Of a DNA stretch of 64,000 nucleotides, positions 1-64,000 are shown in pieces. The notes below the pieces were generated by a model that was not told where the DNA came from, searched no databases, and was given only the letters and a program-made list of their open reading frames with translations. A program made the position numbers and the translations under genes. The DNA lies in assembly GCA_002281555.1 (NCBI GenBank), contig NCGJ01000004.1, positions 186,001-250,000 of the forward strand. The letters run 5' to 3'. This DNA is from Hydrogenophilales bacterium 28-61-23 (GTDB lineage: Bacteria; Pseudomonadota; Gammaproteobacteria; Burkholderiales; Thiobacillaceae). Position 1 is the first letter of the stretch, and each line of letters begins with the position of its first letter.

Positions 1-1
1 C

Positions 2-1612
2 CGCGCCGTGCTGCGCCGGCGCCACGCCGCCATCGCCGCGTTGATCGCCGCGCCGGACGCGATACGCGGCGCGGGTGCTGCCTTGAAAGGTATGGCCGAT
101 CTGGAACGCATCGCCGCCCGCATCGCGCTGAAGAGCGCCCGCCCGCGCGATCTTTCCGGCCTGCGCGACAGCCTGTTGCGCCTGCCCGCGTTGCAGGACG
201 CGCTGCTGCTGGCCGGCCCCGATCTGGCCAGACTGATCGAACGCCTGATCTACCCGGCCGAATCGATCGATCATCTGGCGCGCGCATTGAAACCGGAACC
301 CGGCGTGGTGTTGCGCGAAGGCGGCGTCATCAATGATGGCTACGACGCCGAGCTCGACGAACTGCGCGCGCTGCAATCCGATTGCGGCAGCTTTCTGATC
401 GACATGGAAACGCGCGAACGGGCGCGCACCGGCATTGCCACCTTGCGCGTCGAATACAACCGCGTGTCCGGTTTTTTCATCGAAGTCGGCCGCGCCCAGG
501 CCGACAAGATTCCGGCCGACTATCACCGCCGGCAGACCTTGAAGAACGTCGAGCGCTATCTGACGCCGGAACTGAAAGCCTTCGAGGACAAGTTCCTGTC
601 CGCCGCCGAACGCTCGCTGGCGCGGGAAAAATGGCTTTACGACGCGCTGCTCGACCACCTCGCCAGCCACCTCGGCGCGCTGCAACAGGTCGCCGATGCC
701 GTCGCCGAGGCCGATGTCTTGAGCGGCCATGCCCGGTTGGCCGGCGAACGCCGCTACAGCGCGCCTGAGTTCTCCGCGCAATGGGGCATCCAGATCCAGG
801 CCGGCCGCCATCCGGTCGTGGAAACCCGCGTCGATGCGTTCATCCCGAACGACCTCCAGCTCGACCCGACCCGCCGCATGCTGCTGATCACCGGCCCCAA
901 CATGGGCGGCAAATCGACCTACATGCGCCAGATCGCGCACATCGTTCTGCTCGCCTGCTGCGGCCTGTATGTGCCGGCGAAAGCGGCGACGATCGGCCCG
1001 GTCGACCAGATTTTCACCCGCGTCGGCTCATCGGACGACCTTGCCGGCGGCCGCTCTACCTTCATGGTGGAAATGACCGAAACCGCCGGCATCCTGCACG
1101 GCGCCACCGAATACAGCCTGATCCTGATGGACGAGATCGGCCGCGGCACTTCCACCTTCGACGGCATCAGCATCGCCTGGGCGGTGGCCCGGCACATGGC
1201 CGAGAAGACGCGCGCCTACACGCTGTTCGCGACGCATTATTTCGAGCTGACCCAGCTCAACCAGGAATTCCGCACGCTGGCCAACGTGCATCTGGACGCC
1301 GTTGAAACCGCCGCCGGCCTGACTTTCCTGCACGCGGTGGAAGACGGCCCCGCCTCGCAGAGTTACGGCCTGCAGGTCGCCAAACTGGCCGGTGTGCCCG
1401 GCCAAGTCATCAACGCAGCCCGGCGCAAGCTGGTGCTGCTGGAAAACCAGCAGATAACCCCTTCCGGCCAGGGCGATTTATTCGCCCCCGCCGCCCCGGC
1501 GCCGGAACCCACGCCAAGCCCCGCGCTGGAACGCCTGGCGGAAATAGAACCGGATGAACTCAGCCCGAAGCAGGCGCTGGAAGCTTTGTACGAATTGCGT
1601 CGGCTGCTTTAA
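2..1612 (+). CDS. mutS: DNA mismatch repair protein MutS, C-terminal part (5' end outside window)
   Basis: The frame is open from the first bases of the window, so the mismatch-binding N-terminus lies upstream. What is present is the lever/clamp region followed by the ABC-type ATPase: Walker [11 protein letters not shown] (about nt 893-922), the signature-like segment GRSTFM (about nt 1051), Walker [17 protein letters not shown] (about nt 1119-1166) and the ATHYFEL switch (about nt 1231). The C-terminal tail ends [12 protein letters not shown], the usual end of proteobacterial MutS. MutS recognises mismatches and recruits MutL. The identification is secure; only the start is missing. Confidence 0.97.
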
Positions 1613-1676
1613 TGCGGTCGTCACCTTTTAAAGACAATAAAGCTGACATACGCTCCGCTACCAGCGCCGATAACCG

Positions 1677-4421
1677 ATGAAAAATTCAACCATGCCGCTG
1701 CCGCGCCACGCCTTGCCACACACCGGACACACACGATCCGCACAGCAAAACGAAGCATCCCTGCGCAGTTTGCAGCACACTTTTTTGCTCGTCCTGGTCG
1801 TCGTTTATCTGCTCGCCGTTTACGTCATCTGGCAAGAGACGCTGCGCGACACCCGAATCCAGCTGACCCACGTCACCGCGACCCTCGCCCAGGGCGTGCG
1901 CAACACGCTGAAGCAACACGAACTCCTGCTGCGCGGCCTGGGCAGCGAGTTGCTGATACTGGATGCGCTCAACCATCCCGAAAACGGGCGTGGCCTGATC
2001 GAGCGCATGCGCGCCATCGATACCGGCATGGCCGGGTTTGCGCTGGCCAGAACCGATGGACAGCTTGTCCTGGTGAGTCAGATCCCTGCCGGCAAAGCGC
2101 TGCCGAACCTGGCGCGGACCCCGGAATCTGCGGACAGCTTCCAGCTCGCCGTCGCCCGCAAACAGATGGTTCTTGGACCGCCCTACCTGATGCCGGCTCT
2201 GGGTCGCTGGGTGGCGCCGATACGCCAGCCGCTGCTGGATGTTTCAGGCCGGGTAAGCGCGGTGATGATCGCCGGCTATGACCTCCAGGACGGCTCGTCG
2301 ACATGGGCGCAGCCGGAGCAACCCGAGGGGGTCGAAACCGCCATCGTCATCGAACGCAGCGGTCGGCCGGTACACCTCAACCCGATACCGAAACAATTGA
2401 GTCTGGCCCAGATTTACGGCCGCCCTCTCGCCGATTCGACGCGCAAGAAAATCGCCGAAAGCAACACGGACAAGGGGTTTCTGAACCTGTTTTTCCCGCG
2501 CGTGAACGGCAGTTACTACCTTGCCTTCGAACGGCTGAACGAATACGGCCTGATCGTCAGCAGCATGAAAACGCAACGCACCGTGGTCATGCTCTGGCTG
2601 GAACGGCTGATCATTCCGACCGCGCTGCTGCTGCTGTTTTTGCTCGCATCGAATCTGACCTATCGGCGCGCCGCCCACAGGCAGGCCAAGGCCGACCAGG
2701 ACATCGCGGCCCTCACGGTGTGGCAGCAGACCGTGCTGGACAGCGCCGACTACAGCATCATCTCGACGGACACCAACGGCACCATCGTCAGCTTCAATAC
2801 CGCCGCGCAGAGAATGTTCGGTTACAGCGCAAAGGACGTGATCGGAAAGCTCACGCCGGTACGCTTCCACGACCCGAATGAAATCGCCCAACGCGCGGCC
2901 GAACTCAGCCACGAGCTAAACCGCGCGGTCACGCCCGGCTTCGAGGCGATCGTCGGCCAATGCCGCCTGGGCATACCGGAAGAACGCGAGTGGACCTGCT
3001 TGCGCAAGGATGGCAGCCGCTTCCCGGTGCGCCTGTCGGTGTCGGCATTGCGCGGCGCCAATGAGGCCGTAACCGGTTTTGTCGGCATCGCGGCGGACAT
3101 CACCGAACGCAACCGCGCCGCCGCCGATCAGGCCTTCCACGCGCATCACGACGCCCTCACCCGCTTGGCCAACCGCAATCTTCTGCAAATCACGCTGGAC
3201 CATTACATCGCCACCGAGACGCCGCTAACCCTGATGCTGCTCGATCTCGACCGCTTCAAGGAAGTCAACGATACCCTCGGCCACCCGATCGGCGATGCGC
3301 TGCTGTGCCAGATCGCGCCCCGGCTGGAATCCGCGCTGACCGGTTGCAACGCCTTGATCGCCCGCCTGGGCGGCGACGAATTCACCGTGCTGATCCCCGG
3401 CCGGGATCATCAAGCCGAGGCCGAAACCTTTGCCCGCGGCCTGCTCGCCAACCTCGCCGTTCCGTTCCAGGTCGAACAGATGCACCTGGAAATCAGCGCC
3501 AGCATCGGTATCGCCTTTTACCCGAAGGACAGCACGGACCCGCATACCTTGCTGCGCTTTGCCGACGTGGCCATGTACCACGCCAAAAAGCGCGGCAACC
3601 ATATCGAGTGTTACGACCCGGCCTACGACGAACACACGCCGCAGCGACTCGCGCTGATGGCAGAACTGGGCAACGCAATCCAGCAACAGCAACTGGAACT
3701 GCACTACCAGCCCAAGCTGGATCTGCACACCGACCGGATCTGCGGCGTGGAAGCGCTGATTCGCTGGCGGCATCCGACCCAGGGCCTGATCTACCCGGAC
3801 GCATTCATCCCGCTGGCCGAGGTCAGCGACGTCATCCACCCGCTGACGCGCGAAGTGCTGCGCCAGGCGCTACGACAACAGCGTGACTGGAAGCGGATGT
3901 TCGACACGCCGATGCCGGTTTCGGTCAATCTGTCCGCTCGCAACCTGATCGACGAACGCTGCGTTGTCGCCGTCAGCGAGGCGCTGGCTGAATTCGACGC
4001 CAACCCGGGCGATCTGGTGCTGGAAATCACCGAAACCGCGCTGATGCACGAGCCGGAACGGGCCGCGCAACTGCTGAACGATATCGCGGCTCTGGGCGTC
4101 AAGCTTTCGATTGACGACTTCGGCACCGGCTACTCCTCGCTCGGCTACCTGCGCCGCCTGCCGATCGGCGAATTGAAGATCGACCGTCTGTTTGTGCAGG
4201 ACATGGTCGGCAACGAACAGGACGCGGTCATCGTGCGCTCCACCATCGGCCTGGCGCACAACCTCAATCTCAAGGTGGTCGCCGAAGGCGTCGAAGACGC
4301 CGCCACACTGGACATGCTCCGGCAAATGGGTTGCGACCAGATTCAGGGCTACCACATCGGCCGTCCGCTCGCCGCCGAGGCGCTGGAAAAACTGGGCTTT
4401 CCCGATTTACGGATTCCTTGA
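1677..4421 (+). CDS. Membrane-bound GGDEF-EAL protein with periplasmic Cache-like sensor and PAS domain
   Basis: A 914-residue cyclic-di-GMP signalling protein. A membrane helix at about residues 30-52 (HTFLLVLVVVYLLAVYVIW) is followed by a large extracytoplasmic region of double-Cache type, a second helix near 305-325 (LIIPTALLLLFLLASNL), and a PAS domain at about 345-480. Then come a GGDEF domain with an intact RLGGDEF motif and an EAL domain with VEALIRW, DDFGTGYSSL and AEGVED. Both catalytic signatures look intact, so it could make or degrade c-di-GMP; which activity dominates cannot be read from sequence. It stands alone, 64 bp after mutS. Confidence 0.9.
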   Translation: MKNSTMPLPRHALPHTGHTRSAQQNEASLRSLQHTFLLVLVVVYLLAVYVIWQETLRDTRIQLTHVTATLAQGVRNTLKQHELLLRGLGSELLILDALNHPENGRGLIERMRAIDTGMAGFALARTDGQLVLVSQIPAGKALPNLARTPESADSFQLAVARKQMVLGPPYLMPALGRWVAPIRQPLLDVSGRVSAVMIAGYDLQDGSSTWAQPEQPEGVETAIVIERSGRPVHLNPIPKQLSLAQIYGRPLADSTRKKIAESNTDKGFLNLFFPRVNGSYYLAFERLNEYGLIVSSMKTQRTVVMLWLERLIIPTALLLLFLLASNLTYRRAAHRQAKADQDIAALTVWQQTVLDSADYSIISTDTNGTIVSFNTAAQRMFGYSAKDVIGKLTPVRFHDPNEIAQRAAELSHELNRAVTPGFEAIVGQCRLGIPEEREWTCLRKDGSRFPVRLSVSALRGANEAVTGFVGIAADITERNRAAADQAFHAHHDALTRLANRNLLQITLDHYIATETPLTLMLLDLDRFKEVNDTLGHPIGDALLCQIAPRLESALTGCNALIARLGGDEFTVLIPGRDHQAEAETFARGLLANLAVPFQVEQMHLEISASIGIAFYPKDSTDPHTLLRFADVAMYHAKKRGNHIECYDPAYDEHTPQRLALMAELGNAIQQQQLELHYQPKLDLHTDRICGVEALIRWRHPTQGLIYPDAFIPLAEVSDVIHPLTREVLRQALRQQRDWKRMFDTPMPVSVNLSARNLIDERCVVAVSEALAEFDANPGDLVLEITETALMHEPERAAQLLNDIAALGVKLSIDDFGTGYSSLGYLRRLPIGELKIDRLFVQDMVGNEQDAVIVRSTIGLAHNLNLKVVAEGVEDAATLDMLRQMGCDQIQGYHIGRPLAAEALEKLGFPDLRIP

Positions 4422-4439
4422 GCCGCGCCTTCCCGAAAT

Positions 4440-4489
4440 CGCCCCGATCAGAACTCGAACAAACGCCGCCCGTCTTGCTTGAGTTGCGC
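4440..4489. repeat. 50-bp direct repeat, left copy (flanks BrnTA)
   Basis: The 50 bases beginning CGCCCCGATCAGAACTCGAA recur without visible mismatch at 5194-5243. The right copy includes the last 42 bp of the metallopeptidase gene at 5202-5933. This left copy is therefore a detached duplicate of that gene's 3' end, and the BrnTA module lies exactly between the two. Confidence 0.9.
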
Positions 4490-4591
4490 AATCACTCAAT
4501 CATTGAGCCAAAGCCTTTGATCGGGGTTGTGGGCCTCTGTTAATTTGCTTCACACTTGTTTGTGCATTCTTTTGTACATACACTAACCGAC

Positions 4592-4867
4592 ATGGAGATT
4601 GAATTCGACCCGGAGAAAGCTGCCGCCAACCCGCTGAACCATGAGGGGGTAACCTTCGATGAAGCGAAGGCAGTGCTACTTGATCCTTATGCGCTGACGC
4701 GCGAAGACCCGGATGCCGATAGCGAACAGCGTTTTGTATCGTTGGGCATGGGCGGCAAGGGGCGGATTCTGCTGGTGGTATGGACGCTGCGAGGCGACAC
4801 CCCCCGTCTAATTTCCGCATGGAAAGCCAACCAACCTCAACGGAGACGCTATGAGCAACAGTTCTGA
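4592..4867 (+). CDS. brnT: BrnT-family ribonuclease toxin
   Basis: A 91-residue protein with the BrnT pattern: an N-terminal IEFDPEKAAANPLNHEGVTF segment, then EQRFVSLGMGGKGRILLVVW and the C-terminal RLISAWKANQPQRRRYE. BrnT is a RelE-fold ribonuclease that inhibits translation and is neutralised by BrnA. I chose the ATG at 4592 because the family alignment begins at MEIEFD; the frame stays open upstream to 4556. It overlaps brnA by 17 bp, so the two are translationally coupled. In this family the BrnTA complex represses its own promoter. The module lies between 50-bp direct repeats, which suggests acquisition. Confidence 0.88.
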   Translation: MEIEFDPEKAAANPLNHEGVTFDEAKAVLLDPYALTREDPDADSEQRFVSLGMGGKGRILLVVWTLRGDTPRLISAWKANQPQRRRYEQQF

Positions 4868-5144
4868 CCCGATGTTCGACCGCTACGTCGACATGGACTT
4901 TACCGATGCAAAGCCGGTCACCCAAGTGCCCGCTCTTGCAAAACTGCAAGCCGAGCACGGCGGTAAGTCGCGCATCACCATACGGGTGGATAACGCTACG
5001 CTGGCCGTGTTCAAGGCGCGCGCCGAAATGAGCGGTGGTAACTACCAGACCCTGATGAATGAGGCACTGAGCCAGGTTGCCCAAGGACAAACGCTGGCCG
5101 ACGTAGTGCGCGAAACGATCCGTCAGGAACTTCGCCATGCGTGA
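4851..5144 (+). CDS. brnA: BrnA-family antitoxin
   Basis: A 97-residue partner of the BrnT toxin. The central segment GKSRITIRVDNATLAVFKARAEMSG is a ribbon-helix-helix DNA-binding motif, followed by NYQTLMNEAL as in BrnA proteins. The long C-terminal helix (ADVVRETIRQELRHA) is the expected toxin-binding region. A GGAGA ribosome site lies inside the end of brnT, just upstream of the ATG. BrnA neutralises BrnT and autoregulates the operon. Confidence 0.88.
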   Translation: MSNSSDPMFDRYVDMDFTDAKPVTQVPALAKLQAEHGGKSRITIRVDNATLAVFKARAEMSGGNYQTLMNEALSQVAQGQTLADVVRETIRQELRHA

Positions 5145-5193
5145 AAACAACCCGCAACGCGCACGTTCCACCTCAACCGCTCTTGCCTCCAAC

Positions 5194-5243
5194 CGCCCCG
5201 ATCAGAACTCGAACAAACGCCGCCCGTCTTGCTTGAGTTGCGC
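5194..5243. repeat. 50-bp direct repeat, right copy
   Basis: Identical by eye to 4440-4489. It contains the stop codon and last 42 bp of the minus-strand metallopeptidase gene. Direct repeats made from a gene's 3' end are typical of integration at that end, or of a duplication that carried in the toxin-antitoxin module. Confidence 0.9.
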
Positions 5244-5933
5244 CCGCAGGCGCAAATAATCCGGACATAGACGCTCCACCTCGCGCCAGAACGCCGCCGA
5301 GTGGTTGCGCTGGCGGAAATGGGCCAGTTCGTGGCAAACCACATAATCCAGTTGTTCCGGGCTGGCCTTGATCAAACGCCAGTTGAGGCTGACCACGCCT
5401 CTGGATGACAGGCTGCCCCAGCGCGTGCGGGCATTCGACAAGCGCAGCGGCGGCGGCGGCAAACCGGCGCGGGCGGCGTGGTGCGCCAGTCGTTCCGCCA
5501 GCAGCGCGCGCGCCTGGCGTTGATACCAATGCCGAACCGCCGCTTCGATTTCATGCGCGCCGGCCGCGCAGATCAACTGGTCGTCCCGCAAGCGCAGGCT
5601 AGGCCGTCCGGACGCTTCCAGCACCAGCAGATTGAGCGCGCCGCCCAGCCAGGGCAGCACCATGCCGCTATGCCACTGAATACCGCCCGGACTGGCCGCC
5701 GCCAAGCGTTCGCGCAGCCAGTCGGCATGGCGCAGCAAAAAACAGTCGATTTCCTTCTGCGCGATACGCAGCGGCGCATTGACGGCGATCTCGCCCCGGT
5801 CGGTGACGCGCAAGGCCAGCGTTTTGCGGGCGGAACTGCGCTTCAGACAGTATTCGCCGGCTAGCCCGAGCAGCGGCAGCGGCAAGGTTTCCTGCCGCCG
5901 TATCGGCGGAGAACGTTTACGAAACAGGAACAT
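5202..5933 (-). CDS. YgjP-like (DUF45/M48-type) zinc metallopeptidase
   Basis: A 243-residue protein whose C-terminal part carries the zinc-protease signature VVCHELAHFRQRNHSAAFW: HELAH at about residues 201-205 and a third ligand His near 211. The segment RWGSLSSRGVVSLNWRLIKA before it is typical of the YgjP/DUF45 family. No signal peptide is visible, so it is likely cytoplasmic. Its substrate is unknown. It is the last gene of the minus-strand run glyQ-glyS-gmhB-plsC, 41 bp after the acyltransferase. Its 3' end is duplicated at 4440. Confidence 0.85.
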   Translation of the reverse strand: MFLFRKRSPPIRRQETLPLPLLGLAGEYCLKRSSARKTLALRVTDRGEIAVNAPLRIAQKEIDCFLLRHADWLRERLAAASPGGIQWHSGMVLPWLGGALNLLVLEASGRPSLRLRDDQLICAAGAHEIEAAVRHWYQRQARALLAERLAHHAARAGLPPPPLRLSNARTRWGSLSSRGVVSLNWRLIKASPEQLDYVVCHELAHFRQRNHSAAFWREVERLCPDYLRLRAQLKQDGRRLFEF

Positions 5934-5974
5934 GAGGCTTGCCGTTACGGGCGTGTTGCTGATTCAACCCGGGC

Positions 5975-6676
5975 TCAAAGATCGAGCATCGCGTCGGTAA
6001 TCCAGTTTTCGCTCTCGGCCAGAACCTGCGCGGCTTTGCGGCCGGTGGTGGAGATGGGCGGGCCGATCCTGACCACGATTTCGCCGGGATATTTCCGGAA
6101 GCCGTTCTTCGGCCAGAGCCGGCCGGCATTGTGCGCGACCGGAACGACCGGCACACCGGCCTTGACCGCCAGCCAGGCGCCGCCGATCTGGAAGCGGCCC
6201 ATCTCACCGGGCGGCATGCGCGTGCCTTCCGGGAAGATCAGCACCCAGAAACCGGATTTCAGGCGCTTCCCGCCCTGGACTTCGATCTGCTTCAAGGCCT
6301 CGCGGCCGGCGGTGCGATTGATCGCAATCGGGCTGAACAGGGCCAAGCCCCAGCCGAAGAACGGAATGAACAGCAGGCTTTTTTTCAGCACGAACGAGAG
6401 CGGCGGAAATATCTGCTGGAAAACGATGGTTTCCCAGGCCGATTGATGTTTGGCCAGGATGACCGCCGGCCCGGCCGGCAGGTTTTCCAGCCCCTCGACG
6501 CGATAGCGGATACCGACGATGACGCGCGCCAGCCAGGTCACCACCCAGCTCCATTTCGCGATCACCCGATAACGCGCCATCGCCGGCAGCGGGAAGGTCA
6601 TCAAGGTCATCAAACTGAATGGGACGGTCAGAATCGCTTTGACCAACAGAAAAAGCAGGGAACGAAGAAAGATCAT
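5975..6676 (-). CDS. 1-acyl-sn-glycerol-3-phosphate acyltransferase (PlsC family)
   Basis: A 233-residue acyltransferase that would add the second acyl chain to lysophosphatidic acid in phospholipid synthesis. Hydrophobic N-terminus (MIFLRSLLFLLVKAILTVPF). The catalytic motif reads KHQSAWE, an HX4E variant of the usual HX4D. The second motif IFPEGTRMPPGE is intact. The open frame extends upstream to 7159, but that part runs antiparallel-free through gmhB in another frame, so I set the start at the ATG at 6676, 14 bp after gmhB. Membrane associated. The neighbour gmhB makes an LPS sugar precursor. Confidence 0.88.
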   Translation of the reverse strand: MIFLRSLLFLLVKAILTVPFSLMTLMTFPLPAMARYRVIAKWSWVVTWLARVIVGIRYRVEGLENLPAGPAVILAKHQSAWETIVFQQIFPPLSFVLKKSLLFIPFFGWGLALFSPIAINRTAGREALKQIEVQGGKRLKSGFWVLIFPEGTRMPPGEMGRFQIGGAWLAVKAGVPVVPVAHNAGRLWPKNGFRKYPGEIVVRIGPPISTTGRKAAQVLAESENWITDAMLDL

Positions 6677-6690
6677 GGCGGGCGCTATTT

Positions 6691-7233
6691 TCAGCTCGGT
6701 ATAGCGACGATGACATTCACCGCATGGGCCAGGTTTTCGTAAACCGGCACCTCGGCGGGCAGTTGGCCGCCTTCCAGCGTGAGCAGGCCTTTTCCGGTCT
6801 TGACCAGCATCGGGCGGGCTCCGACGCTGATCGCGGCCTGGGCGTCGCGCAAGGCATCGCCGACGGAGTAGACGTTGCGCAGGTCGATATGGAAACGCTC
6901 GGCGATGTCCAGGAACAGGCCGGACTTCGGCTTGCGGCATTGACAGCGCGAATCGGCCGCGTGCGGACACAAAAACACGGCATCGATGCGGCCGCCGGCC
7001 TGCGCGACCAGTTTGTGCATCTTGGCGTGGATGCTGTTGAGCGTGGACATATCGAACAAGCCGCGTCCGACGCCGGACTGGTTGGTCGCCACCACGACGC
7101 GGAAGCCGGCCTGGTTGAGCAGCGCGATGGCTTCCAGGCTGCCCGGAATCGGATTCCATTCACGCGGGCTCTTGATGAACTGGTCGGAGTCGAAATTGAT
7201 GACGCCATCGCGATCAAGAATGACAAGTTTCAT
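6691..7233 (-). CDS. gmhB: D-glycero-beta-D-manno-heptose 1,7-bisphosphate 7-phosphatase
   Basis: A 180-residue HAD phosphatase. It removes the 7-phosphate from heptose bisphosphate on the way to ADP-heptose for the LPS inner core. The nucleophile motif is LDRDGVIN (Asp7, Asp9), followed by ATNQSGVGRG, the zinc-binding loop CPHAADSRCQCRKP and the Mg-binding GDALRDAQAA segment. Length and motifs are standard for GmhB. It lies between glyS (46 bp upstream) and plsC, a common betaproteobacterial order. Confidence 0.92.
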   Translation of the reverse strand: MKLVILDRDGVINFDSDQFIKSPREWNPIPGSLEAIALLNQAGFRVVVATNQSGVGRGLFDMSTLNSIHAKMHKLVAQAGGRIDAVFLCPHAADSRCQCRKPKSGLFLDIAERFHIDLRNVYSVGDALRDAQAAISVGARPMLVKTGKGLLTLEGGQLPAEVPVYENLAHAVNVIVAIPS

Positions 7234-7279
7234 GCGACCTCCAATACACGTAGATGCGCGTAGATGCGCGGCGTCCCGA

Positions 7280-9457
7280 TCACGCCGCCAGCCGGGACAA
7301 ATCCGCCACCCGGTTCATTGCGCGGCGCAAGCGCGCCAACAGCCCGAGCCGGTTGGCGCGCAGATTCGGGTCTTCCGCGTTGACCATGACACCGTCGAAG
7401 AATGCATCCACCGGCGCTTTCAGCGCGGCCAGCGATTTCAGCGAGGCGGTGTAATCGCCCGCGTCGAACGCCGCATCGGCGACCGGCTCGACCTCGCCCA
7501 GCGCGGCGTTGAGCGCGATCTCCGCCGCTTCCTGAAACAGGTAGGGACTGGTCACCGGCTCCACCTCGCCGTCGACCTTTTTCAGGATGTTCTGGATGCG
7601 CTTGTTGGCGGCGGCCAGAGCGGCGGCTTCGGGCAGCGCGTTGAATTCGCGCACGGCGGCAAGCCGTAACGCATGCTCAATCGGCAGATGCGTCGCTTCC
7701 AGCACCGCATCGACCATTTGTTCCGAATAGCCCTTTTCCTTCCAGTAACCCACCGCGCGCTCGTTGATGTAAATGTCGACCAGCTTCCACAGCGGCCCCC
7801 CCTCTTTGCCACCGTCCTTGCCACTCTCCTTGGCGATCAGCGTATCCGGGAAAGCGTCGACCGCCGCCTGCAGCAATTCGCTTTGCGCCAGCTTCAGCTC
7901 CGCCTCGACCAGCATGCGCACCACGCCCAGCGCGTGACGGCGTAGCGCGAACGGGTCCTTGTCGCCGGTCGGCGTCTGGCCGATGCCGAACAGTCCGACC
8001 AGGGTTTCCAGCTTGTCCGCCAGCGCCACGGCCAGGCCGACCGGATTGCGCGGCAGCGCGTCGCCGGCGAAGCGCGGTTTGTAGTGATCCTCGATGGCAT
8101 CGGCGATCTCGCCGGACAGGCCGTCGTGCAGCGCGTAATAACGCCCCATGATGCCTTGCAGTTCCGGGAATTCGCCGACCATGTCGGTGAGCAGATCGGC
8201 TTTCGCCAACAGCGCCGCCTGTTCAGCCCGCAACGCCAGCGCCTCGCCGCCCAGCTTCTTGCCTATCGCCTTGGCGATGGCGCAGACGCGCTGGACGCGC
8301 TCGCCCTGGGTGCCCAGTTTGTTGTGGTAAACCACCTTGGCCAGCGCCAGAACGCGCGATTCCAGCGTCTTCTTGCAATCCTGATCGAAGAAGAACTTGG
8401 CATCGGCCAGACGCGGACGCACCACCCGCTCATTGCCGCCGATGACCTTGGACGGATCGGCCGGGCTGATGTTGGATACGATCAGGAACTGGTTGGTCAG
8501 GCGACCAGCAGCATCCAGCAGGGGGAAATACTTCTGGTTCGCCTGCATGGTCAGAATCAGGCATTCCTGCGGCACTTGCAGGAACTCCGGCTCGAACTGG
8601 CACAGCAACACGTTGGGCCGTTCGACCAGCGCGGTGACTTCGTCCAGCAAGGCATCGTCGGCCAGCGGTTGGACACCGCCGCCCACCTTGGCTGCCGCCG
8701 CATTCAACTGGCGCTCGATCTCAGCGCGACGTTCGGCGAAGCAGGGAATGACCGCGCCCTCGGCCCGCATCTGCGCGGCATAGCTGTCGGCGTCGCGGAT
8801 GGAGATCGGATCGATGGCCGCCTCGAAACGATGCCCCCGGGTCTCGCGCCCGGCGTCCAGGCCGAGCACGCTCACGTGCACGATCTTGGCGCCGTGCAGG
8901 GCCAGCAGGCTGTGGGCCGGGCGCACGAAGTTCACCGAGCTCCAGCCGTCGGCCAACTGGTAGGTCATGACCTTGGGGATGGGCAGCTTGGCCAGGGCAT
9001 CTTCTAGCGCACCTTGCAATCCAACTTGAAGGCTCGTGCCTTTTGCCAATGACCGCAGAAAAACGGCGTCGGACTTACCATCATTCGCGATAAAGAGCCG
9101 ATCCGGACCATCCTCTTCCTTCGGCCACATGTCTGCCATTTCGGCTCGCCCTACCTTGGCCAATCTTTTTCGCAGGGCCTCAGTAGGTTTCCCCTCCTTA
9201 TCCAATGCGATCGAAATCGGCATCAGCTTCTCATTGACTTCCTGATCCGGGGCGGTGGAAAGGACATCGGAAATGTGCACTGCCAATCGGCGGGGTGAGG
9301 CGAATGGGATCACGCCGGCGTCGGCATTCACCAATTTTTTTTCCTTGAGTCCTTCGGACAAAGCAGTGGCAAACGCCTCACCCAACTTTTTCAGCGCCTT
9401 GGGCGGCAGTTCCTCGACAAATAGTTCAACCAGCAGATTCTTTGTCGTCATGCTCAT
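7280..9457 (-). CDS. glyS: Glycine--tRNA ligase beta subunit
   Basis: A 725-residue beta subunit of the heterotetrameric (alpha2beta2) glycyl-tRNA synthetase. It begins [25 protein letters not shown], and the segment ELFVEELPP is the family hallmark. The central and C-terminal HD-like and anticodon-binding regions ([32 protein letters not shown]) are complete. The start at 9457 overlaps the glyQ stop by 4 bp (ATGA), so the subunits are translationally coupled. A longer frame to 9511 is open but only reads into glyQ. Confidence 0.96.
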
Positions 9458-10383
9458 GCCGCCTTCTTCTCGGTTTGCTTCTCGATCTGCGCCAGCACTT
9501 CTTCCGCCCACGCTTTCGGCGCCATCGGGAAACCCAGCCGCGCGCGCGAATCGAGGTAGCTTTGCGCCACGGCGCGCGCCAGGTTGCGGATGCGGCCGAT
9601 GTAGGCGGCGCGCTCGGTCACCGAGATGGCGCCGCGCGCGTCGAGCAGGTTGAAGCTGTGGCCGGCTTTCAGCACCTGTTCATACGCCGGCAAGGCGAGC
9701 TGGCTTTCCATCAGCGACTTGGCCTGTTTTTCATAGGCGGTGAATGCGGTGAGCAGGAATTCGACGTCGCTGTGCTCGAAGTTGTAGGTGGATTGCTCGA
9801 CCTCGTTCTGGTGGAACACGTCGCCGTAGCTGACGCCGGGCGAATATTCCAGGTCGAACACGTTATCGACGCCTTGCAGATACATTGCCAGGCGTTCCAG
9901 GCCGTAGGTGATCTCGCCGGTGATCGGCTTGCAATTGATGCCGCCGACCTGCTGGAAATAGGTGAACTGGGTCACTTCCATGCCGTTCAGCCAGACTTCC
10001 CAGCCCAGGCCCCAGGCGCCCAGGGTCGGGTTTTCCCAGTCGTCCTCGACGAAGCGGATGTCGTTCTGCTTGAGGTCGAAACCGAGCGCTTCGAGCGAGG
10101 CGAGATACAACTCCAGGATGTTCTCCGGCGCCGGTTTCAGCACCACCTGAAACTGGTAGTAATGCTGCAAACGGTTCGGGTTTTCGCCGTAACGGCCATC
10201 CTTGGGCCGGCGCGAAGGTTGCACGTAGGCGGCCTTCCAGGGTTCCGGCCCGAGCGAGCGCAAGAACGTGGCGGTATGGCTGGTGCCGGCGCCGACTTCA
10301 AGATCGTAGGGTTGCAGCAAGGTGCAGCCCTGTTCGCCCCAGAAGCGCTGGAGGGTGAGGATGATGTCCTGGAAAGCGGGCAT
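9454..10383 (-). CDS. glyQ: Glycine--tRNA ligase alpha subunit
   Basis: A 309-residue alpha subunit, which carries the class II aminoacylation site. It starts [20 protein letters not shown] and contains [20 protein letters not shown] and [20 protein letters not shown], both near-invariant in GlyQ. The frame is open upstream to 10629 but homology begins at the ATG at 10383. First gene of the glyQ-glyS-gmhB-plsC-metallopeptidase run. The 272 bp upstream hold no convincing leader or T-box. Confidence 0.97.
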
Positions 10384-10655
10384 GAGGAGTGACGAATCGA
10401 TAAAGGGAGCGCGGATTTTACCCGTCAGTTGCGACCTGCCGAGCATCGGAATCGATGATGCGAAACGGCCTCGCCGCAAGAAGGGCGTCATTCGGGGCAA
10501 GCTTGCTTTTTTCCTGCCGAATCTCCAACAGCCTGTTTCGGGTTTCGCCATTCGTAATCTGTAAAAAATCTCGGCAGCCGCGACTGGCGCGGGATCTGGC
10601 TGGAATTCGGCACGGCACGCGGATTGCAAAGAGTCATGCGTAAACGGAGAAAGCC

Positions 10656-10811
10656 ATGACCCTCAACCTGACCCCCAGCCTGACCATCCGCATCCGCAAG
10701 GCGACCGATGCCGCCAGCCATATCATCCGCACCGAGACGCGGCGTTTATCGATCACCAGCATGTCGTTCATGCGGCTGGAAGTTTTGGTATTCAGATACC
10801 GCGTGAAATGA
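10656..10811 (+). CDS. Possible 51-residue basic peptide
   Basis: A short reading frame ([20 protein letters not shown] at its start) with a plausible GGAGA site 7 bp before its ATG. It is rich in Arg, Ser and Thr, with no recognised domain and no signal peptide. It ends 20 bp inside the opposite-strand envZ-like gene. It may be a real small gene or chance; nothing beyond the ribosome site supports it. Confidence 0.25.
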
Positions 10812-12108
10812 TCAAGCTGGCGTTCAGCCCGCCGCCGGCGCGATCGGACAACTCGATCTTCCAACCATAGGCATCGGCCATCTGGCGCGCAATCGCCAGG
10901 CCCAGGCCGCTGCCGCCGGCGCCGTCTCGGCTACGCGAAGTTTCCAGACGGGTAAACGGCCGAAACACCGCCTCGCGTTGCTCGACCGGAATGCCGGGGC
11001 CGCGATCCAGCACGGCAATCCGCACCTCCACCGCACCGCATTCCAACTCCAGCCGCACCGGCGCGCCGGCTCCGTAGCGACGCGCGTTGTCGAGCAGATT
11101 GCCGACGATGCGGCGCAGCGCCGACTCGCCCAGACGCGCGATGCAGGGCGGCCCGGCCCGCCATTCGAGCGGCCCCAAGAGCGCGGCCTGTGCGGCGAGT
11201 TCGTCGAGCACGCGGGTCAGATCGCAATCGCGCAGGGCTTCGACCTTGAGCGACCGGGCGAATACCAGCATGTCGCCGATCAAGCGGTTCATTTCGTCCA
11301 GATCGCGTTCCATGCGCCGAACCAGTTCGGGGTCGGCGTCTTCCAGCAAAGACAGCGCCAGGCGCAGCCGGGTGATCGGCGTGCGCAGATCGTGGCTGAC
11401 CCCGGCCAGCAGCACGGTGCGGTTTTCCAGCAGCGCCTGCACTTCCCCGGCCATGCGATTGAACGCGGCGGTCAGTTCGCGCAATTCGCGCGCGCCGGTT
11501 TCCGGCAGCAGTTCGGGCGCGCGCCCCTGGCCGATTTCGGCGGCCTTGCGCGCCAGGCTGTTCATGCGTCGGCTGGCCTGGCGCACCATGAACAGCGCGG
11601 TCAACACGGTCAGCAACGCGCCGAGCAGAAACACGCCGACCGCCGCCAGCGGCGCTTCCAGCGCGTAGCGCTGGCGGTCGAAACCGACCCGTAATAATTT
11701 GTCGGCGACCTGGATTTCCAGCCAGTCCCAGTTCGGCTCGGCGCCGCGCTTGAGGCTGATGTCCTGTCTGGCGCGCCGGGTCAGCGCGGCGGCGATCAGA
11801 TCGCCGAAGTAATTCGCTTCGGCGGCCCGCGACAGACGGGTCTTCACCTCGGCCAGAGCCAGGTCGTGGCGGAAGGCGAGTTCCATTTCGTAATCGGCGC
11901 GCGTATTCGGCGGCAGTTCGACCCAGGTTTGCGCGGAGAGCAGGATTTTTGCCGCCAGATCGTCGGCCGAACGTTCCGCCAGCGGACGGATCAGCATGAA
12001 CCAGACGACGCCGAAAGCGATGGCCTCAAAGACCAGAAACGCCGCCAGCAAGGCCGCCGCGGCGCGCCCGAACAAGGTTTCCGGCCACAGCTTCGACAAC
12101 AATCTCAA
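10792..12108 (-). CDS. EnvZ-like sensor histidine kinase
   Basis: A 438-residue inner-membrane kinase. Two membrane helices (about residues 10-32 and 150-172) enclose a short periplasmic domain. They are followed by HAMP, an H-box (GVSHDLRTPITRLRLAL) and an HATPase domain with N-box NLLDNARRYG, DRGPGIP and GLGLAIARQMADAYG. I infer a TTG start at 12108 that overlaps the intended ompR stop (TTGA); the frame upstream of it merely crosses ompR. Its cognate regulator directly upstream has lost its DNA-binding domain, so this kinase may have no local output. Confidence 0.85.
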   Translation of the reverse strand: MRLLSKLWPETLFGRAAAALLAAFLVFEAIAFGVVWFMLIRPLAERSADDLAAKILLSAQTWVELPPNTRADYEMELAFRHDLALAEVKTRLSRAAEANYFGDLIAAALTRRARQDISLKRGAEPNWDWLEIQVADKLLRVGFDRQRYALEAPLAAVGVFLLGALLTVLTALFMVRQASRRMNSLARKAAEIGQGRAPELLPETGARELRELTAAFNRMAGEVQALLENRTVLLAGVSHDLRTPITRLRLALSLLEDADPELVRRMERDLDEMNRLIGDMLVFARSLKVEALRDCDLTRVLDELAAQAALLGPLEWRAGPPCIARLGESALRRIVGNLLDNARRYGAGAPVRLELECGAVEVRIAVLDRGPGIPVEQREAVFRPFTRLETSRSRDGAGGSGLGLAIARQMADAYGWKIELSDRAGGGLNASLIISRGI

Positions 12109-12763
12109 ACCGTTTTTCCCTTCGGCGAGAACAGATAGCCCTGGCCCCAGACGGTGCGGATATAGACCGGGCTGGCCGGATCGTCCTCCAGCTTCTTGCG
12201 CAAGCGGGTGACGCGCACGTCGATGGAAATTCGGCTTGCGAAAGCGGAATCTCGGCGCCATCGCGCGACAGCACTTGCGCGGCCAGATCGAGCGAGAACG
12301 GGCCGAAGCGGGCGACCTCGTTGCCGCCCCGGTCGGCGTTGCCGGCGGAGTCGGCCTTCGTATTGCCGCGCCGCAGCACGGCGCGAATGCGCGCCAGCAA
12401 TTCGCGCGGATTGAACGGTTTCGGCAGATAGTCGTCGGCGCCGACTTCCAGACCGACGATGCGGTCGATATCCTCGCCGCGCGCCGACAGCATGATCACC
12501 GGCACATCGCGCCCGGCCGCATTGCTTGAAGCTTTAATGCGGCGGGTCAGGCTCAGGCCATCCTCGCCCGGCAGCATCAGATCCATCACGATCAGATCGG
12601 GCGCGAGCCCCTGGCCCAGCTCCGCCAGTCGCTGATCCATTTCCTTGCCGTCGCGCGCGGTGGTCACGCACATGCCTTGCTTGGCCAGATAATCGGCCAG
12701 CAAATCGCGGATGCCGGCATCGTCGTCCACGATCAGGACATTCGGGTTCTCACTCAAAGCCAT
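12105..12763 (-). pseudogene. OmpR-like response regulator with out-of-frame deletion in the winged-helix domain
   Basis: The receiver domain is intact: VLIVDDDAGIRDLLADYL, phospho-acceptor Asp in DLIVMDLMLPGEDG, and the conserved Lys in YLPKPFNPRELL. The C-terminal winged helix starts normally (RFGPFSLDLAAQVLSRDG, PLSQAEF). At about 12227-12232 it jumps straight to SIDVRVTRLRKKLEDDP, which reads in a different frame and ends QGYLFSPKGKTV with a stop at 12105. Roughly 100 bp coding for the helices between EF and SIDV in OmpR relatives is missing, leaving a +1-type shift. As sequenced, translation continues out of frame to 12026 (245 residues, no recognition helix). The start at 12763 has a GAGAAGG site. 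Either a real inactivation or an assembly error. Confidence 0.8.
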
Positions 12764-12850
12764 GTCTGAAGCCTTCTCTCCGAAACACATTGTTACAAAT
12801 CAGTCCGCGCGGGAAACCCCATGGTCACGCCATCCGTCTAGCATGACGGC

Positions 12851-13336
12851 ATGAAACCAGGCAAAACGATGAATCCCATGACGATCCGAACCCTGAGCGC
12901 CCTGCTGCTGACGCTGGCGACTCTACCCGCTCTCGCCGGCCAAGCCGATAGCACGATGTTCAATCCGCCCTCGATCAAGCTGGCTCAACTCAGTCCGGAT
13001 GAACGTCGCGCGCTGCGCGAACGCTGGGAACAGGCCACGCCGGAAGAACGCATTCAACTGCGCAAGCTCTTTCTGGAGCGAGTGCGGCGAATGCCCTCAT
13101 TCCCGCTTCCGCCGGAAGCCCATGAAGCGATGCAGCTCCCGTTTCCTGGCCGCGCGCCGCATGAACGCGAGCAGCGCGAGGACGTTCGCGGCGGAAAAGC
13201 CGAGGCGCCGGATGCCAGCTTTGGCTTCGGTTTTGAAAACCGCCGCCAGGAGATCGACCGGCCCGAGGCCCCGACGCGGCCGGAGCGCCCGGCGCGGCCC
13301 GAGCTGCAACGACCCGAGCGCGATGGGCACCGTTAA
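12851..13336 (+). CDS. Exported DUF3106-like protein, proline/arginine-rich tail
   Basis: A 161-residue protein with a signal peptide (TIRTLSALLLTLATLPALAGQA). The segment LSPDERRALRERWEQATPEERIQLRKLF is the helical DUF3106-type pattern. A low-complexity tail rich in Arg, Pro and Glu follows (EAPTRPERPARPELQRPER). The start could also be the in-frame ATG at 12878 or 12887. It diverges from ompR, with which DUF3106-like genes can share regulation. Function unknown, probably periplasmic. Confidence 0.68.
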   Translation: MKPGKTMNPMTIRTLSALLLTLATLPALAGQADSTMFNPPSIKLAQLSPDERRALRERWEQATPEERIQLRKLFLERVRRMPSFPLPPEAHEAMQLPFPGRAPHEREQREDVRGGKAEAPDASFGFGFENRRQEIDRPEAPTRPERPARPELQRPERDGHR

Positions 13337-13449
13337 ACCGGAACCGTCGCGAAGGCGAATCCATCGCCCAATTTGAATCCGGCTCCGGCACAAGGGTACA
13401 GTGCGCACCTTCTTCAACGCCTCATGGGCATGCGCCCGGGTTTGCCCCA

Positions 13450-15438
13450 GTGAATTTTCTTCCCCTAGTCCCCTTCCTTTTCCGCACACCCTTCCTTTTC
13501 CGCATTCTGAGTCTGATTCTGGTCGCCGTTTTTGGCGCTGTCGGCACCGCCCAGGCTTCGCTCGACGCCGACTTCCAGAACGCGCGCGATGCCTTTCAGA
13601 AAGGCAAGTTCGAGCGTTTCTACAAGATCGCGGCCCGGTTTCCGAATGACCATCTGCTGACGCCCTACCTCCGCTTCTGGCAAATCAAGGCGAATTCCGC
13701 CGCCAACGCCGAACAACAGGCGTTCATCCTGCAATACGCCGATTCGCCGCTCTCCAACCGCCTGCGCGCCGATCTCGCCCGCCAATATGGCCGCGATTCG
13801 AACTGGCCAGCCTTTCTCGACAGCTACCGCAATCTGGTCAAGCCGGATCAGGAACTGCGTTGTTACGAATTGCGGGCGCGCTCGAATCAGGGCGAAGCCC
13901 AGGCCGATTCCGCCGGCATTGCGCTCTGGCGCACCGCGCGCGACCTGCCATCGAGTTGCGATGCCTTGTTCGCCGAATTGGCCGAACGCGGCCTGTTGAC
14001 CCTGGAAGACCGCCTGACCCGATTCCGGCTTGCGCTGGATGACGGCAACCTGCGCCTCGCGCGCGAGCTGGACGCCCGGCTGCCCGACGATGCGCGCATG
14101 TCGGCGGATGCCATCGGCCTGGCCCAACGCAACCCGATGGTATTGATCTCGGCGAACGACCCGCAGCGCGCGCAACGTGAAGTCGCCGTGTATGGGCTGG
14201 CCCAGATCGCCAAGAACGATCCCGAACAAGCCGCCCGCATCTGGGAACAGCACCATGACAAATTTTCCCCGTCCGAACAGCGCCACGGCTGGGGCCAGAT
14301 CGGCGTGCATGCCGCGCGCCGGCACGATGCCCGCGCCTTGGTCTGGTTTCAACGCGCCGGCGGCACCGACAGCGAACTCCAGGCCGGCTGGAAAGTGCGC
14401 GCCGCCCTGCGCGCCGGCAAATGGCTGGAGGTTTATCGCGGCATCGAAGCGATGCCGGAGGAAATGCAAGGCGAAGCGGTCTGGCGCTACTGGAAAGCGC
14501 GCTCGCTCAAAGCCCTGAACGCCACTTACCCGGCCAACCTGCTGTTCGCCAAACTGTCGCGCGAGATTCACTACTACGGTTTGCTGGCGGAAGAAGAACT
14601 GCCCACCAAACTGGAAGCGCGCCCGGCCAACTACAAAGTCACGCCGAACGACCTGAAACAGGCGGAAAACCATGCCGGCCTGCAACGCGCGCTGTTGCTG
14701 CGCAAGCTGGGCGATAGCGGCAACGCCCTGGCGGAATGGGAATGGGCGCTGCGCGACATGGATGACCACGCCCTGCTGGCGGCGGCCGAGCTGGCGCGAC
14801 GCAACAACTGGAATGACCGCGCCATCGCCACCGCCGAGAAAACACGGGAAATCCACGATTTCGACTTGCGCTACATCGCCCCATACCGCGACCTGGCCAG
14901 CGATTACGCCCAGGAAAACGGCCTCGACGAAGCCTGGGTGTACGGCCTGATGCGGCAGGAATCGCGTTTCGTCGATTACGCCCGTTCCGGCGTCGGCGCG
15001 CAGGGTCTGATGCAGATCATGCCGGCCACCGCCAGCTGGATTTCACGCCAGCTCGGCCTGGGCAAAAAGGCACAGGCCGGCGTCGGCAAACCGGAAACCA
15101 ACATCCGCTTCGGCACCTTCTACCTCAAACATATTTTCGACTCGCTCAGCCAATCGCCGGTGCTCGCCACGGCGGGCTACAACGCCGGCCCCGGCCGCGC
15201 GCGCAGATGGCAGGCCGAAACGCCGCTGGAAGGCGCGATCTATGTGGAAAACATCCCGTATTCGGAAACGCGCGACTACGTCAAGAAAGTGCTCGCCAAC
15301 GCCATGTTCTACCGCAGCCGATTCGGCGGCGCCTCAACGCCGCTGAAGGAGCGGCTCGGCATGATTCCGGCCCGCGCGAACGCGCAGCCCGCCCTGCCGG
15401 ACGACGCGGCGGCTGGCGTTGGCGGCGGGGCGGAATAA
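13450..15438 (+). CDS. slt: Soluble lytic murein transglycosylase
   Basis: A 662-residue periplasmic enzyme that cleaves the MurNAc-GlcNAc bond with formation of a 1,6-anhydro ring. GTG start; signal peptide ILSLILVAVFGAVGTAQA. A long alpha-superhelical domain of about 430 residues forms the doughnut of Slt70. It is followed by the catalytic SLT domain with LMRQESRFVDYARSGVGAQG (catalytic Glu), LMQIMPATA and ATAGYNAGPGRARRW. Length matches Slt70. No lipobox, so soluble. Confidence 0.92.
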   Translation: MNFLPLVPFLFRTPFLFRILSLILVAVFGAVGTAQASLDADFQNARDAFQKGKFERFYKIAARFPNDHLLTPYLRFWQIKANSAANAEQQAFILQYADSPLSNRLRADLARQYGRDSNWPAFLDSYRNLVKPDQELRCYELRARSNQGEAQADSAGIALWRTARDLPSSCDALFAELAERGLLTLEDRLTRFRLALDDGNLRLARELDARLPDDARMSADAIGLAQRNPMVLISANDPQRAQREVAVYGLAQIAKNDPEQAARIWEQHHDKFSPSEQRHGWGQIGVHAARRHDARALVWFQRAGGTDSELQAGWKVRAALRAGKWLEVYRGIEAMPEEMQGEAVWRYWKARSLKALNATYPANLLFAKLSREIHYYGLLAEEELPTKLEARPANYKVTPNDLKQAENHAGLQRALLLRKLGDSGNALAEWEWALRDMDDHALLAAAELARRNNWNDRAIATAEKTREIHDFDLRYIAPYRDLASDYAQENGLDEAWVYGLMRQESRFVDYARSGVGAQGLMQIMPATASWISRQLGLGKKAQAGVGKPETNIRFGTFYLKHIFDSLSQSPVLATAGYNAGPGRARRWQAETPLEGAIYVENIPYSETRDYVKKVLANAMFYRSRFGGASTPLKERLGMIPARANAQPALPDDAAAGVGGGAE

Positions 15439-15633
15439 GCCAGACTGGCCGCAGTCGCCGCTCAGAAACCAGCCAGAAACCCGGATCGATCGTTCCGGCC
15501 GAACATTTCGCCGTGCGCGCTGTCTTGGGAGATTCATGTCTGTGGGCTAGCATGATCCGGTAGCCCAGGCATCTGAAACGGCGGATGCCGCGCATCTTCA
15601 GCAATCCCATCGATATTCGAAAAGGAGGCGGCC

Positions 15634-16092
<459 letters not shown>

Positions 16093-16106
16093 CCGGGAGA
16101 CTGATC

Positions 16107-18275
16107 ATGAACACCCTCCAAGATCCTGCCCGCCGCGACTTCATCAAGGCCGGCGCCGCCCTCGGGGCCGGCCTGACCCTGGGCTTCCACCTCAACTCCG
16201 CCCGCGCCGCCAAGCTCTCCCTGCCGACCCCGGCTGGCGAGGCCTTCGCCCCCAACGCCTTCATCCGCATCACCCCGGACGGCGCCGTCACCGTGCTCGT
16301 CAAGCATCTGGAGATGGGCCAGGGCGTGAATACCGGCCTGCCCGCCCTGGTGGCCGAGGAACTGGAAGTGCCCTGGAAGGACATCCGCGTGGAAAGCGCC
16401 CCCGCCGACCACACTCTCTACAACAACCTGCTCTGGGGCCCCATGCAGGGCACCGGCGGCAGCACCGCCATGGCCAACTCCTACGCGCAGTTGCGCAAGG
16501 CCGGCGCCACGGCGCGGGAGATGCTGAAGGAAGCCGCCGCGCAATCCTGGAAGGTGGATCGCGCGGGCCTCAAGGCCGAGGCGGGCTTCGTCATCGACCC
16601 GGCTTCCGGCCGGCGCCTGTCCTACGGCCAGTTGGCGCAAGCGGCGGCCCTGCTGGAAGTGCCGGATCAGGTGGAACTCAAGGCCGCCAAGGACTTCAAG
16701 GTGATCGGCAAGGGCTTCAAGCGCACCGACACCCAGGCCAAGTCCGACGGCAGCGCCCTGTTCGGCCTGGACCTGTACCTGGACGGCATGCTCACCGCCG
16801 TCGTGGCCCGCCCGGCGCGGTTCGGCGACAAGCTCAAGTCCTTCAACACCGACAAAGCCCTGGCTGTGCCCGGCGTGAAGGCCGTGTTCGCCACCCCGGC
16901 CGGCGTCGCCGTGGTGGCGACGGACACCTGGTCCGCCATCAAGGGCCGTGAGGCCCTCACCCTGGAATGGGAACCCGGCCCGGGCGCCGGCCTGTCCACC
17001 GAATCCATCTTCGCGTCCTACCGGGACCTGGCGAAGAAACCCGGCGCGGTGGCCCGCGACGACGGCGACGCCACGAAAGCCTTGGCGGGCGCAGCGAAAA
17101 AGATCGGCGCCGAATTCGAGGTGCCCTATCTGGCCCACGCCCCCATGGAACCCCTGAACTGCGTGGCCCATGTGAAGGAGGATGGCTGCGACATCTGGAC
17201 CGGCGACCAGTTCCAGACCGGCGACCAGCGCAACGCCGCCCAGGTCCTGGGCATCGCTCCGGAAAAGGTGCGCATCCACACGATGTTCGCCGGCGGCAGC
17301 TTCGGCCGCCGCGCCAACACCCAGTCCGACTACATCGTCGAGGGGGTAGCCATCGCCAAGCGCATGGGTGTGCCGGTGAAAACGATGTGGACCCGGGAGG
17401 ACGACATCCACGGCGGCTTCTACCGGCCCTGCTACCTGCATACCCTGGAAGCAGGCCTGGATGACAAAGGCCATCCCGTCGCCTGGAAACACCGCATCGT
17501 CGGTCAGTCCATCGTTGCCGGAACCTCCTTCGAGGGCGGCATGGTGAAGAACGGCGTCGACCACACCTCGGTCGAAGGCGCCTCCAGCCTGCCCTATGCC
17601 ATTGCCAACCTGCACGTTGACCTGCATTCGCCCAAGCTGCCGGTACCCGTGCTGTGGTGGCGTTCGGTGGGCAGCACCCACACCGCTTTCGCCACGGAAG
17701 TATTCCTGGACGAACTGGCCCACGCCGCCGGCGCCGACCCGGTGGAATTCCGCAGGAAGCTGCTCAAGGAGCATCCGCGCCACCTGGGCGTATTGAATCT
17801 CGCCGCCGACAAGGCTGGCTGGGGCAAACCGCTGCCGACGGGCTGGGGCCGGGGCGTGGCGGTGCACGAGTCGTTCAACAGCTATGTGGCCGAAGTGGTC
17901 GAGGTGAGCGTCAAGCCGGACGGCGAGTTCAAGGTGGAGCGGGTGGTCTGCGCCGTGGACTGCGGCATCGCCGTCACCCCGGACGTGGTGAAGGCCCAGA
18001 TGGAAGGCGGCATCGGCTTCGGCCTGGCCGCCGCTCTGCACAGCGCGGTCACCCTCAAGGACGGCCGCGCGGTGCAGTCCAACTTCGACGACTACCGGGT
18101 CCTGCGCATGAAGGAAATGCCCCGGGTGGAAGTGCATATCGTCGCCAGCGAAGCCCCGCCCACCGGCGTCGGCGAGCCCGGCGTGCCGCCCATCGCCCCG
18201 GCCGTGACCAACGCCCTGTTTGCCGCCACCGGCAAGCGCCTGCGCAAGCTGCCTTTGGGTACCAAGGTGGTCTGA
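16107..18275 (+). CDS. iorB: Molybdenum hydroxylase large subunit (IorB type), Tat-exported
   Basis: A 722-residue molybdopterin-binding subunit. The N-terminus [19 protein letters not shown] is a twin-arginine signal. The catalytic region contains [39 protein letters not shown] and [17 protein letters not shown] with the family's active-site Glu. IorAB enzymes hydroxylate N-heterocycles or oxidise aldehydes and pass electrons to a membrane acceptor; no FAD subunit is present here, as expected for that type. The true substrate is unknown. The frame opens upstream to 16023, but the Tat signal fixes the start at 16107. Confidence 0.88.
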
Positions 18276-18285
18276 CGCCGGCCCC

Positions 18286-19272
18286 ATGCAAAGCGCCGAC
18301 CTGGAAGTCCTGCAAGCCGCCCAGAGCTGGCTCGCCCAGGGCCGGCGCGTGGCCCTGGTCACGGTGGTGCGCACCTTCGGCAGCGCGCCACGGCCCGAGG
18401 GCGCCCTGCTGGCCCTGTCCGATCATGGCCTGCTGACCGGCTCGGTGTCCGGCGGCTGCATCGAGGCCGATCTGCTGGAGCGGATGCGCGCGGATTTCCC
18501 CGACCGTCCCGTGCTGGTGAGCTACGGTGTCGAGACCGGCACCGCGCGCCGCTTCGGCCTGCCCTGCGGCGGCATCCTGGAACTGGTGCTGGAACCCCTG
18601 TCCGGAACCGATGCCCTGGCCCCCGTCCTCACCGCCCTGGCCGAGCGGCGTTGCCTGCGCCGTAGCCTGGATATGGAAACCGGCCGGGTGGATTTCGCTG
18701 CAGGCGAATCCCTGGACCATTGCAGTTTCGACGGCCGCCGTTTGAGCCGCGTGTTCGGCCCCCGCTGGCGCCTGCTGGCCATCGGTGCCGGCCAGATCAC
18801 CCGCTTCCTGGCGGACATGGCCGGGGCTCTGGATTACGAGGTTCTGGTGTGCGAACCGCGCGAGGAATACCGCGCCTCCTGGAAAGACGACGGCGTCACC
18901 CGGCTGCTCGCCGGCATGCCCGACGACATGGCGCGGGAACTGGCGGCGGACGGCCGCACACTGGTGGTGGCCCTGACCCACGATCCCAAGCTGGACGACC
19001 TGGCCCTGATGGAAGCCCTCGTCTCGCCGGCTTTCTACGTGGGCGCCCTGGGTTCCCGGCGCAACCAGGCCAAGCGACGGGAACGCCTATTGGAAATGGG
19101 GCTCTCGCAGGAACAAGTGGACCGCCTGCACGGCCCGGTGGGCCTGAACCTGGGCGGCAAGACCCCGGCGGAAATCGCGCTCGCCATCCTGGCCGAGGTC
19201 ACCGCCCTGCGCCATGGTCTGACCCTGACCGTCTCCGAGCCTGTTCGGGCCGCCGTTGCGGCCTGCGCCTGA
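18286..19272 (+). CDS. XdhC-family molybdenum cofactor maturation protein
   Basis: A 328-residue protein with the N-terminal XdhC/CoxI domain ([35 protein letters not shown]) and a C-terminal Rossmann domain ([53 protein letters not shown]-like end). XdhC proteins bind Mo cofactor, promote its sulfuration and insert it into xanthine-oxidase-family enzymes. It starts 10 bp after iorB. Its TGA stop overlaps the next ATG (TGATG), so it is coupled to the cytidylyltransferase-like gene. Confidence 0.87.
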
Positions 19273-19832
19273 TGCAAGCCATCCTGCTCGCCGCCGGCCG
19301 GGGCACCCGCTTCGGCGCCGACAAACTGCTCCACAGCCTGGATGACGGCACGCCCATGGCCATGGCCGCCGCACGCAACCTGAAAGCGGCAATCCCCGAC
19401 GTCCTCGCCGTGGTCAACGGCGAGAACCCGGAACTCATGGCCCTGCTGGAAGAGATGGGCGTGGGGGTCAGTGTCTGCCCCAACGCGGCGCAAGGCATGG
19501 GCGCCAGCCTGGCCTGGGGCGTGGCCCGAACCCGGCAGGCGGACGGCTGGCTCATCGCCCTGGCGGACATGCCCTGGATCAGGCCGGAGACCATCCGTGC
19601 CGTGGCCGAAACGGTAACCGGCACTAGCGTCATCGTCGCGCCGGTGTACCAGGGAAGGCGCGGCCACCCTGTGGCCTTCGGCCGGGATCACGGCCCGGCG
19701 CTCATGGCGTTGTCGGGGGATGAAGGCGCCCGGCGGCTGCTTGCCGGCTTTGCCCGGGAAGTGATCCTGCTGCCCTGTGAGGATTCAGGCGTTGTCCGGG
19801 ACATCGATTTGCCAGAAGGGAGCGCAGGCTGA
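19272..19832 (+). CDS. MocA-like molybdenum cofactor nucleotidyltransferase
   Basis: A 186-residue NTP-transferase. The nucleotide-binding N-terminus is [35 protein letters not shown] carries the metal-binding Asp, and GRRGHPVAFGRDHGPAL is the substrate loop. MocA adds CMP to Mo-molybdopterin, giving the cytosine dinucleotide cofactor used by xanthine-oxidase-family enzymes, which fits the preceding iorAB-xdhC genes. The start at 19272 overlaps the xdhC stop. CTP rather than GTP specificity is inferred from context. Confidence 0.82.
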   Translation: MQAILLAAGRGTRFGADKLLHSLDDGTPMAMAAARNLKAAIPDVLAVVNGENPELMALLEEMGVGVSVCPNAAQGMGASLAWGVARTRQADGWLIALADMPWIRPETIRAVAETVTGTSVIVAPVYQGRRGHPVAFGRDHGPALMALSGDEGARRLLAGFAREVILLPCEDSGVVRDIDLPEGSAG

Positions 19833-20030
19833 CCGCGTGAAGAGCAGGGCGAAATACCATGTCAGCGTTGCTTGCCTGGCTGTTTTCAACACCCGCTCCC
19901 GGTTATCCATAAAATCCAGCTCTTCTGTTCCGATCACCAGCGAGACGCCGATTTATCCGCCACCTCCAGCGTCTCCGGGTGGCAGTATTGGAATAATTCA
20001 ACCCTTCTCCGGCTCAACACCGAAACGACC

Positions 20031-20999
20031 ATGACCCTACAAAATGTTTGCATCCTCGGCGGCGGCGGTTTCGTCGGCCACCATCTGGCCGCGCTGCTGG
20101 TTGCGCGCGGTCTTAACGTGCGCGTGCCCGCCCGGCGGCGCGATGCGGTCAAAGACCTGGGCGTGCTGCCCACGCTTGAAATCGTGGAAACCGATATTCA
20201 CGACCCGGCCAGCCTGAACGCGCTGTTCGACGGCATGGACGCGGTCATCAATCTGGTCGGCCTGCTGCATGAATCGGGTTCCGGCAAAGGCGATGGGCCG
20301 CGGGCGCGGCGCGGCAGTTTCCAGCACGCCCATGTCGAATTGCCGCGCAAGGTGGTGCAAGCCTGCAAGGACTCGGGCGTGCGCCGCCTGCTGCACATGA
20401 GCGCGCTGGGCGCGGAAGCGAACTCGCGCAGCGCCTATCAGCGCAGCAAGGCGGCCGGCGAAGCGCTGGTGCTGCAGTCGGGACTCGACGTCACCGTGTT
20501 CCGGCCTTCGGTCATTTTCGGCCCCGGCGACAGCTTTCTGACTCTATTCGCCGACCTGCTCAAACTGGCGCCGGTTGTACCGCTGGCCGACGGCAACGCG
20601 CGCTTCCAGCCGGTTTTCGTCGGCGATGTCGCGCGCGCTTTCGCCGACGCGTTGGCCCTGCCGGAAAGCGTGGGCCAGCGCTACAACCTGTGCGGGCCGA
20701 AGGTATACACACTGGCCGAACTGGTCCGGCTGACCGCCGCCAGCCTGGGCATGCGACGGCTGATCCTGCCGCTGGGCCCGACCCGCTCGTACTGGTTCGC
20801 GCGCCTGATGGAATTGAAGCCGGGCGCGAAAATCATGACCCGCGACAACCACTACGCCATGCTCACCGACAACGTCTGCCCGGACGGCTTTCCGGCCTTG
20901 TTCGGTCGGGCGACGGCGTTGGAAAGCGTGATCGGCTACATCAAGGAGGCCGATCCGCGCGGCGGCTATTCGGCCTATCGCACGCATGCGGGTCGCTGA
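20031..20999 (+). CDS. NDUFA9-like NAD(P)-binding epimerase/dehydratase-family protein
   Basis: A 322-residue atypical short-chain dehydrogenase/epimerase. Rossmann signature CILGGGGFVGHHLAALL, then VINLVGLLHESG, HMSALGAEANSRSAYQRSKAAGE and FRPSVIFGPGD. The motif SAYQRSK replaces the usual YxxxK and is typical of the complex I NDUFA9 subfamily. In betaproteobacteria this gene usually precedes cca, as here, with a 14-bp overlap. Role unproven; relatives are linked to quinone or respiratory-complex function. Confidence 0.87.
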   Translation: MTLQNVCILGGGGFVGHHLAALLVARGLNVRVPARRRDAVKDLGVLPTLEIVETDIHDPASLNALFDGMDAVINLVGLLHESGSGKGDGPRARRGSFQHAHVELPRKVVQACKDSGVRRLLHMSALGAEANSRSAYQRSKAAGEALVLQSGLDVTVFRPSVIFGPGDSFLTLFADLLKLAPVVPLADGNARFQPVFVGDVARAFADALALPESVGQRYNLCGPKVYTLAELVRLTAASLGMRRLILPLGPTRSYWFARLMELKPGAKIMTRDNHYAMLTDNVCPDGFPALFGRATALESVIGYIKEADPRGGYSAYRTHAGR

Positions 21000-22242
21000 G
21001 GGCGCGCCCGTGCGCTTTCCGGCCCATATCCAGGTTTACGTTGTCGGCGGCGCGGTGCGCGACCGCCTGCTCGGCCTGGACGTGCGCGACCGCGATCATG
21101 TCGTGGTCGGCGCGACGCCGGAGGAAATGACCGCGCTGGGGTTTCAACCGGTCGGCAAGGATTTCCCGGTGTTCCTGCACCCGCGCACGCACGAGGAATA
21201 CGCGCTGGCGCGCACCGAACGCAAGACGGCGCGCGGCTACAAGGGTTTCCAGGTTTACGCGACTCCCGATGTGACGCTGGAAGAAGACCTGCGCCGGCGC
21301 GATCTGACCATCAACGCGATGGCGGAAAACGAAGCCGGCGAGCTGTTCGATCCCTACGGCGGTCGCGCCGATCTGGCCGCGCGCGTATTCCGCCATGTCA
21401 GCGAGGCGTTCCCGGAAGACCCGGTGCGCATCCTGCGCGTGGCCCGTTTCGCCGCCCGCTTCGGCGAGTTCTCGGTCGCGCCGGAAACGCTGGGCCTGAT
21501 GCAGGCGATGGCCGCCAACGGCGAAGTCGATGCGCTGGTGCCGGAACGGGTCTGGCAGGAACTGTCACGCGGCTTGATGGAATCGCGGCCGTCGCGCATG
21601 TTTTTGTTGCTGCGCGAATGCGGCGCACTGGCCAAATTGCTGCCGGAACTCGACACGCTGTTCGGCGTGCCGCAGAACCCCAAAAGTCACCCGGAAATCG
21701 ACACCGGCGACCACGTCATGCGCGTCATCGACCAGGCCGCGGCCGACTCAACCGCCCTGCCCGTCCGCTATGCCGCGCTGTTGCACGATCTGGGCAAGGG
21801 CCTGACGCCGCCGGAGAACTGGCCGAATCATGGCGGCCACGAGGCGGCCGGGCTCGAATTGGTCAAGCAGGTCGGCCAGCGCCTGCGCGCGCCGGCCGAT
21901 TGCGCCGGCCTGGCGCAGATCGTCGCGCGCTGGCATGGCCAGGCGCACAACGCCGACAAGATGGGCGCGGCCGGCCTGCTCGATCTGCTCGAACAAACCG
22001 ACGCCTTCCGCCGTCCGGAACGATTCGGCGAGTTTCTGCAGGCTTGCGCCGCCGATTTCCACGGCCGTCCCGGCTGGGAAGCGCGGCCGTTCTCTCAGGC
22101 CGAACGTCTGCGCCGCGCGTTGACGGCGGCGCGCCAGGTCGATGCCGGCGCGGTGGCGCAACAATCGGCGCCGGCCGAAATTCCGCGCGCGATACACGAC
22201 GCGCGCTTGCGGGCGATTGCCGGCGCGGTGCTGAAAGTCTGA
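20986..22242 (+). CDS. cca: Multifunctional CCA tRNA nucleotidyltransferase
   Basis: A 418-residue class II nucleotidyltransferase that adds or repairs the 3'-CCA of tRNAs. The head domain has YVVGGAVRDRLLGLDVRDRDHV and the nucleotide-selecting EEDLRRRDLTINAMAE. The C-terminal HD phosphohydrolase domain has RYAALLHDLGKGLTPPENWP, as in the multifunctional E. coli type. The ATG at 20986 overlaps the previous gene by 14 bp; an in-frame GTG at 21010 lies closer to the conserved start. Stop overlaps the next ATG (TGATG). Confidence 0.93.
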   Translation: MRVAEGAPVRFPAHIQVYVVGGAVRDRLLGLDVRDRDHVVVGATPEEMTALGFQPVGKDFPVFLHPRTHEEYALARTERKTARGYKGFQVYATPDVTLEEDLRRRDLTINAMAENEAGELFDPYGGRADLAARVFRHVSEAFPEDPVRILRVARFAARFGEFSVAPETLGLMQAMAANGEVDALVPERVWQELSRGLMESRPSRMFLLLRECGALAKLLPELDTLFGVPQNPKSHPEIDTGDHVMRVIDQAAADSTALPVRYAALLHDLGKGLTPPENWPNHGGHEAAGLELVKQVGQRLRAPADCAGLAQIVARWHGQAHNADKMGAAGLLDLLEQTDAFRRPERFGEFLQACAADFHGRPGWEARPFSQAERLRRALTAARQVDAGAVAQQSAPAEIPRAIHDARLRAIAGAVLKV

Positions 22243-22895
22243 TGCATCCCTCTGTTCCGATTCTGTTTCCCGCATTGACCGACCTGCCCGCGCCGCTGTT
22301 GGCCGAGTTCGAACGTCATGCCCTGCCGATGCGCGCGCCGGCCGGAACCGTTTTGTTCGATGCCGGCCTCGCCTGCCAGGCGCTGCCGCTGGTCTTGAGC
22401 GGCGGCATCCGAGTCAGCAAACGCGCCGAGAACGGGCGCGAGATTCGGCTCTACAGCGTCAATCCGGGCGAACTGTGCATCGTCACGCTGAGTTGCCTGT
22501 TGGGCGCCAGCGCCTATCCGGCGACCGGAATCGCGGAAACCGAAGTGTCCGCGCTGGCGCTGCCGCGCCAGTTGTTCATGCGTTTGACGGCGGAACATCC
22601 AGCCTTCCGCGCCGTGGTTTTCGGGCTGTTCGCCGATCGCCTGACCGGCTTGATGACGCTGGTCGAGGAAGTCGCCTTTCACAAGCTCGATCAGCGCCTT
22701 GCCGCATGGCTGCTCGAGCGCGGGCCGATCATCCCGGCCTCGCATCAGGCCATCGCGCTGGAACTCGGCAGCGTGCGCGAAATCGTTTCGCGGCTATTGA
22801 AGCAGTTTGAGGATCAGCACTTCGTCCGCCTGGGCCGCGAGCGCATCGAAACGCTGGATCCGACCGGCTTGAAAAAGCTGGCCGAGGGCGGCTGA
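22242..22895 (+). CDS. Crp/Fnr-family transcriptional regulator
   Basis: A 217-residue regulator. A cyclic-nucleotide-binding-like beta-barrel (about 20-120) contains the Cys-containing stretch NPGELCIVTLSCLLG. A dimer helix precedes the C-terminal winged helix SHQAIALELGSVREIVSRLLKQFE, the usual recognition helix. The Fnr-type N-terminal Cys cluster is absent, so it is not a classic [4Fe-4S] Fnr; the paired Cys in the barrel could be redox-sensitive, which is inference. Translationally coupled to cca. Confidence 0.88.
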   Translation: MHPSVPILFPALTDLPAPLLAEFERHALPMRAPAGTVLFDAGLACQALPLVLSGGIRVSKRAENGREIRLYSVNPGELCIVTLSCLLGASAYPATGIAETEVSALALPRQLFMRLTAEHPAFRAVVFGLFADRLTGLMTLVEEVAFHKLDQRLAAWLLERGPIIPASHQAIALELGSVREIVSRLLKQFEDQHFVRLGRERIETLDPTGLKKLAEGG

Positions 22896-22901
22896 ATAAC
22901 G

Positions 22902-23615
22902 TCAGTCGGGCGGCACCATGCCGGTACGTATGGCGTAGCGGGTCAAACTGGCGACGTCATGAATATCGAGGCGATGCATAAGCTGCGCACGGTGGCTCTC
23001 AATGGTTTTCACGCTGACATGCAACTGGACGGCGATCTCGCGCGTGGCATAACCGCGCGCGATCAAATGCAGTATCTCGCGCTGGCGCGGGGTCAGCCGC
23101 ACATCCCGAACATGATTCCGGCCCGGCTCTTCGGTGCGCAGATAGTCTTCGATGACCACGACCGCGCCCTTCAGATTCGACAATACGGAGCGATGTTTCT
23201 CGCTGGCCTGGCGCAAGCCATCCAGAGCTTGTTTATGGCTGGTGACATCCATGCAACAGCCGATAAAACCGAGCAGAGCGCCGCTCTTCTCGTCGAAATA
23301 GGGCTGGCCGGTCTTGTGCAGCCAACGATAGCGTCCATCGCGCCGACGCAAACGGCACTCGACCGAAAACGGCTGCCTGCTGGCAATGGCCTGGCCAATC
23401 TGTTCCGGCCAGGCGGCGGCGTCTTCCGGATGCATCGCGCTCAACCAGCCATCGCCGATCGAGTCCTCCAGCTTTCGGCCGGAAAATTCTCGCCAGGCCC
23501 GGTTGACCAGCAGACATCGCCCGTCCGCATCGGAAACCCAGATGATCGCGGGCACCCAATCCAGCGCCTGGATCATGTCCGGTGTGAGTGGCCTGCCGAC
23601 AGATTTCATCATCAT
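22902..23615 (-). CDS. PAS-domain LuxR-type transcriptional regulator
   Basis: A 237-residue protein. The N-terminal PAS/PAC fold (about 15-130) has [28 protein letters not shown] and the PAC tail [18 protein letters not shown]. The C-terminal LuxR/GerE helix-turn-helix has [20 protein letters not shown] and [17 protein letters not shown]. No receiver domain, so it probably senses a ligand or redox state directly. It converges with the Crp/Fnr gene (6 bp apart) and diverges from dcd. Confidence 0.86.
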
Positions 23616-23822
23616 TCTTTACGCTCCTCGACCGAGTGGAGCCCCCCTGGCCCGTTACTCGAATCCTTGAAATTGCTTGAGTATTCACCGCAGGCCCAAG
23701 TATCGGGAAAAATCCGATTTTTTTCTGTAGAAACGCGTGGCGAAGAAAATGCGGGAAAATGCGCCCTTATCGTCGTTGCTCCGGCCGGCGCGGAACATGA
23801 AACCAATCAAGAGGCTGTGAAT

Positions 23823-24389
23823 ATGAGCATCAAATCCGACAAATGGATCCGTCGCATGGCGGTGGAACACGGCATGATCGAGCCGTTCGAGCCGGGTCAG
23901 GTCAAGAACGTCAACGGCGAGAAAATCGTCTCCTACGGCACCTCGAGCTACGGCTACGACGTGCGTTGCGCGAACGAATTCAAGCTGTTCACCAACATCA
24001 ATTCGTCGATAGTCGATCCCAAGCACTTCGACCCGAGTTCGTTCGTCGAAGTCGATGGCGACTCCTGCATCATCCCGCCCAATTCCTTCGCGCTGGCGCG
24101 CACCGTCGAATTCTTCCGCATTCCGCGCAGCGTGCTGACCATCTGCCTGGGCAAAAGCACCTATGCGCGCTGCGGCATCATCGTCAACGTGACGCCGCTG
24201 GAACCCGAATGGGAAGGCCACGTCACGCTGGAGTTTTCCAACACCACGCCGCTGCCGGCAAAGATTTACGCCAACGAAGGCATCGCCCAGATGCTGTTCT
24301 TCGAATCCGACGAGATCTGCGAAACCTCGTACCGGGATCGCGGCGGCAAATACCAGGGCCAGACCGGCGTGACGTTGCCGAAGATCTGA
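23823..24389 (+). CDS. dcd: dCTP deaminase
   Basis: A 188-residue homotrimeric enzyme converting dCTP to dUTP, the main route to dTMP in proteobacteria. The start [22 protein letters not shown] is typical. Contains [44 protein letters not shown] (catalytic Glu) and the C-terminal [19 protein letters not shown] lid. Start fixed by homology; the frame is open far upstream. Stands alone. Confidence 0.96.
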
Positions 24390-24416
24390 CGGCGTTGAGC
24401 GACGGGGACTCTAGCC

Positions 24417-24550
24417 AACCTATTGATTCGGCCAGGTTTGTCCATGAAACCGTAGGGTGCGCCATGCGCACCGATCGGCTGAATGGTGCGCACGGCGCAC
24501 CCTACGACCCGGCGGGCAATCTCGGATAAATCGGGCCGAATCAATAGGTT
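24417..24550. repeat. 134-bp nested palindromic element with 17-bp terminal inverted repeats
   Basis: The outer arms AACCTATTGATTCGGCC (24417-24433) and its exact complement (24534-24550) enclose inner arms of about 22 bp (24451-24472 and 24485-24506, one mismatch) that start CGTAGGGTGCGCC. The inner GTAGGGTGCGC hairpin resembles REP-type repeats. The right end meets the first base of the TPR gene stop codon. No coding capacity. Confidence 0.82.
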
Positions 24551-25230
24551 CAAACGTTGCCAAACAGGATTTCAAACATGCGCCGCCGTTTTTCGGCATC
24601 AAGTCCGCGCAGCACGTTGATGGCTTTTTCTGCGACGCGCGGATCCCTGGAGACCGAATATTCAATAATCAGCTTGCGCCACGCATCGGCCAGGCCCGGC
24701 TCGCTGACGCTCAATTTCTGCAGCGCCTGAGTGACACCGGCCACACCCTTCTGGGCAAGGAAGGTCAGACTCAGGTTGTGCCAGGCCGGAATATAGTTCG
24801 GGTCGATCTGCACAGCCTCCCGGTAGGCTGAGCTGGCTTCGCGAAGCTGTTTGTTGTCGCGGTAGAGGTTGCCGAGATTGTTCAAAGCGAAGATATCGGC
24901 AGGATCAATCGCCAAATCCTGCCGATAGGCCGCGATGGCTTCCGCGGAGCGATTCAGCTTGCCGTAGGCCAGGCCCAGGACGAACCAAGCGCTGGCATTG
25001 GAAGATTCGGTCTGAGTCCATTGTCGGCCCCAATCCAGCAAGCCATGCCAGTCCTGACGCCGTTCAAGGTAGGTCGCGTGAGTGAGCCAGTCCGTCTGCC
25101 TGGCTGCAGCAGGTTGGGTCGTGTCGGAGGCTCCAAGGGCCGAAGCTGAGTTTGCGTAGACGCAAGCAACCAAAACAAGCAGGAGAAAAGATAAGCGAGA
25201 CTTCACTGGATACCGATAGAGGAGGTGCAT
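24550..25230 (-). CDS. Exported TPR-repeat protein
   Basis: A 226-residue protein with a signal-like N-terminus (KSRLSFLLLVLVACVYANSASA). Tetratricopeptide units follow at about residues 75-170: ASAWFVLGLAYGKLNRSAEA, IFALNNLGNLYRDNKQLREA and YIPAWHNLSLTFLAQKG. TPRs mediate protein contacts; the partner is unknown. The start at 25230 is chosen because it places the signal peptide first; the frame is open to 25407. Its stop abuts the 134-bp palindrome. Confidence 0.75.
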   Translation of the reverse strand: MHLLYRYPVKSRLSFLLLVLVACVYANSASALGASDTTQPAAARQTDWLTHATYLERRQDWHGLLDWGRQWTQTESSNASAWFVLGLAYGKLNRSAEAIAAYRQDLAIDPADIFALNNLGNLYRDNKQLREASSAYREAVQIDPNYIPAWHNLSLTFLAQKGVAGVTQALQKLSVSEPGLADAWRKLIIEYSVSRDPRVAEKAINVLRGLDAEKRRRMFEILFGNV

Positions 25231-25605
25231 GGGAACCGACAGATTATCCCGATAGTCCAGCCAATACATCGGCTGCAACCTAAGCGGTGCTTTGGCGACC
25301 GAAGGTTTTTGACCCTTTTCGAACCTTTGCTTCCAGGGTTTGTGTGGCCGGAGTTCGGCCTGAACCACTGTTGGCCGGCACCAGGGATTTTTGTCGAATG
25401 ACCGCAATGGTGAAATCGACTGAATTCACACTCTCGGCCAAGTTGAGACGTTCGGTGGGCCATGTTTGAATGTCTCCCATGGAACTCTGAACGGCCATTT
25501 ACACCCCGGCGGATCATCCCTGACCGGTCATTGATCCCTGCCGAGAGAAATATCTGTTCTGCCACGACCAAGATATGCAAGAGAATCAAGCCACTGGAGA
25601 GAGCC
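25231..25605. other. Intergenic stretch without a supported gene
   Basis: It lies between the leftward TPR gene and the rightward toxin-antitoxin pair, so it should hold both promoters. I see no RNA gene, repeat or terminator, and the reading frames across it lack homology or a good start. Confidence 0.5.
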
Positions 25606-25836
25606 ATGACCCGAAACAGACTCGAACGTATCACCCTGGAGCCCGGAAAATGTGGGGGGCGTCCCTGTATCCGCGGCTATCGCATCCGCGTGAGTGACAT
25701 CCTTGGGCTGCTCGGTGCGGGCGCTTCCCATGCCGAAATCCTTGAGGATTATCCCTTCCTCGAAGATGAAGACATCCTCGCCGCCCTCGACTACGCGGCC
25801 ATCCAAACCAACCACCCCATCCTGATCGCGGCATGA
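25606..25836 (+). CDS. DUF433 antitoxin (VapB-like)
   Basis: A 76-residue DUF433 protein. The family pattern is ITLEPGKCGGRPCIRGYRIRVSDIL followed by the helix-turn-helix region SHAEILEDYPFLEDEDILAALDYAA. DUF433 proteins are DNA-binding antitoxins partnered with DUF5615 PIN-like toxins, exactly the gene that follows. A GGAGAG site precedes the ATG; the upstream part of the frame (from 25462) is not part of the family. It overlaps the toxin gene by 4 bp. Confidence 0.86.
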   Translation: MTRNRLERITLEPGKCGGRPCIRGYRIRVSDILGLLGAGASHAEILEDYPFLEDEDILAALDYAAIQTNHPILIAA

Positions 25837-26165
25837 AGCTGCTGGTGGACAACCAGTTGCCTTTGGCCCTGGCGCGTTTCCTCGCCGCCAGTGGCTTCGA
25901 TTGCCAGCATGTCCAGGACATCGGCATGGGCGCGACGGATGATCGGGTGATATGGAAACATGCGAAAACGCATGGCATGGTCATCGTCACCAAGGACGAA
26001 GACTTCCCATTGATGGCGGACAGGCAGGGCAGCATCCCGCCACAAGTTGTCTGGGTGCGTTTGGGTAATTGCCGCAAGGCCGCCTTGCTGCAAGCTTTCG
26101 CTGCACTACTGCCCGATTTGCGTGCTTTGCTGGAACAGGGCGGCAGCGTCATCGAGATTCGCTAA
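25833..26165 (+). CDS. DUF5615 PIN-like toxin
   Basis: A 110-residue protein of the Mut7-C/DUF5615 PIN-like group. Acidic metal-site residues are visible in MKLLVDNQLP (Asp6), GATDDRVIWKHA and VTKDEDFP. The predicted activity is RNA cleavage restrained by the DUF433 partner. Starts on the last 4 bases of the antitoxin gene (ATGA). Function is inferred from family and pairing. Confidence 0.83.
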   Translation: MKLLVDNQLPLALARFLAASGFDCQHVQDIGMGATDDRVIWKHAKTHGMVIVTKDEDFPLMADRQGSIPPQVVWVRLGNCRKAALLQAFAALLPDLRALLEQGGSVIEIR

Positions 26166-26458
26166 CCCTGGCGATACCGAAATGGATTTCACCTTGGCCG
26201 AGGCCAGGAAAACCTATGCAGTTCACTCCGGGCCGGCAAATAGCCGAAATCGGGAAATTCCCGACCTTCTGCAAGCGTGAATAACCTGGACTTATGAGCG
26301 AGCCACAAGCTTCCGAGGGCGTGCGACACGAATCCAGACACCGAAAATCAAGCCATTCGTAAGCGCCAATAGTGCAGCTCAAGATTTAACAATCGGCGGT
26401 ACCGCCGCCCAATAATTCGCGCGAATATTTTTCCAACTTTCCGACTTGGGAACAGCCG

Positions 26459-26591
26459 CGCTTCAGCTTTCCCGCCGTCATCATTGACGAAGACTTCCGT
26501 TCCGAGAACGCTTCCGGGCTGGGCATCCGCGCCCTGGCCAAGGCGCTGGAAGTGGAGGGCATGGAAATCCTCGGCGTCACCAGTTACGGCG
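26459..26591 (+). pseudogene. Broken copy of the start of the amino-acid decarboxylase gene
   Basis: These 133 bp match 31629-31761, near the start of the intact decarboxylase gene, without gaps and with about five mismatches. The frame still reads FPAVIIDEDFRSENASGLGI, but the start codon is lost (CCGCG where the intact gene has TCATGCG), and the match ends abruptly at 26591. Weak similarity extends upstream into the leader. The rest of 26166-26854 (about 690 bp without an intact gene) shows nothing else recognisable except a possible GC-rich hairpin before a T-run near 26800-26828. Confidence 0.86.
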
Positions 26592-26854
26592 GCCAGTCCG
26601 TGCAGTGCCCGTTAACCCGGCCAGGAACGATCTCGATAAAACCCGATTCGCCGCGCCTGCGGCGATTTGCCACATTCCGACGGGGACATATTTTCCATAG
26701 GATGCACCGCCGTTGCTGGTGTCGCGGGCATGCCTCAGGGGCTGCCGGCTTAAACACAAAACATCACAAAACATGAACTTCGATGCGGCTCGGTTTTGAA
26801 CCGCGCACGGCCGCGCCGAAGATTTTTTACCCCTATCTTCATAAGGCTTCCGAA

Positions 26855-27487
26855 ATGAAAGTGTTCAAGCTTCTTGCCTCCCTTGTCGTCACAACGCTCT
26901 CCGCAACCGGTATCGCGCAAGCAGATTCCTATTCCCCGGAAGCAATCGGCGACCTGCGTTACATGATCGAGGAAGAAAAACTGGCCGGCGACGTGTACCG
27001 GTCCTTCGGTGTCCTCTACCCCGCGATAAAGCCATTCATCAACATTCCGAAATCCGAAGACCAGCATCAAGCGGCGCTGGTCGGGCAGGCCAACCTTATC
27101 GGCATCGACGTCAGCGATCTGACCTCTTTGGCGGCAGGGAATTTCCAGAATACGACCCTGCAGACGCTCTATGGAAACCTGCTGGCACAAGGCGCCACCT
27201 CCAGCTTTGCCGCGCTGACCGTCGGCAAAAACATCGAACTTCTCGACATCGACGATCTCAGCGCCGCCATGGCGCAGGTTCCCGCGAACTCTTCGCTCTA
27301 CGTGGTCTATGACGGCTTGCGAAGCGCGTCATATAAGCACCTGAACGCATTCAACACCTGGCTGGCCGTGACGCCCCCGCCGCCGGTGCCGGAACCCGAA
27401 ACCTACGCCATGTTGCTGACCGGACTGGGTTTGCTTGGCGCGATGGTTCACCGCCAGAAAGTACGTATTGGCGGTTCACGATCGTGA
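26855..27487 (+). CDS. DUF2202 (ferritin-like) PEP-CTERM protein
   Basis: A 210-residue exported protein. Signal peptide VFKLLASLVVTTLSATGIAQA. A DUF2202 four-helix domain (about 25-185) contains DLRYMIEEEKLAGDVYRSF and PKSEDQHQAALVGQ, placing Glu and His residues as in ferritin-like folds. The C-terminal sorting signal is VPEPETYAMLLTGLGLLGAM followed by basic residues. PEP-CTERM tails are processed by exosortase, which is not in this window. The start is set at the signal peptide. Converges with the TonB receptor gene. Confidence 0.85.
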   Translation: MKVFKLLASLVVTTLSATGIAQADSYSPEAIGDLRYMIEEEKLAGDVYRSFGVLYPAIKPFINIPKSEDQHQAALVGQANLIGIDVSDLTSLAAGNFQNTTLQTLYGNLLAQGATSSFAALTVGKNIELLDIDDLSAAMAQVPANSSLYVVYDGLRSASYKHLNAFNTWLAVTPPPPVPEPETYAMLLTGLGLLGAMVHRQKVRIGGSRS

Positions 27488-27580
27488 GTTAACCGTAAAA
27501 CGGCGCGCGGCGCCGCTGCGCGGGCGGGCCGCCAGCGCCGCCGTTGCCGTCCGCCCCCGTCTGTTGCTTCGATTCCGAAT

Positions 27581-29869
27581 TCAGAAATTCAGATTCAGCG
27601 CGACATTGACTGAGCGCCCCTTGCCCGGCACGGACATTCCCCATGGCACACCGTTGCTGGTCATCGAGTTCCCCTGACCCAGATAGGCGCCGCCCAGAGG
27701 CAGCAGATAGAACGTGTCAAATACGTTTTCGACGCCGATATCGATACGGGCATGTTTCCACTCGTAGCTGCTGCGCAGATTGAACAGCGAGTACTCTCCC
27801 GTCGGCACCTCGTTCCTGACCTGCGACACCTTTGTCTTGTCGGCGACCCACTGAATTTCGGCGCTTGTCGTCCAGCCGTCCAGCCGATGCACCAGGGCAA
27901 GTTTCGCGTTCAGCGGCATCATGTGATACAGGTTGTCGCCGGTGCTGCGGTTCTCGCCTCGGACGTAATTCAAGCCACCGGTTCCGGTGAAACTGCCTGA
28001 ATTGCCACTCCGAACCAGGAGACGATGACCAGAAATGTCCAGTCCGTAGAGCCGGGCCGACTGATTGACATACTGCAGCGAGACATAGCCATTGGTTTTG
28101 GTCAGGTTCGTCGCGCCGCCGCAGCCGGAGAGGCTGCAGCGCTTGGCATCGATAAAATCGTCTACTTGGGTGACGTAACCCGTCGCCTTGATGCCCCAGG
28201 TCTTTCGCTCTGCGCCATGCCAGTCGACCGTGGCACTGAAGGCATGGGCCACTTCCGGCATCAGATCGAGATTACCAATATAGGCATTGCCGTCGCCGAC
28301 GAAATTGTTCATCAAGGCCGCCATCGAGAAAGCCGACCAGGGATAGCGCTCATAGAGATTCGGCGAGCGGGATTTTCGGGAAAATCCAGCCTCATAGGTC
28401 TGCATCGCATTCGGCGTGTAACGCGCCAACAGCGTCCAGTCCAGGTTGTGATCGATGCGCTGGCGATCGAGCGCATTGAAGGCCGCCGAGTCGGCCGCGT
28501 AATTCCCGGCGACGGTGGAATAGCCCTGCACCTGCCCCGCATCGGATTTGACGGTGTCGCTACGAATACCGACCAGCGTCAACCATTCCGGGGCCCAACG
28601 TGCTTCCCATTCGGCGAAGATGCCGACCCGGTCCCGCTTGCCGTCCCGGATATTCCAGAAATCGTCGCAGCACATCGATCCGGGCGCAGTGCCGATTGGC
28701 GGCCACCAGTCGTCCAGGCGATAACGCTGGAAGTCGCTTCCCAGCCGCAGCGTATCTGTTGCGGAAAGGTCGATGCCGCCCTTGATTAGCCCGCCTACAG
28801 TCGTCGCCTCAGTGTCCATCGGCATCAGCATGCCGAAGAACCTGTCCTGGATCATGTCCATGTGATGCCGGAGGTCTTGCCGAAAAACCCGCGCTTCCAG
28901 TTCACCCCACTGGTACTGCCCGGTGTAGCCCAAATTGACCAGCTTGTTGATGTTGGAAGGCTGGTTTTTGTCGACGATGTATCCGCCAGGATTGCTCGGG
29001 TCGGGCACGCTGGCGATCATGTCCATGCGCTGGTTGGGAAAGCCTTCATAGTCGAGCCTTTGCTCGCTCACGGTCAGCTTGAGCAGATGCTCCGCCAAGC
29101 GTAATCCCAGCCCGAGACTTCGATCCCGCGAGCCGCCGTATTCGCTCGACCCCACCTCGTTCCCCGGCAGTACGTGCTCACCCATGCTTTGCCAGAGACC
29201 GGGCAGCTTGAAGTCAGCCGCCGCCCGGTAGTTGTCGGATTCGGAAATCGACTCGGCGTATGTCAGGTTCAGCTGCCGGCCCGCCAGCGTGACGCCGAAA
29301 TTGTTGCCCCGAGCATTGCCATTACTTCGATAAAAAATGCCGGCCCGCGCCTCGGTGAGAAGTCCTGCGTCGGCTTTGGCAAATTTTGGCGGCGCGGATT
29401 TCACTTGGATCGTGCCGCCGATGCTGTCGCCGCCAAGGCTCACCGGCGTAATGCCGGCAAAAACCTCGACGCTGGCGACGCTCGTCGGGTCGATGAAGGA
29501 CAGCGCGGAGTTCATGTGGTTAGGGCAGGCCGTCATCAGATCCATGCCATCTACCTGGGTGCGCAAGCGGTCGTCCGCCAGGCCGTGGATCGCCGGCAGG
29601 CTCGAAATGCCGCCCGCGCCATAGAGGCTCAAGCCAGGAATGTCCTCGAGCAGGCGCGCGGTGTCGCTGGTGCTGGCGCGTTTAGCCGGTAGAGCCTGCT
29701 TATCGAGCCTGGCAGCAAACGGAGACGATACATCGGGCTTGCTGGCTGTGACGACTATCGTATCGAGCAGCGTTTCCTGCGCCATCGCAGCCAGAGAAAT
29801 GGCGGCAAGATAGGCCGCCAGAGAATTGACGAGGAGTTTTCTGATCACGGTCTTGGATGCTTGGCGCAT
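27581..29869 (-). CDS. TonB-dependent outer-membrane receptor, possible copper receptor (OprC-like)
   Basis: A 762-residue receptor. Signal peptide, then a TonB box (DTIVVTA, about residues 36-42), a plug domain (RLLEDIPGLSLYGAGGISSL, VEVFAGITPVSLGGDSIGG) and a 22-strand barrel ending in Phe (VNVALNLNF). The plug has CPNHM (Cys115, Met119) and the barrel has HHM (His335, Met337). These match the CxxxM and HxM copper-site pattern known for OprC; the copper assignment is inference. The start at 29869 gives the signal peptide, but a terminator-like hairpin with its T-run sits 3-32 bp before it and no ribosome site is visible. Third gene after two PEP-CTERM genes. Confidence 0.86.
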   Translation of the reverse strand: MRQASKTVIRKLLVNSLAAYLAAISLAAMAQETLLDTIVVTASKPDVSSPFAARLDKQALPAKRASTSDTARLLEDIPGLSLYGAGGISSLPAIHGLADDRLRTQVDGMDLMTACPNHMNSALSFIDPTSVASVEVFAGITPVSLGGDSIGGTIQVKSAPPKFAKADAGLLTEARAGIFYRSNGNARGNNFGVTLAGRQLNLTYAESISESDNYRAAADFKLPGLWQSMGEHVLPGNEVGSSEYGGSRDRSLGLGLRLAEHLLKLTVSEQRLDYEGFPNQRMDMIASVPDPSNPGGYIVDKNQPSNINKLVNLGYTGQYQWGELEARVFRQDLRHHMDMIQDRFFGMLMPMDTEATTVGGLIKGGIDLSATDTLRLGSDFQRYRLDDWWPPIGTAPGSMCCDDFWNIRDGKRDRVGIFAEWEARWAPEWLTLVGIRSDTVKSDAGQVQGYSTVAGNYAADSAAFNALDRQRIDHNLDWTLLARYTPNAMQTYEAGFSRKSRSPNLYERYPWSAFSMAALMNNFVGDGNAYIGNLDLMPEVAHAFSATVDWHGAERKTWGIKATGYVTQVDDFIDAKRCSLSGCGGATNLTKTNGYVSLQYVNQSARLYGLDISGHRLLVRSGNSGSFTGTGGLNYVRGENRSTGDNLYHMMPLNAKLALVHRLDGWTTSAEIQWVADKTKVSQVRNEVPTGEYSLFNLRSSYEWKHARIDIGVENVFDTFYLLPLGGAYLGQGNSMTSNGVPWGMSVPGKGRSVNVALNLNF

Positions 29870-29871
29870 AG

Positions 29872-29901
29872 AAAAAGCGCGACCCCTTTTCGGGGCCGCG
29901 C
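29872..29901 (-). terminator. Rho-independent terminator just upstream of the TonB receptor start
   Basis: Read on the minus strand, GCGCGGCCCC and GGGGTCGCGC pair around a GAAAA loop (one G-T pair), followed at once by TTTTT. It closes the two PEP-CTERM genes, yet the T-run ends 2 bp before the receptor ATG. Read-through would be needed for cotranscription, so it may act as an attenuator. Confidence 0.75.
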
Positions 29902-29960
29902 GCAGGGTTGTGTCGACTGGCAAAAGCGGCCGGAAATACCGGTGGCTTGCCGCGCTTACC

Positions 29961-30701
29961 TTAACCCGCAGCCTGGCGCCGATTTCGGGCGACGAAGCCC
30001 AGCATGCCCAGTCCGGCCAGCATCATGGCGTAGGTTTCGGGTTCAGGAACGGGCGCGGCGGTTATGAATTGGGAGACCGGAACACCGCTCATCGTGCCGA
30101 TGGAACCATAGCCCGCAACCGACGTTCCCGTCATGCACACCGCGCCCATCATGCCGCCCGGGGCGCAATCTGCGTAGGCCAGTTTGTCGATCTGGGCTTG
30201 CGTCAACGATGCCAGAGGATTCGTGGTGTTGACGAAGATCATGGCGTAGGCGTTTCCGGGGTTTTTTGCCGGCTTCGGCCAGCCGAAGTAGACCCCGCCA
30301 TTATCGACACCTGATTGCGGTGACCAGCCGTCACCGCCTCCGGCATTGGTAAACGTGTTGGTGTTGTCGTTCAGGAAAGTCGTGACCAACAAGCCGCCCA
30401 GTGTCGCGTCGTACACCGATGACAACTGGTGCGTCAGGTTCAGCCAGGTCATGCCATAGTCGCCATCGACTCCGGGCGCTCCAGGATTACCGGTCATGGA
30501 TTCAGATAGCCAGCCTTGCAGGTTCGTCACCGACTGGGTGACGTTGTCGAAATCAAACGTACCTTTGAAGATCGAATCCCTGGGCTGGGTATCCGGCTCA
30601 AAGAACGTCTCGACGACGTTGTAGGTCGTGACGGCGGCCTGAGCCACCTGAACACCGGTAGCCATCAGGAACAGCACGGGTATCAGAAGTGATTTTTTCA
30701 T
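29961..30701 (-). CDS. PEP-CTERM exported protein (paralogue B)
   Basis: A 246-residue protein with signal peptide MKKSLLIPVLFLMATGVQVAQA and tail VPEPETYAMMLAGLGMLGFVARNRR, the exosortase sorting signal. The middle region is a secreted beta-rich domain of no known family. It shares AAVTTYNVxETF, FDFD, LSSVxD and KLAYxDC with the neighbouring gene, so the two are paralogues. Both carry a Cys-Pro...Gly...Met...Cys-Met block (here CAPGGMMGAVCMTG). It starts within the last 4 bp of the upstream paralogue (ATGA). Confidence 0.85.
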   Translation of the reverse strand: MKKSLLIPVLFLMATGVQVAQAAVTTYNVVETFFEPDTQPRDSIFKGTFDFDNVTQSVTNLQGWLSESMTGNPGAPGVDGDYGMTWLNLTHQLSSVYDATLGGLLVTTFLNDNTNTFTNAGGGDGWSPQSGVDNGGVYFGWPKPAKNPGNAYAMIFVNTTNPLASLTQAQIDKLAYADCAPGGMMGAVCMTGTSVAGYGSIGTMSGVPVSQFITAAPVPEPETYAMMLAGLGMLGFVARNRRQAAG

Positions 30702-31399
30702 TTCGATTTCTCCTTGGTTTTACTCCCGCGCGCCATGAACCCGACCAAACCCAGACCGGCCAGCATCAGGGCGTAGGTTTCGGGTTCCGGCACCGCCGCT
30801 GTGATCGACTGGGTGATGGGGTAAGTGCCTTTCATGGTGCCGCCTGCCGTGCCATCGGCCTTGAGCCAGCCGGCCATGCAGATGGTGCCCGACCCGTTGC
30901 GCGGCATCAGCCCCGCCGGGGTACAGTCGCCATAAGCCAGTTTGCCGATTTGCGCCGGGGTCAAGGCTGCCGTGGGATCGCCCAGCGGAACGTAGATCGA
31001 GGCAAAGGCGTTGTAATTGCCATAGGTATAAACCGGCGCCATCGCCCCGGAGCTGGCAAAGCCCCCGCCAGCAAACACATCGGTCGTGTTCTCCTTGAAC
31101 ACCGTGACCACCAGACCATCCATGCCATCCGCCACCGAAGACAACTGATAGTTGAGCGGCACCCAGGTGGTATTGCCATCCATGGCCTGGGACAGCGAAC
31201 CTGTCAGGTTGGATACCGTGTGGGTGTCTGTGTCGAAATCGAAGCTGCCGGTGAAGATCGTGTCCCAATCGGGGTGGCTGACGTTGTAGACAACCTGATT
31301 AAACGTTTCAGTGACGTTGTAAGTGGTCACGGCCGCCTGTGCCGTCTGAACAGCTGCGCTCAATGACAATGCAGCGCCGATATATGCCAGTTTCCTCAT
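30698..31399 (-). CDS. PEP-CTERM exported protein (paralogue A)
   Basis: A 233-residue paralogue of the next gene. Signal peptide IGAALSLSAAVQTAQA; tail VPEPETYALMLAGLGLVGFMARGSK. The conserved block is DCTPAGLM...GTICMAG, so the two Cys and two Met residues are kept although the loop length differs. First gene of a minus-strand run A-B-TonB receptor; it diverges from the decarboxylase gene with a 226-bp shared promoter region. The start at 31399 is set by the signal peptide; the frame is open to 31564. Confidence 0.85.
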   Translation of the reverse strand: MRKLAYIGAALSLSAAVQTAQAAVTTYNVTETFNQVVYNVSHPDWDTIFTGSFDFDTDTHTVSNLTGSLSQAMDGNTTWVPLNYQLSSVADGMDGLVVTVFKENTTDVFAGGGFASSGAMAPVYTYGNYNAFASIYVPLGDPTAALTPAQIGKLAYGDCTPAGLMPRNGSGTICMAGWLKADGTAGGTMKGTYPITQSITAAVPEPETYALMLAGLGLVGFMARGSKTKEKSK

Positions 31400-31625
31400 C
31401 TTCCGATCCCTCGAAAACCATCGATAATTGGGCCGCAGCCCACCTGGTTTCCAATGTGTCCGAAAAGGCATTTCCTTGGAATGCGACACGATGTCGCACC
31501 ATTTACCCGCATCGAAGAATTCACACTCGGTCGCTGCCCGGCTCCCTATAATCCGCGCGACCAAGCATTCCTCCGCTACTTCTTTTTCCTTTTTCCCACT
31601 TCAACTTTCCGCCCGAGAAACAGTC

Positions 31626-33875
31626 ATGCGCTTCCGCTTTCCCGTCGTCATCATCGACGAAGACTTCCGTTCCGAGAACGCTTCCGGGCTGGGCATCCGC
31701 GCCTTGGCCAAGGCGCTGGAAGAGGAGGGCATGGAAATCCTCGGCGTCACCAGTTACGGCGACCTGTCCTCCTTCGCGCAGCAACAGAGCCGCGCTTCCG
31801 GCTTCATCCTGTCGGTCGACGACGACGATTTCTCTTCCGACGAAGCCGACGAAACCATCGCCGAATTGCGCGCCTTCGTGAAGGAAATCCGGCACCGCAA
31901 CACCGACATCCCGATCTTCCTTTACGGCGAGACGCGCACCAGCCGGCACATCCCGAACGACGTGCTGCGCGAGCTGCACGGCTTCATCCACATGTTCGAG
32001 GACACGCCGGAGTTCGTCGCCCGCCTGATCGTGCGCGAGACCAAGGCCTATCTGGATTCGCTGCCGCCGCCCTTCTTCCGCGCGCTGACCCATTACGCGG
32101 CGGACGGCTCCTACTCCTGGCACTGCCCCGGCCATTCCGGCGGCGTCGCGTTCCTGAAGAGCCCGGTCGGCCAGATGTTTCACCAGTTCTTCGGCGAGAA
32201 CATGCTGCGCGCCGACGTCTGCAACGCGGTCGACGAACTCGGCCAACTGCTCGACCACACCGGCCCGGTGGCGGCCTCGGAACGCAACGCCGGGCGCATT
32301 TTCAAGTGCGACCACCTGTTCTTCGTCACCAACGGCACCTCCACCTCGAACAAGATCGTCTGGCATTCCACCGTGGCGCCGAACGACATCGTCGTGGTCG
32401 ACCGCAACTGCCATAAATCCATCCTGCACGCGATCATCATGACCGGCGCGATTCCGGTATTCCTGATGCCGACGCGCAATAACTTCGGCATCATCGGGCC
32501 GATTCCGCGTTCCGAATTCAACTGGGAAAACATCCAGCGCAAGATCGCCGCGCACCCGTTCGCGCCGGACAAAAATGCCAAACCGCGCGTGCTGACCATC
32601 ACCCAGAGCACCTACGACGGCATTCTCTACAACGTGGAAGAGATCAAGGCGGAACTCGACGGCAAGATCGACACCCTGCATTTCGACGAAGCCTGGCTGC
32701 CGCATGCCACCTTCCACAGCTTCTATCGCGGCATGCACGCCATCGGCGCGGATCGTCCGCGCTGCAAGGATTCGATGGTGTTCGCCACCCAATCCACGCA
32801 CAAACTGCTGGCCGGTTTGAGCCAGGCCTCGCAGATCCTGGTGCAGGAGTCGGAGAACCGCAAACTCGACCGCGACGTGTTCAACGAAGCTTTCCTGATG
32901 CACACCTCGACCAGCCCGCAGTACGCGATCATCGCCAGTTGCGACGTGGCGGCGGCGATGATGGAGGAGCCGGGCGGCACCGCGCTGGTGGAGGAATCCA
33001 TCGCCGAAGCGCTGGATTTCCGCCGCGCCATGCGCAAGGTCGGCGCGGAAATGGAAACCGATCCCGGCACCGACTGGTGGTTCAAGGTTTGGGGCCCGGA
33101 AGAACTGGCCGAGGAAGGCATGGGCGACCGTGAGGACTGGATGCTGCGCGCTGGCGAACGCTGGCACGGCTTCGGCGATCTGGCGCCGGAATTCAACCTG
33201 CTCGACCCGATCAAGGCCACCATCATCACCCCCGGCCTCGATGTCGGCGGCGACTTCGCCGACTGGGGCATCCCGGCCGCCATCCTGACCAAATACCTGG
33301 CCGAGCATGGCGTCATCGTCGAGAAGACCGGGCTCTACTCGTTCTTCATCATGTTCACCATCGGCATCACCAAGGGCCGCTGGAACACCATGGTGACCGA
33401 GCTGCAGCAGTTCAAGGACGACTACGACCGCAACCAGCCGCTGTGGCGGATCATGCCGGACTTCGTCGCCAAGCATCCGTTCTACGAGCGCATCGGCCTG
33501 CAAGACCTGTGCACGGAAATCCATGAGGTTTACAAAACCAACGACGTTGCCCGCCTGACCACCGAGATGTATCTGTCCGAGATGGTGCCGGCCATGCGCC
33601 CGGCCGACGCCTTCGCCCGCATGGCGCACCGCGACATCGAACGGGTCGAAATCGACAACCTGGAAGGCCGCATCACCTCCATCCTGCTGACGCCCTACCC
33701 GCCCGGCATCCCGCTGCTGATTCCGGGCGAGCGCTTCAACGAGACCATCGTGCGTTTCCTGAAATTCACCCGCGCATTCAACGAGAAATTCCCCGGTTTC
33801 GAAACCGATGTACACGGTCTGGTGAAGGAAAAAGCCAACAGCCACATGCGCTATTTCGTCGATTGCGTGGCGTAG
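31626..33875 (+). CDS. Orn/Lys/Arg decarboxylase, PLP fold type I (AdiA/LdcA-like)
   Basis: A 749-residue inducible-type decarboxylase. An N-terminal wing domain (about 1-125) precedes the PLP domain with SWHCPGHSGGVAFLKSPVG, FFVTNGTSTSNKIV, VDRNCHKSILHAIIMTGAIP, LHFDEAW and ATQSTHKLLAGLSQAS (PLP-binding Lys). The C-terminal domain ends VPYPPGIPLL-type LTPYPPGIPLLIPGERF. Similar in length and motifs to AdiA and to the Pseudomonas LdcA type; arginine, lysine or ornithine as substrate cannot be settled. A 133-bp copy of its start lies at 26459. Product would be agmatine, cadaverine or putrescine. Confidence 0.92.
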   Translation: MRFRFPVVIIDEDFRSENASGLGIRALAKALEEEGMEILGVTSYGDLSSFAQQQSRASGFILSVDDDDFSSDEADETIAELRAFVKEIRHRNTDIPIFLYGETRTSRHIPNDVLRELHGFIHMFEDTPEFVARLIVRETKAYLDSLPPPFFRALTHYAADGSYSWHCPGHSGGVAFLKSPVGQMFHQFFGENMLRADVCNAVDELGQLLDHTGPVAASERNAGRIFKCDHLFFVTNGTSTSNKIVWHSTVAPNDIVVVDRNCHKSILHAIIMTGAIPVFLMPTRNNFGIIGPIPRSEFNWENIQRKIAAHPFAPDKNAKPRVLTITQSTYDGILYNVEEIKAELDGKIDTLHFDEAWLPHATFHSFYRGMHAIGADRPRCKDSMVFATQSTHKLLAGLSQASQILVQESENRKLDRDVFNEAFLMHTSTSPQYAIIASCDVAAAMMEEPGGTALVEESIAEALDFRRAMRKVGAEMETDPGTDWWFKVWGPEELAEEGMGDREDWMLRAGERWHGFGDLAPEFNLLDPIKATIITPGLDVGGDFADWGIPAAILTKYLAEHGVIVEKTGLYSFFIMFTIGITKGRWNTMVTELQQFKDDYDRNQPLWRIMPDFVAKHPFYERIGLQDLCTEIHEVYKTNDVARLTTEMYLSEMVPAMRPADAFARMAHRDIERVEIDNLEGRITSILLTPYPPGIPLLIPGERFNETIVRFLKFTRAFNEKFPGFETDVHGLVKEKANSHMRYFVDCVA

Positions 33876-33894
33876 GGCATCAAGCTTTATCCGA

Positions 33895-34058
33895 TTGGCA
33901 AGCTGCCTCAGCCCGCATGCCAATCGCGCGGCAAGTCCCCGCCGAGAGAAGGAGGGTCGGCTGAGTAAATTGCACGACTGTAGGGCGGCAATCCCTTGCC
34001 GCCTCCACACTCAAACCGCCTTTTGGACTGGCGGCGTTTAGCTGAGGCAGCTTGCCAA
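33895..34058. repeat. Intergenic inverted-repeat element with internal REP hairpin
   Basis: TTGGCAAGCTGCCTCAGC (33895-33912) and its exact complement (34041-34058) enclose about 130 bp. The outer similarity extends imperfectly to AAGCTT on both sides. Inside, TAGGGCGGCAATCCCTTGCC (33981-34000) forms a hairpin of the same REP family as 47377-47456. The element lies between the decarboxylase and SPFH genes and has no coding capacity. Confidence 0.75.
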
Positions 34059-34091
34059 GCAGGAAGCTTTAAGCACTACAGGGAGGGAAAA

Positions 34092-35108
34092 ATGGGTCTG
34101 TTCGATTTTGTTGCAAAGCAGTTCGTCGACGTCATCCAGTGGACGGAGGACGAAGCCGGCGTGCTGGCCTGGCGCTACCCGATGGCGGGCATGGAAATCC
34201 AGAACGGCGCCCAGCTTGTGGTGCGGGAAACCCAGGCGGCGGTGTTCATCGACGAGGGCCGCGTTTCCACCCAGTTCGCCGACCGGTTCGACGCCGGCAC
34301 CTACACGCTCGACACCAACACCCTGCCGGTGCTGACCTACCTGAAGAACTGGGACAAATTCTTCGAATCGCCATTCAAGTCCGATGTCTACTTCTTCAGC
34401 CTGCGCGAACAGATCGACCGCAAGTGGGGCTCGACCCAGCCGATCACCGTGCGCGACAAGGAGTTCGGCCCGCTGCGCATCCGCGCGTTCGGCTCCTATT
34501 CCTACCGCATCGCCGACCTGGAGCCGTTCTGGCGCAAGCTGTCCGGCACCGCCGAGCGCTACACGGTGGACGACCTGGACGGCCAGTTGCGCGCCATCGT
34601 CCTCACCGCCCTGGGCAGCTATCTGGGCGGCAGCGATGTCGCCTTTGTCGACATGGCCGCCAATCAGGCCGAGTTTTCCGCCCGCCTGAAAGAAGCCGTC
34701 GCCCCGGCCTTCCGCGAATACGGCCTGGAACTGGCCAGCTTCTTCCTGCAAAGCCTGTCGCTGCCGGAAGAACTGGAAAAGCATCTGGACCGCGCCGCCG
34801 CGCAGCGCATGGTCGGCGATCTCGGCCAATACACCCGTTTCCAGACCGCCGACGCGCTGCCCATCGCGGCGGAAAACCCGGGCGGCATCGCCGGCATCGG
34901 CGCGGGCATGGGCGCCGGCCTGGCCATGGCGCAAGCGATGACGCCGAACCTGGCGCAGGCCGCGCCCGGCGCCGCGACCGCCCAGCCTCAAGCGGCGGAA
35001 GACGCGCTGGCGCTGATCGAAAAACTCGGCGACCTGCTCGCCAAGGGCCTGCTCACCCAGGCCGAATTCGACGCCAAAAAAGCCGAACTGCTGGCCCGCA
35101 TTCGCTGA
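34092..35108 (+). CDS. SPFH/band-7 domain protein with C-terminal SHOCT motif
   Basis: A 338-residue protein of the YdjI/'virion core' type of SPFH protein. It begins MGLFDFVAKQFVDVIQW, then an SPFH core (about 30-240: GAQLVVRETQAAVFIDEGRV, KFFESPFKSDVYFFS, LRIRAFGSYSYRIADLEPF). A Gly/Ala-rich hinge leads to a SHOCT helix pair (LALIEKLGDLLAKGLLTQAEFDAKK). SPFH proteins scaffold membrane microdomains. Strong AGGGAGGG ribosome site. First gene of the cluster SPFH-DUF4178-DUF4178-peptide-DUF350-hydrolase. Confidence 0.88.
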   Translation: MGLFDFVAKQFVDVIQWTEDEAGVLAWRYPMAGMEIQNGAQLVVRETQAAVFIDEGRVSTQFADRFDAGTYTLDTNTLPVLTYLKNWDKFFESPFKSDVYFFSLREQIDRKWGSTQPITVRDKEFGPLRIRAFGSYSYRIADLEPFWRKLSGTAERYTVDDLDGQLRAIVLTALGSYLGGSDVAFVDMAANQAEFSARLKEAVAPAFREYGLELASFFLQSLSLPEELEKHLDRAAAQRMVGDLGQYTRFQTADALPIAAENPGGIAGIGAGMGAGLAMAQAMTPNLAQAAPGAATAQPQAAEDALALIEKLGDLLAKGLLTQAEFDAKKAELLARIR

Positions 35109-35118
35109 GGCCACGGCG

Positions 35119-35766
35119 ATGCGGAGTTACACCTGCCCCGCCTGCGGCGCGCCGGGGACGTTTCAGTCCAGCGTCTCGGTCTACGCCGTCTGCGCCTACT
35201 GCCAGAGCATGATCCTGCGCCGCAATGTGGATGTGGAAGCCTTCGGCAAGATGGCCGCCCTGCCGCCGGACATGAGCCCGCTCCGGGTCGGCGCGCGCGG
35301 CATGCTCGACGGCGTCGGTTTCGCTTTGCTCGGGCGGGTCAAGATCGGCTGGAAGGACGGCGTCTGGAACGAATGGTTCATGCTCACCGAAGACGCGCGC
35401 CGAGGCTGGCTGGCCGAGGCGCAGGGGTTTTTCGCCGCCTGTTTCGAACTGCCCCTGGCAAGCGATGGCCGCGCCCTGATCAACCGCAATTTCGCCACCT
35501 GGAAACCGAAGCCGGGCGAACGCGTGAACATCGGCGCACAAGCCTACGAGGTTGCCGACATCAAGCACACCGTCTGCCTGGGCAGCGAGGGCGAACTGCC
35601 CTTCCTGGCCAATCGCGGCCGCAAGGCGCTGTCGATCGATCTGGCAGGTTCGGGCGGTTTCGCCACGCTGGAAATCCACCAGGACGAGACCCGCCTGTAC
35701 CAGGGCCGCTATGTCGGCTGGGACGAATTGAAATTGAGCGACACCCGGCCGCTGGAGGGTTGGTAG
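35119..35766 (+). CDS. Zinc-ribbon DUF4178 protein
   Basis: A 215-residue protein. An N-terminal zinc ribbon (CPAC at 6-9, CAYC at 25-28) is followed by a DUF4178 domain (RVGARGMLDGVGFALLGRVK, WNEWFMLTEDARRGWLAEAQ, YEVADI). No membrane helix, so probably cytoplasmic. DUF4178 has no known activity; such proteins recur with SPFH, DUF350 and spermidine-synthase-like genes. 11 bp after the SPFH gene; its stop is directly followed by the next ATG. Confidence 0.8.
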   Translation: MRSYTCPACGAPGTFQSSVSVYAVCAYCQSMILRRNVDVEAFGKMAALPPDMSPLRVGARGMLDGVGFALLGRVKIGWKDGVWNEWFMLTEDARRGWLAEAQGFFAACFELPLASDGRALINRNFATWKPKPGERVNIGAQAYEVADIKHTVCLGSEGELPFLANRGRKALSIDLAGSGGFATLEIHQDETRLYQGRYVGWDELKLSDTRPLEGW

Positions 35767-37086
35767 ATGGACGCGCCAACCGCCCCGCCGGCCGCTCCAC
35801 CAGGCAAACCGCGCCTGCTCGACTGCCCGGTTTGCGGCGGCGCCATCACGCTGCGCGCGGTCGGCCACAGCGTCAACGTCGCCTGCATGCAGTGCAACTC
35901 CCTGCTCGACGTGGCGCTGGAGGAAGTCAAAATCCTCAAAAAAGCCCACGAGAAACAACGCGACCTGTCGATTCCGCTCGGCGCGCGCGGCAAGCTGGAC
36001 GGCATCGAATGGGAAGCGGTCGGCTACCAGGAACGTAGCAGCGGCAGCGGCTCGGACCGCTACGTGTGGGACGAAACCCTGCTGTTCAACCCGTACCACG
36101 GCTTCCGCTTCCTGGCCCAGGCGCAAGGCCACTGGAGTCTGTATCGGGTCATCAAGAGCGGCACCGCGCTACCGGCGGGCACCCGTTTTGCCCGTTTCTT
36201 CAGCGGCCAGACGCAAACGGACTACGTGCTGGGCGAGTTCTACTGGCGGGCCAGGATGGGCGACCAGGTCCACGTCACCGATTCGATCTCGCCGCCTTAC
36301 GTGATGTCGACGGAAAAAAACGGCGAGGAAATCAACGTCTCCCTGGGCGCCTACCTCGCACGCGAGGAAGTCGCCGCCGCGTTCGGCCTCGACCCCGGCA
36401 AACTGCCGCGGCTGCAAGGCATCGCCCCCAACCAGCCATCGCCCTTCGCCGCGCGCGTCCCCGGCGTGTTGCGCGCCAGCCTGCTGGCCGTGGCGCTGGC
36501 CACCGGCATCCAGTTGGTCCAGGCCTACAGCGCGAAGAATCAGGTCGTCCATAACGAGCACCTCACCGTCACCACGACCACGCGCGACGAAGCACGGGTG
36601 ACGATGCCATTCGAGCTGGAGCCGCCGCAAGCCAATGTCTGCCTGGAAAGCGCGGCCATACTCGACAACAACTGGGCCGAACTCAGCGTCACCCTGGTCG
36701 ACGCAAGCAGCCAGGAACGGCGCAGCCTGAACCAGGGCATGGAGTCCTACTCCGGCGTCGACTCCGGCGAAGCCTGGCGCGAAGGCGACAACATCGCCAA
36801 CGACTGCTTCCCCGCCGTGCCGGGCGGGCAGTACCGTTTGATTTTCAATGCCGAGGCCGGTGCGCTGGGCTGGGGCGCAGATCAACGGCAGATCTTCTAC
36901 ATCCAGGCGCGCCGCGACGTGCCGATCTGGTCGAACTGGTTCGCCCTGCTGCTGGCGCTGCTGCCCTACCCGTTCTACCTCTGGCTGCGCCACCACAGCT
37001 TCGAGTACACGCGCTGGTCGGACAGCGACTTCATGCCGGAGAGCTATGCCAGCATCCGGAATTCGTTGAACGGCGAGGAAGAATAA
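35767..37086 (+). CDS. Membrane-anchored zinc-ribbon DUF4178 protein
   Basis: A 439-residue relative of the preceding protein. Zinc ribbon CPVC...CMQC (about 20-43), then DUF4178 (LGARGKLDGIEWEAVGYQER, YHGFRFLAQAQGHWSLYRVI). A membrane helix at about 235-252 (LRASLLAVALATGIQLV) leads to an extracytoplasmic beta-rich domain, and a second helix near 380-398 (WFALLLALLPYPFYLWL) is close to the end. The ATG lies immediately after the previous stop, so the two are coupled. Function unknown. Confidence 0.8.
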   Translation: MDAPTAPPAAPPGKPRLLDCPVCGGAITLRAVGHSVNVACMQCNSLLDVALEEVKILKKAHEKQRDLSIPLGARGKLDGIEWEAVGYQERSSGSGSDRYVWDETLLFNPYHGFRFLAQAQGHWSLYRVIKSGTALPAGTRFARFFSGQTQTDYVLGEFYWRARMGDQVHVTDSISPPYVMSTEKNGEEINVSLGAYLAREEVAAAFGLDPGKLPRLQGIAPNQPSPFAARVPGVLRASLLAVALATGIQLVQAYSAKNQVVHNEHLTVTTTTRDEARVTMPFELEPPQANVCLESAAILDNNWAELSVTLVDASSQERRSLNQGMESYSGVDSGEAWREGDNIANDCFPAVPGGQYRLIFNAEAGALGWGADQRQIFYIQARRDVPIWSNWFALLLALLPYPFYLWLRHHSFEYTRWSDSDFMPESYASIRNSLNGEEE

Positions 37087-37090
37087 AACC

Positions 37091-37243
37091 ATGAACAAAC
37101 CGCCCCGCCTGTTCCAGATTTTCGCCCTCGGCCTGATCGTCGCCATGGCCTGGGCCAACCATCGCGGCCACATGATTTCCAGCTTTTTCAACACCCCGGA
37201 CCCGGCCAGCCGATCCGCTTCCGGCCAAGTCAGCCACAAATAG
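37091..37243 (+). CDS. 50-residue single-helix membrane peptide
   Basis: A small gene between DUF4178 and DUF350. MNKPPRLFQIFALGLIVAMA begins it: a short basic N-terminus, one hydrophobic helix (about 8-24), then a polar tail ending SGQVSHK. A GAGGAAG site lies in the end of the previous gene, and its own stop TAG is part of the TAGGAG ribosome site of the DUF350 gene. The tight packing supports a real gene. No family recognised. Confidence 0.6.
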   Translation: MNKPPRLFQIFALGLIVAMAWANHRGHMISSFFNTPDPASRSASGQVSHK

Positions 37244-37252
37244 GAGCTTCAA

Positions 37253-37474
37253 ATGGAAGACGCCATCCACTGGAATTTCGTCATCAACGCCATCCTGTTT
37301 TCCGCCATCGGCGTCGGCGTCTTCGCCCTCTGCTTCGGCATCCTGGAGTTCTTCACGCCCAAGGTCGATCTGTGGGACGAACTCACCCAGAAACAGAACA
37401 CCGCCCTGGCCATCTTCCTGGGCGCGGTCATGCTGGGCATCGCCATCATCATCGGCTCGGCGGTGCATGGCTGA
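37253..37474 (+). CDS. DUF350 (YjfL-type) small membrane protein
   Basis: A 73-residue protein with two helices: NFVINAILFSAIGVGVFALCFGI (about 8-30) and NTALAIFLGAVMLGIAIIIGSA (about 49-70). The short connecting segment FFTPKVDLWDELTQKQ is typical of DUF350 proteins. The family relates to YjfL, found in operons with glutathionylspermidine synthase or spermidine-synthase-like genes and PspA or SPFH proteins. Role unknown; a membrane partner of the cluster is likely. Confidence 0.82.
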   Translation: MEDAIHWNFVINAILFSAIGVGVFALCFGILEFFTPKVDLWDELTQKQNTALAIFLGAVMLGIAIIIGSAVHG

Positions 37475-37486
37475 GGCGGGCATGGC

Positions 37487-38185
37487 GTGACCAGCATCGT
37501 CCTGATCCACGGCATGGGCCGCACGCCCTTGTCGATGCAGATTTTGCGGTTGCGCCTGGTCAAACAAGGCTACCGGGTCTTGCTGTTCGGCTATTCCCAG
37601 ACCTTCGAGTCGCTTGAAACGGTCAGCCGCCGGCTGGTCAGCCTGATCCGGCATCGAATCGGCGCGGAACCGTATGTGCTGGCGGGACATTCCCTGGGCA
37701 CGGTCATCATCCGCAACACGCTGTCCGCGTTGGAAGACAGCCCGCCCGCCGCCTGTTTCTTCTTCGCCCCGCCGATCCGGGCATGCAAGGTGGCGCGCCA
37801 CTTTGCCGGCTGGCGCTTCTATCGTCTGCTGACCGGAGAAATGGGCCAGCTCCTGGCCAATGCCGATTTCATGGACAACCTGCCGATGCCCAGGATGCCG
37901 ACCCGAATCTACGCCGGCACCGCCGGCCCGCGCGCCAATGGCTGGTACGCGCCGTTCGGCGACGAATTGAACGATGGCATCCTGACGCTGGCGGAAGCCT
38001 CTTCCGAGGCCGCGCCGGTGCTGCAAGTCGCGTCCATGCACACCTTCATCATGAACTCGCGCGAAGTGAGCCGGGACATGCTGAACACGCTGGCCGCGCT
38101 GGGCCTGAATTGCGGCAAGTTGACTTTCAGTCACTTAAAAGATTCGGGGCCTTCCGCTCGCTCTGAATCCCGCCATGACAGCTAG
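37487..38185 (+). CDS. Alpha/beta-hydrolase, lipase/esterase-like
   Basis: A 232-residue hydrolase with a GTG start. The oxyanion strand SIVLIHGMGRTPLSM is followed by the nucleophile elbow AGHSLGTVIIRN and late residues GDELNDGILTLAEA and ASMHTFIMNS, which supply a plausible Asp and His. No signal peptide. Resembles DUF676/PGAP1-like lipases. It follows DUF350 by 12 bp, so its substrate may be a membrane lipid; that is inference. Confidence 0.8.
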   Translation: MTSIVLIHGMGRTPLSMQILRLRLVKQGYRVLLFGYSQTFESLETVSRRLVSLIRHRIGAEPYVLAGHSLGTVIIRNTLSALEDSPPAACFFFAPPIRACKVARHFAGWRFYRLLTGEMGQLLANADFMDNLPMPRMPTRIYAGTAGPRANGWYAPFGDELNDGILTLAEASSEAAPVLQVASMHTFIMNSREVSRDMLNTLAALGLNCGKLTFSHLKDSGPSARSESRHDS

Positions 38186-38251
38186 AAACCATTTTTTTAC
38201 GAAAGTCACCGTTCGAGGGTGGCACGTCCGGCCTTATAAAATGGAAAAACA

Positions 38252-39169
38252 ATGAAATATCCTCTGGGGACTCTGCTGCTCGCACTACTACCCGCTCTAA
38301 CCCATGCATCCGATGCAAACCGGACTGACGATGAATTTCTTTCAACCTGCAAGGCTGAAGTCCATCAACGTGTAGTGAACTCTATTTTTCCAAATATGGG
38401 CTGGAAATCTTCGCAATCAATGCCCAATGAATTGGCTGGACGTTTGGAAAAACTGATGTCCCCAATGATTAATCTGTGCATTTGCCAGAAAAAGACACAT
38501 CACATGCCAATCGGCGCTCAATTAAAGGCGAAAAAGAATGATAAATATATGGCCACGAACACTAACGAAAGCAGTTGCCGCCTTCCAGATGAAGATGCAA
38601 CTCGGCGCATAATCAATAGATTGATACTATTCGCTCGACCTGAACAGGCACACGTAGCAATTCCACGCAAACCGTTTACTGTGAGAATGCCTGGAAATGG
38701 CGAACCTTCATTATTTGCCAGCTTGCAACCTCCACCAGATTTTTTTCCACTAGTGGTTTTCCTGCAATCAGGAACTGGAATGGCATGCCCAGCGGGGGAA
38801 TTGTGCATTGATGATGGCAATTTGATATCCGTATTTCCTGATGAACTTTCGGAAAAACAGAAAAAGGCAGGGGGAATGGAACTCGCTCGGTCACTTGAGC
38901 AAACGACCCATAAGTTGGGCGCAGATTTTCAAATCGTATTTAGCGGTCGGAATTACACGAATTTCCATTTTGATAAATCGAGTAGGCAGTATGTATATGA
39001 AGTTGTGACCATCGATGGCATCCCGATAGAAAAATCGGGTTTCAAAAAAATCTGGCTTATTCAATTTAATGAGGAGCCGAATATCAACCCACGTTCGTCT
39101 GATCTGCGTATGGCGGCTACAAAAATCATAGAACTGGAATTCATAGACGAAGATATGCCTCACCACTGA
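38252..39169 (+). CDS. Exported protein of unknown family, AT-rich
   Basis: A 305-residue protein with a signal peptide (YPLGTLLLALLPALTHASD). It has Cys residues near 33, 76, 78 and 109 and a pair further on (GMACPAGELCIDDGN). No recognised domain. Base and codon use are clearly AT-richer than the genes on either side (many ATA, AAA, TTA-type codons), suggesting recent transfer. It separates the hydrolase from the spermidine-synthase-like gene. Confidence 0.7.
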   Translation: MKYPLGTLLLALLPALTHASDANRTDDEFLSTCKAEVHQRVVNSIFPNMGWKSSQSMPNELAGRLEKLMSPMINLCICQKKTHHMPIGAQLKAKKNDKYMATNTNESSCRLPDEDATRRIINRLILFARPEQAHVAIPRKPFTVRMPGNGEPSLFASLQPPPDFFPLVVFLQSGTGMACPAGELCIDDGNLISVFPDELSEKQKKAGGMELARSLEQTTHKLGADFQIVFSGRNYTNFHFDKSSRQYVYEVVTIDGIPIEKSGFKKIWLIQFNEEPNINPRSSDLRMAATKIIELEFIDEDMPHH

Positions 39170-39291
39170 AATAATTAATGCGGCAGCCGGTTCTCGTTGC
39201 CTCAGCAAGCTCGCTACTAAATTGGTTACGTCTCGAGTGCATGGAAGCCAGTTCGCTACAAAGCAACCCACACTAACAACATCCGATAGAC

Positions 39292-40809
39292 ATGCCCGTG
39301 GCCCCGCTCCTTCTCGTCTCCGTCTTCGTCATCGCCACCTGCGGGCTGGTCTATGAGCTCATCGCCGGCACGCTGGCAAGTTATCTGCTGGGCGATTCGG
39401 TCACCCAGTTTTCCACCATCATCGGCGCTTATCTTTCCGCCATGGGCATCGGTTCCTGGCTGTCGCGCTATGTGAAGCGCAATCTGGTCGGCGTCTTCGT
39501 GCAGGTGGAAATCCTGGTCGGCGCGCTCGGCGGCGCGTCGGCGGCCATGTTGTTCATGCTGTTCGAACAGGTCGAGTCGTTCCGCGTCATCCTCTACGCC
39601 GACGTACTCGCGGTGGGCATACTGGTCGGCATCGAGATTCCGCTCTTGCTGCGCATCCTGAAAGACCGCTTCGAGTTCAGCGATCTGGTCTCGCGCGTGT
39701 TCACCTTCGATTACGCCGGCGCGCTGTTCGCCTCGATACTTTTTCCACTGCTGCTGGTGCCGCATCTGGGCCTGATCCAGACCGGCTTTCTGTTCGGCAT
39801 GATGAACGTGCTGGTCGCGCTATGGCTGCTCTACGCGGCGCCGGACGCCATTCCCGGCGCGCGCTGGCAACGCGGCATGGCGCTGGCGGTGTTGCTGGCG
39901 CTGCTGGCCGGCTTCATCCACGCCGAGGACATCACCGGCACGGCGGAAGCCGCCACCTATCCCGGCAAGGTGATCCACGCCCAGTCCACGCCCTACCAGC
40001 GCATCGTGCTGACCCGCGCAGGTCAGGACTTGCGCCTGTACCTGAACGGCAATCTGCAATTTTCCAGCCTGGACGAATACCGCTATCACGAAGCCCTGGT
40101 GCATCCCGCGCTGGCCTCGCTCGACCGACCCAGGCGCGTGCTGATCGTCGGCGGCGGCGACGGCCTGGCGCTGCGCGAGGTGTGGAAATATCCGTCGGTG
40201 GCGCGGGTCGACCTGGTCGATCTCGACCCGGCCATGACCCGGCTGTTCACCGGCAACAACCTGCTCACCGACCTGAACCGCGACGCGCTCAAATCGCCCC
40301 GGTTGAAGATCGTCAACCAGGACGCCTACACCTGGGTGCGGGAAACGGTGGCGGCCGGCGCCCAGCCCTACGACGCCATCGTCATCGACCTGCCCGATCC
40401 GTCCAACTACTCCATCGGCAAACTCTATTCGCTGAGCTTTTACCGCGCCTTGAAAGGCCTCACCCACGCCGACACCCGCATCGTCGTGCAGAGCACCTCG
40501 CCGCTGGTGGCGCGCAAATCCTACTGGTGCGTGCGCGACACCCTGGCCGCGGCCGGTTTCCAGGTCACGCCCTACCACGCCTACGTGCCCGCCTTCGGCG
40601 AATGGGGCTTTCTGCTCGCCGGCCAGCGGCCCTGGACGCCGCCCAGCCGCTACCCGGAAGGCCTGCGCTACGCCAGCGTCGAAGAAACCGCGCGCATGCT
40701 GCACTTCCCGGCCGACATGGCCTATGTGAACAGCGGCGTGCAACGCCTGGATAACCAGTTGCTGGTGCGCTATTTCGATGAGGAATGGGGGGCTTATGCG
40801 GGTAACTGA
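39292..40809 (+). CDS. Membrane-anchored spermidine-synthase-like aminopropyltransferase
   Basis: A 505-residue protein. The N-terminal half has about seven membrane helices (from LLLVSVFVIATCGLVYELIAG to MALAVLLALLAGFIHA). The C-terminal half (about 225-490) is a SpeE-fold domain: TPYQRIVLTR, YRYHEALVHPALASL, the AdoMet-type loop VLIVGGGDGLALREV, VDLVDLDPAM, and IDLPDPSNYSIGKLYS with the catalytic-type Asp. The likely reaction transfers aminopropyl groups from decarboxylated AdoMet to a polyamine, but some fused members have lost or changed it. An AdoMet decarboxylase gene lies at 63252. Confidence 0.87.
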   Translation: MPVAPLLLVSVFVIATCGLVYELIAGTLASYLLGDSVTQFSTIIGAYLSAMGIGSWLSRYVKRNLVGVFVQVEILVGALGGASAAMLFMLFEQVESFRVILYADVLAVGILVGIEIPLLLRILKDRFEFSDLVSRVFTFDYAGALFASILFPLLLVPHLGLIQTGFLFGMMNVLVALWLLYAAPDAIPGARWQRGMALAVLLALLAGFIHAEDITGTAEAATYPGKVIHAQSTPYQRIVLTRAGQDLRLYLNGNLQFSSLDEYRYHEALVHPALASLDRPRRVLIVGGGDGLALREVWKYPSVARVDLVDLDPAMTRLFTGNNLLTDLNRDALKSPRLKIVNQDAYTWVRETVAAGAQPYDAIVIDLPDPSNYSIGKLYSLSFYRALKGLTHADTRIVVQSTSPLVARKSYWCVRDTLAAAGFQVTPYHAYVPAFGEWGFLLAGQRPWTPPSRYPEGLRYASVEETARMLHFPADMAYVNSGVQRLDNQLLVRYFDEEWGAYAGN

Positions 40810-40854
40810 ACACAACCCCCTCACGCGCCGCCGTTTTTACGCCAAACTCGCGCC

Positions 40855-42525
40855 ATGAAATCCGCCAACCACTCGAAACCCGCCAAGCACTCGGAGAAGA
40901 ACATAGAGGCGCCCGCGCCTCTTGAACGTCGCCCCGAGGCGCGGGCATTCAAAGTTGAGGATCTGATCGCCGAGTTACGGCTGGGTCGAGTACGCATTCC
41001 CTCCTTTCAGCGCGGCTTCAAATGGAAAAGGGAGGATGCCGCGAAATTGTTCGACAGCCTGTATCGCGGATTTCCGGTCGGCACGCTGCTGTTCTGGGAA
41101 ACCCGTGCCGAAGCGGGCGAGGTCACTTTCGGCGCGGTCCGCGTCAGCGCCGGCGCGCGCAGCGATGCCCTCTGGGTCGTGGACGGCCAACAACGATTGG
41201 TCTCGCTGGCGCGCGTGCTGCTGGCACGGCAGCCGGACAAGGATGCATTCGCGCTGTATTTCGATCTGGACTCAGGCCGTTTCGTGCCACCGCCAAGCGA
41301 CCTTGGCGACGACCCTTCGCGATGGCTGCCGATGACCGAAGTACTCGAATCCGAGCAACTGATGCAGTGGGTTTTTGCACATACCGCCGACAACAAACCC
41401 AGGCGCGAGCGCGCATTCACTCTGGGCACGCGTATCCGGGATTACGAAATTCCCGCCTATCTGGTGCGTACCGACAATGAGGACACCTTGCGTGAGGTGT
41501 TCGGGCGTATCAACTCGACTGGCAAAAAGCTCCAGCAATCCGAAGTCTTCGACGCCTTGCACGGCGCATGGTCGCCCAACCGTACGGCAACGATTCCGCA
41601 GATCGCGCTTGAGTTGGAATTACTCGATTTCGGTCGCGTGGAAGAAAAATTGCTGTATCGACTGCTACGGGTACTTCAGGGTGAGGATGTGGTTGAACGG
41701 TCGGATGACGGGCCGCTGCGCCTGTCCGAAATCGAGGCAGAAAAGGCCTATCGGCAGACCACGGATGCCGCAAAGCGCGTGATTCAGTTCCTGATGGAGG
41801 ATGCCGGCATTCCACGTTACGACCTGTTGCCTTACAAGCAACCCTTCGTGTTGCTCGGCAAGTTTTTCCACCTCTACCCCAGTCCCCAACCACGTTCGCG
41901 CGAACTGCTGGCGCGCTGGGTGTGGCGCGGTGCGCTCAACGGCGTTCACAGCGGCGATACGGCATCGACCCGCGCCAATCTGGAGCGCATCGTTTCCGAT
42001 GGCGAGGAGGCCTCGGTGCAGCGTTTGCTGGAAATGGTTGCCCGTAAGCCGAAAGAGCTGCCGGAGGTCGACAGTCCGTTCAACTTCCGCCATGCGGACA
42101 GCAAGTTGCAGGTCATTGCACTGCTCGATCTGGGACCGCGCAGCCTGGAAGCCGGAGAAGCGCTTTACGTGGGACATGGATTCGGCCTTGTTTTCAATGA
42201 AGACACGCCAATACCCCTTCCCGCGTTGATCCAGAGTCATCACCAAGGGCTAGAGCAATCCGTTGCCAATCGCTTGATCCATCCGAAACAGACCAAGCTC
42301 CGACAGCGGTTAACCCAAGTGAGCGACCCAGCCATTCTGGCCTCACACGGCATTCCTGAAACAGCGATGATCGCCCTGCGCAACGGCGATGCCGCGCGTT
42401 TTCTTGCCGAACGCGCAAAATTCCTGCGCGATCACTTTCAACGCTTCTTCTCTCGCCACGCGCGCTGGGACGAGAGCGACCGTCCTTCAATCAAGTCCTT
42501 GCTGGAAGCGACTGAGGAGGACTGA
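40855..42525 (+). CDS. DUF262 domain protein (ParB-fold, GmrSD-N-like)
   Basis: A 556-residue protein with a DUF262 N-terminal half. It contains RVRIPSFQRGFKWKREDAAK, FPVGTLLFWETR, WVVDGQQRLVSLARVLL (the DGQQR nucleotide-site motif) and VFGRINSTGKKLQQSEVFDA. The C-terminal half is helical, with no DUF1524 HNH nuclease motif that I can see, unlike full GmrSD type IV restriction enzymes. Its stop overlaps the ATG of a HipA-like kinase gene (TGATG), so the pair is one unit. Likely defence or toxin-antitoxin related; inference. Confidence 0.85.
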   Translation: MKSANHSKPAKHSEKNIEAPAPLERRPEARAFKVEDLIAELRLGRVRIPSFQRGFKWKREDAAKLFDSLYRGFPVGTLLFWETRAEAGEVTFGAVRVSAGARSDALWVVDGQQRLVSLARVLLARQPDKDAFALYFDLDSGRFVPPPSDLGDDPSRWLPMTEVLESEQLMQWVFAHTADNKPRRERAFTLGTRIRDYEIPAYLVRTDNEDTLREVFGRINSTGKKLQQSEVFDALHGAWSPNRTATIPQIALELELLDFGRVEEKLLYRLLRVLQGEDVVERSDDGPLRLSEIEAEKAYRQTTDAAKRVIQFLMEDAGIPRYDLLPYKQPFVLLGKFFHLYPSPQPRSRELLARWVWRGALNGVHSGDTASTRANLERIVSDGEEASVQRLLEMVARKPKELPEVDSPFNFRHADSKLQVIALLDLGPRSLEAGEALYVGHGFGLVFNEDTPIPLPALIQSHHQGLEQSVANRLIHPKQTKLRQRLTQVSDPAILASHGIPETAMIALRNGDAARFLAERAKFLRDHFQRFFSRHARWDESDRPSIKSLLEATEED

Positions 42526-43760
42526 TGGCAAGCAGGCTGCGCGTTCTTCTGCATGGAATCCCCATCGGCGTTCTGAGTCTGGATCAACGCGAGGGCAGCG
42601 AATTCCGATTGCTCGAATCCTATAAACAGGCCTACCCGCGCCCGGTGCTGGGACAGGTCTTCCTCGACGATCTCGAACAGGTACAGCGCACGCGTGCCCG
42701 TGTGCCGGCCTGGTTTTCCAACCTCTTGCCGGAAGGGCCGCTCCGCGATCTGGTGGCCAAACAAGCTGGTGTACATGCATCTCGCGAATTCTTCCTGCTA
42801 CGCCACTTGGGCGAGGATCTACCCGGCGCGGTACGTATCGTTCCAGACGATCTTGCCGGCGAGTTGGATCCGGAAGAGGTGCGGTACGAAGAACGGGAAC
42901 GGGAGGAAGCGCAAGACACCTGGCATTTCTCCCTTGCCGGCGTGCAACTCAAATTTTCCGCGCGCAAATCGGAACGCGGTTTGACCATTCCCGCCAGCGG
43001 ACGCGGCGGCGACTGGATACTCAAACTCCCCGATAGCCGTTACCCCAAAGTCCCGGAAAACGAATACGCCACCATGCTCTGGGCGCGCAAAAGCGGCATT
43101 CGGGTGCCGGATGTGGAATTGGTCGATACCTCTAACATCACCGGTCTGCCGGCAACCTATGGCCAATACACGGAACGGCATGCCCTGGCGATCCGCCGCT
43201 TCGACCGCCGCTTCGATAGCCCATTCGACAACCCATCACCGGATCGGCGCATCCACATGGAGGACTTTGCGCAAATCCTCGGCCTTTACCCGGAAGAAAA
43301 GTACGACAAATACAGCTATGAAAACCTGGCCCGGCTGATCCAAGCACTTGCTGGCGAAGCCGGCCTGGATGAATTCATCCGCCGCCTGATTTTCGTCATC
43401 GTTTCAGGCAACGGTGATGCGCATCACAAGAACTGGAGCCTGCTTTACCCCGACGGCGTCCACGCCGAGCTTTCCCCCGCCTATGACTTGGTATCGACCA
43501 TCCAATACCAAGCCGAGGACAAGCTGGCGCTGAACCTGGGTGGTTCGAAACTTTGGCAGGACATGACTGCGAAAACATTTCTCCGATTAGCCCGCAAGCT
43601 CGATGAACCTGAGTCGTGCATGGCCGCTCGGGTTGAAGCCGCACTGGATGCGGTGCTTGGGGCATGGCGGGAGGCGAGCGCCGATTTCGGTTTCGATGCC
43701 CGCGAGCGGGAACGCATGGCTTCTCACTTCGCCCGCATTCCGCTGATCCGCTACCGCTGA
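42525..43760 (+). CDS. HipA-like protein kinase
   Basis: A 411-residue HipA-family Ser/Thr kinase. The N-terminal HipA_N domain has FSNLLPEGPLRDLVAKQAGV. The kinase core has FSLAGVQLKFSA (Gly-rich loop), GGDWILKLPDSRYPKVPENE (Lys and Glu), IVSGNGDAHHKNWSLLYPDG (catalytic loop) and LSPAYDLVST (metal-binding Asp). All catalytic residues appear present. In E. coli, HipA phosphorylates GltX and is restrained by HipB. No HipB-like helix-turn-helix gene lies here; the DUF262 gene takes its place and is translationally coupled. Confidence 0.87.
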   Translation: MASRLRVLLHGIPIGVLSLDQREGSEFRLLESYKQAYPRPVLGQVFLDDLEQVQRTRARVPAWFSNLLPEGPLRDLVAKQAGVHASREFFLLRHLGEDLPGAVRIVPDDLAGELDPEEVRYEEREREEAQDTWHFSLAGVQLKFSARKSERGLTIPASGRGGDWILKLPDSRYPKVPENEYATMLWARKSGIRVPDVELVDTSNITGLPATYGQYTERHALAIRRFDRRFDSPFDNPSPDRRIHMEDFAQILGLYPEEKYDKYSYENLARLIQALAGEAGLDEFIRRLIFVIVSGNGDAHHKNWSLLYPDGVHAELSPAYDLVSTIQYQAEDKLALNLGGSKLWQDMTAKTFLRLARKLDEPESCMAARVEAALDAVLGAWREASADFGFDARERERMASHFARIPLIRYR

Positions 43761-43800
43761 ACCGCAAGGTGGGAGCCCGTTCGATTTCTTTCACCCCGGC

Positions 43801-45429
43801 ATGACTGTCCACCCCGCCCGCCGCCGCCTGATCCTCGGCGCGGCCGGTCTGGCCGCCGCCGGTCTGGGCGCGCGCTACTGGCCGCAATCCACTCCAGACA
43901 GCGCGTTGTCCAGCGCGTTGTCCAGCATCCCTGGCGACCTGCTCGGCGCCGATGCCGCGCTCGGCCATCGGCTGCGTGCAGGCCGCTTTCCGGCGCCATC
44001 GAAAACGCTGGAAACCGATGTACTGATCGTCGGCGGCGGCATAAGCGGACTGGCAGCGGGGCTGCGGCTGCACGACGCGGGGCGCGATTTTCTGCTCGCG
44101 GAAATGGAAGACGCCATCGGTGGCAATTCGCGCGCCGGCATCAACGCCATTTCCGCCTATCCCTGGGGCGCGCATTACGTGCCCTTGCCGAGCGAGGAAT
44201 CGACGGAAGTGCGCCGACTGTTCGAGCGCCTGGGCGTCATCCAGGGCTACGACCCGGCCGGTCTGCCGATCTACGACGATTACGCGCTCTGCGCCGACCC
44301 GGACGAACGTCTGCTCATGTACGGCCAATGGCAGGAAGGCCTGTTGCCGCAACTGGGCGTCAGCGCCGCCGAACGCGCCGAATACCGGCGTTTCTTCGCC
44401 CAGATAGCCGAGTTCAAAGCCCGGCGCGGCAAGGATGGCCGGCGCGCCTTCTGCATCCCCATCGACGCCAGTTCCAGCGACCCGGAACTGCGCGCGCTGG
44501 ATCGAATTTCCTTCCGCGCCTGGCTCAGCCAACAAGGCTACGGCGGAGAACACCTGCTCTGGCTGCTCGACTACAGTTGCCGCGACGACTACGGCGCCGG
44601 CCTGGACGCGGTCTCCGCCTGGGCTGGCATCCACTACTTCGCCGCGCGCAACGGCCAAGCCGCCAACGCCAAAAGCGACACCGTGCTGACCTGGCCGGAA
44701 GGCAACGGCTGGCTGGTCGAGCGCATGCGCGCGCCCATCGCCAAACACATCCACACCCGCGCCCTGGCCGTGCGCGTGCGGGACGGTGCCCGCCCGGTCA
44801 CCGATGTCTACCTGCCGGACGCAGACAAAGTGCTGCGCGTGCACTCCCGCGCCGTGATCCTGGCCGTGCCCCGCTTCGTCGCCGCGCGCATCGTCCAATC
44901 GACCCGCTTCCGTCTCGATGCCACAGCCTTCCACTACTCGCCCTGGCTGGTCGCCAACCTCACGCTCGACCGCCTGCCCGCCGGCCCCGGCGCCGACCTG
45001 GCCTGGGACAACGTCGCCTATGGCGGCGACATGCTCGGCTACGTCGTCGCCACCCATCAGCACCTGGACATGAACCCGCACCAGACCGTCATCACCGCCT
45101 ACTGGCCGCTCGACCGCCTGCCACCGGCCCAAGCGCGCGCGGAAGCACTGGCGCGCAACGCGGAAAGCTGGAAGGCGCTGGTCGCGGCGGAGATTTTGCG
45201 CATGCAACCCGACCTGGCCGGCGCCATCCGCCGCATCGATCTGCGCCTGTGGGGCCACGCCATGATCCGCCCCCGCCCCGGTTTCATCTGGGGCGCGGCC
45301 CGGCGCGAAGCACTAAAACAGCATCCGCCGCTGTACTTCGCCCACTCGGATATGGCCGGCGTTTCCATCTTCGAAGAGGCGTACACCTACGGCGTCAGGG
45401 CGGCGGAAGCGGTGCTGGGGGACGGGTAG
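43801..45429 (+). CDS. Tat-exported FAD-dependent amine-oxidase-like protein
   Basis: A 542-residue flavoprotein. The N-terminus ARRRLILGAAGLAAAGLGAR looks like a twin-arginine signal. The FAD-binding motif is DVLIVGGGISGLAAGLRLHDAG (about 73-94), followed by LLAEMEDAIGGNSRAGIN. The C-terminal flavin-binding end is YFAHSDMAGVSIFEEAYTYG. The overall form is flavin amine oxidase/phytoene-dehydrogenase-like; polyamine oxidation is suggested by the spermidine-synthase-like gene upstream but not shown. The DUF262-HipA pair separates it from that gene. Confidence 0.83.
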   Translation: MTVHPARRRLILGAAGLAAAGLGARYWPQSTPDSALSSALSSIPGDLLGADAALGHRLRAGRFPAPSKTLETDVLIVGGGISGLAAGLRLHDAGRDFLLAEMEDAIGGNSRAGINAISAYPWGAHYVPLPSEESTEVRRLFERLGVIQGYDPAGLPIYDDYALCADPDERLLMYGQWQEGLLPQLGVSAAERAEYRRFFAQIAEFKARRGKDGRRAFCIPIDASSSDPELRALDRISFRAWLSQQGYGGEHLLWLLDYSCRDDYGAGLDAVSAWAGIHYFAARNGQAANAKSDTVLTWPEGNGWLVERMRAPIAKHIHTRALAVRVRDGARPVTDVYLPDADKVLRVHSRAVILAVPRFVAARIVQSTRFRLDATAFHYSPWLVANLTLDRLPAGPGADLAWDNVAYGGDMLGYVVATHQHLDMNPHQTVITAYWPLDRLPPAQARAEALARNAESWKALVAAEILRMQPDLAGAIRRIDLRLWGHAMIRPRPGFIWGAARREALKQHPPLYFAHSDMAGVSIFEEAYTYGVRAAEAVLGDG

Positions 45430-45515
45430 AAGAACGGCTACAGCATCCCGTTGCGGGGTTCTGTCCTACTTGCGCCGCATGCGCTTAAACTTCGCGCGAA
45501 CAAGAAGACGCAGCA

Positions 45516-45671
45516 ATGACAGAACAAGGCGCACCAGTGAAGCAATTCACATTTCAGATACGCTTAACAACCGGGGATAGAAGCAATGAAAACAATGGGT
45601 TACTCGTCTCCAATAGAGACTATCTGGCATTTCGCGCCAGGCTGCACAGCATTTTTTCTATCGACATTACG
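45516..45671 (+). pseudogene. Truncated short ORF ahead of an integron cassette
   Basis: A reading frame starting MTEQGAPVKQFTFQIRLTTG, AT-richer than the surroundings. The sequence runs into the cassette boundary GTTATGC at 45671, after which the frame only overlaps the next gene. It looks like a gene cut off by the cassette join. No family recognised. The upstream stretch 45430-45515 holds nothing I can identify. Confidence 0.3.
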
Positions 45672-46078
45672 TTATGCGTAATCGGCGGGCGCCATGAACA
45701 AGTGGAAGGTGTCATTCTTTGTGATCTTGGCGTTGTTCACGGCCACGAATATTTTCTGGGCCTACAACACGATTGACGCTGGAATCACATACACATATCA
45801 GCAAGTGACACTTGATGAGAAATCAAGGGCAGTGCAAATGCTTGGCGCATTGGTAGTCAAAGGCGGGCAGCAATACAGCAAGAAAGACATCCTCCATATC
45901 CTGCGTCAATTGAACAAGAATGCCTTCATAGTGGAGGAAGAGAATCTTGTTGACGCCGAGGGCGTGAAGTTCATTTTCGTAAACGGCAAACTGTCAGAGG
46001 TCAAAGGGTGAATACGCATAACCCTACAGTCGAGGGGACGCGCCGCGATGAAGCCGCGTCGCGCCCCTCACTTCCACG
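45671..46078 (+). mobile_element. Integron gene cassette
   Basis: The left boundary is GTTATGC (45671-45677). At the right, the attC site begins with its exact complement GCATAAC (46016-46022) and ends GTTGGGC (46078-46084). Matching of a cassette's first core site with its own inverse core is what a circular cassette leaves after insertion. It carries one gene (45694-46011). No integrase gene is in the window. Confidence 0.75.
45694..46011 (+). CDS. Cassette-encoded small membrane-anchored protein (immunity-like)
   Basis: A 105-residue protein. One N-terminal helix (WKVSFFVILALFTATNIFWAY) is followed by a hydrophilic domain (DAGITYTYQQVTLDEKSRAV, KKDILHILRQLNKNAFIVEE). The arrangement resembles small immunity proteins of the Imm58 type, but I cannot confirm that. 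It fills the cassette between core site and attC, as cassette genes normally do, and is AT-richer than its surroundings. Confidence 0.7.
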   Translation: MNKWKVSFFVILALFTATNIFWAYNTIDAGITYTYQQVTLDEKSRAVQMLGALVVKGGQQYSKKDILHILRQLNKNAFIVEEENLVDAEGVKFIFVNGKLSEVKG

Positions 46079-46084
46079 TTGGGC
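46016..46084 (+). other. attC recombination site
   Basis: R'' GCATAAC and R' GTTGGGC enclose an imperfect palindrome: GAGGGGACGCGCCGCG pairs with CGCGTCGCGCCCCTC around ATGAAGC, leaving single unpaired bases as extrahelical positions. That is the structure integron integrases recognise in the folded bottom strand. About 69 bp, within the normal range. Confidence 0.78.
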
Positions 46085-46095
46085 GTCGCAAGGCC

Positions 46096-46276
46096 ATGCC
46101 TGATCCGAACTTCATTTACCAGAACTCGCGGTTCTTCGAGAACCTACTGGAGCATCGCTTCCTGTTCGACCTTCGGCGTCATCTGGTACTCGACTCGACG
46201 CCTCGCCTCGTCAATGTGTTGAAGTCGGAGGTTGACGCTTATGGCTTCGATCTGGTTCTTTCCGTGGCAGCCCGCG
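46096..46276 (+). pseudogene. Second cassette gene, truncated by a REP element
   Basis: The frame starts 17 bp after the attC crossover: MPDPNFIYQNSRFFENLLEH, then LRRHLVLDSTPRLVNVLKSE and VDAYGFDLVLSVAARVG. At 46276 a REP palindrome begins and supplies the rest of the frame to a stop at 46359. The natural C-terminus and any second attC are missing. The family is one often seen in cassettes, function unknown. Confidence 0.65.
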
Positions 46277-46353
46277 TAGGATGGGTTGAGCCTGCGAAAC
46301 CCATCAATCCCGACCGAGCCACGATGGGTTTCGCTGCGCTCTACCCATCCTAC
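46276..46353. repeat. REP-type palindrome (copy 1)
   Basis: It runs from GTAGGATGGGTTGAGCCTGC to CTACCCATCCTAC, with inner AAACCCATC and GATGGGTTT arms. The same family flanks the RAYT gene at 51230 and 51874. The tail GTTGATCTTTTC after it is shared with the 51230 copy. Confidence 0.88.
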
Positions 46354-46496
46354 GGTTGATCTTTTCAAACGGGCCACGGGAAACAGGCGTCAAACCCTCA
46401 TTGACGCGCGGGCCGCGAGGCTACCGAGGCTGGATGCGCCGCGCTTATCCACCCTGCCGTGTTCAAATCCGCGCGGGACACTTGCCGAGACTAACC

Positions 46497-47378
46497 ATGA
46501 AACGATCCATCCGCATTATCGGCGTGGCCAGCGGCCTGGGCGCGCAGGATGAAGGCTGCGAGGACGGCCCGGTCGCTTTTCACCATTCGCAGGTCTGGCA
46601 TGAACTGGCGCGCCATCCGGACGTGGACTGGGGCCGCACGCTGTTTCCTTCCGACAACCAGAGCCATACGCCGGCGACGCGGATTGCCGAGCTATGCCGG
46701 CATCTCGCCGACGAGGTCGATCAGGCCCTGAACGCGGGCGAATTTCCGGTCGTGCTGGGCGGCGATCATTCCATCGCGGCGGGCACCTGGAGCGGCGTGG
46801 CGCGCCATGCCGGGGCGCCGATCGGGTTGCTCTGGATCGATGCGCATCTGGACAGCCATACGCTGGAGACGTCGTATTCCGGCGCGATCCACGGCATGCC
46901 GCTGGCGTTTTTGCTCGGCCGCGGCGACAAGCGGCTGCTTGAACTCGGCCTGCCCGGCGGGCAACTGGTTCCGGCGCATAGCGTGGTGTTCGGCGCGCGC
47001 AGCTTCGAGCCGGAGGAGGTGGAATTCCTGGCCGGCATGCGGGTGCGCGTGATCGGCCGGGGGGAGATCGAACAGCGCGGTTTTCAGGCCGCGTTTGAGG
47101 AGGCCTTGGCCATCGTTGCCGGCGCGCCGATGGGTTTCGGCGTTTCGTTCGATCTGGATGCGCTCGATCCGGCCACGGCGCCCGGCGTCGGCAGTCCGGA
47201 ACCGTATGGCCTGGCGGCGAACGATGTGTTGAACGGGCTGCACCGGCTGGTGCGCACCCCCGGCCTGCGTTGCCTGGAAATCGTCGAATACAACCCGGAT
47301 CGGGATCGGCAGGGGCGAACCGCGCGGCTGATCGGTGACTTGATAGGCGTCCTGGTCGAACGTTTTGTTCACCGCTGA
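46497..47378 (+). CDS. Arginase/agmatinase-family ureohydrolase
   Basis: A 293-residue enzyme of the binuclear-manganese ureohydrolase fold. Metal ligands are in LGGDHSIAAGTW, WIDAHLDSHTLETS and FDLDALDPATAPGVGSPEP. It would hydrolyse arginine (to ornithine and urea) or a related guanidino compound such as agmatine; arginase-type motifs predominate, but substrate is not certain. With the decarboxylase at 31626 it could feed putrescine synthesis. The start at 46497 is fixed by homology (MKRSIRIIGVASGLGAQ). Confidence 0.87.
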   Translation: MKRSIRIIGVASGLGAQDEGCEDGPVAFHHSQVWHELARHPDVDWGRTLFPSDNQSHTPATRIAELCRHLADEVDQALNAGEFPVVLGGDHSIAAGTWSGVARHAGAPIGLLWIDAHLDSHTLETSYSGAIHGMPLAFLLGRGDKRLLELGLPGGQLVPAHSVVFGARSFEPEEVEFLAGMRVRVIGRGEIEQRGFQAAFEEALAIVAGAPMGFGVSFDLDALDPATAPGVGSPEPYGLAANDVLNGLHRLVRTPGLRCLEIVEYNPDRDRQGRTARLIGDLIGVLVERFVHR

Positions 47379-47456
47379 GCAGGGTGGCGGCAAAGGATTG
47401 CCGCCCTACGGCCGTGCAATTTCATCCATAGGGCGGCAATCCTTTGCCGCCTGCTC
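47377..47456. repeat. REP-type double hairpin after the ureohydrolase gene
   Basis: The left arm, starting GAGCAGGGTGGCGGC (47377-47408), and right arm, ending TTTGCCGCCTGCTC (47429-47456), are inverted copies differing mainly by a 3-base insertion. Each arm also forms a small hairpin (GGCGGCAA/TTGCCGCC). It begins inside the ureohydrolase stop codon and could help end transcription. Same family as 33981-34003. Confidence 0.78.
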
Positions 47457-47595
47457 TTCTCACGGCGGGGTTCGCCGCCCGATCGCTCGATCATTGCCGC
47501 AAACCCGGCGACTGAAACATTCCCCCGCGCTTGCCTTGCTATAAAGAACCAGCGGCCTGTTTCCCAGGCTTGTGCAAGGTATTGCGAGCTTTCCC

Positions 47596-49584
47596 ATGAC
47601 TGAAAAATCTTTGATAGTCAGTGCCCTCGGCGAGGAAAAGCTGTTGCTTCCCTCTTTGGTCAACGCCGCTTTGACCGCCAATGACCGGGTCAAATACCTG
47701 TTCACCCTGCTGCAGACCGCGCGTTCCCACGCCGACCACCCCAATGCGCCGGTTTCCTCGCTCAGCGCCGAACGCCTGGCCGCCGGGGTGACCGATCCCA
47801 GTTTCGATGCCGCCGTGGCCGGGGCGCAGAAACTGCCCGACGGGCGCTACCAGATTCCGCGCGCCGACGCGGCATTGAAGATGATCGTGGAGGATCTCGG
47901 TCAGATGCTGGCGCCGCTGGTTCTTGCGGCGGGGAATCAGGGCGGCGATTTTTCCGCCCGCCATCAGGCCCTGGCTGACGATCCCGGTCTGGCCGAACTG
48001 CGCACGCCCGGTTCGGACACGTTACGCGGCGACAGTATCGAGGCGATGACCTCGGGCGATCGCGGTCGCGGCGATTCGCCGCACTTGCTGGTGATGGACA
48101 TGCACAAGGCGCTGAACCGGCTGCAGGTCGAAGTCGCCGGCGAGACCATCGACGGCGCCAGCGCCTATGACATCCGCCCCGGCGACCGCGCGCTGATCGC
48201 CGCCTTCATGGATGGCGTCGCGGCGACCCGGCCGCTGAAATTCGAGCATCCCGGCCTCGCCACCACGGCGACCCGGGTCGGCCGCAAACTGGTGTTGCAG
48301 AACGATATCGGCACCACCGACGCCCATGTACTGGTGGTTCACGTCGTCGGCCGCGAGGTCAGCGTCACCTATACCGATGTGCATCTGCCGCGACTGCAAT
48401 TTTTCCAGAGCCTGTTCAAAGGCAAGGGCGCGTTGAATGGCCAGGGCATGATCTGGGAAGACACCCGCGCGCGCCAGGACAGCGGCATGGAAAGCGGCGT
48501 TTATCACCTCGGCCTCGGCCGCATCGCCTTGGCCAGCGCACAGGCGCTGCGCGACTTTCTGCGCTTCCTCGGTTCGCGCCTGGTGTTTCTGATCGACTGG
48601 AACCGGGCGCGCAAACGTCTGCGCCTGTTCCTGCCGAAAGCGGAAACGCTGGCGCTGCTGAAATGGGCGGCGGACGAAAACATCGGCCATATGGCCTTTT
48701 TGAAAGCCGGCGGCGAGACGCTGGTCTATAACGCGATGGAATTCGCGCTGGCCGGCCGCATCCACCTGGGCGAGACGCTGTCGGATGCGCTCGGCCGCGA
48801 GCGCGCGCTGGAATTCATGCGCACCCTGTTCCGCGTCGCCACCCGCTATCTGCTGGACGGACGGCCGGTCTCCCTGGTCGAGGACGAGGTGAAGGCGGAG
48901 CTGGCCGGTTATGTCAGCAGCGCGCAGGAAGACATGCTGGATATCGCGGTGGATCACGCCGGCTATCTGGTCGAACTCGCCAGCGGCATCCGCGACAGCA
49001 TGGTCAGGGCGCGCGGTTCCGACCCGGCCCAGGTGCTCGCGGCCAACGCCGAACGCGCCAAGGAATGGGAATCGCGCGCCGACGAACTGCTCAATGCCGC
49101 CCGCGCCGCCGCGCGTCGGGCCGATGGCATGAGTTTCTTCGCCGCGCTGATCGAAAGCGCCGACGACGTCGCCGACGATCTGGAGGATGCCGCTTTCAAC
49201 CTGACCCTGTCGGCCGGCCAGAGTCTCGATCATGGGCAAAGCAAGATCCCGCCACCGCTGGCCGAACTGGCCGGCCACCTGGTTCAGGGCGCGCGCGAAT
49301 ACGTCATGCTGCTGGAAACGGCGCGCCACATCCGGCGCGGCGGCTCGCGCGAGGACACGCAGGATTTCCTCGAGGCCTTCCATCGCATCGCCAGCCTGGA
49401 ACATCTCTGCGACGATGCCCAGCGGGTGCTGAAGCGGACGCTGCTGGCCGAGACCGGCCGTTTCGCCGAGCTCTACGGCGCGCTGGAGGCGGGGCGCAAG
49501 CTGGAACACGCTTCCGACCATCTGCTGCGGGTCGCCATCACGCTGCGCGACCACATATTCGGGCAAGTCGTGGCAGGCGGCTGA
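47596..49584 (+). CDS. Large protein with C-terminal DUF47/PhoU-like domain
   Basis: A 662-residue protein, cytoplasmic by appearance. The N-terminal two thirds belong to no family I recognise; they include DMHKALNRLQVEVAGETIDG, DIGTTDAHVLVVHVVGREVS and LGSRLVFLIDWNRARKRLRLF. The last 210 residues or so (from EWESRADELLNAARAAARRA) are helical with the DUF47/PhoU pattern (ADDVADDLEDAAFNL, REYVMLLETARHIRRGG, LEHLCDDAQRVLKRTLL), a family tied to phosphate handling. Two bases separate it from a PPDK-like gene, so the two are one operon. Confidence 0.78.
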   Translation: MTEKSLIVSALGEEKLLLPSLVNAALTANDRVKYLFTLLQTARSHADHPNAPVSSLSAERLAAGVTDPSFDAAVAGAQKLPDGRYQIPRADAALKMIVEDLGQMLAPLVLAAGNQGGDFSARHQALADDPGLAELRTPGSDTLRGDSIEAMTSGDRGRGDSPHLLVMDMHKALNRLQVEVAGETIDGASAYDIRPGDRALIAAFMDGVAATRPLKFEHPGLATTATRVGRKLVLQNDIGTTDAHVLVVHVVGREVSVTYTDVHLPRLQFFQSLFKGKGALNGQGMIWEDTRARQDSGMESGVYHLGLGRIALASAQALRDFLRFLGSRLVFLIDWNRARKRLRLFLPKAETLALLKWAADENIGHMAFLKAGGETLVYNAMEFALAGRIHLGETLSDALGRERALEFMRTLFRVATRYLLDGRPVSLVEDEVKAELAGYVSSAQEDMLDIAVDHAGYLVELASGIRDSMVRARGSDPAQVLAANAERAKEWESRADELLNAARAAARRADGMSFFAALIESADDVADDLEDAAFNLTLSAGQSLDHGQSKIPPPLAELAGHLVQGAREYVMLLETARHIRRGGSREDTQDFLEAFHRIASLEHLCDDAQRVLKRTLLAETGRFAELYGALEAGRKLEHASDHLLRVAITLRDHIFGQVVAGG

Positions 49585-49586
49585 TC

Positions 49587-51233
49587 ATGCTGAAACGTCA
49601 TCACACCCCGCTGCAAGCGATCTACCCCATCGGCCGAAGTCTCCGTGGCAGCGACGTGGCCGATCCGGCCAGCGTCGGCTTCAAGGCCTACAACCTGATG
49701 CGGATGAGCGCCATCGGCCTGCCGGTGCCGCACGGCTTTGTGCTCGGCACCGCCCACTGCCGCGCTTTCCTGAAGCACAAATTGCCCGAACTGCGCGACC
49801 TGCTCGCCAGCCAGGTACGCAGCCTGGAAGCGGGCACCGGACTGGTCTTCGGCGGCGAGCGCAAGCCGCTGCTGCTGTCGGTGCGCTCCGGCGCGCCGGT
49901 TTCAATGCCGGGCATGCTGGATACCGTGCTCGATGTCGGCCTCAACAGCACCACGCTGCGCGGCTTCCTGCGCATGACCGGCAATCCGCGCCTGGTCTGG
50001 GATTCGTGGCGACGCCTGATCCAGTCCTTCGCCGAAGTGGTGCATGGCGTCGGGGGCGGCGTTGCAGGCGGCGTTGCGGGTGCCGACTTCGACCGTCTGC
50101 TGGCCGCAGCCCTGGCTGACGCTTTTGCCGAACCTCGCCTGGCGACCAGCCGCGACCTGGATTTTCATCAGATGAAGAATCTGGCTACGGCCTATCTCGA
50201 CCTCTACGCCCGCCTGGTCGGCGCGCCATTCCCGCAAGACCCGCTCGATCAACTCGAAGCCGCCACGCGCGCGGTGTTCCGCTCCTGGAATTCGGACAAG
50301 GCCGTGGCCTACCGGCGCATCAACGGCCTGGCCGACGACCTGGGCACCGCCGTGACCGTGCAGCGCATGGTGTTCGGCAACGCCGGCGGCACCTCCGGCT
50401 CCGGCGTCGGCTTCAGCCGCGACCCGGCCAGCGGCGAAAACACGCTCTATCTGGATTTCCTCGCCAACGCCCAGGGCGAGGACATCGTCTCCGGCCGTCG
50501 CGCGCTCTCGGCCAGCGACGATCTGGCCAGCCTGTTGCCGCCGGTCTATCGGGAGATCGTCCAAGTCGCGCAACGACTGGAACACGAATTCCGCGACACC
50601 CAGGAATTCGAATTCACCGTCCAGGACGGCACGCTCCATCTGCTGCAAACCCGCACCGGCAAACGCACGCCGCTGGCTGCGCTGCGCATGGCTGTGGAAC
50701 AGGTCAAAGAAGGCCTGATCGAACCTGCCGCCGCACTGGCTCGGCTGGCGCGCCTGGATCTGGACGCCATCGAATCGCCGCGCCTGGTGCTCGACGCCGA
50801 CACCCCGCTGCTGGCCACGGCCAACTCCGCCAGTCTCGGCGTCGCCAGCGGCCGCATCGCGCTGGACGTGGATGCGGCCCGGCGCATGGCTGAAAACGGC
50901 GAACCGGTGATTCTGGTACGCATGGAAATCGCCACCGACGACATCGCCGGCATCGACGTCGCCGCCGGCCTGCTCACCGCCTTCGGCGGCCGCACCTCGC
51001 ACGCCGCCGTGGTCGCGCGCGAACGCAACAAGGTCTGCCTGGTCGGCTGCGCCAGCCTCGGCATCGACCTGGCCAAACGCAAAATCACTTTGGGCGAACA
51101 CACCCTGGCGGAAGGCGACACGATCTGCCTGGATGGCGAATCCGGCCAGATCTACGCCGGCAGCCCGCGCATCGAACACGAACGCCCGCTGGCGCTGCTG
51201 GCGGAAGTTGAGCGCTGGAAAGCGGCCACGTAG
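49587..51233 (+). CDS. PPDK-like protein lacking the C-terminal PEP/pyruvate domain
   Basis: A 548-residue protein. An ATP-grasp nucleotide-binding half (about 20-390: GFKAYNLMRMSAIGLPVPHG, LLLSVRSGAPVSMPGMLDTV, FGNAGGTSGSGVGFSRDP, FEFTVQDGTLHLLQTRTGKR) leads to the swivelling phospho-His domain with FGGRTSHAAVVARE (catalytic His). Full pyruvate phosphate dikinases continue for another 350 residues or so with a TIM barrel; here the protein ends at AEVERWKAAT. The stop TAG lies inside a REP element at 51230, so either this two-domain form is natural or the 3' part was lost. Its partner gene is directly upstream. Confidence 0.85.
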   Translation: MLKRHHTPLQAIYPIGRSLRGSDVADPASVGFKAYNLMRMSAIGLPVPHGFVLGTAHCRAFLKHKLPELRDLLASQVRSLEAGTGLVFGGERKPLLLSVRSGAPVSMPGMLDTVLDVGLNSTTLRGFLRMTGNPRLVWDSWRRLIQSFAEVVHGVGGGVAGGVAGADFDRLLAAALADAFAEPRLATSRDLDFHQMKNLATAYLDLYARLVGAPFPQDPLDQLEAATRAVFRSWNSDKAVAYRRINGLADDLGTAVTVQRMVFGNAGGTSGSGVGFSRDPASGENTLYLDFLANAQGEDIVSGRRALSASDDLASLLPPVYREIVQVAQRLEHEFRDTQEFEFTVQDGTLHLLQTRTGKRTPLAALRMAVEQVKEGLIEPAAALARLARLDLDAIESPRLVLDADTPLLATANSASLGVASGRIALDVDAARRMAENGEPVILVRMEIATDDIAGIDVAAGLLTAFGGRTSHAAVVARERNKVCLVGCASLGIDLAKRKITLGEHTLAEGDTICLDGESGQIYAGSPRIEHERPLALLAEVERWKAAT

Positions 51234-51313
51234 GATGGGTTGAGCCTGCGAAACCCATCGATCCCAACTTGCTCCCGCGCGCGATGGGTTTCGCTGCGCT
51301 CAACCCATCCTAC
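51230..51313. repeat. REP-type palindrome (copy 2, 5' of RAYT)
   Basis: GTAGGATGGGTTGAGCCTGC to CAACCCATCCTAC, with inner AAACCCATCG and CGATGGGTTT arms. Its first bases provide the TAG stop of the PPDK-like gene. It is inverted relative to the copy at 51874. Confidence 0.9.
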
Positions 51314-51337
51314 CGTTGATCCTTTTCTGCCCATGCC

Positions 51338-51877
51338 ATGACCCAATACCGGCGGCATTTCCAACCCGGCGGTTCCTATTTCTTCACCGTCAATCTGGCG
51401 AATCGCGGGCAAGGTTTGTTGATCGAGCATATCGATGCTCTGCGCGCCGCATTCCGCTACACGCTGGATCGGCGGCCGTTTACGCTGGCTGCAATTGTGG
51501 TGTTGCCGGAACATCTGCACACCATCTGGACGCTACCGACGGGAGACGCGGATTTCGCGACGCGTTGGCGTCTGATCAAAAGCCACTTTTCACGCGCCCT
51601 GCCTTTGGGCGAACAACGATCCGCGAGCCGCCTGGACAAAGGCGAGCGCGGCATCTGGCAGCGCCGCTATTGGGAACACACCTTGCGCGACGAAACGGAT
51701 TTCGCGCGGCACGCGGATTACCTGCATTTCAACCCTGTGAAACACGGCCATGTGAGCCGTGTAGCCGAATGGCCGTACTCCTCTTTTCACCGCTTTGTGC
51801 GCTTGGGCTTTTACACGCCGGATTGGGGCGGGGGTGCGGCGGATGCGATAACGGCCGAGGTCGGAGAAGCTGTGTAG
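51338..51877 (+). CDS. REP-associated tyrosine transposase (RAYT)
   Basis: A 179-residue Y1/HUH-type transposase. It begins YRRHFQPGGSYFFTVNLANR; the HUH motif is in VLPEHLHTIWTLP, and the catalytic Tyr in ADYLHFNPVKHG. WQRRYWEHTLRDETDF is characteristic of RAYTs. RAYTs nick REP hairpins and are held to spread them. Here it is flanked by inverted REPs, and its stop TAG is part of the downstream REP. The three REP copies nearby are the likely substrates. Confidence 0.92.
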   Translation: MTQYRRHFQPGGSYFFTVNLANRGQGLLIEHIDALRAAFRYTLDRRPFTLAAIVVLPEHLHTIWTLPTGDADFATRWRLIKSHFSRALPLGEQRSASRLDKGERGIWQRRYWEHTLRDETDFARHADYLHFNPVKHGHVSRVAEWPYSSFHRFVRLGFYTPDWGGGAADAITAEVGEAV

Positions 51878-51954
51878 GATGGGTAGAGCGCAGCGAAACC
51901 CATCGCGCGGTGGAGGTTGGGATCGATGGGTTTCGCAAGCTCAACCCATCCTAC
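51874..51954. repeat. REP-type palindrome (copy 3, 3' of RAYT)
   Basis: GTAGGATGGGTAGAGCGCAG to CTCAACCCATCCTAC, inverted relative to the copy at 51230: its left arm is the complement of that copy's right arm. It supplies the stop codon of the RAYT gene. Confidence 0.9.
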
Positions 51955-52000
51955 GATCCCCGTTTCCCGTGCCATTTCGTGGACGCATTCACGAACCCCA

Positions 52001-54100
52001 TCACTTCACCGTCACGAACATCGCATCCACGCTTTTGCCGTCCGCCGTTTGCAGGCTGATCCGATGCGGGCCGGGGCTGAGCGGCCAGAGCAGGCTGCCG
52101 TCGGCATCCAGCCAGGCCGGGTCGGCGGGTTTGTCGTCGACAAGCCAGATCAGGCCTTGGCCTGCGCCGGCGATGCTGAAGCGGACTTTCTGGCGCTCGG
52201 CCGGGATGTCGGGGTCGCGCGCCAGGATGGCGCCGTTGCCGGGGCCTTCGATGCGCACCGGCAGCGTTTCGCTTTGCGGCATGACGATGCGATCCAGCGC
52301 GGTGCCGGCCAGGAACAGTTCGCGCCGTTCCGGTTCTATCGGCGGTTCGAACCGCACCAGTCGGCTTTCCACACCGGGCGGCATTTTCGGTGGCTTGGCC
52401 GGTCGGCCGCTTTGCAGGCGGTTCATCACGGCTTGCCAGATCGGGGCGGCGCCGCTGATGCCGGAGACGTCGCGCATCGGCGTGCCAGATGCGTTGCCGA
52501 CCCAGACGCCGACCGTGTAGCGATCCGTGTAGCCCAGGCACCAGTTGTCGCGCATGTCTTTGCTGGTGCCGGTTTTGACGGCGGCGTGGCCGATGGTTTC
52601 GAGCGGGCTGGACAGGCCGAAGGTGAGGCCGCGCGCGGATTTGTCGGCCAGGATGTCGCCGACGATGTAGGCGCTGGCCTTCGATATCACGCGCTGGCCG
52701 CCAGCCTTCGCATTCTGGTTTGGCAGCCAGACCACCGGGCGCAGGACGCCGCCATTGGCCAGGCTGCGATAGGCGTTGGTCAGTTCCAGCAAGGTGACTT
52801 CGCCGCCACCCAGGGCGAGCGAGTAGCCGTAGAAGTCGCTGTCATGACTGAGGCTGGCGAGGCCCATGCGCTTGAGGCCGGCATGAAAGCGTTCCACGCC
52901 GAGCAGCAGCAGGGTGCGCACCGCCGGCACGTTGAGCGACGCGCCGAGGGCGGTGCGCGCGCTGACCCAGCCTTTGAAGTCACGTTCGTAGTTCTGCGGC
53001 ACGTATTGGCCGATCGGCGTATCCAGCGCCAGCGGGCTGTCTTCCAGCGGCGAGGCGGCAGTGAGCAATCGACGTTCGATGGCCAGGCCGTACAGGAAGG
53101 GTTTCAGCGTCGAACCGGGCAGGCGCGGCGCGCTGACGCCATCCACCTCGGCGGCCTGCGACGTGGTATCGCTGGAACCGGCCCAAGCCAGCACTTCGCC
53201 GCTGGCGTTGTCCAGCACCAGCACGGCGCCGTCCTCGACCTGGCGCTCGCGCAGCTCGACCAGGTGGCGCTTGAGTGTGTCGAGCACGAAGGCTTGCAGA
53301 TCGGCATCCAGACTGGTGCGCAGGCTTTGGCCGGGCGCCAGGGTGACTCGCCGGGCCAGATGCGGCGCGAGTTGGTGGTCCATCTCAAGATGCGGACGCC
53401 GAACCAGCGCCGACAAGGCAACGCTGGAAACCAGCCGGCAATCGGTTCGGCCGATCTGGTGCGCCACGCCGCAGGCTCGCTTGGCGACCAGATTCGGCTT
53501 GGCGTTGGGGCCGCGCAGCAAGGCGGCCAACACGCTGGCTTCGGCCCGGTCGAGCCCGGACGGATGTTTGCCGAACAGGCCGCGCGAGGCGGCGGCGATG
53601 CCGGCCAGTTCGCCCCGGAAGTTGGCCAGGTTGAGGTAGGCCTCCAGGATCTGTTCCTTGCTCCAGCGTTTTTCCAGCTCGCGCGCCGCGCCGATCTGGC
53701 GCCATTTCTGATCCAGGCTGCGGCCGTCGGCGGCGCGATGCAGAGTCGGGTCGATCAGGCCGACCAGTTGCATGGTCAGCGTCGAAGCGCCGCGCTGCCG
53801 ATGCTCGACCAGATTGGTCCAGATCGCGCCGACCATCGCCTTCCAGTCGACCCCGGCGTGGCTCATGAAACGCTTGTCCTCGGACGCGATCAGCGCGGCG
53901 ATCATGGCCGGCGAAAGATCGGCCAGACCGACCCAGGGCAGCCGCCGGCGCTCCTTGTCCACCCGCACGCTTTGCAGCAAATGGCCGCGCCGGTCGAGCA
54001 CCCAGGCCTCGGAAGAGATATGCGCGGCGCGCACTTCGGCGAAGCTGGGCTGGGCGGCCCGGGCCAGCGGCGCGGCAAGGCCGATGAACAGCAAAAACAA
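52001..54100 (-). CDS. pbpC: Penicillin-binding protein 1C
   Basis: About 699 residues. A hydrophobic anchor (FLLFIGLAAPLARAA) precedes a GT51 transglycosylase (LIASEDKRFMSHAGVDWKAM, RGASTLTMQLVGLIDP, EAYLNLANFRGEL), then a transpeptidase with PGSTLKPFLYG (SxxK), the SLN motif (GASLNVPAVR) and AVKTGTSKDMRD (KTG). The C-terminal PbpC-specific domain follows. The start is uncertain: a TTG at 54100 opens the hydrophobic anchor, but the frame stays open to 54505 through two 152-bp repeats. The original start may have been displaced. It follows the alpha-2-macroglobulin gene, its usual partner. Confidence 0.85.
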   Translation of the reverse strand: MFLLFIGLAAPLARAAQPSFAEVRAAHISSEAWVLDRRGHLLQSVRVDKERRRLPWVGLADLSPAMIAALIASEDKRFMSHAGVDWKAMVGAIWTNLVEHRQRGASTLTMQLVGLIDPTLHRAADGRSLDQKWRQIGAARELEKRWSKEQILEAYLNLANFRGELAGIAAASRGLFGKHPSGLDRAEASVLAALLRGPNAKPNLVAKRACGVAHQIGRTDCRLVSSVALSALVRRPHLEMDHQLAPHLARRVTLAPGQSLRTSLDADLQAFVLDTLKRHLVELRERQVEDGAVLVLDNASGEVLAWAGSSDTTSQAAEVDGVSAPRLPGSTLKPFLYGLAIERRLLTAASPLEDSPLALDTPIGQYVPQNYERDFKGWVSARTALGASLNVPAVRTLLLLGVERFHAGLKRMGLASLSHDSDFYGYSLALGGGEVTLLELTNAYRSLANGGVLRPVVWLPNQNAKAGGQRVISKASAYIVGDILADKSARGLTFGLSSPLETIGHAAVKTGTSKDMRDNWCLGYTDRYTVGVWVGNASGTPMRDVSGISGAAPIWQAVMNRLQSGRPAKPPKMPPGVESRLVRFEPPIEPERRELFLAGTALDRIVMPQSETLPVRIEGPGNGAILARDPDIPAERQKVRFSIAGAGQGLIWLVDDKPADPAWLDADGSLLWPLSPGPHRISLQTADGKSVDAMFVTVK

Positions 54101-54113
54101 AACGAGCCAGTAT

Positions 54114-54265
54114 GTAGGGCGGGAATCCCTTCCCGCCTGCAACGTCCGATTGCCTTTTTTGATCGGTCGGCCAAAGCCGCCAGGGGGTAGTCGGCAAAGG
54201 GCAGCGGAGTCGTAGCGCCTTGGCGCGTACGAATCCGGCGTACCCCTTGCGGGTATTGCCGACCT
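54114..54265. repeat. 152-bp intergenic repeat, unit 1
   Basis: Starts with the REP-like hairpin GTAGGGCGGGAATCCC and ends GTATTGCCGACCT. Internally GTAGTCGGCAAAGGGC and its partial complement near the end form a second palindrome. Only a few bases differ from the unit at 54309. Read on the minus strand it stays open in the pbpC frame. Confidence 0.88.
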
Positions 54266-54308
54266 ACGCTGGGTGGCGGCGGCGGGCGCGCATAGGCCGT
54301 ACAAATCC

Positions 54309-54460
54309 GTAGGGCGGGAATCCCTTCCCGCCGTCAACGTCTGATTGCCTTTTTTGATCGGTCGGCCAAAGCCGCCAGGGGGTAGTCGGCAAAGGGCAGC
54401 GGAGTCGTAGCGCCTTGGCGCGTACGAATCCGGCATACCCCTTGCGGGTATTGCCGACCT
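54309..54460. repeat. 152-bp intergenic repeat, unit 2
   Basis: Second unit, 195 bp (a multiple of three) from the first, so both share the pbpC reading frame. Together they occupy most of the 400 bp between pbpC and the alpha-2-macroglobulin gene; nothing else is visible in that gap. Confidence 0.88.
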
Positions 54461-54501
54461 TCGACAAGCGGGTTCATCGGCGGCGCGAAGACTGAAGCCG
54501 G

Positions 54502-57500
54502 TCACGGCCGCACTTCCATATCCGCCAGCGGCATTTCGCCGAACAGTTCCGGCGCATACATGGCTTCGACCCGCGCGCTGGGCAGGTTGAAGCGGCCTTC
54601 GTTGTTCAGGCGCAGGGTGTATTCGAGCGTGAACTGGCCTTTCGGCACGAAGCTGTAATAGGCGCGGAAGCTGTCGTGGGTGCGTTCTTCATACGCCGGC
54701 CAGACCCAGCCCTCGCGTTTCTCGCCTTGCGCCAGCAGCGCGGATTCGCCGCCCAGGCCGGTGCCGAGAATGGTGGCGCCGGACGGGATCGGATCGAGCA
54801 GCGCGACCCAGCCCATGTCGGTCTGGGCATCCACGCTCAGCGTCACCCGCAGCACGTCGCCGCGATGCCAGACGCCGGGCTGGCGCTGCTCGATCGGCGT
54901 CACCGCGCGGGCGATGCGGTAGCCGGCATTGAGCGGCAGTTTGAGCGGGATGGCGGCCTGGCTGGACAGCGTCAGCCACGGCTTGCCCTGGCCCTGATGG
55001 TTCGCTTTCAGCATCTGCTGGCCGACCGGCCAGGGCAGCAGGCCGGTGCCGCTGGCGGATTTGCCCCAATCCTGCCGGTCGCTCTTTTCGCCCAGGCTGA
55101 CTTGGGTGACACCGCTGACGGCAACCTTTTCCAGCTTTTCCGAGAAGCGCTTGGTCGCCAGCACGCCCCAGGCGTTGGCTACCGTGGTGTTCCAGTAGCC
55201 ATGCCGCTGGCGCGCCAGCGAGCCGCGCATCAGCCGGCCCAGGTCGGCGGCCGACCAGGCTTCGTCGCCCAGCGCCGCCAGGATCATGCGGTTGGCATTG
55301 CTGTCACCGTTGACCATCAGCCACCACCAGTTGTCGGTGCGCTCGCTGGAGAAGCCCATCGCGGTGCCGGAGAAATTGAGCCGGGCGCGCAGGATGCCGC
55401 GCGCTTCCTTGAGGCGCTGGTCGCGTTCCGGCAGGTTCGCGTTGCGCGCCAGCAGATTGGCCCAGTCGATCACGGCCGAGGTCGGCCACAGGTTGGGCGT
55501 CAGGCTGAAGCTGTCCAGCCAGTTGGGCTGGATTTCCGCGTTGGCGTCCACCCCGGCGTAGCGCGACAGCGCTTCCATGGCGGCCAGCTTGCGCACCGCC
55601 AGATCGGCGGTCTTGAGCGCGGAATCGCGCAGCACGCGGCCTTCGATGAAGCCCTTCAGGCCTTCGCTCATGCGCGCGCGGCTGGCCTCGGGAATTTCAT
55701 AGCCGGCTTCGGCGCTGACCGCGAGCAGATAGGCGGTCAGCGTATCGCTGCCCTCGCGCAGGTCGGGCCAGAATTTGGCCAGGCCGTCGGCGTCCAGATA
55801 GGCCGGCAGACTGGCGGCGATGGCCCGCCAAGCGGCTTCATCCTCGCGCGCAATGGCCTTGGAGGTTTGCTGTTCCAGACAAGTCCACGGGTAGTAATCC
55901 ATGAACTCGCGCACGCCGGCCAGATCGCCGGCCAGGCTGGCCTGGTACTTGAGGCCGATGCCGCCGCGCCCCGGAATCGCGTCGTCCGGACGCTGCACCG
56001 GCACATTCCAGGCTTCGCCCAATTGCGCCAGCGTGGCCTGGAAAGTGCGCACCGGCACCGCTTCCTTGACCATTTGTTTGATGCGCAGCCGGTCCGTGGC
56101 TCCTTTGCCGGGTTCCGCGCCACGCTCGCTGGCGACCAGTTCCCAGTCCAGCTTGTCGACATTGAACGGCACTTCCACCGGCAGGGCGACCTCGCGGCCC
56201 TGGCCGGGATCGAGGTGTTCGCCGCGCGTGGCCAGGGTCTGGCCGTTCAGGCGCGGCGCCAGGTCGACATCCATGGCGCGGTCGCTGGTGTTGCGCAGCG
56301 TGAAATAGACCTTGAGCCGGTCGCCTTCGCGCACCAGCGGCGCCGCGCCGGACAGGATTTGCAGGTCTTGCGTCACCGCGACAGCGGTTTCGCCGCTGCC
56401 GAAACGGCCGACATTGGCGTTGGCCACGGCGACGATGCGGAAGCGGGTCAGGCTGTCGTTGAGCGGCACCTCGACCTGGGCTTCGCCCTGTTCGTCGAGC
56501 TTGACCCGCGCGCGCCAGAAAATGCGCGTATCGAACAGTTCGCGCGCCGGGCCGCTGGCGCCGCCGCCGCCGCCGGTCGCCACCGCCTTGCGGCCGTAGT
56601 GGCGTTTGCCGACCACCTGCATCTGCGCGGTGCTGGTGGTCACCGCGATGCCGCGCCGCTGCATCATCGCGTCGAGCAGTTTCCAGCTGGTATTGGGCGC
56701 CAGTTCGAGCAGGCCTTCATCCACCGCCGCCAGCGCGATCTCCGCGTTCTTGCCGGGCAGACTGCCGTCAGGTCGGCGCACCTGCACCTTCACTTTGACC
56801 TTCTCGCGGGTGCGATAGCTGGCTTTGTCCGTCTCCAGTTTGACCTTGAGCGCATAGCCCGACCAGCCGGTCTGGATTTCGGCCACGCCCATGCGGAAAG
56901 CGGGTTTGCCCAGATCGACCATGGCGGTCGGCTGCACGCCGCCGACGCGGCCGCGCACGGCCAGAGCGCTGACGAAGATGTTGGGGCCGTACTCCGGTTT
57001 GAGCGGCACTTCGATCACCGGGTTATCGCGCTTGACCTCGACGACCCAGGCGTCCAGCACGCCCTCGCGCTCGACGCTGACCAGCACATGCGCGGCGGGG
57101 AACGGCATGCGCAGATGGAAACGGGCCACAACCGGGTGCTCCTTATCGCCGATCTCGTAATGGCGCCGCTCGGGGATCAGATCCATGCGGTCGTTGTCGG
57201 AGGCGTCGACCCAGCCGTCGCCGTCCGGCACCCAGAAATCGCGCTGGGCGTAGCTCGGGCTGTTGTCGGCGTCTTTCGCCTCGGCCTCGAAGATCAGGCT
57301 GCCGGTGGCGGCGCTCTTCGTCTCGCAGAAGAACAGGCCGCGCGCGTCGGTGATGCCGGCGCAGGTTTCCGGCAGGGCCTTGATTTCCTCGCCGTGTTCG
57401 TAGGCGTAGAAGCCGCCGATCACCCGTTTGCGATACGAATACCAGTTGCGCTGATACAGCCGGCCCTGCACCGCGACGCCGGCCTGAAGCTTGCCGGCGC

Positions 57501-60300
57501 TATCCAGCGCGATGATGCGGAAACGCTGCTCGGCCTTGGCCTGCACCCAGGAATCGGGCTGCACGCCGAGCAGCAGCTTGGACGGATAGATCGGCACGCG
57601 CACGGCGGCGCTGCGGGTTTCGCCGTTGGCGTCGCGATATTCGGCCTCGGCGCGCAGTTCGCGCGGCGTGTCGGAGCGCGGCAGATCCCGCCAACCGGCG
57701 CGGACGCCGCCGCTGGCGTCGAGCTTCAGTTTCAGCGTTTTCAGTGGCTTGATGCCGGCAATGGCGGCCGGCGACGGCATGTCCTCATCAGTCTCGTAGT
57801 TGCCGATCATCCATTCGGCATGTTCGTCCTGCCGGCCGACCTTGACCCGGCCGTTGGCGAAGCTGGCGTCTTCGTAGTCGGGGAAATTCGGCTGGAACGG
57901 CTGCAACTGGCCGCGCAGCGTCACCGGCATCTGGCTGGCCGCGCCGCCGGCCAGATATTCGGCCTGCAGGTCGAGCTTGATCTCGCTCGGGTTGACCGCC
58001 TGGGCCGGGCCGCTCAGGCGGGCACGCACGGTCGGCACCCGGTAGCTGGCGACGCGGAATTCGCCGGCATTGAGTTGTTCCTGCTCGCGGCCACGAAGTT
58101 TGTGCGGTATCAGGATGTCGTAGCGGCCCTGTTTGGCCTCCTTGGGCAGGCTGTACTTCAGCTCGGCGATGCCCTGTCCATCCCACTTCACCGGCAGCTT
58201 GACCTCCTCGCCGCTGCCCTGGTGGCGCAGGATGATCTCGTCGCCCAGGCGGGGCGCATCGACATAGCCGAAGCCGAGCGACTTCTTGCGCCGCACGAAA
58301 AACTTCATCGCGACTTCCTCGCCGGGCCGGAACAGGCTGCGGTCGAGCACCGCGTGGGCGACGAACGGGCCCTGCCAGTCGGCCTGGTACAGATTGAAAC
58401 GCCAGGGCGAGATGCCCTCGCCCCAGTTCGACAACAGGAAACTGAAATCGCCCGCCTTACTGGCGGTGACGAAGAACTGCCGGTCGTATTGATCCACGCA
58501 ACCGGGCAGGCTGCCCTCCTCCGGCAATTCCTCCTTGATGCGCAAAATACCCTGCGCATCGGTGCGCCCTTTGGCATGGATGCGGTTCGAGCAATCGCGC
58601 ACCGCCACCTCCGCGTCGGCCACCGGCTGGCCGCTATCCAGATGGGTGACCCAGACCAGGGAAGATTCGTCGCCGCGTTTGAAATGCACGGCAAGGTTGG
58701 TGACCAGCGCGGTGGCGCGCACATGGTAGGGCTTGCGCCGGTCCATCAGCGCTTCGCCCAAGCGCGGGCTGGCCACCTCGACGATATGGAAACCGGCGCC
58801 GGGCAGCGGAATGCCCATGACTTCGGTTTCCTTGTCCGGCAACGGCTTGGGCAAGGCATAGGCGGTGATCTTGTGGCGCGGCTCGAAGATCGAATCCTCG
58901 GCGCCGAAATGAGCGATCGGGGTGTAATCCTTTTCCTTGTCGAGGTCGCCGTAAGTGTTCACGGCCATCGCATTGATGCGCCGCATCCATTCGATGATCT
59001 CGACCGGGTTTTGCGTGATCAGGCGCTCGGCGTTGAACTGGGCGCGGCGCTGGCTGAGCGTGTCGACATAGCGCACCGTCAGTGGCAAGAGCGGCTCGGC
59101 ATTGAGTTCGTAGATGCCGAAATCGCTGGCGAACCTGGCCAGCGGCGGCGCCAGATCGGTCTTCAGTTTGAGCGGAAAACTGCCCGCGTTGACCAGGCCG
59201 CGGCCGTCCTGGTCTTTCAATTTTGCCGGCAGACTGAGCACGAAATTGGCGTATTCGGGGAACGGCCCGGAGAAGCTGAGCGACTGGGTGTAGCCGGATT
59301 TACGGTCGTCATCGCTAATCTTGCCGCGCCAGACTTTCTTGCCGCTGGTGAGCTTGATCGACGCGGCGGTTTTCACGGCGACCGGCGCGGAAAATTCCAG
59401 CCGCATCGGCAACACCGGCAGACACGGACGACGCGGATTCAGCTTGTCGCAATGCAGACGGGCGCTGAAATCAGGCCGCGTCCGAAACGCCAAAGTCTGC
59501 TCTGCGCTACTGGCAATGCCGGTGGACGACACAATGCCCGCCGCCCAGACCAGGCTGACCACCTTGTTCGCCGGCAGACGCCGGCCACAGCGGGCGACCA
59601 GCACCGGCGCATCCGGCTTGGTGGCCGCGCGCAACAGCGTCTCACGGCTGCTGCCAGTGCGGGCGTCGACCAGATACAGGCTATGGCGCTCGGCCAGCAC
59701 CGAAAGATAGCCCTGGAAGAAGTTCTGGCTGGCCGCCAGCACCTTGGCCTTGTCTTCCCCGGTCAGCAACTGGGCCGGAATTTTCTCCGCCACACCCTCC
59801 GCCACGCACCAGAAATGGCCGCCGATGCTGGCCTCGCGCACCGGCGCATCCAGGCCCAGCATGAACACCTGATCCTCGCCGATCTGTTCGCCCTCGGACG
59901 GAATCGTCAGCAGAATCGCCGGCCCGCCGGTGGAAAAACCGAATTTCGCCGGCACCAGCGCCTCGCCGGCCAGGCCCTTGGCGTCCTTCGCCAGGCTGAA
60001 GCTGCATTCGACGCCGGCCGGCAGATCGTGCTCGAAGTCGTAGACCCAATTGCGGTTGTCGATCCAACGGCCCTTGCCTGGGATTTTGTTATTGGCTGCG
60101 CAATCGACCTGAAACGGATCGGCCAGACGCGGATCGCCCAGCGGCACCATATCGACATCGAAGCGCGCGCTGACCTGACGCACGCCCTTGACCTCGCCCT
60201 GCGGAGAAAATGACTCGACCCCGGCGGCCCCGGCTAGCGCGGGGATCAGACTGGCAAGAAAAATCGACGATAAAAAAACCGAAACGACGCGACGAAACAT
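54502..60300 (-). CDS. Bacterial alpha-2-macroglobulin (YfhM-like)
   Basis: A 1932-residue periplasmic protease trap. Signal peptide VVSVFLSSIFLASLIPALAG without a lipobox Cys, unlike E. coli YfhM, so it may be soluble. A chain of MG domains is followed by the bait region and the thioester motif WTCLEQQTS (Cys1474) in the alpha/alpha-barrel. The C-terminus carries the receptor-binding-like domain. The start at 60300 has a GGGAG site; an upstream in-frame ATG at 60333 is less likely. Paired with pbpC as in many proteobacteria: PbpC repairs the wall while this protein captures attacking proteases. Confidence 0.92.
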   Translation of the reverse strand: MFRRVVSVFLSSIFLASLIPALAGAAGVESFSPQGEVKGVRQVSARFDVDMVPLGDPRLADPFQVDCAANNKIPGKGRWIDNRNWVYDFEHDLPAGVECSFSLAKDAKGLAGEALVPAKFGFSTGGPAILLTIPSEGEQIGEDQVFMLGLDAPVREASIGGHFWCVAEGVAEKIPAQLLTGEDKAKVLAASQNFFQGYLSVLAERHSLYLVDARTGSSRETLLRAATKPDAPVLVARCGRRLPANKVVSLVWAAGIVSSTGIASSAEQTLAFRTRPDFSARLHCDKLNPRRPCLPVLPMRLEFSAPVAVKTAASIKLTSGKKVWRGKISDDDRKSGYTQSLSFSGPFPEYANFVLSLPAKLKDQDGRGLVNAGSFPLKLKTDLAPPLARFASDFGIYELNAEPLLPLTVRYVDTLSQRRAQFNAERLITQNPVEIIEWMRRINAMAVNTYGDLDKEKDYTPIAHFGAEDSIFEPRHKITAYALPKPLPDKETEVMGIPLPGAGFHIVEVASPRLGEALMDRRKPYHVRATALVTNLAVHFKRGDESSLVWVTHLDSGQPVADAEVAVRDCSNRIHAKGRTDAQGILRIKEELPEEGSLPGCVDQYDRQFFVTASKAGDFSFLLSNWGEGISPWRFNLYQADWQGPFVAHAVLDRSLFRPGEEVAMKFFVRRKKSLGFGYVDAPRLGDEIILRHQGSGEEVKLPVKWDGQGIAELKYSLPKEAKQGRYDILIPHKLRGREQEQLNAGEFRVASYRVPTVRARLSGPAQAVNPSEIKLDLQAEYLAGGAASQMPVTLRGQLQPFQPNFPDYEDASFANGRVKVGRQDEHAEWMIGNYETDEDMPSPAAIAGIKPLKTLKLKLDASGGVRAGWRDLPRSDTPRELRAEAEYRDANGETRSAAVRVPIYPSKLLLGVQPDSWVQAKAEQRFRIIALDSAGKLQAGVAVQGRLYQRNWYSYRKRVIGGFYAYEHGEEIKALPETCAGITDARGLFFCETKSAATGSLIFEAEAKDADNSPSYAQRDFWVPDGDGWVDASDNDRMDLIPERRHYEIGDKEHPVVARFHLRMPFPAAHVLVSVEREGVLDAWVVEVKRDNPVIEVPLKPEYGPNIFVSALAVRGRVGGVQPTAMVDLGKPAFRMGVAEIQTGWSGYALKVKLETDKASYRTREKVKVKVQVRRPDGSLPGKNAEIALAAVDEGLLELAPNTSWKLLDAMMQRRGIAVTTSTAQMQVVGKRHYGRKAVATGGGGGASGPARELFDTRIFWRARVKLDEQGEAQVEVPLNDSLTRFRIVAVANANVGRFGSGETAVAVTQDLQILSGAAPLVREGDRLKVYFTLRNTSDRAMDVDLAPRLNGQTLATRGEHLDPGQGREVALPVEVPFNVDKLDWELVASERGAEPGKGATDRLRIKQMVKEAVPVRTFQATLAQLGEAWNVPVQRPDDAIPGRGGIGLKYQASLAGDLAGVREFMDYYPWTCLEQQTSKAIAREDEAAWRAIAASLPAYLDADGLAKFWPDLREGSDTLTAYLLAVSAEAGYEIPEASRARMSEGLKGFIEGRVLRDSALKTADLAVRKLAAMEALSRYAGVDANAEIQPNWLDSFSLTPNLWPTSAVIDWANLLARNANLPERDQRLKEARGILRARLNFSGTAMGFSSERTDNWWWLMVNGDSNANRMILAALGDEAWSAADLGRLMRGSLARQRHGYWNTTVANAWGVLATKRFSEKLEKVAVSGVTQVSLGEKSDRQDWGKSASGTGLLPWPVGQQMLKANHQGQGKPWLTLSSQAAIPLKLPLNAGYRIARAVTPIEQRQPGVWHRGDVLRVTLSVDAQTDMGWVALLDPIPSGATILGTGLGGESALLAQGEKREGWVWPAYEERTHDSFRAYYSFVPKGQFTLEYTLRLNNEGRFNLPSARVEAMYAPELFGEMPLADMEVRP

Positions 60301-60444
60301 GAACCACTCCCTGGTATGTAACAGCCTCGACAAAGCATATCAGAGCCCGGCGTCAGGCTGGATGCGGCGAAACACGCCGAATGAAGGTGTTCTTCCGCAC
60401 CCCGATCAAGGCAGTGACTGACACGCCACAGGCTTGGCCGCCGT

Positions 60445-60873
60445 TCACTTGAACATGAGCAGCCCTACACCCAGGACGATCGCGGCGGCGCCGAGGGCTT
60501 GAGTGAGCCCTAGCTGCTCACCCAGGATAAAGTAGGCGAGGAGCGCCGCCACCAAGGGATAGGCCCCGGATACAGCCAGGACAACGCCGGAGCTAAGACC
60601 GGGGAATGACATGGCTTTTATCAAAAAGATGTTTCCTACCGCTCCACTCACGGCGACTAGGACAAGCCACGGAATATTTCCGCCGATCTTCTCGAGCGGA
60701 AACGCTTCTGCGCGGGCCAGCGCGATCAATGCAGATATGGCCGCGCCAAAGAGCATGATCAAAGAAACTGCCCACTCCCCCTGGATTTCCTTGATCGACA
60801 GCAGCTTGAACGAAAATCCCCATATGCCATAGAGCAGCAGGGATAGCAGGGCTAGCGTTAATCCTTGAGTCAT
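60445..60873 (-). CDS. EamA-family small membrane transporter
   Basis: A 142-residue protein with five predicted helices (LALLSLLLYGIWGFSFKLL, VSLIMLFGAAISALIALA, LVLVAVSGAVGNIFLIKAM, VVLAVSGAYPLVAALLAYF and the final LGAAAIVLGVGLLMF). A single EamA domain, about half a full DMT transporter, so it probably acts as a dimer. The motif LGEQLGLTQALGAAAI is typical. Substrate unknown. Confidence 0.83.
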   Translation of the reverse strand: MTQGLTLALLSLLLYGIWGFSFKLLSIKEIQGEWAVSLIMLFGAAISALIALARAEAFPLEKIGGNIPWLVLVAVSGAVGNIFLIKAMSFPGLSSGVVLAVSGAYPLVAALLAYFILGEQLGLTQALGAAAIVLGVGLLMFK

Positions 60874-61060
60874 TCCCGATCCATACCAAATTCAGAAGCC
60901 CGCCTGAGTAGCACGAAGACTCCGAAACACGCAATCAGACGTGGAGACTCGGCCTCATCCGGCAGGGTACCAACGCCACCGGCGTCAGGTCCCGGATTAC
61001 GTACTGCGGTGGATGACGATGGACCCGGTTAATGCAAGCCGACGCGCGGCGCCTTCCGCG

Positions 61061-61855
61061 CTACACGCGCCAACGACGGGCAGCGAAACTTACCAAGCCG
61101 ATTCCGGCCAGCATCAAGGCATAAGTTTCAGGCTCAGGCACGGCGGCAACGGCTACGAGATGGTATTCGAACACGCCTTGAACGGCGCTAAAGTCGGTAG
61201 GCAAGGCAGGAGGTTCGACCGTGCCAGGCAAGCTCAGCACCATCGGGGAAAAATAACTGGAAACCAAACCGTGTACAGCCAGAATATTTCCTTGCAGGGT
61301 ACCGTTATCTTCCCGAGTCGGCCCCCTTTGCCAACCTGAACATGATGAACTCCAACCTGGGGGATCAGCGAAATTGTGATCAAAACAAGGGTTGCTGCTG
61401 TAGCTGACTGCCTGCCCGAATTGAGCAAAGAAGGTGGGCAAGCCGAACGCCGCATAACTCGGGGCATCTGTGGCGATCTGTATCTGCGAAGTGAAAAGAC
61501 GACTCCGGTCCCAATCCCATTCGGATGGAACGGTTTCCATATTGAAAGCGCCAGCCAGACTGAAGGTGGTCTGCGTCCAGTGCAACTCCAAATTGAAGGC
61601 CGCCGGTTGCGGCTCGCCACCTTCAACAGTGAAAATCGGTTCACTGCCGCTGCCCTTCGTCCAGTTGGCAACATAGGCTTTCACGTAGCTCTGTGAAGGA
61701 TCAATGACGAACGTTTCCGTATGGGAAGGCCGAGAAAGTGGAACCGGGGTGAAGTCGGGAAACTGCGGCAGTGGGGGTAGAGCAAAACCGGACTGCTCTG
61801 CATGAACCGGCAGTGTGAGGCAGGATATCGCTGCAAAAAGAATGATGTGTTTCAT
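61061..61855 (-). CDS. PEP-CTERM exported protein
   Basis: A 264-residue protein. Signal peptide HIILFAAISCLTLPVHAEQ; sorting tail VPEPETYALMLAGIGLVSFAARRWR. The mature domain (TETFVIDPSQSYVKAYVANW, AAFNLELHWTQTTFSLAGAF) looks beta-rich with one Cys pair (NPCFDHNF, SSSCSGW). No known family beyond the tail and no clear similarity to the pair at 29961-31399. Stands alone. Confidence 0.82.
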   Translation of the reverse strand: MKHIILFAAISCLTLPVHAEQSGFALPPLPQFPDFTPVPLSRPSHTETFVIDPSQSYVKAYVANWTKGSGSEPIFTVEGGEPQPAAFNLELHWTQTTFSLAGAFNMETVPSEWDWDRSRLFTSQIQIATDAPSYAAFGLPTFFAQFGQAVSYSSNPCFDHNFADPPGWSSSCSGWQRGPTREDNGTLQGNILAVHGLVSSYFSPMVLSLPGTVEPPALPTDFSAVQGVFEYHLVAVAAVPEPETYALMLAGIGLVSFAARRWRV

Positions 61856-62164
61856 GACTAAGCTCCCTGTTTCGCTTTGAGTTAAGGCGGCAGCGGCCTG
61901 CCAGCCAATGTTGAAAGTATATCGATCGAAAATGATTGTTTTGTTTCAAGCCAAGCATCGGTTTTTCCATTACAGCCCATGCGTTAAGGCAGCGTAGTTA
62001 CCGACCAGATGGACCAGACGCTATTCGATGCAATGCGCCGACGGTGGGACGGGCGCCGGATTCTGTAGACAGGGCCGAATGGCCGCTGACGATTCCAGAG
62101 TCCGACGACTGCTAGGATGCCGCTCTGTTCCACAACTTCCGCCGCCTTGCAGGTTCACCCCACC
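61856..62164. other. Intergenic region between divergent genes
   Basis: About 309 bp between a leftward PEP-CTERM gene and a rightward membrane-protein gene. The part near 61910-61975 is distinctly AT-rich and is the likely promoter area of the PEP-CTERM gene. No RNA gene or repeat recognised. Confidence 0.45.
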
Positions 62165-63259
62165 ATGACCCAGCCCTGGATCCACTCCGCCCGTCTCGAT
62201 GGCGCATTCATTCTGGCGCCGGCTTTCGTCATTACCGGTCTGGTGCTGTTGCTGGGCGAGCGTGTCGAGGCCATCGCCGAGACGCCGCCGATATTGTGGT
62301 TGTTGCTGATCGTCGGGCTGGATGTGGGCCATGTCTGGAGCACGATTTTCCGCACTTATCTGGATCGCAACGAGTTGCGCGCGCGCCAGGCTTTGTATGT
62401 GCTGACGCCGGTGCTCGGGCTGGTGCTGGGCGTGGTGTTGTACCGGCTCGGCGATATGGTGTTCTGGCGCGCGCTGGCTTATCTGGCGGCGTTTCATTTC
62501 GTGCGCCAGCAATTTGGTTTCGTGATGATTTACCGGCGCGCGGAAGCGGCCGATCCGGCTTGGGCGAAGCGGCTCGATCAGGCGCTGATCTACGCCGCCA
62601 GCGTGTATCCACTGATTGCCTGGCATTGCCAGCCGCGCCAGTTCAACTGGTTCGTGCCGGGCGATTTTCTGGCTTTCGACGCGCCCGCCGCGGCGACCGG
62701 CGCGGGCTGGCTGTATGCGGCGCTGATCGTCGCTTATGTCGCCAAGGAGGCGCGTTTCGCGCTACGCCGAGGCTGGCTCAATCTGCCCAAGAATCTGATC
62801 ATGCTGGGTACCGGCGTGTCCTGGTACGTGGGCATCCTGGCGTTCGACAACGATCTGGCTTTCACCGCCACCAACGTCATCGCGCATGGCGTGCCCTACC
62901 TGGCGCTGATCTGGATTTACGGGCGCAACCGGCAACGCCTGGAAGCGGGTCGGGGCGACTATCTGCTGCCCATCCGGGGACTGTTCCGGGCGCGCGCGCT
63001 GCCGCTGTTCGCGGCCGCGTTGTTCATCGTCGCCTATATCGAGGAAGGCCTTTGGGATGGGCTGGTCTGGCGCGACCACGCCGGCTTGTTCCCGGCTTTC
63101 GCGCATCTGCCCGCCATCGACAACCCCACGCTATTGTCCTGGCTGGTGCCGCTGCTGGCGCTGCCGCAGATCACCCATTATTTGCTCGACGCCTTTATCT
63201 GGCGCATGGGCGGGCCGGATAATCCCTGGAAACGCACCCTGTTCCTTCACCATGAATGA
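62165..63259 (+). CDS. Multipass membrane protein overlapping speD
   Basis: A 364-residue protein with eight to ten hydrophobic segments. His residues recur in or beside the helices: VGLDVGHVWSTIFRTYLD, YLAAFHFVRQQFGF, NVIAHGVPYLALIWIYG and LPQITHYLLDAFIWRMGG. Clusters of this kind occur in membrane di-iron enzymes, but I do not recognise the family. The start at 62165 is chosen over 62117 because the first recognisable conserved segment follows it. It overlaps speD by 8 bp, suggesting a linked function. Confidence 0.75.
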   Translation: MTQPWIHSARLDGAFILAPAFVITGLVLLLGERVEAIAETPPILWLLLIVGLDVGHVWSTIFRTYLDRNELRARQALYVLTPVLGLVLGVVLYRLGDMVFWRALAYLAAFHFVRQQFGFVMIYRRAEAADPAWAKRLDQALIYAASVYPLIAWHCQPRQFNWFVPGDFLAFDAPAAATGAGWLYAALIVAYVAKEARFALRRGWLNLPKNLIMLGTGVSWYVGILAFDNDLAFTATNVIAHGVPYLALIWIYGRNRQRLEAGRGDYLLPIRGLFRARALPLFAAALFIVAYIEEGLWDGLVWRDHAGLFPAFAHLPAIDNPTLLSWLVPLLALPQITHYLLDAFIWRMGGPDNPWKRTLFLHHE

Positions 63260-63614
63260 CGCCTACGCCCCCGGCCAACACCTGCTCATCGACTTCTGGC
63301 AGGCCGCTCAACCCACCGACCTCGCCCAGGTCGAGCGCTTGCTGCGCGCGGCGGCGGCGGCGTGCGGCGCCAGCGTGCTGGATGTGCGCCTGCATGGTTT
63401 CGGCGCGGCCGGCGGCATCACCGGCGTAGCCATCCTGGCCGAGTCGCACATCAGCCTGCACACCTGGCCGGAGCGGGATTTCATCGCGCTGGACATCTTC
63501 CTGTGCGGCCAGCGCGACCCGCTGCTGGCGCTGGAAGTGTTACGCGCCGCCTTGCGGCCGGGCCGGGTGGCAGTCAGCGCGCATCGGCGCGGCGCGGCGT
63601 CCGAAGCGGACTGA
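63252..63614 (+). CDS. speD: S-adenosylmethionine decarboxylase proenzyme
   Basis: A 120-residue class-1B AdoMet decarboxylase. The self-cleavage site is LAESHISLHTWPE: cleavage between Glu and Ser makes the pyruvoyl cofactor, and the His of HTWPE is in the active site. LDIFLCGQ holds the conserved Cys. It provides decarboxylated AdoMet, the aminopropyl donor for spermidine synthesis, and so fits the spermidine-synthase-like gene at 39292. Starts 8 bp inside the end of the membrane-protein gene. Confidence 0.92.
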   Translation: MNDAYAPGQHLLIDFWQAAQPTDLAQVERLLRAAAAACGASVLDVRLHGFGAAGGITGVAILAESHISLHTWPERDFIALDIFLCGQRDPLLALEVLRAALRPGRVAVSAHRRGAASEAD

Positions 63615-64000
63615 TCAGAGCCGTTCCAGCAACACTTTCTCCAGCTTGACCTGATCGACCGTGAAGTTGCGGATGCCTTCGGCCAGTTTTTCCGTGGCCA
63701 TGGCGTCTTCGTTCAGGTCCCAGCGGAACTGGGCTTCGGTCATCGCCGCCGGACGCGGCAACAGCGGGCCGTCGTAGCGTAGGTGGCGTTCCACAGGCTC
63801 GGTGCTGGCGTCGAGTTCGTCGAGCAGATTCGGGCTGATGGTCAGGCGGTCGCAGCCGGCCAGGGCGAGGATTTCGCCGATGTTGCGGAAGGACGCGCCC
63901 ATGACCGTGGTCGGGTAGCCATGCTGCTTGAAGTATTGATAAATGGCCTGCACCGAGCGCACGCCGGGGTCGTTTTCCGGCGCCACGTTGGCATCGCCGC
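63615..64000 (-). CDS. tal: Transaldolase, C-terminal part (5' end outside window)
   Basis: The frame is open to the window edge. Visible motifs are [16 protein letters not shown] at the edge, [40 protein letters not shown] and the C-terminal [20 protein letters not shown]. These match the second half of TalA/TalB-type transaldolases of the pentose phosphate pathway. The Schiff-base Lys lies further upstream, outside the window. Converges with speD, adjacent. Confidence 0.93.

Follow-up and report, generated by a model that had tools for sequence, protein, structure and literature searches.

A Candidate Two-Part Copper-Acquisition System Comprising an OprC-Like TonB-Dependent Receptor and a Co-Encoded Surface Protein Family

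A previously unnamed family of surface proteins, encoded beside an OprC-like TonB-dependent receptor in several bacterial groups, probably catches copper for that receptor outside the cell. The locus studied lies in a 64-kb stretch of DNA (the window) and encodes two PEP-CTERM proteins, PEP1 and PEP2, and the receptor. We favor, with a probability of roughly 0.6, the reading that it is a two-part copper-acquisition system in which the receptor is served by a dedicated surface capture protein. Few outer-membrane copper-uptake systems are known, and bacterial copper acquisition is poorly understood; the proposal would also give one set of PEP-CTERM proteins a possible role. To our knowledge, proteins sorted by exosortase have not previously been described as suppliers of a copper receptor.

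The open reading frames of the window place PEP1, PEP2, and the receptor in a compact cluster on the minus strand. PEP1 (30698..31399, ATG at 31399) and PEP2 (29961..30701) each contain a signal peptide, the domain shared by the family (hereafter, the partner domain), and a PEP-CTERM signal (PF07589, E 2.4e-8 and 1.1e-9; partner profile, E 1.2e-67 and 2.1e-99, respectively). The tandem paralogues with a common block described in the original prediction were present, the block reading DCTPAGLM..ICM in PEP1 and DCAPGGMM..VCM in PEP2. From translation and conservation, the PEP2 block was located at 30147..30167 (Cys179 to Met185) and 30132-30137 (Cys189/Met190), both on the minus strand. Reading the sequence by hand showed that the PEP1 and PEP2 frames share 4 bases (ATGA) and that AAGGAG precedes PEP2. 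The receptor gene occupies 27581..29869 on the same strand when read from its ATG, or extends to 29923 with a possible TTG start. Between PEP2 and the receptor ATG, a terminator-like hairpin followed by TTTTT was found at 29877..29901 on the minus strand (10-pair stem; fold z -2.6). Terminator-like sites were not in excess in the region as a whole (4 found versus 3.8 in shuffles), and hairpins were present at 8 of 24 partner-to-receptor junctions of other loci versus 17 of 168 control junctions. No sigma-70 promoter was found in the locus region scanned. Convergent with the receptor, a DUF2202-domain PEP-CTERM protein is encoded on the plus strand at 26855..27487 (PF09968, E 1.8e-19; PF07589). 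It is a possible accessory of the system; a core role is unsupported, as it was linked in only 1 of the best 80 loci from at least 573 relatives (L075), besides the window and locus L055.

The receptor has the plug and barrel domains of its class in Pfam, and its nearest solved structure is OprC (profile E 3e-30), whose structures took ranks 1-28 among the 50 matches listed in the fold search. Counted from the ATG, receptor residues C115, M119, H335, and M337 align exactly with the OprC copper ligands C143, M147, H323, and M325. The first two belong to CPNHM (residues 115-119; 29513..29527, minus strand), the plug half of the predicted copper site, and the last two to HHM (335-337; 28859..28867, minus strand), the barrel half. 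Both motifs stand as originally reported when numbering starts at the ATG; what is conserved in the barrel, however, is HxM, the middle residue varying across receptors. The track residues Met286, Met341, and Met343 of OprC were also aligned, and together with the four ligands they uphold the predicted OprC-like copper site. The C, M, H, and M of the site were invariant in all 94 aligned receptors and in all 86 that remained after 8 rows more than 98% identical to another were dropped. H335 and M337 lie in none of the patterns used for retrieval, and C115 and M119 lie inside one of two; 32 of the 86 receptors lack the Pro of that pattern and therefore cannot match it. Among non-redundant receptors, residue 339 was Met in 40 of the 43 that have a partner and Phe in all 43 that have none, and this split, like that between receptors with and without a partner, corresponds to one change on the receptor tree. 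The root of the receptor tree is not firm; with two long outgroups, all partner-bearing rows but L024, a long one, formed one group (support 85), inside which the lipoprotein type enclosed the PEP type (support 72-80). A further alignment (A3) comprised 45 of the 80 fetched receptors and the window receptor. The window receptor scored 124.7 bits against the copper receptor model TIGR01778, below the curated cut-off of 472.45.

The search for conserved synteny proposed in the original prediction was positive in both directions. Among the best 80 loci from at least 573 confirmed relatives, the partner domain adjoins the receptor in 36, and in the reverse search all 18 genomes in which the domain was matched (E <= 1e-20) encoded a receptor at a distance of about 1 kb or less from the partner. 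The other 44 receptors of these best 80 had no partner (8 of the 44 having less than 2 kb of sequence on one side), indicating that the partner is not required for all; the choice of the best 80 biases the sample to close relatives. Carriers of the partner were found in several phyla, as labelled. One relative was found in the plasmid search, and an Ideonella plasmid contains MbnP, MbnH, receptor, and partner genes in a packed row.

The partner domain occurs on two anchors, so that one cargo domain is seen on two anchoring routes: either a signal of the PEP-CTERM type for exosortase, or a lipoprotein that includes an Ig-like spacer, carries the domain at its end, and has no PEP-CTERM. Cultured carriers include Parasulfuritortus cantonensis LSR1 and Methylophilus sp. 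14 for the PEP type and Ideonella dechloratans CCUG 30977 for the lipoprotein type. The sorting by exosortase that had been proposed therefore holds for one anchor and not for the second. The 36 partner loci in the best 80 of at least 573 relatives, classed by eye, comprised 20 with the sorting signal, 13 of the lipoprotein type, and 3 with both. A strong exosortase match (E < 1e-30) was present in 19 of 19 sorting-signal genomes, 5 of 13 lipoprotein genomes, and 2 of 3 mixed genomes; one mixed genome, a metagenome bin (L090), had PEP-type partners and no exosortase match. The genome of the window had four PF09721 (exosortase) matches, three of them strong (best E 2.1e-73), and PEP1 and PEP2 scored 38.4 and 34.1 bits against PF07589 (cut-off 20.7), the pairing of signal and enzyme that marks exosortase substrates.

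Four Met residues (M69, M185, M190, and M204 in PEP2) were invariant across the 71 distinct partner domains that have a residue at the respective column of the profile alignment, in which ORF L126 is present as two pieces, each counted only at columns where it has a residue. The two Cys (Cys179 and Cys189 in PEP2) were absent together from 4 of the 71, as expected of a disulfide, and those 4 retained the Met. A Met site is thus more plausible than the Cys/Met site first proposed, of which the Met are conserved and the Cys are dispensable, and judging from the alignments the metal ligands of the partner domain are likely Met rather than Cys. Loss of the Met from homologues, named beforehand as evidence against a metal-binding role, was not encountered. 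A second alignment (A2, 61 rows) consisted of 59 of the 60 listed partner stretches, one partial stretch being omitted, together with PEP1 and PEP2; in its row L088:20-682, the PEP2-190 column is without Met owing to gap placement, the same protein (L064) having Met in the profile alignment. No conserved His was found among these 61 domains, and the Met and His contents of the domain were 3.8% and 0.8%.

The partner domain core matched no family in Pfam, NCBIfam, or PDB. The search for a known fold found none (best match E 0.027, probability 0.06), and the sequence search returned nothing at E <= 1. PEP1 (49.9) and PEP2 (48.1) narrowly missed the cut-off of 50 for NF038126, the FxDxF PEP-CTERM family, with best stretches confined to the C terminus (46 and 29 residues, respectively), and 2 of the 61 partner rows matched this model while 59 did not. 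Neither TIGR04052 nor PF20243 (MbnP) matched PEP1, PEP2, three lipoprotein-type partners, or the 61 partner domains.

An unlikely but serious alternative is that the partner is itself metal-free and has a structural or gating function as a co-receptor, seated like a lid on the OprC-like receptor and controlling whether copper ions, or a small copper chelate, can enter, after the model of SusCD-like pairs. Strict adjacency to the receptor, the lipoprotein form beside a TonB receptor, the lack of a conserved His, and the presence of Cys only as a co-lost pair would all suit a lid. However, if the role were purely structural, it would be unusual for four Met to be invariant in a domain of 3.8% Met, and classical lids are lipid-anchored whereas the PEP-CTERM forms are not.

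Copper genes are found repeatedly in the neighborhood of the receptor family. PCuAC was present in 18 of the best 80 receptor loci from at least 573 relatives, compared with about 0.43 expected when its density is taken from 61 window relatives rather than from the genomes of the 80 loci themselves. DUF2946/CruR, MbnP, and MbnH genes also recur, MbnP in 6 and MbnH in 7 of the same best 80 loci as additional genes. These counts are of profile matches only; clusters of neighboring ORFs contained spurious antisense ORFs. RegA and ExbBD/TonB genes were among the neighbors counted. Within the same best 80, a copper marker accompanied only 10 of the 36 partner loci, mostly of the lipoprotein type (at least one marker at 7 of 13); among the partner loci, PCuAC, MbnP, and MbnH were confined to the lipoprotein type and thus missing from the surroundings of all 20 PEP-type loci, whereas DUF2946 was near 3 of these 20, of which two belong to a single genome. 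In the window, no other copper gene adjoins the receptor, and in L055 a full-score TIGR01778 copper receptor lies beside a window-type locus.

The absence of PCuAC, MbnP, and MbnH near these PEP-type loci would fit a substrate other than copper ions, either another soft metal or a copper chelate (chalkophore) that the partner recognizes. The site and track of OprC also bind Ag(I), according to the available text of PMC8610252, and that of PMC12914433 describes CrtA as an importer of chelated copper. We nevertheless regard this reading as improbable, and more so than a lid: the ion site of OprC is preserved residue for residue, the neighbors of the receptor family are copper-delivery genes, and CrtA, unlike the receptor family of the window, lacks conserved Cys and Met in that description. 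It is very improbable that chance or shared insertion placed PEP1 and PEP2 here as matrix PEP-CTERM proteins of the ordinary kind: the genome has 59 PEP-CTERM matches and the island is flanked on either side by a copy of a decarboxylase gene's 5' end, but chance neighbors are rejected on conserved synteny (36/80 best loci; 18/18 genomes), carriers span several phyla as labelled, lipoprotein versions without PEP-CTERM exist, and in this genome only PEP1 and PEP2 reach E <= 1e-20 with the partner profile. The observation behind the original prediction is confirmed as real and beyond chance, and its interpretation is partly supported.

In the copper-capture reading, PEP1 and PEP2 would be exported, processed by exosortase, and retained at or near the cell surface, where their four invariant Met may serve to capture copper, most likely in the form of Cu(I). 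We infer that the captured copper would then be handed directly to the neighboring receptor, which would bind it in the CxxxM-HxM site, fed by the conserved methionine track, and import it at the expense of energy supplied by TonB. Relatives carry this putative capture domain on the end of a lipoprotein instead. We propose tentatively, at just under even odds, that these proteins are a new Met-based surface copper-capture family, the dedicated co-receptor of a distinct OprC-like group, whose anchor was swapped between lipoprotein and exosortase types in evolution.

Several known systems resemble parts of this locus. CrtA/BfrG are copper TonB receptors with cruR, PCuAC, and ExbBD/TonB genes in some operons; in the available text of PMC12914433, however, CrtA imports chelated Cu(II) and is defined without conserved Cys or Met, and its usual neighbor is a PepSY_TM protein rather than a surface partner. 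Membership of the window receptor in CrtA is ruled out against that definition, its Cys and several Met being invariant. MbnP/MbnH and MopE/CorA are copper-linked protein pairs often near TonB receptors (PMC3621798, in the part available), and MbnP and MbnH genes occur within some of the receptor loci, but the partner domain is not MbnP by profile searches. OprC/NosA (TIGR01778) shares the CxxxM-HxM site, part of the Met track (M286, M341, and M343), and the TonB receptor fold. It differs in that the window receptor falls below the family cut-off, many members of the window family have a dedicated partner, and Met339 follows HxM where OprC has Asn.

The nearest precedents are azurin-OprC and the zinc protein ZepA. 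In Pseudomonas aeruginosa, azurin is a copper protein found outside the cell and has been proposed to load a receptor of the OprC type, although PMC8610252 reports that no azurin-OprC complex was seen; according to that paper, azurin is a blue copper protein that exits by type VI secretion, whereas the partner in the window is co-encoded and has an anchor or sorting signal. Delivery of copper by a protein is disputed in the azurin-OprC case, and because the present partner is co-encoded and conserved, protein-assisted copper capture becomes directly testable. ZepA is a PEP-CTERM exoprotein serving metal uptake, with TBDT genes nearby in some species and a hypothesized transfer to an outer-membrane receptor (PMC10957091, in the part available), so that the original statement that no such system had been described needs this qualifier. 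By the same description, it differs from the partner in its metal, zinc, in its predicted His ligands, conserved counterparts of which were found in none of the 61 partner domains, and in its Zur/zinc neighborhood.

The tandem genes PEP1 (window 30698-31399) and PEP2 (29961-30701) and the TonB-dependent receptor gene were identified by ORF translation on the minus strand, together spanning 27581-31399. The original prediction, in which the two PEP-CTERM proteins with a shared Cys/Met block would capture copper or another soft metal for a receptor with CPNHM and HHM, gave motifs and residue numbers that hold when the receptor is numbered from the ATG at 29869. The receptor contained the plug and barrel domains of Pfam. 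Its NCBIfam matches all stayed below threshold; among them, TIGR01785 reached 131.2 bits and TIGR01778, the model for copper receptors, 124.7 bits where the cut-off is 472.45. The top solved structure by sequence was OprC, with an E-value of 3.1e-16 for the single sequence and 3e-30 for a 46-row profile. In the profile alignment, the four site residues of the receptor aligned with C143, M147, H323, and M325, the copper ligands of OprC (PMC8610252), and both Met of MPM and the first Met of RMDM aligned with M341, M343, and M286, respectively, which are silver ligands of the OprC methionine track (PMC8610252). OprC chains also occupied Foldseek ranks 1-28 for the AF2 model of the receptor (mean pLDDT 84.8; best E 3e-42, TM 0.74). 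Aligned ligands and top matches in both sequence and fold thus bear out an OprC-like receptor with CxxxM and HxM, and this twofold agreement leads one to expect that C115, M119, H335, and M337 come together in space.

Conservation was assessed in 94 aligned receptors, comprising the window, the best 80 of at least 573 relatives, 12 other genomes, and one plasmid. Eight rows were more than 98% identical to another row, seven of these coming from the 12 other genomes and repeating a fetched locus; the 86 non-redundant receptors included 43 with and 43 without the domain shared by PEP1 and PEP2 (the partner). All 86 shared the four copper-site residues (Cys, Met, His, Met), and Met was likewise invariant at the positions of OprC M286, M341, and M343. 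The retrieval patterns, ACPNHMN and PNQRMDM, partly preselected the CxxxM and RMDM blocks, and neither covers HxM; 32 of the 86 receptors could not match ACPNHMN because they lack its Pro. Residue 339 was Met in 40 of 43 partner-bearing receptors (Tyr in two, Leu in one) and Phe in all 43 partner-less ones. In a quick tree of 83 receptors, 44 partner-less rows fell on one side of one branch (support 99) and 22 PEP-type rows, whose partner carries an exosortase signal, on one side of another (support 99), with lipoprotein-type and mixed rows outside both groups. The Met339/Phe difference tracks these clades and counts as a single event.

The Cys/Met motif of the partner proteins stood in part. 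Among 71 distinct domains having a residue at the column concerned, Met was invariant at profile columns 60, 174, 179, and 193 (PEP2 M69, M185, M190, and M204), and the Cys pair proved dispensable, being complete in 67, absent in four, and never single. All four Met were kept even in the four domains without Cys. From these patterns, the Cys pair is read as a probable disulfide and the four Met as candidate Cu(I) ligands; the domain consists of 3.8% Met and 0.8% His. Pfam and NCBIfam gave nothing for the domain beyond PEP-CTERM models, matched by two of 61 members in each (in Pfam via the tails); scores for NF038126 (FxDxF family, cut-off 50) were 49.9 for PEP1 and 48.1 for PEP2, with the best stretches C-terminal. 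No PDB sequence matched at E ≤ 1, and the AF2 model of the partner (pLDDT 92.7) had no confident match among PDB folds (best Foldseek E 0.027, probability 0.06).

By profile search, the partner adjoined the receptor in 36 of the best 80 of at least 573 loci. A domain-first survey at E ≤ 1e-20 found it in 10 of 117 family genomes (query PEP2) and added three genomes from a class sample of 369 (query PEP2) and five from an order sample of 399 (profile A2, from 61 aligned domains), the samples partly overlapping. A receptor lay within about 1 kb in 18 of 18 carrier genomes. The carriers among the matches listed, classified by record title and mostly metagenome bins, included Azonexus, other Rhodocyclaceae, Thiobacillus, Methylophilus, Parasulfuritortus, Thermodesulfovibrio, Desulfuromonadales, and Myxococcota. 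Of the 36 loci, 20 had a PEP-type partner, 13 had a lipoprotein-type partner, and three had both anchors, as classified by eye. The lipoproteins were mostly 470-530 residues long, with the same domain C-terminal and the gene usually downstream; the spacers of four scanned with Pfam gave Ig-like or fn3 matches, mostly weak. A strong exosortase (E < 1e-30) was present in 19/19 genomes with the PEP type, 5/13 with the lipoprotein type, and 2/3 mixed. That two different export routes carry one and the same domain suggests a site of action beyond the inner membrane, with the cell surface as the likeliest place. A second PEP-CTERM-associated family (for example L134:4416-5261) occurred within 3 kb of the receptor at loci L074, L076, L082, L084, L087, L123, and L134, that is, at 7/36 partner-bearing and 0/44 other loci of the best 80 (Fisher p 0.003), and may be a further component.

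Neighbouring genes were counted by profile matches, with representatives identified, in the 1.47 Mb flanking the best 80 of at least 573 loci. PCuAC occurred at 18 loci, against 0.43 copies expected (58 copies in about 198 Mb of 61 relatives of the window), DUF2946 at 11 (a second profile for it matched at six), MbnH at seven, MbnP at six, ExbD at 16, ExbB at 14, and TonB at 19. DUF2946 is CruR, described as an upstream regulator responding to copper (PMC9426467). An ActR/PrrA/RegA-type response regulator lay near 26 of these receptors (e.g., L132:13725-14258) and is a possible regulator of the family. At least one of PCuAC, DUF2946, MbnH, and MbnP was found at 24 of the 80 loci (10/36 with partner, 14/44 without). 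Among partner loci these markers concentrated at the lipoprotein type (7/13); the PEP type had them at 3/20 (L081, L101, and L102, the last two from one genome), all DUF2946. Given this skew towards the lipoprotein type, a role of the PEP type in copper uptake is argued mainly from the receptor site and domain that both types have in common. On an Ideonella dechloratans plasmid, MbnP, MbnH (annotated MbnM), the receptor, and a lipoprotein-type partner form one tight row, and at L055 a set like that of the window (a PEP-CTERM protein with DUF2202, two partners, and the receptor) adjoins a TIGR01778 receptor (645 bits). The window's own genome encodes a second OprC-site receptor (ACPNHMD, HLMD; L149:6247-8861) with the genome's only PCuAC gene directly behind it; in family genomes, a receptor relative lay within 240 bases of PCuAC in 12 of 33 places.

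This 3.5 Mb genome is rich in PEP-CTERM proteins (59 PF07589 matches); exosortase profiles matched four times, three times strongly. PEP1 and PEP2 are probably co-expressed, since they overlap by four bases and a good ribosome-binding site precedes PEP2. A PEP-CTERM protein with DUF2202 was found near the receptor in three places (window 26855-27487, L055:6474-7112, and L075), its orientation differing between the window and L055. A 142-base direct repeat (95% identical; 26458-26599 and 31628-31769) duplicates the 5' end of a decarboxylase gene (at 31620), the extra copy lying across the island from that gene; this duplication suggests that the DUF2202-receptor-PEP set was inserted between the copies. 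No partner match at E ≤ 1e-20 was found in the 22 other genomes of the genus within the family sample.

In the proposed mechanism, surface partner proteins would collect copper through their methionines and hand it along the receptor methionine track to the CxxxM-HxM site, and TonB would drive import. Between PEP2 and the start of the receptor gene lies a terminator-like hairpin (29877-29901), which could raise the partner above the receptor in amount. Hairpins occurred at 8/24 partner-to-receptor junctions and at 17/168 same-strand controls (Fisher p 0.005, rising to 0.03 once two near-duplicates are removed). Against a partner excess, 16/24 junctions had none, and the whole window region held four terminator-like sites versus 3.8 in shuffles. 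Similar hairpins, some with unrelated stems, were seen at L073, L076, L077, L089, L090, L093, L101, and L102.

Among the open-access matches listed on PEP-CTERM, copper, TonB, surface lipoproteins, PCuAC, and MbnH, no title or abstract opening gave an account of this pair. ZepA provides a conceptual precedent for zinc. For these reasons, we regard the pair as a new form of copper TonB system, in which a putative copper receptor is paired with a dedicated partner, probably located at the surface, that had no name before.
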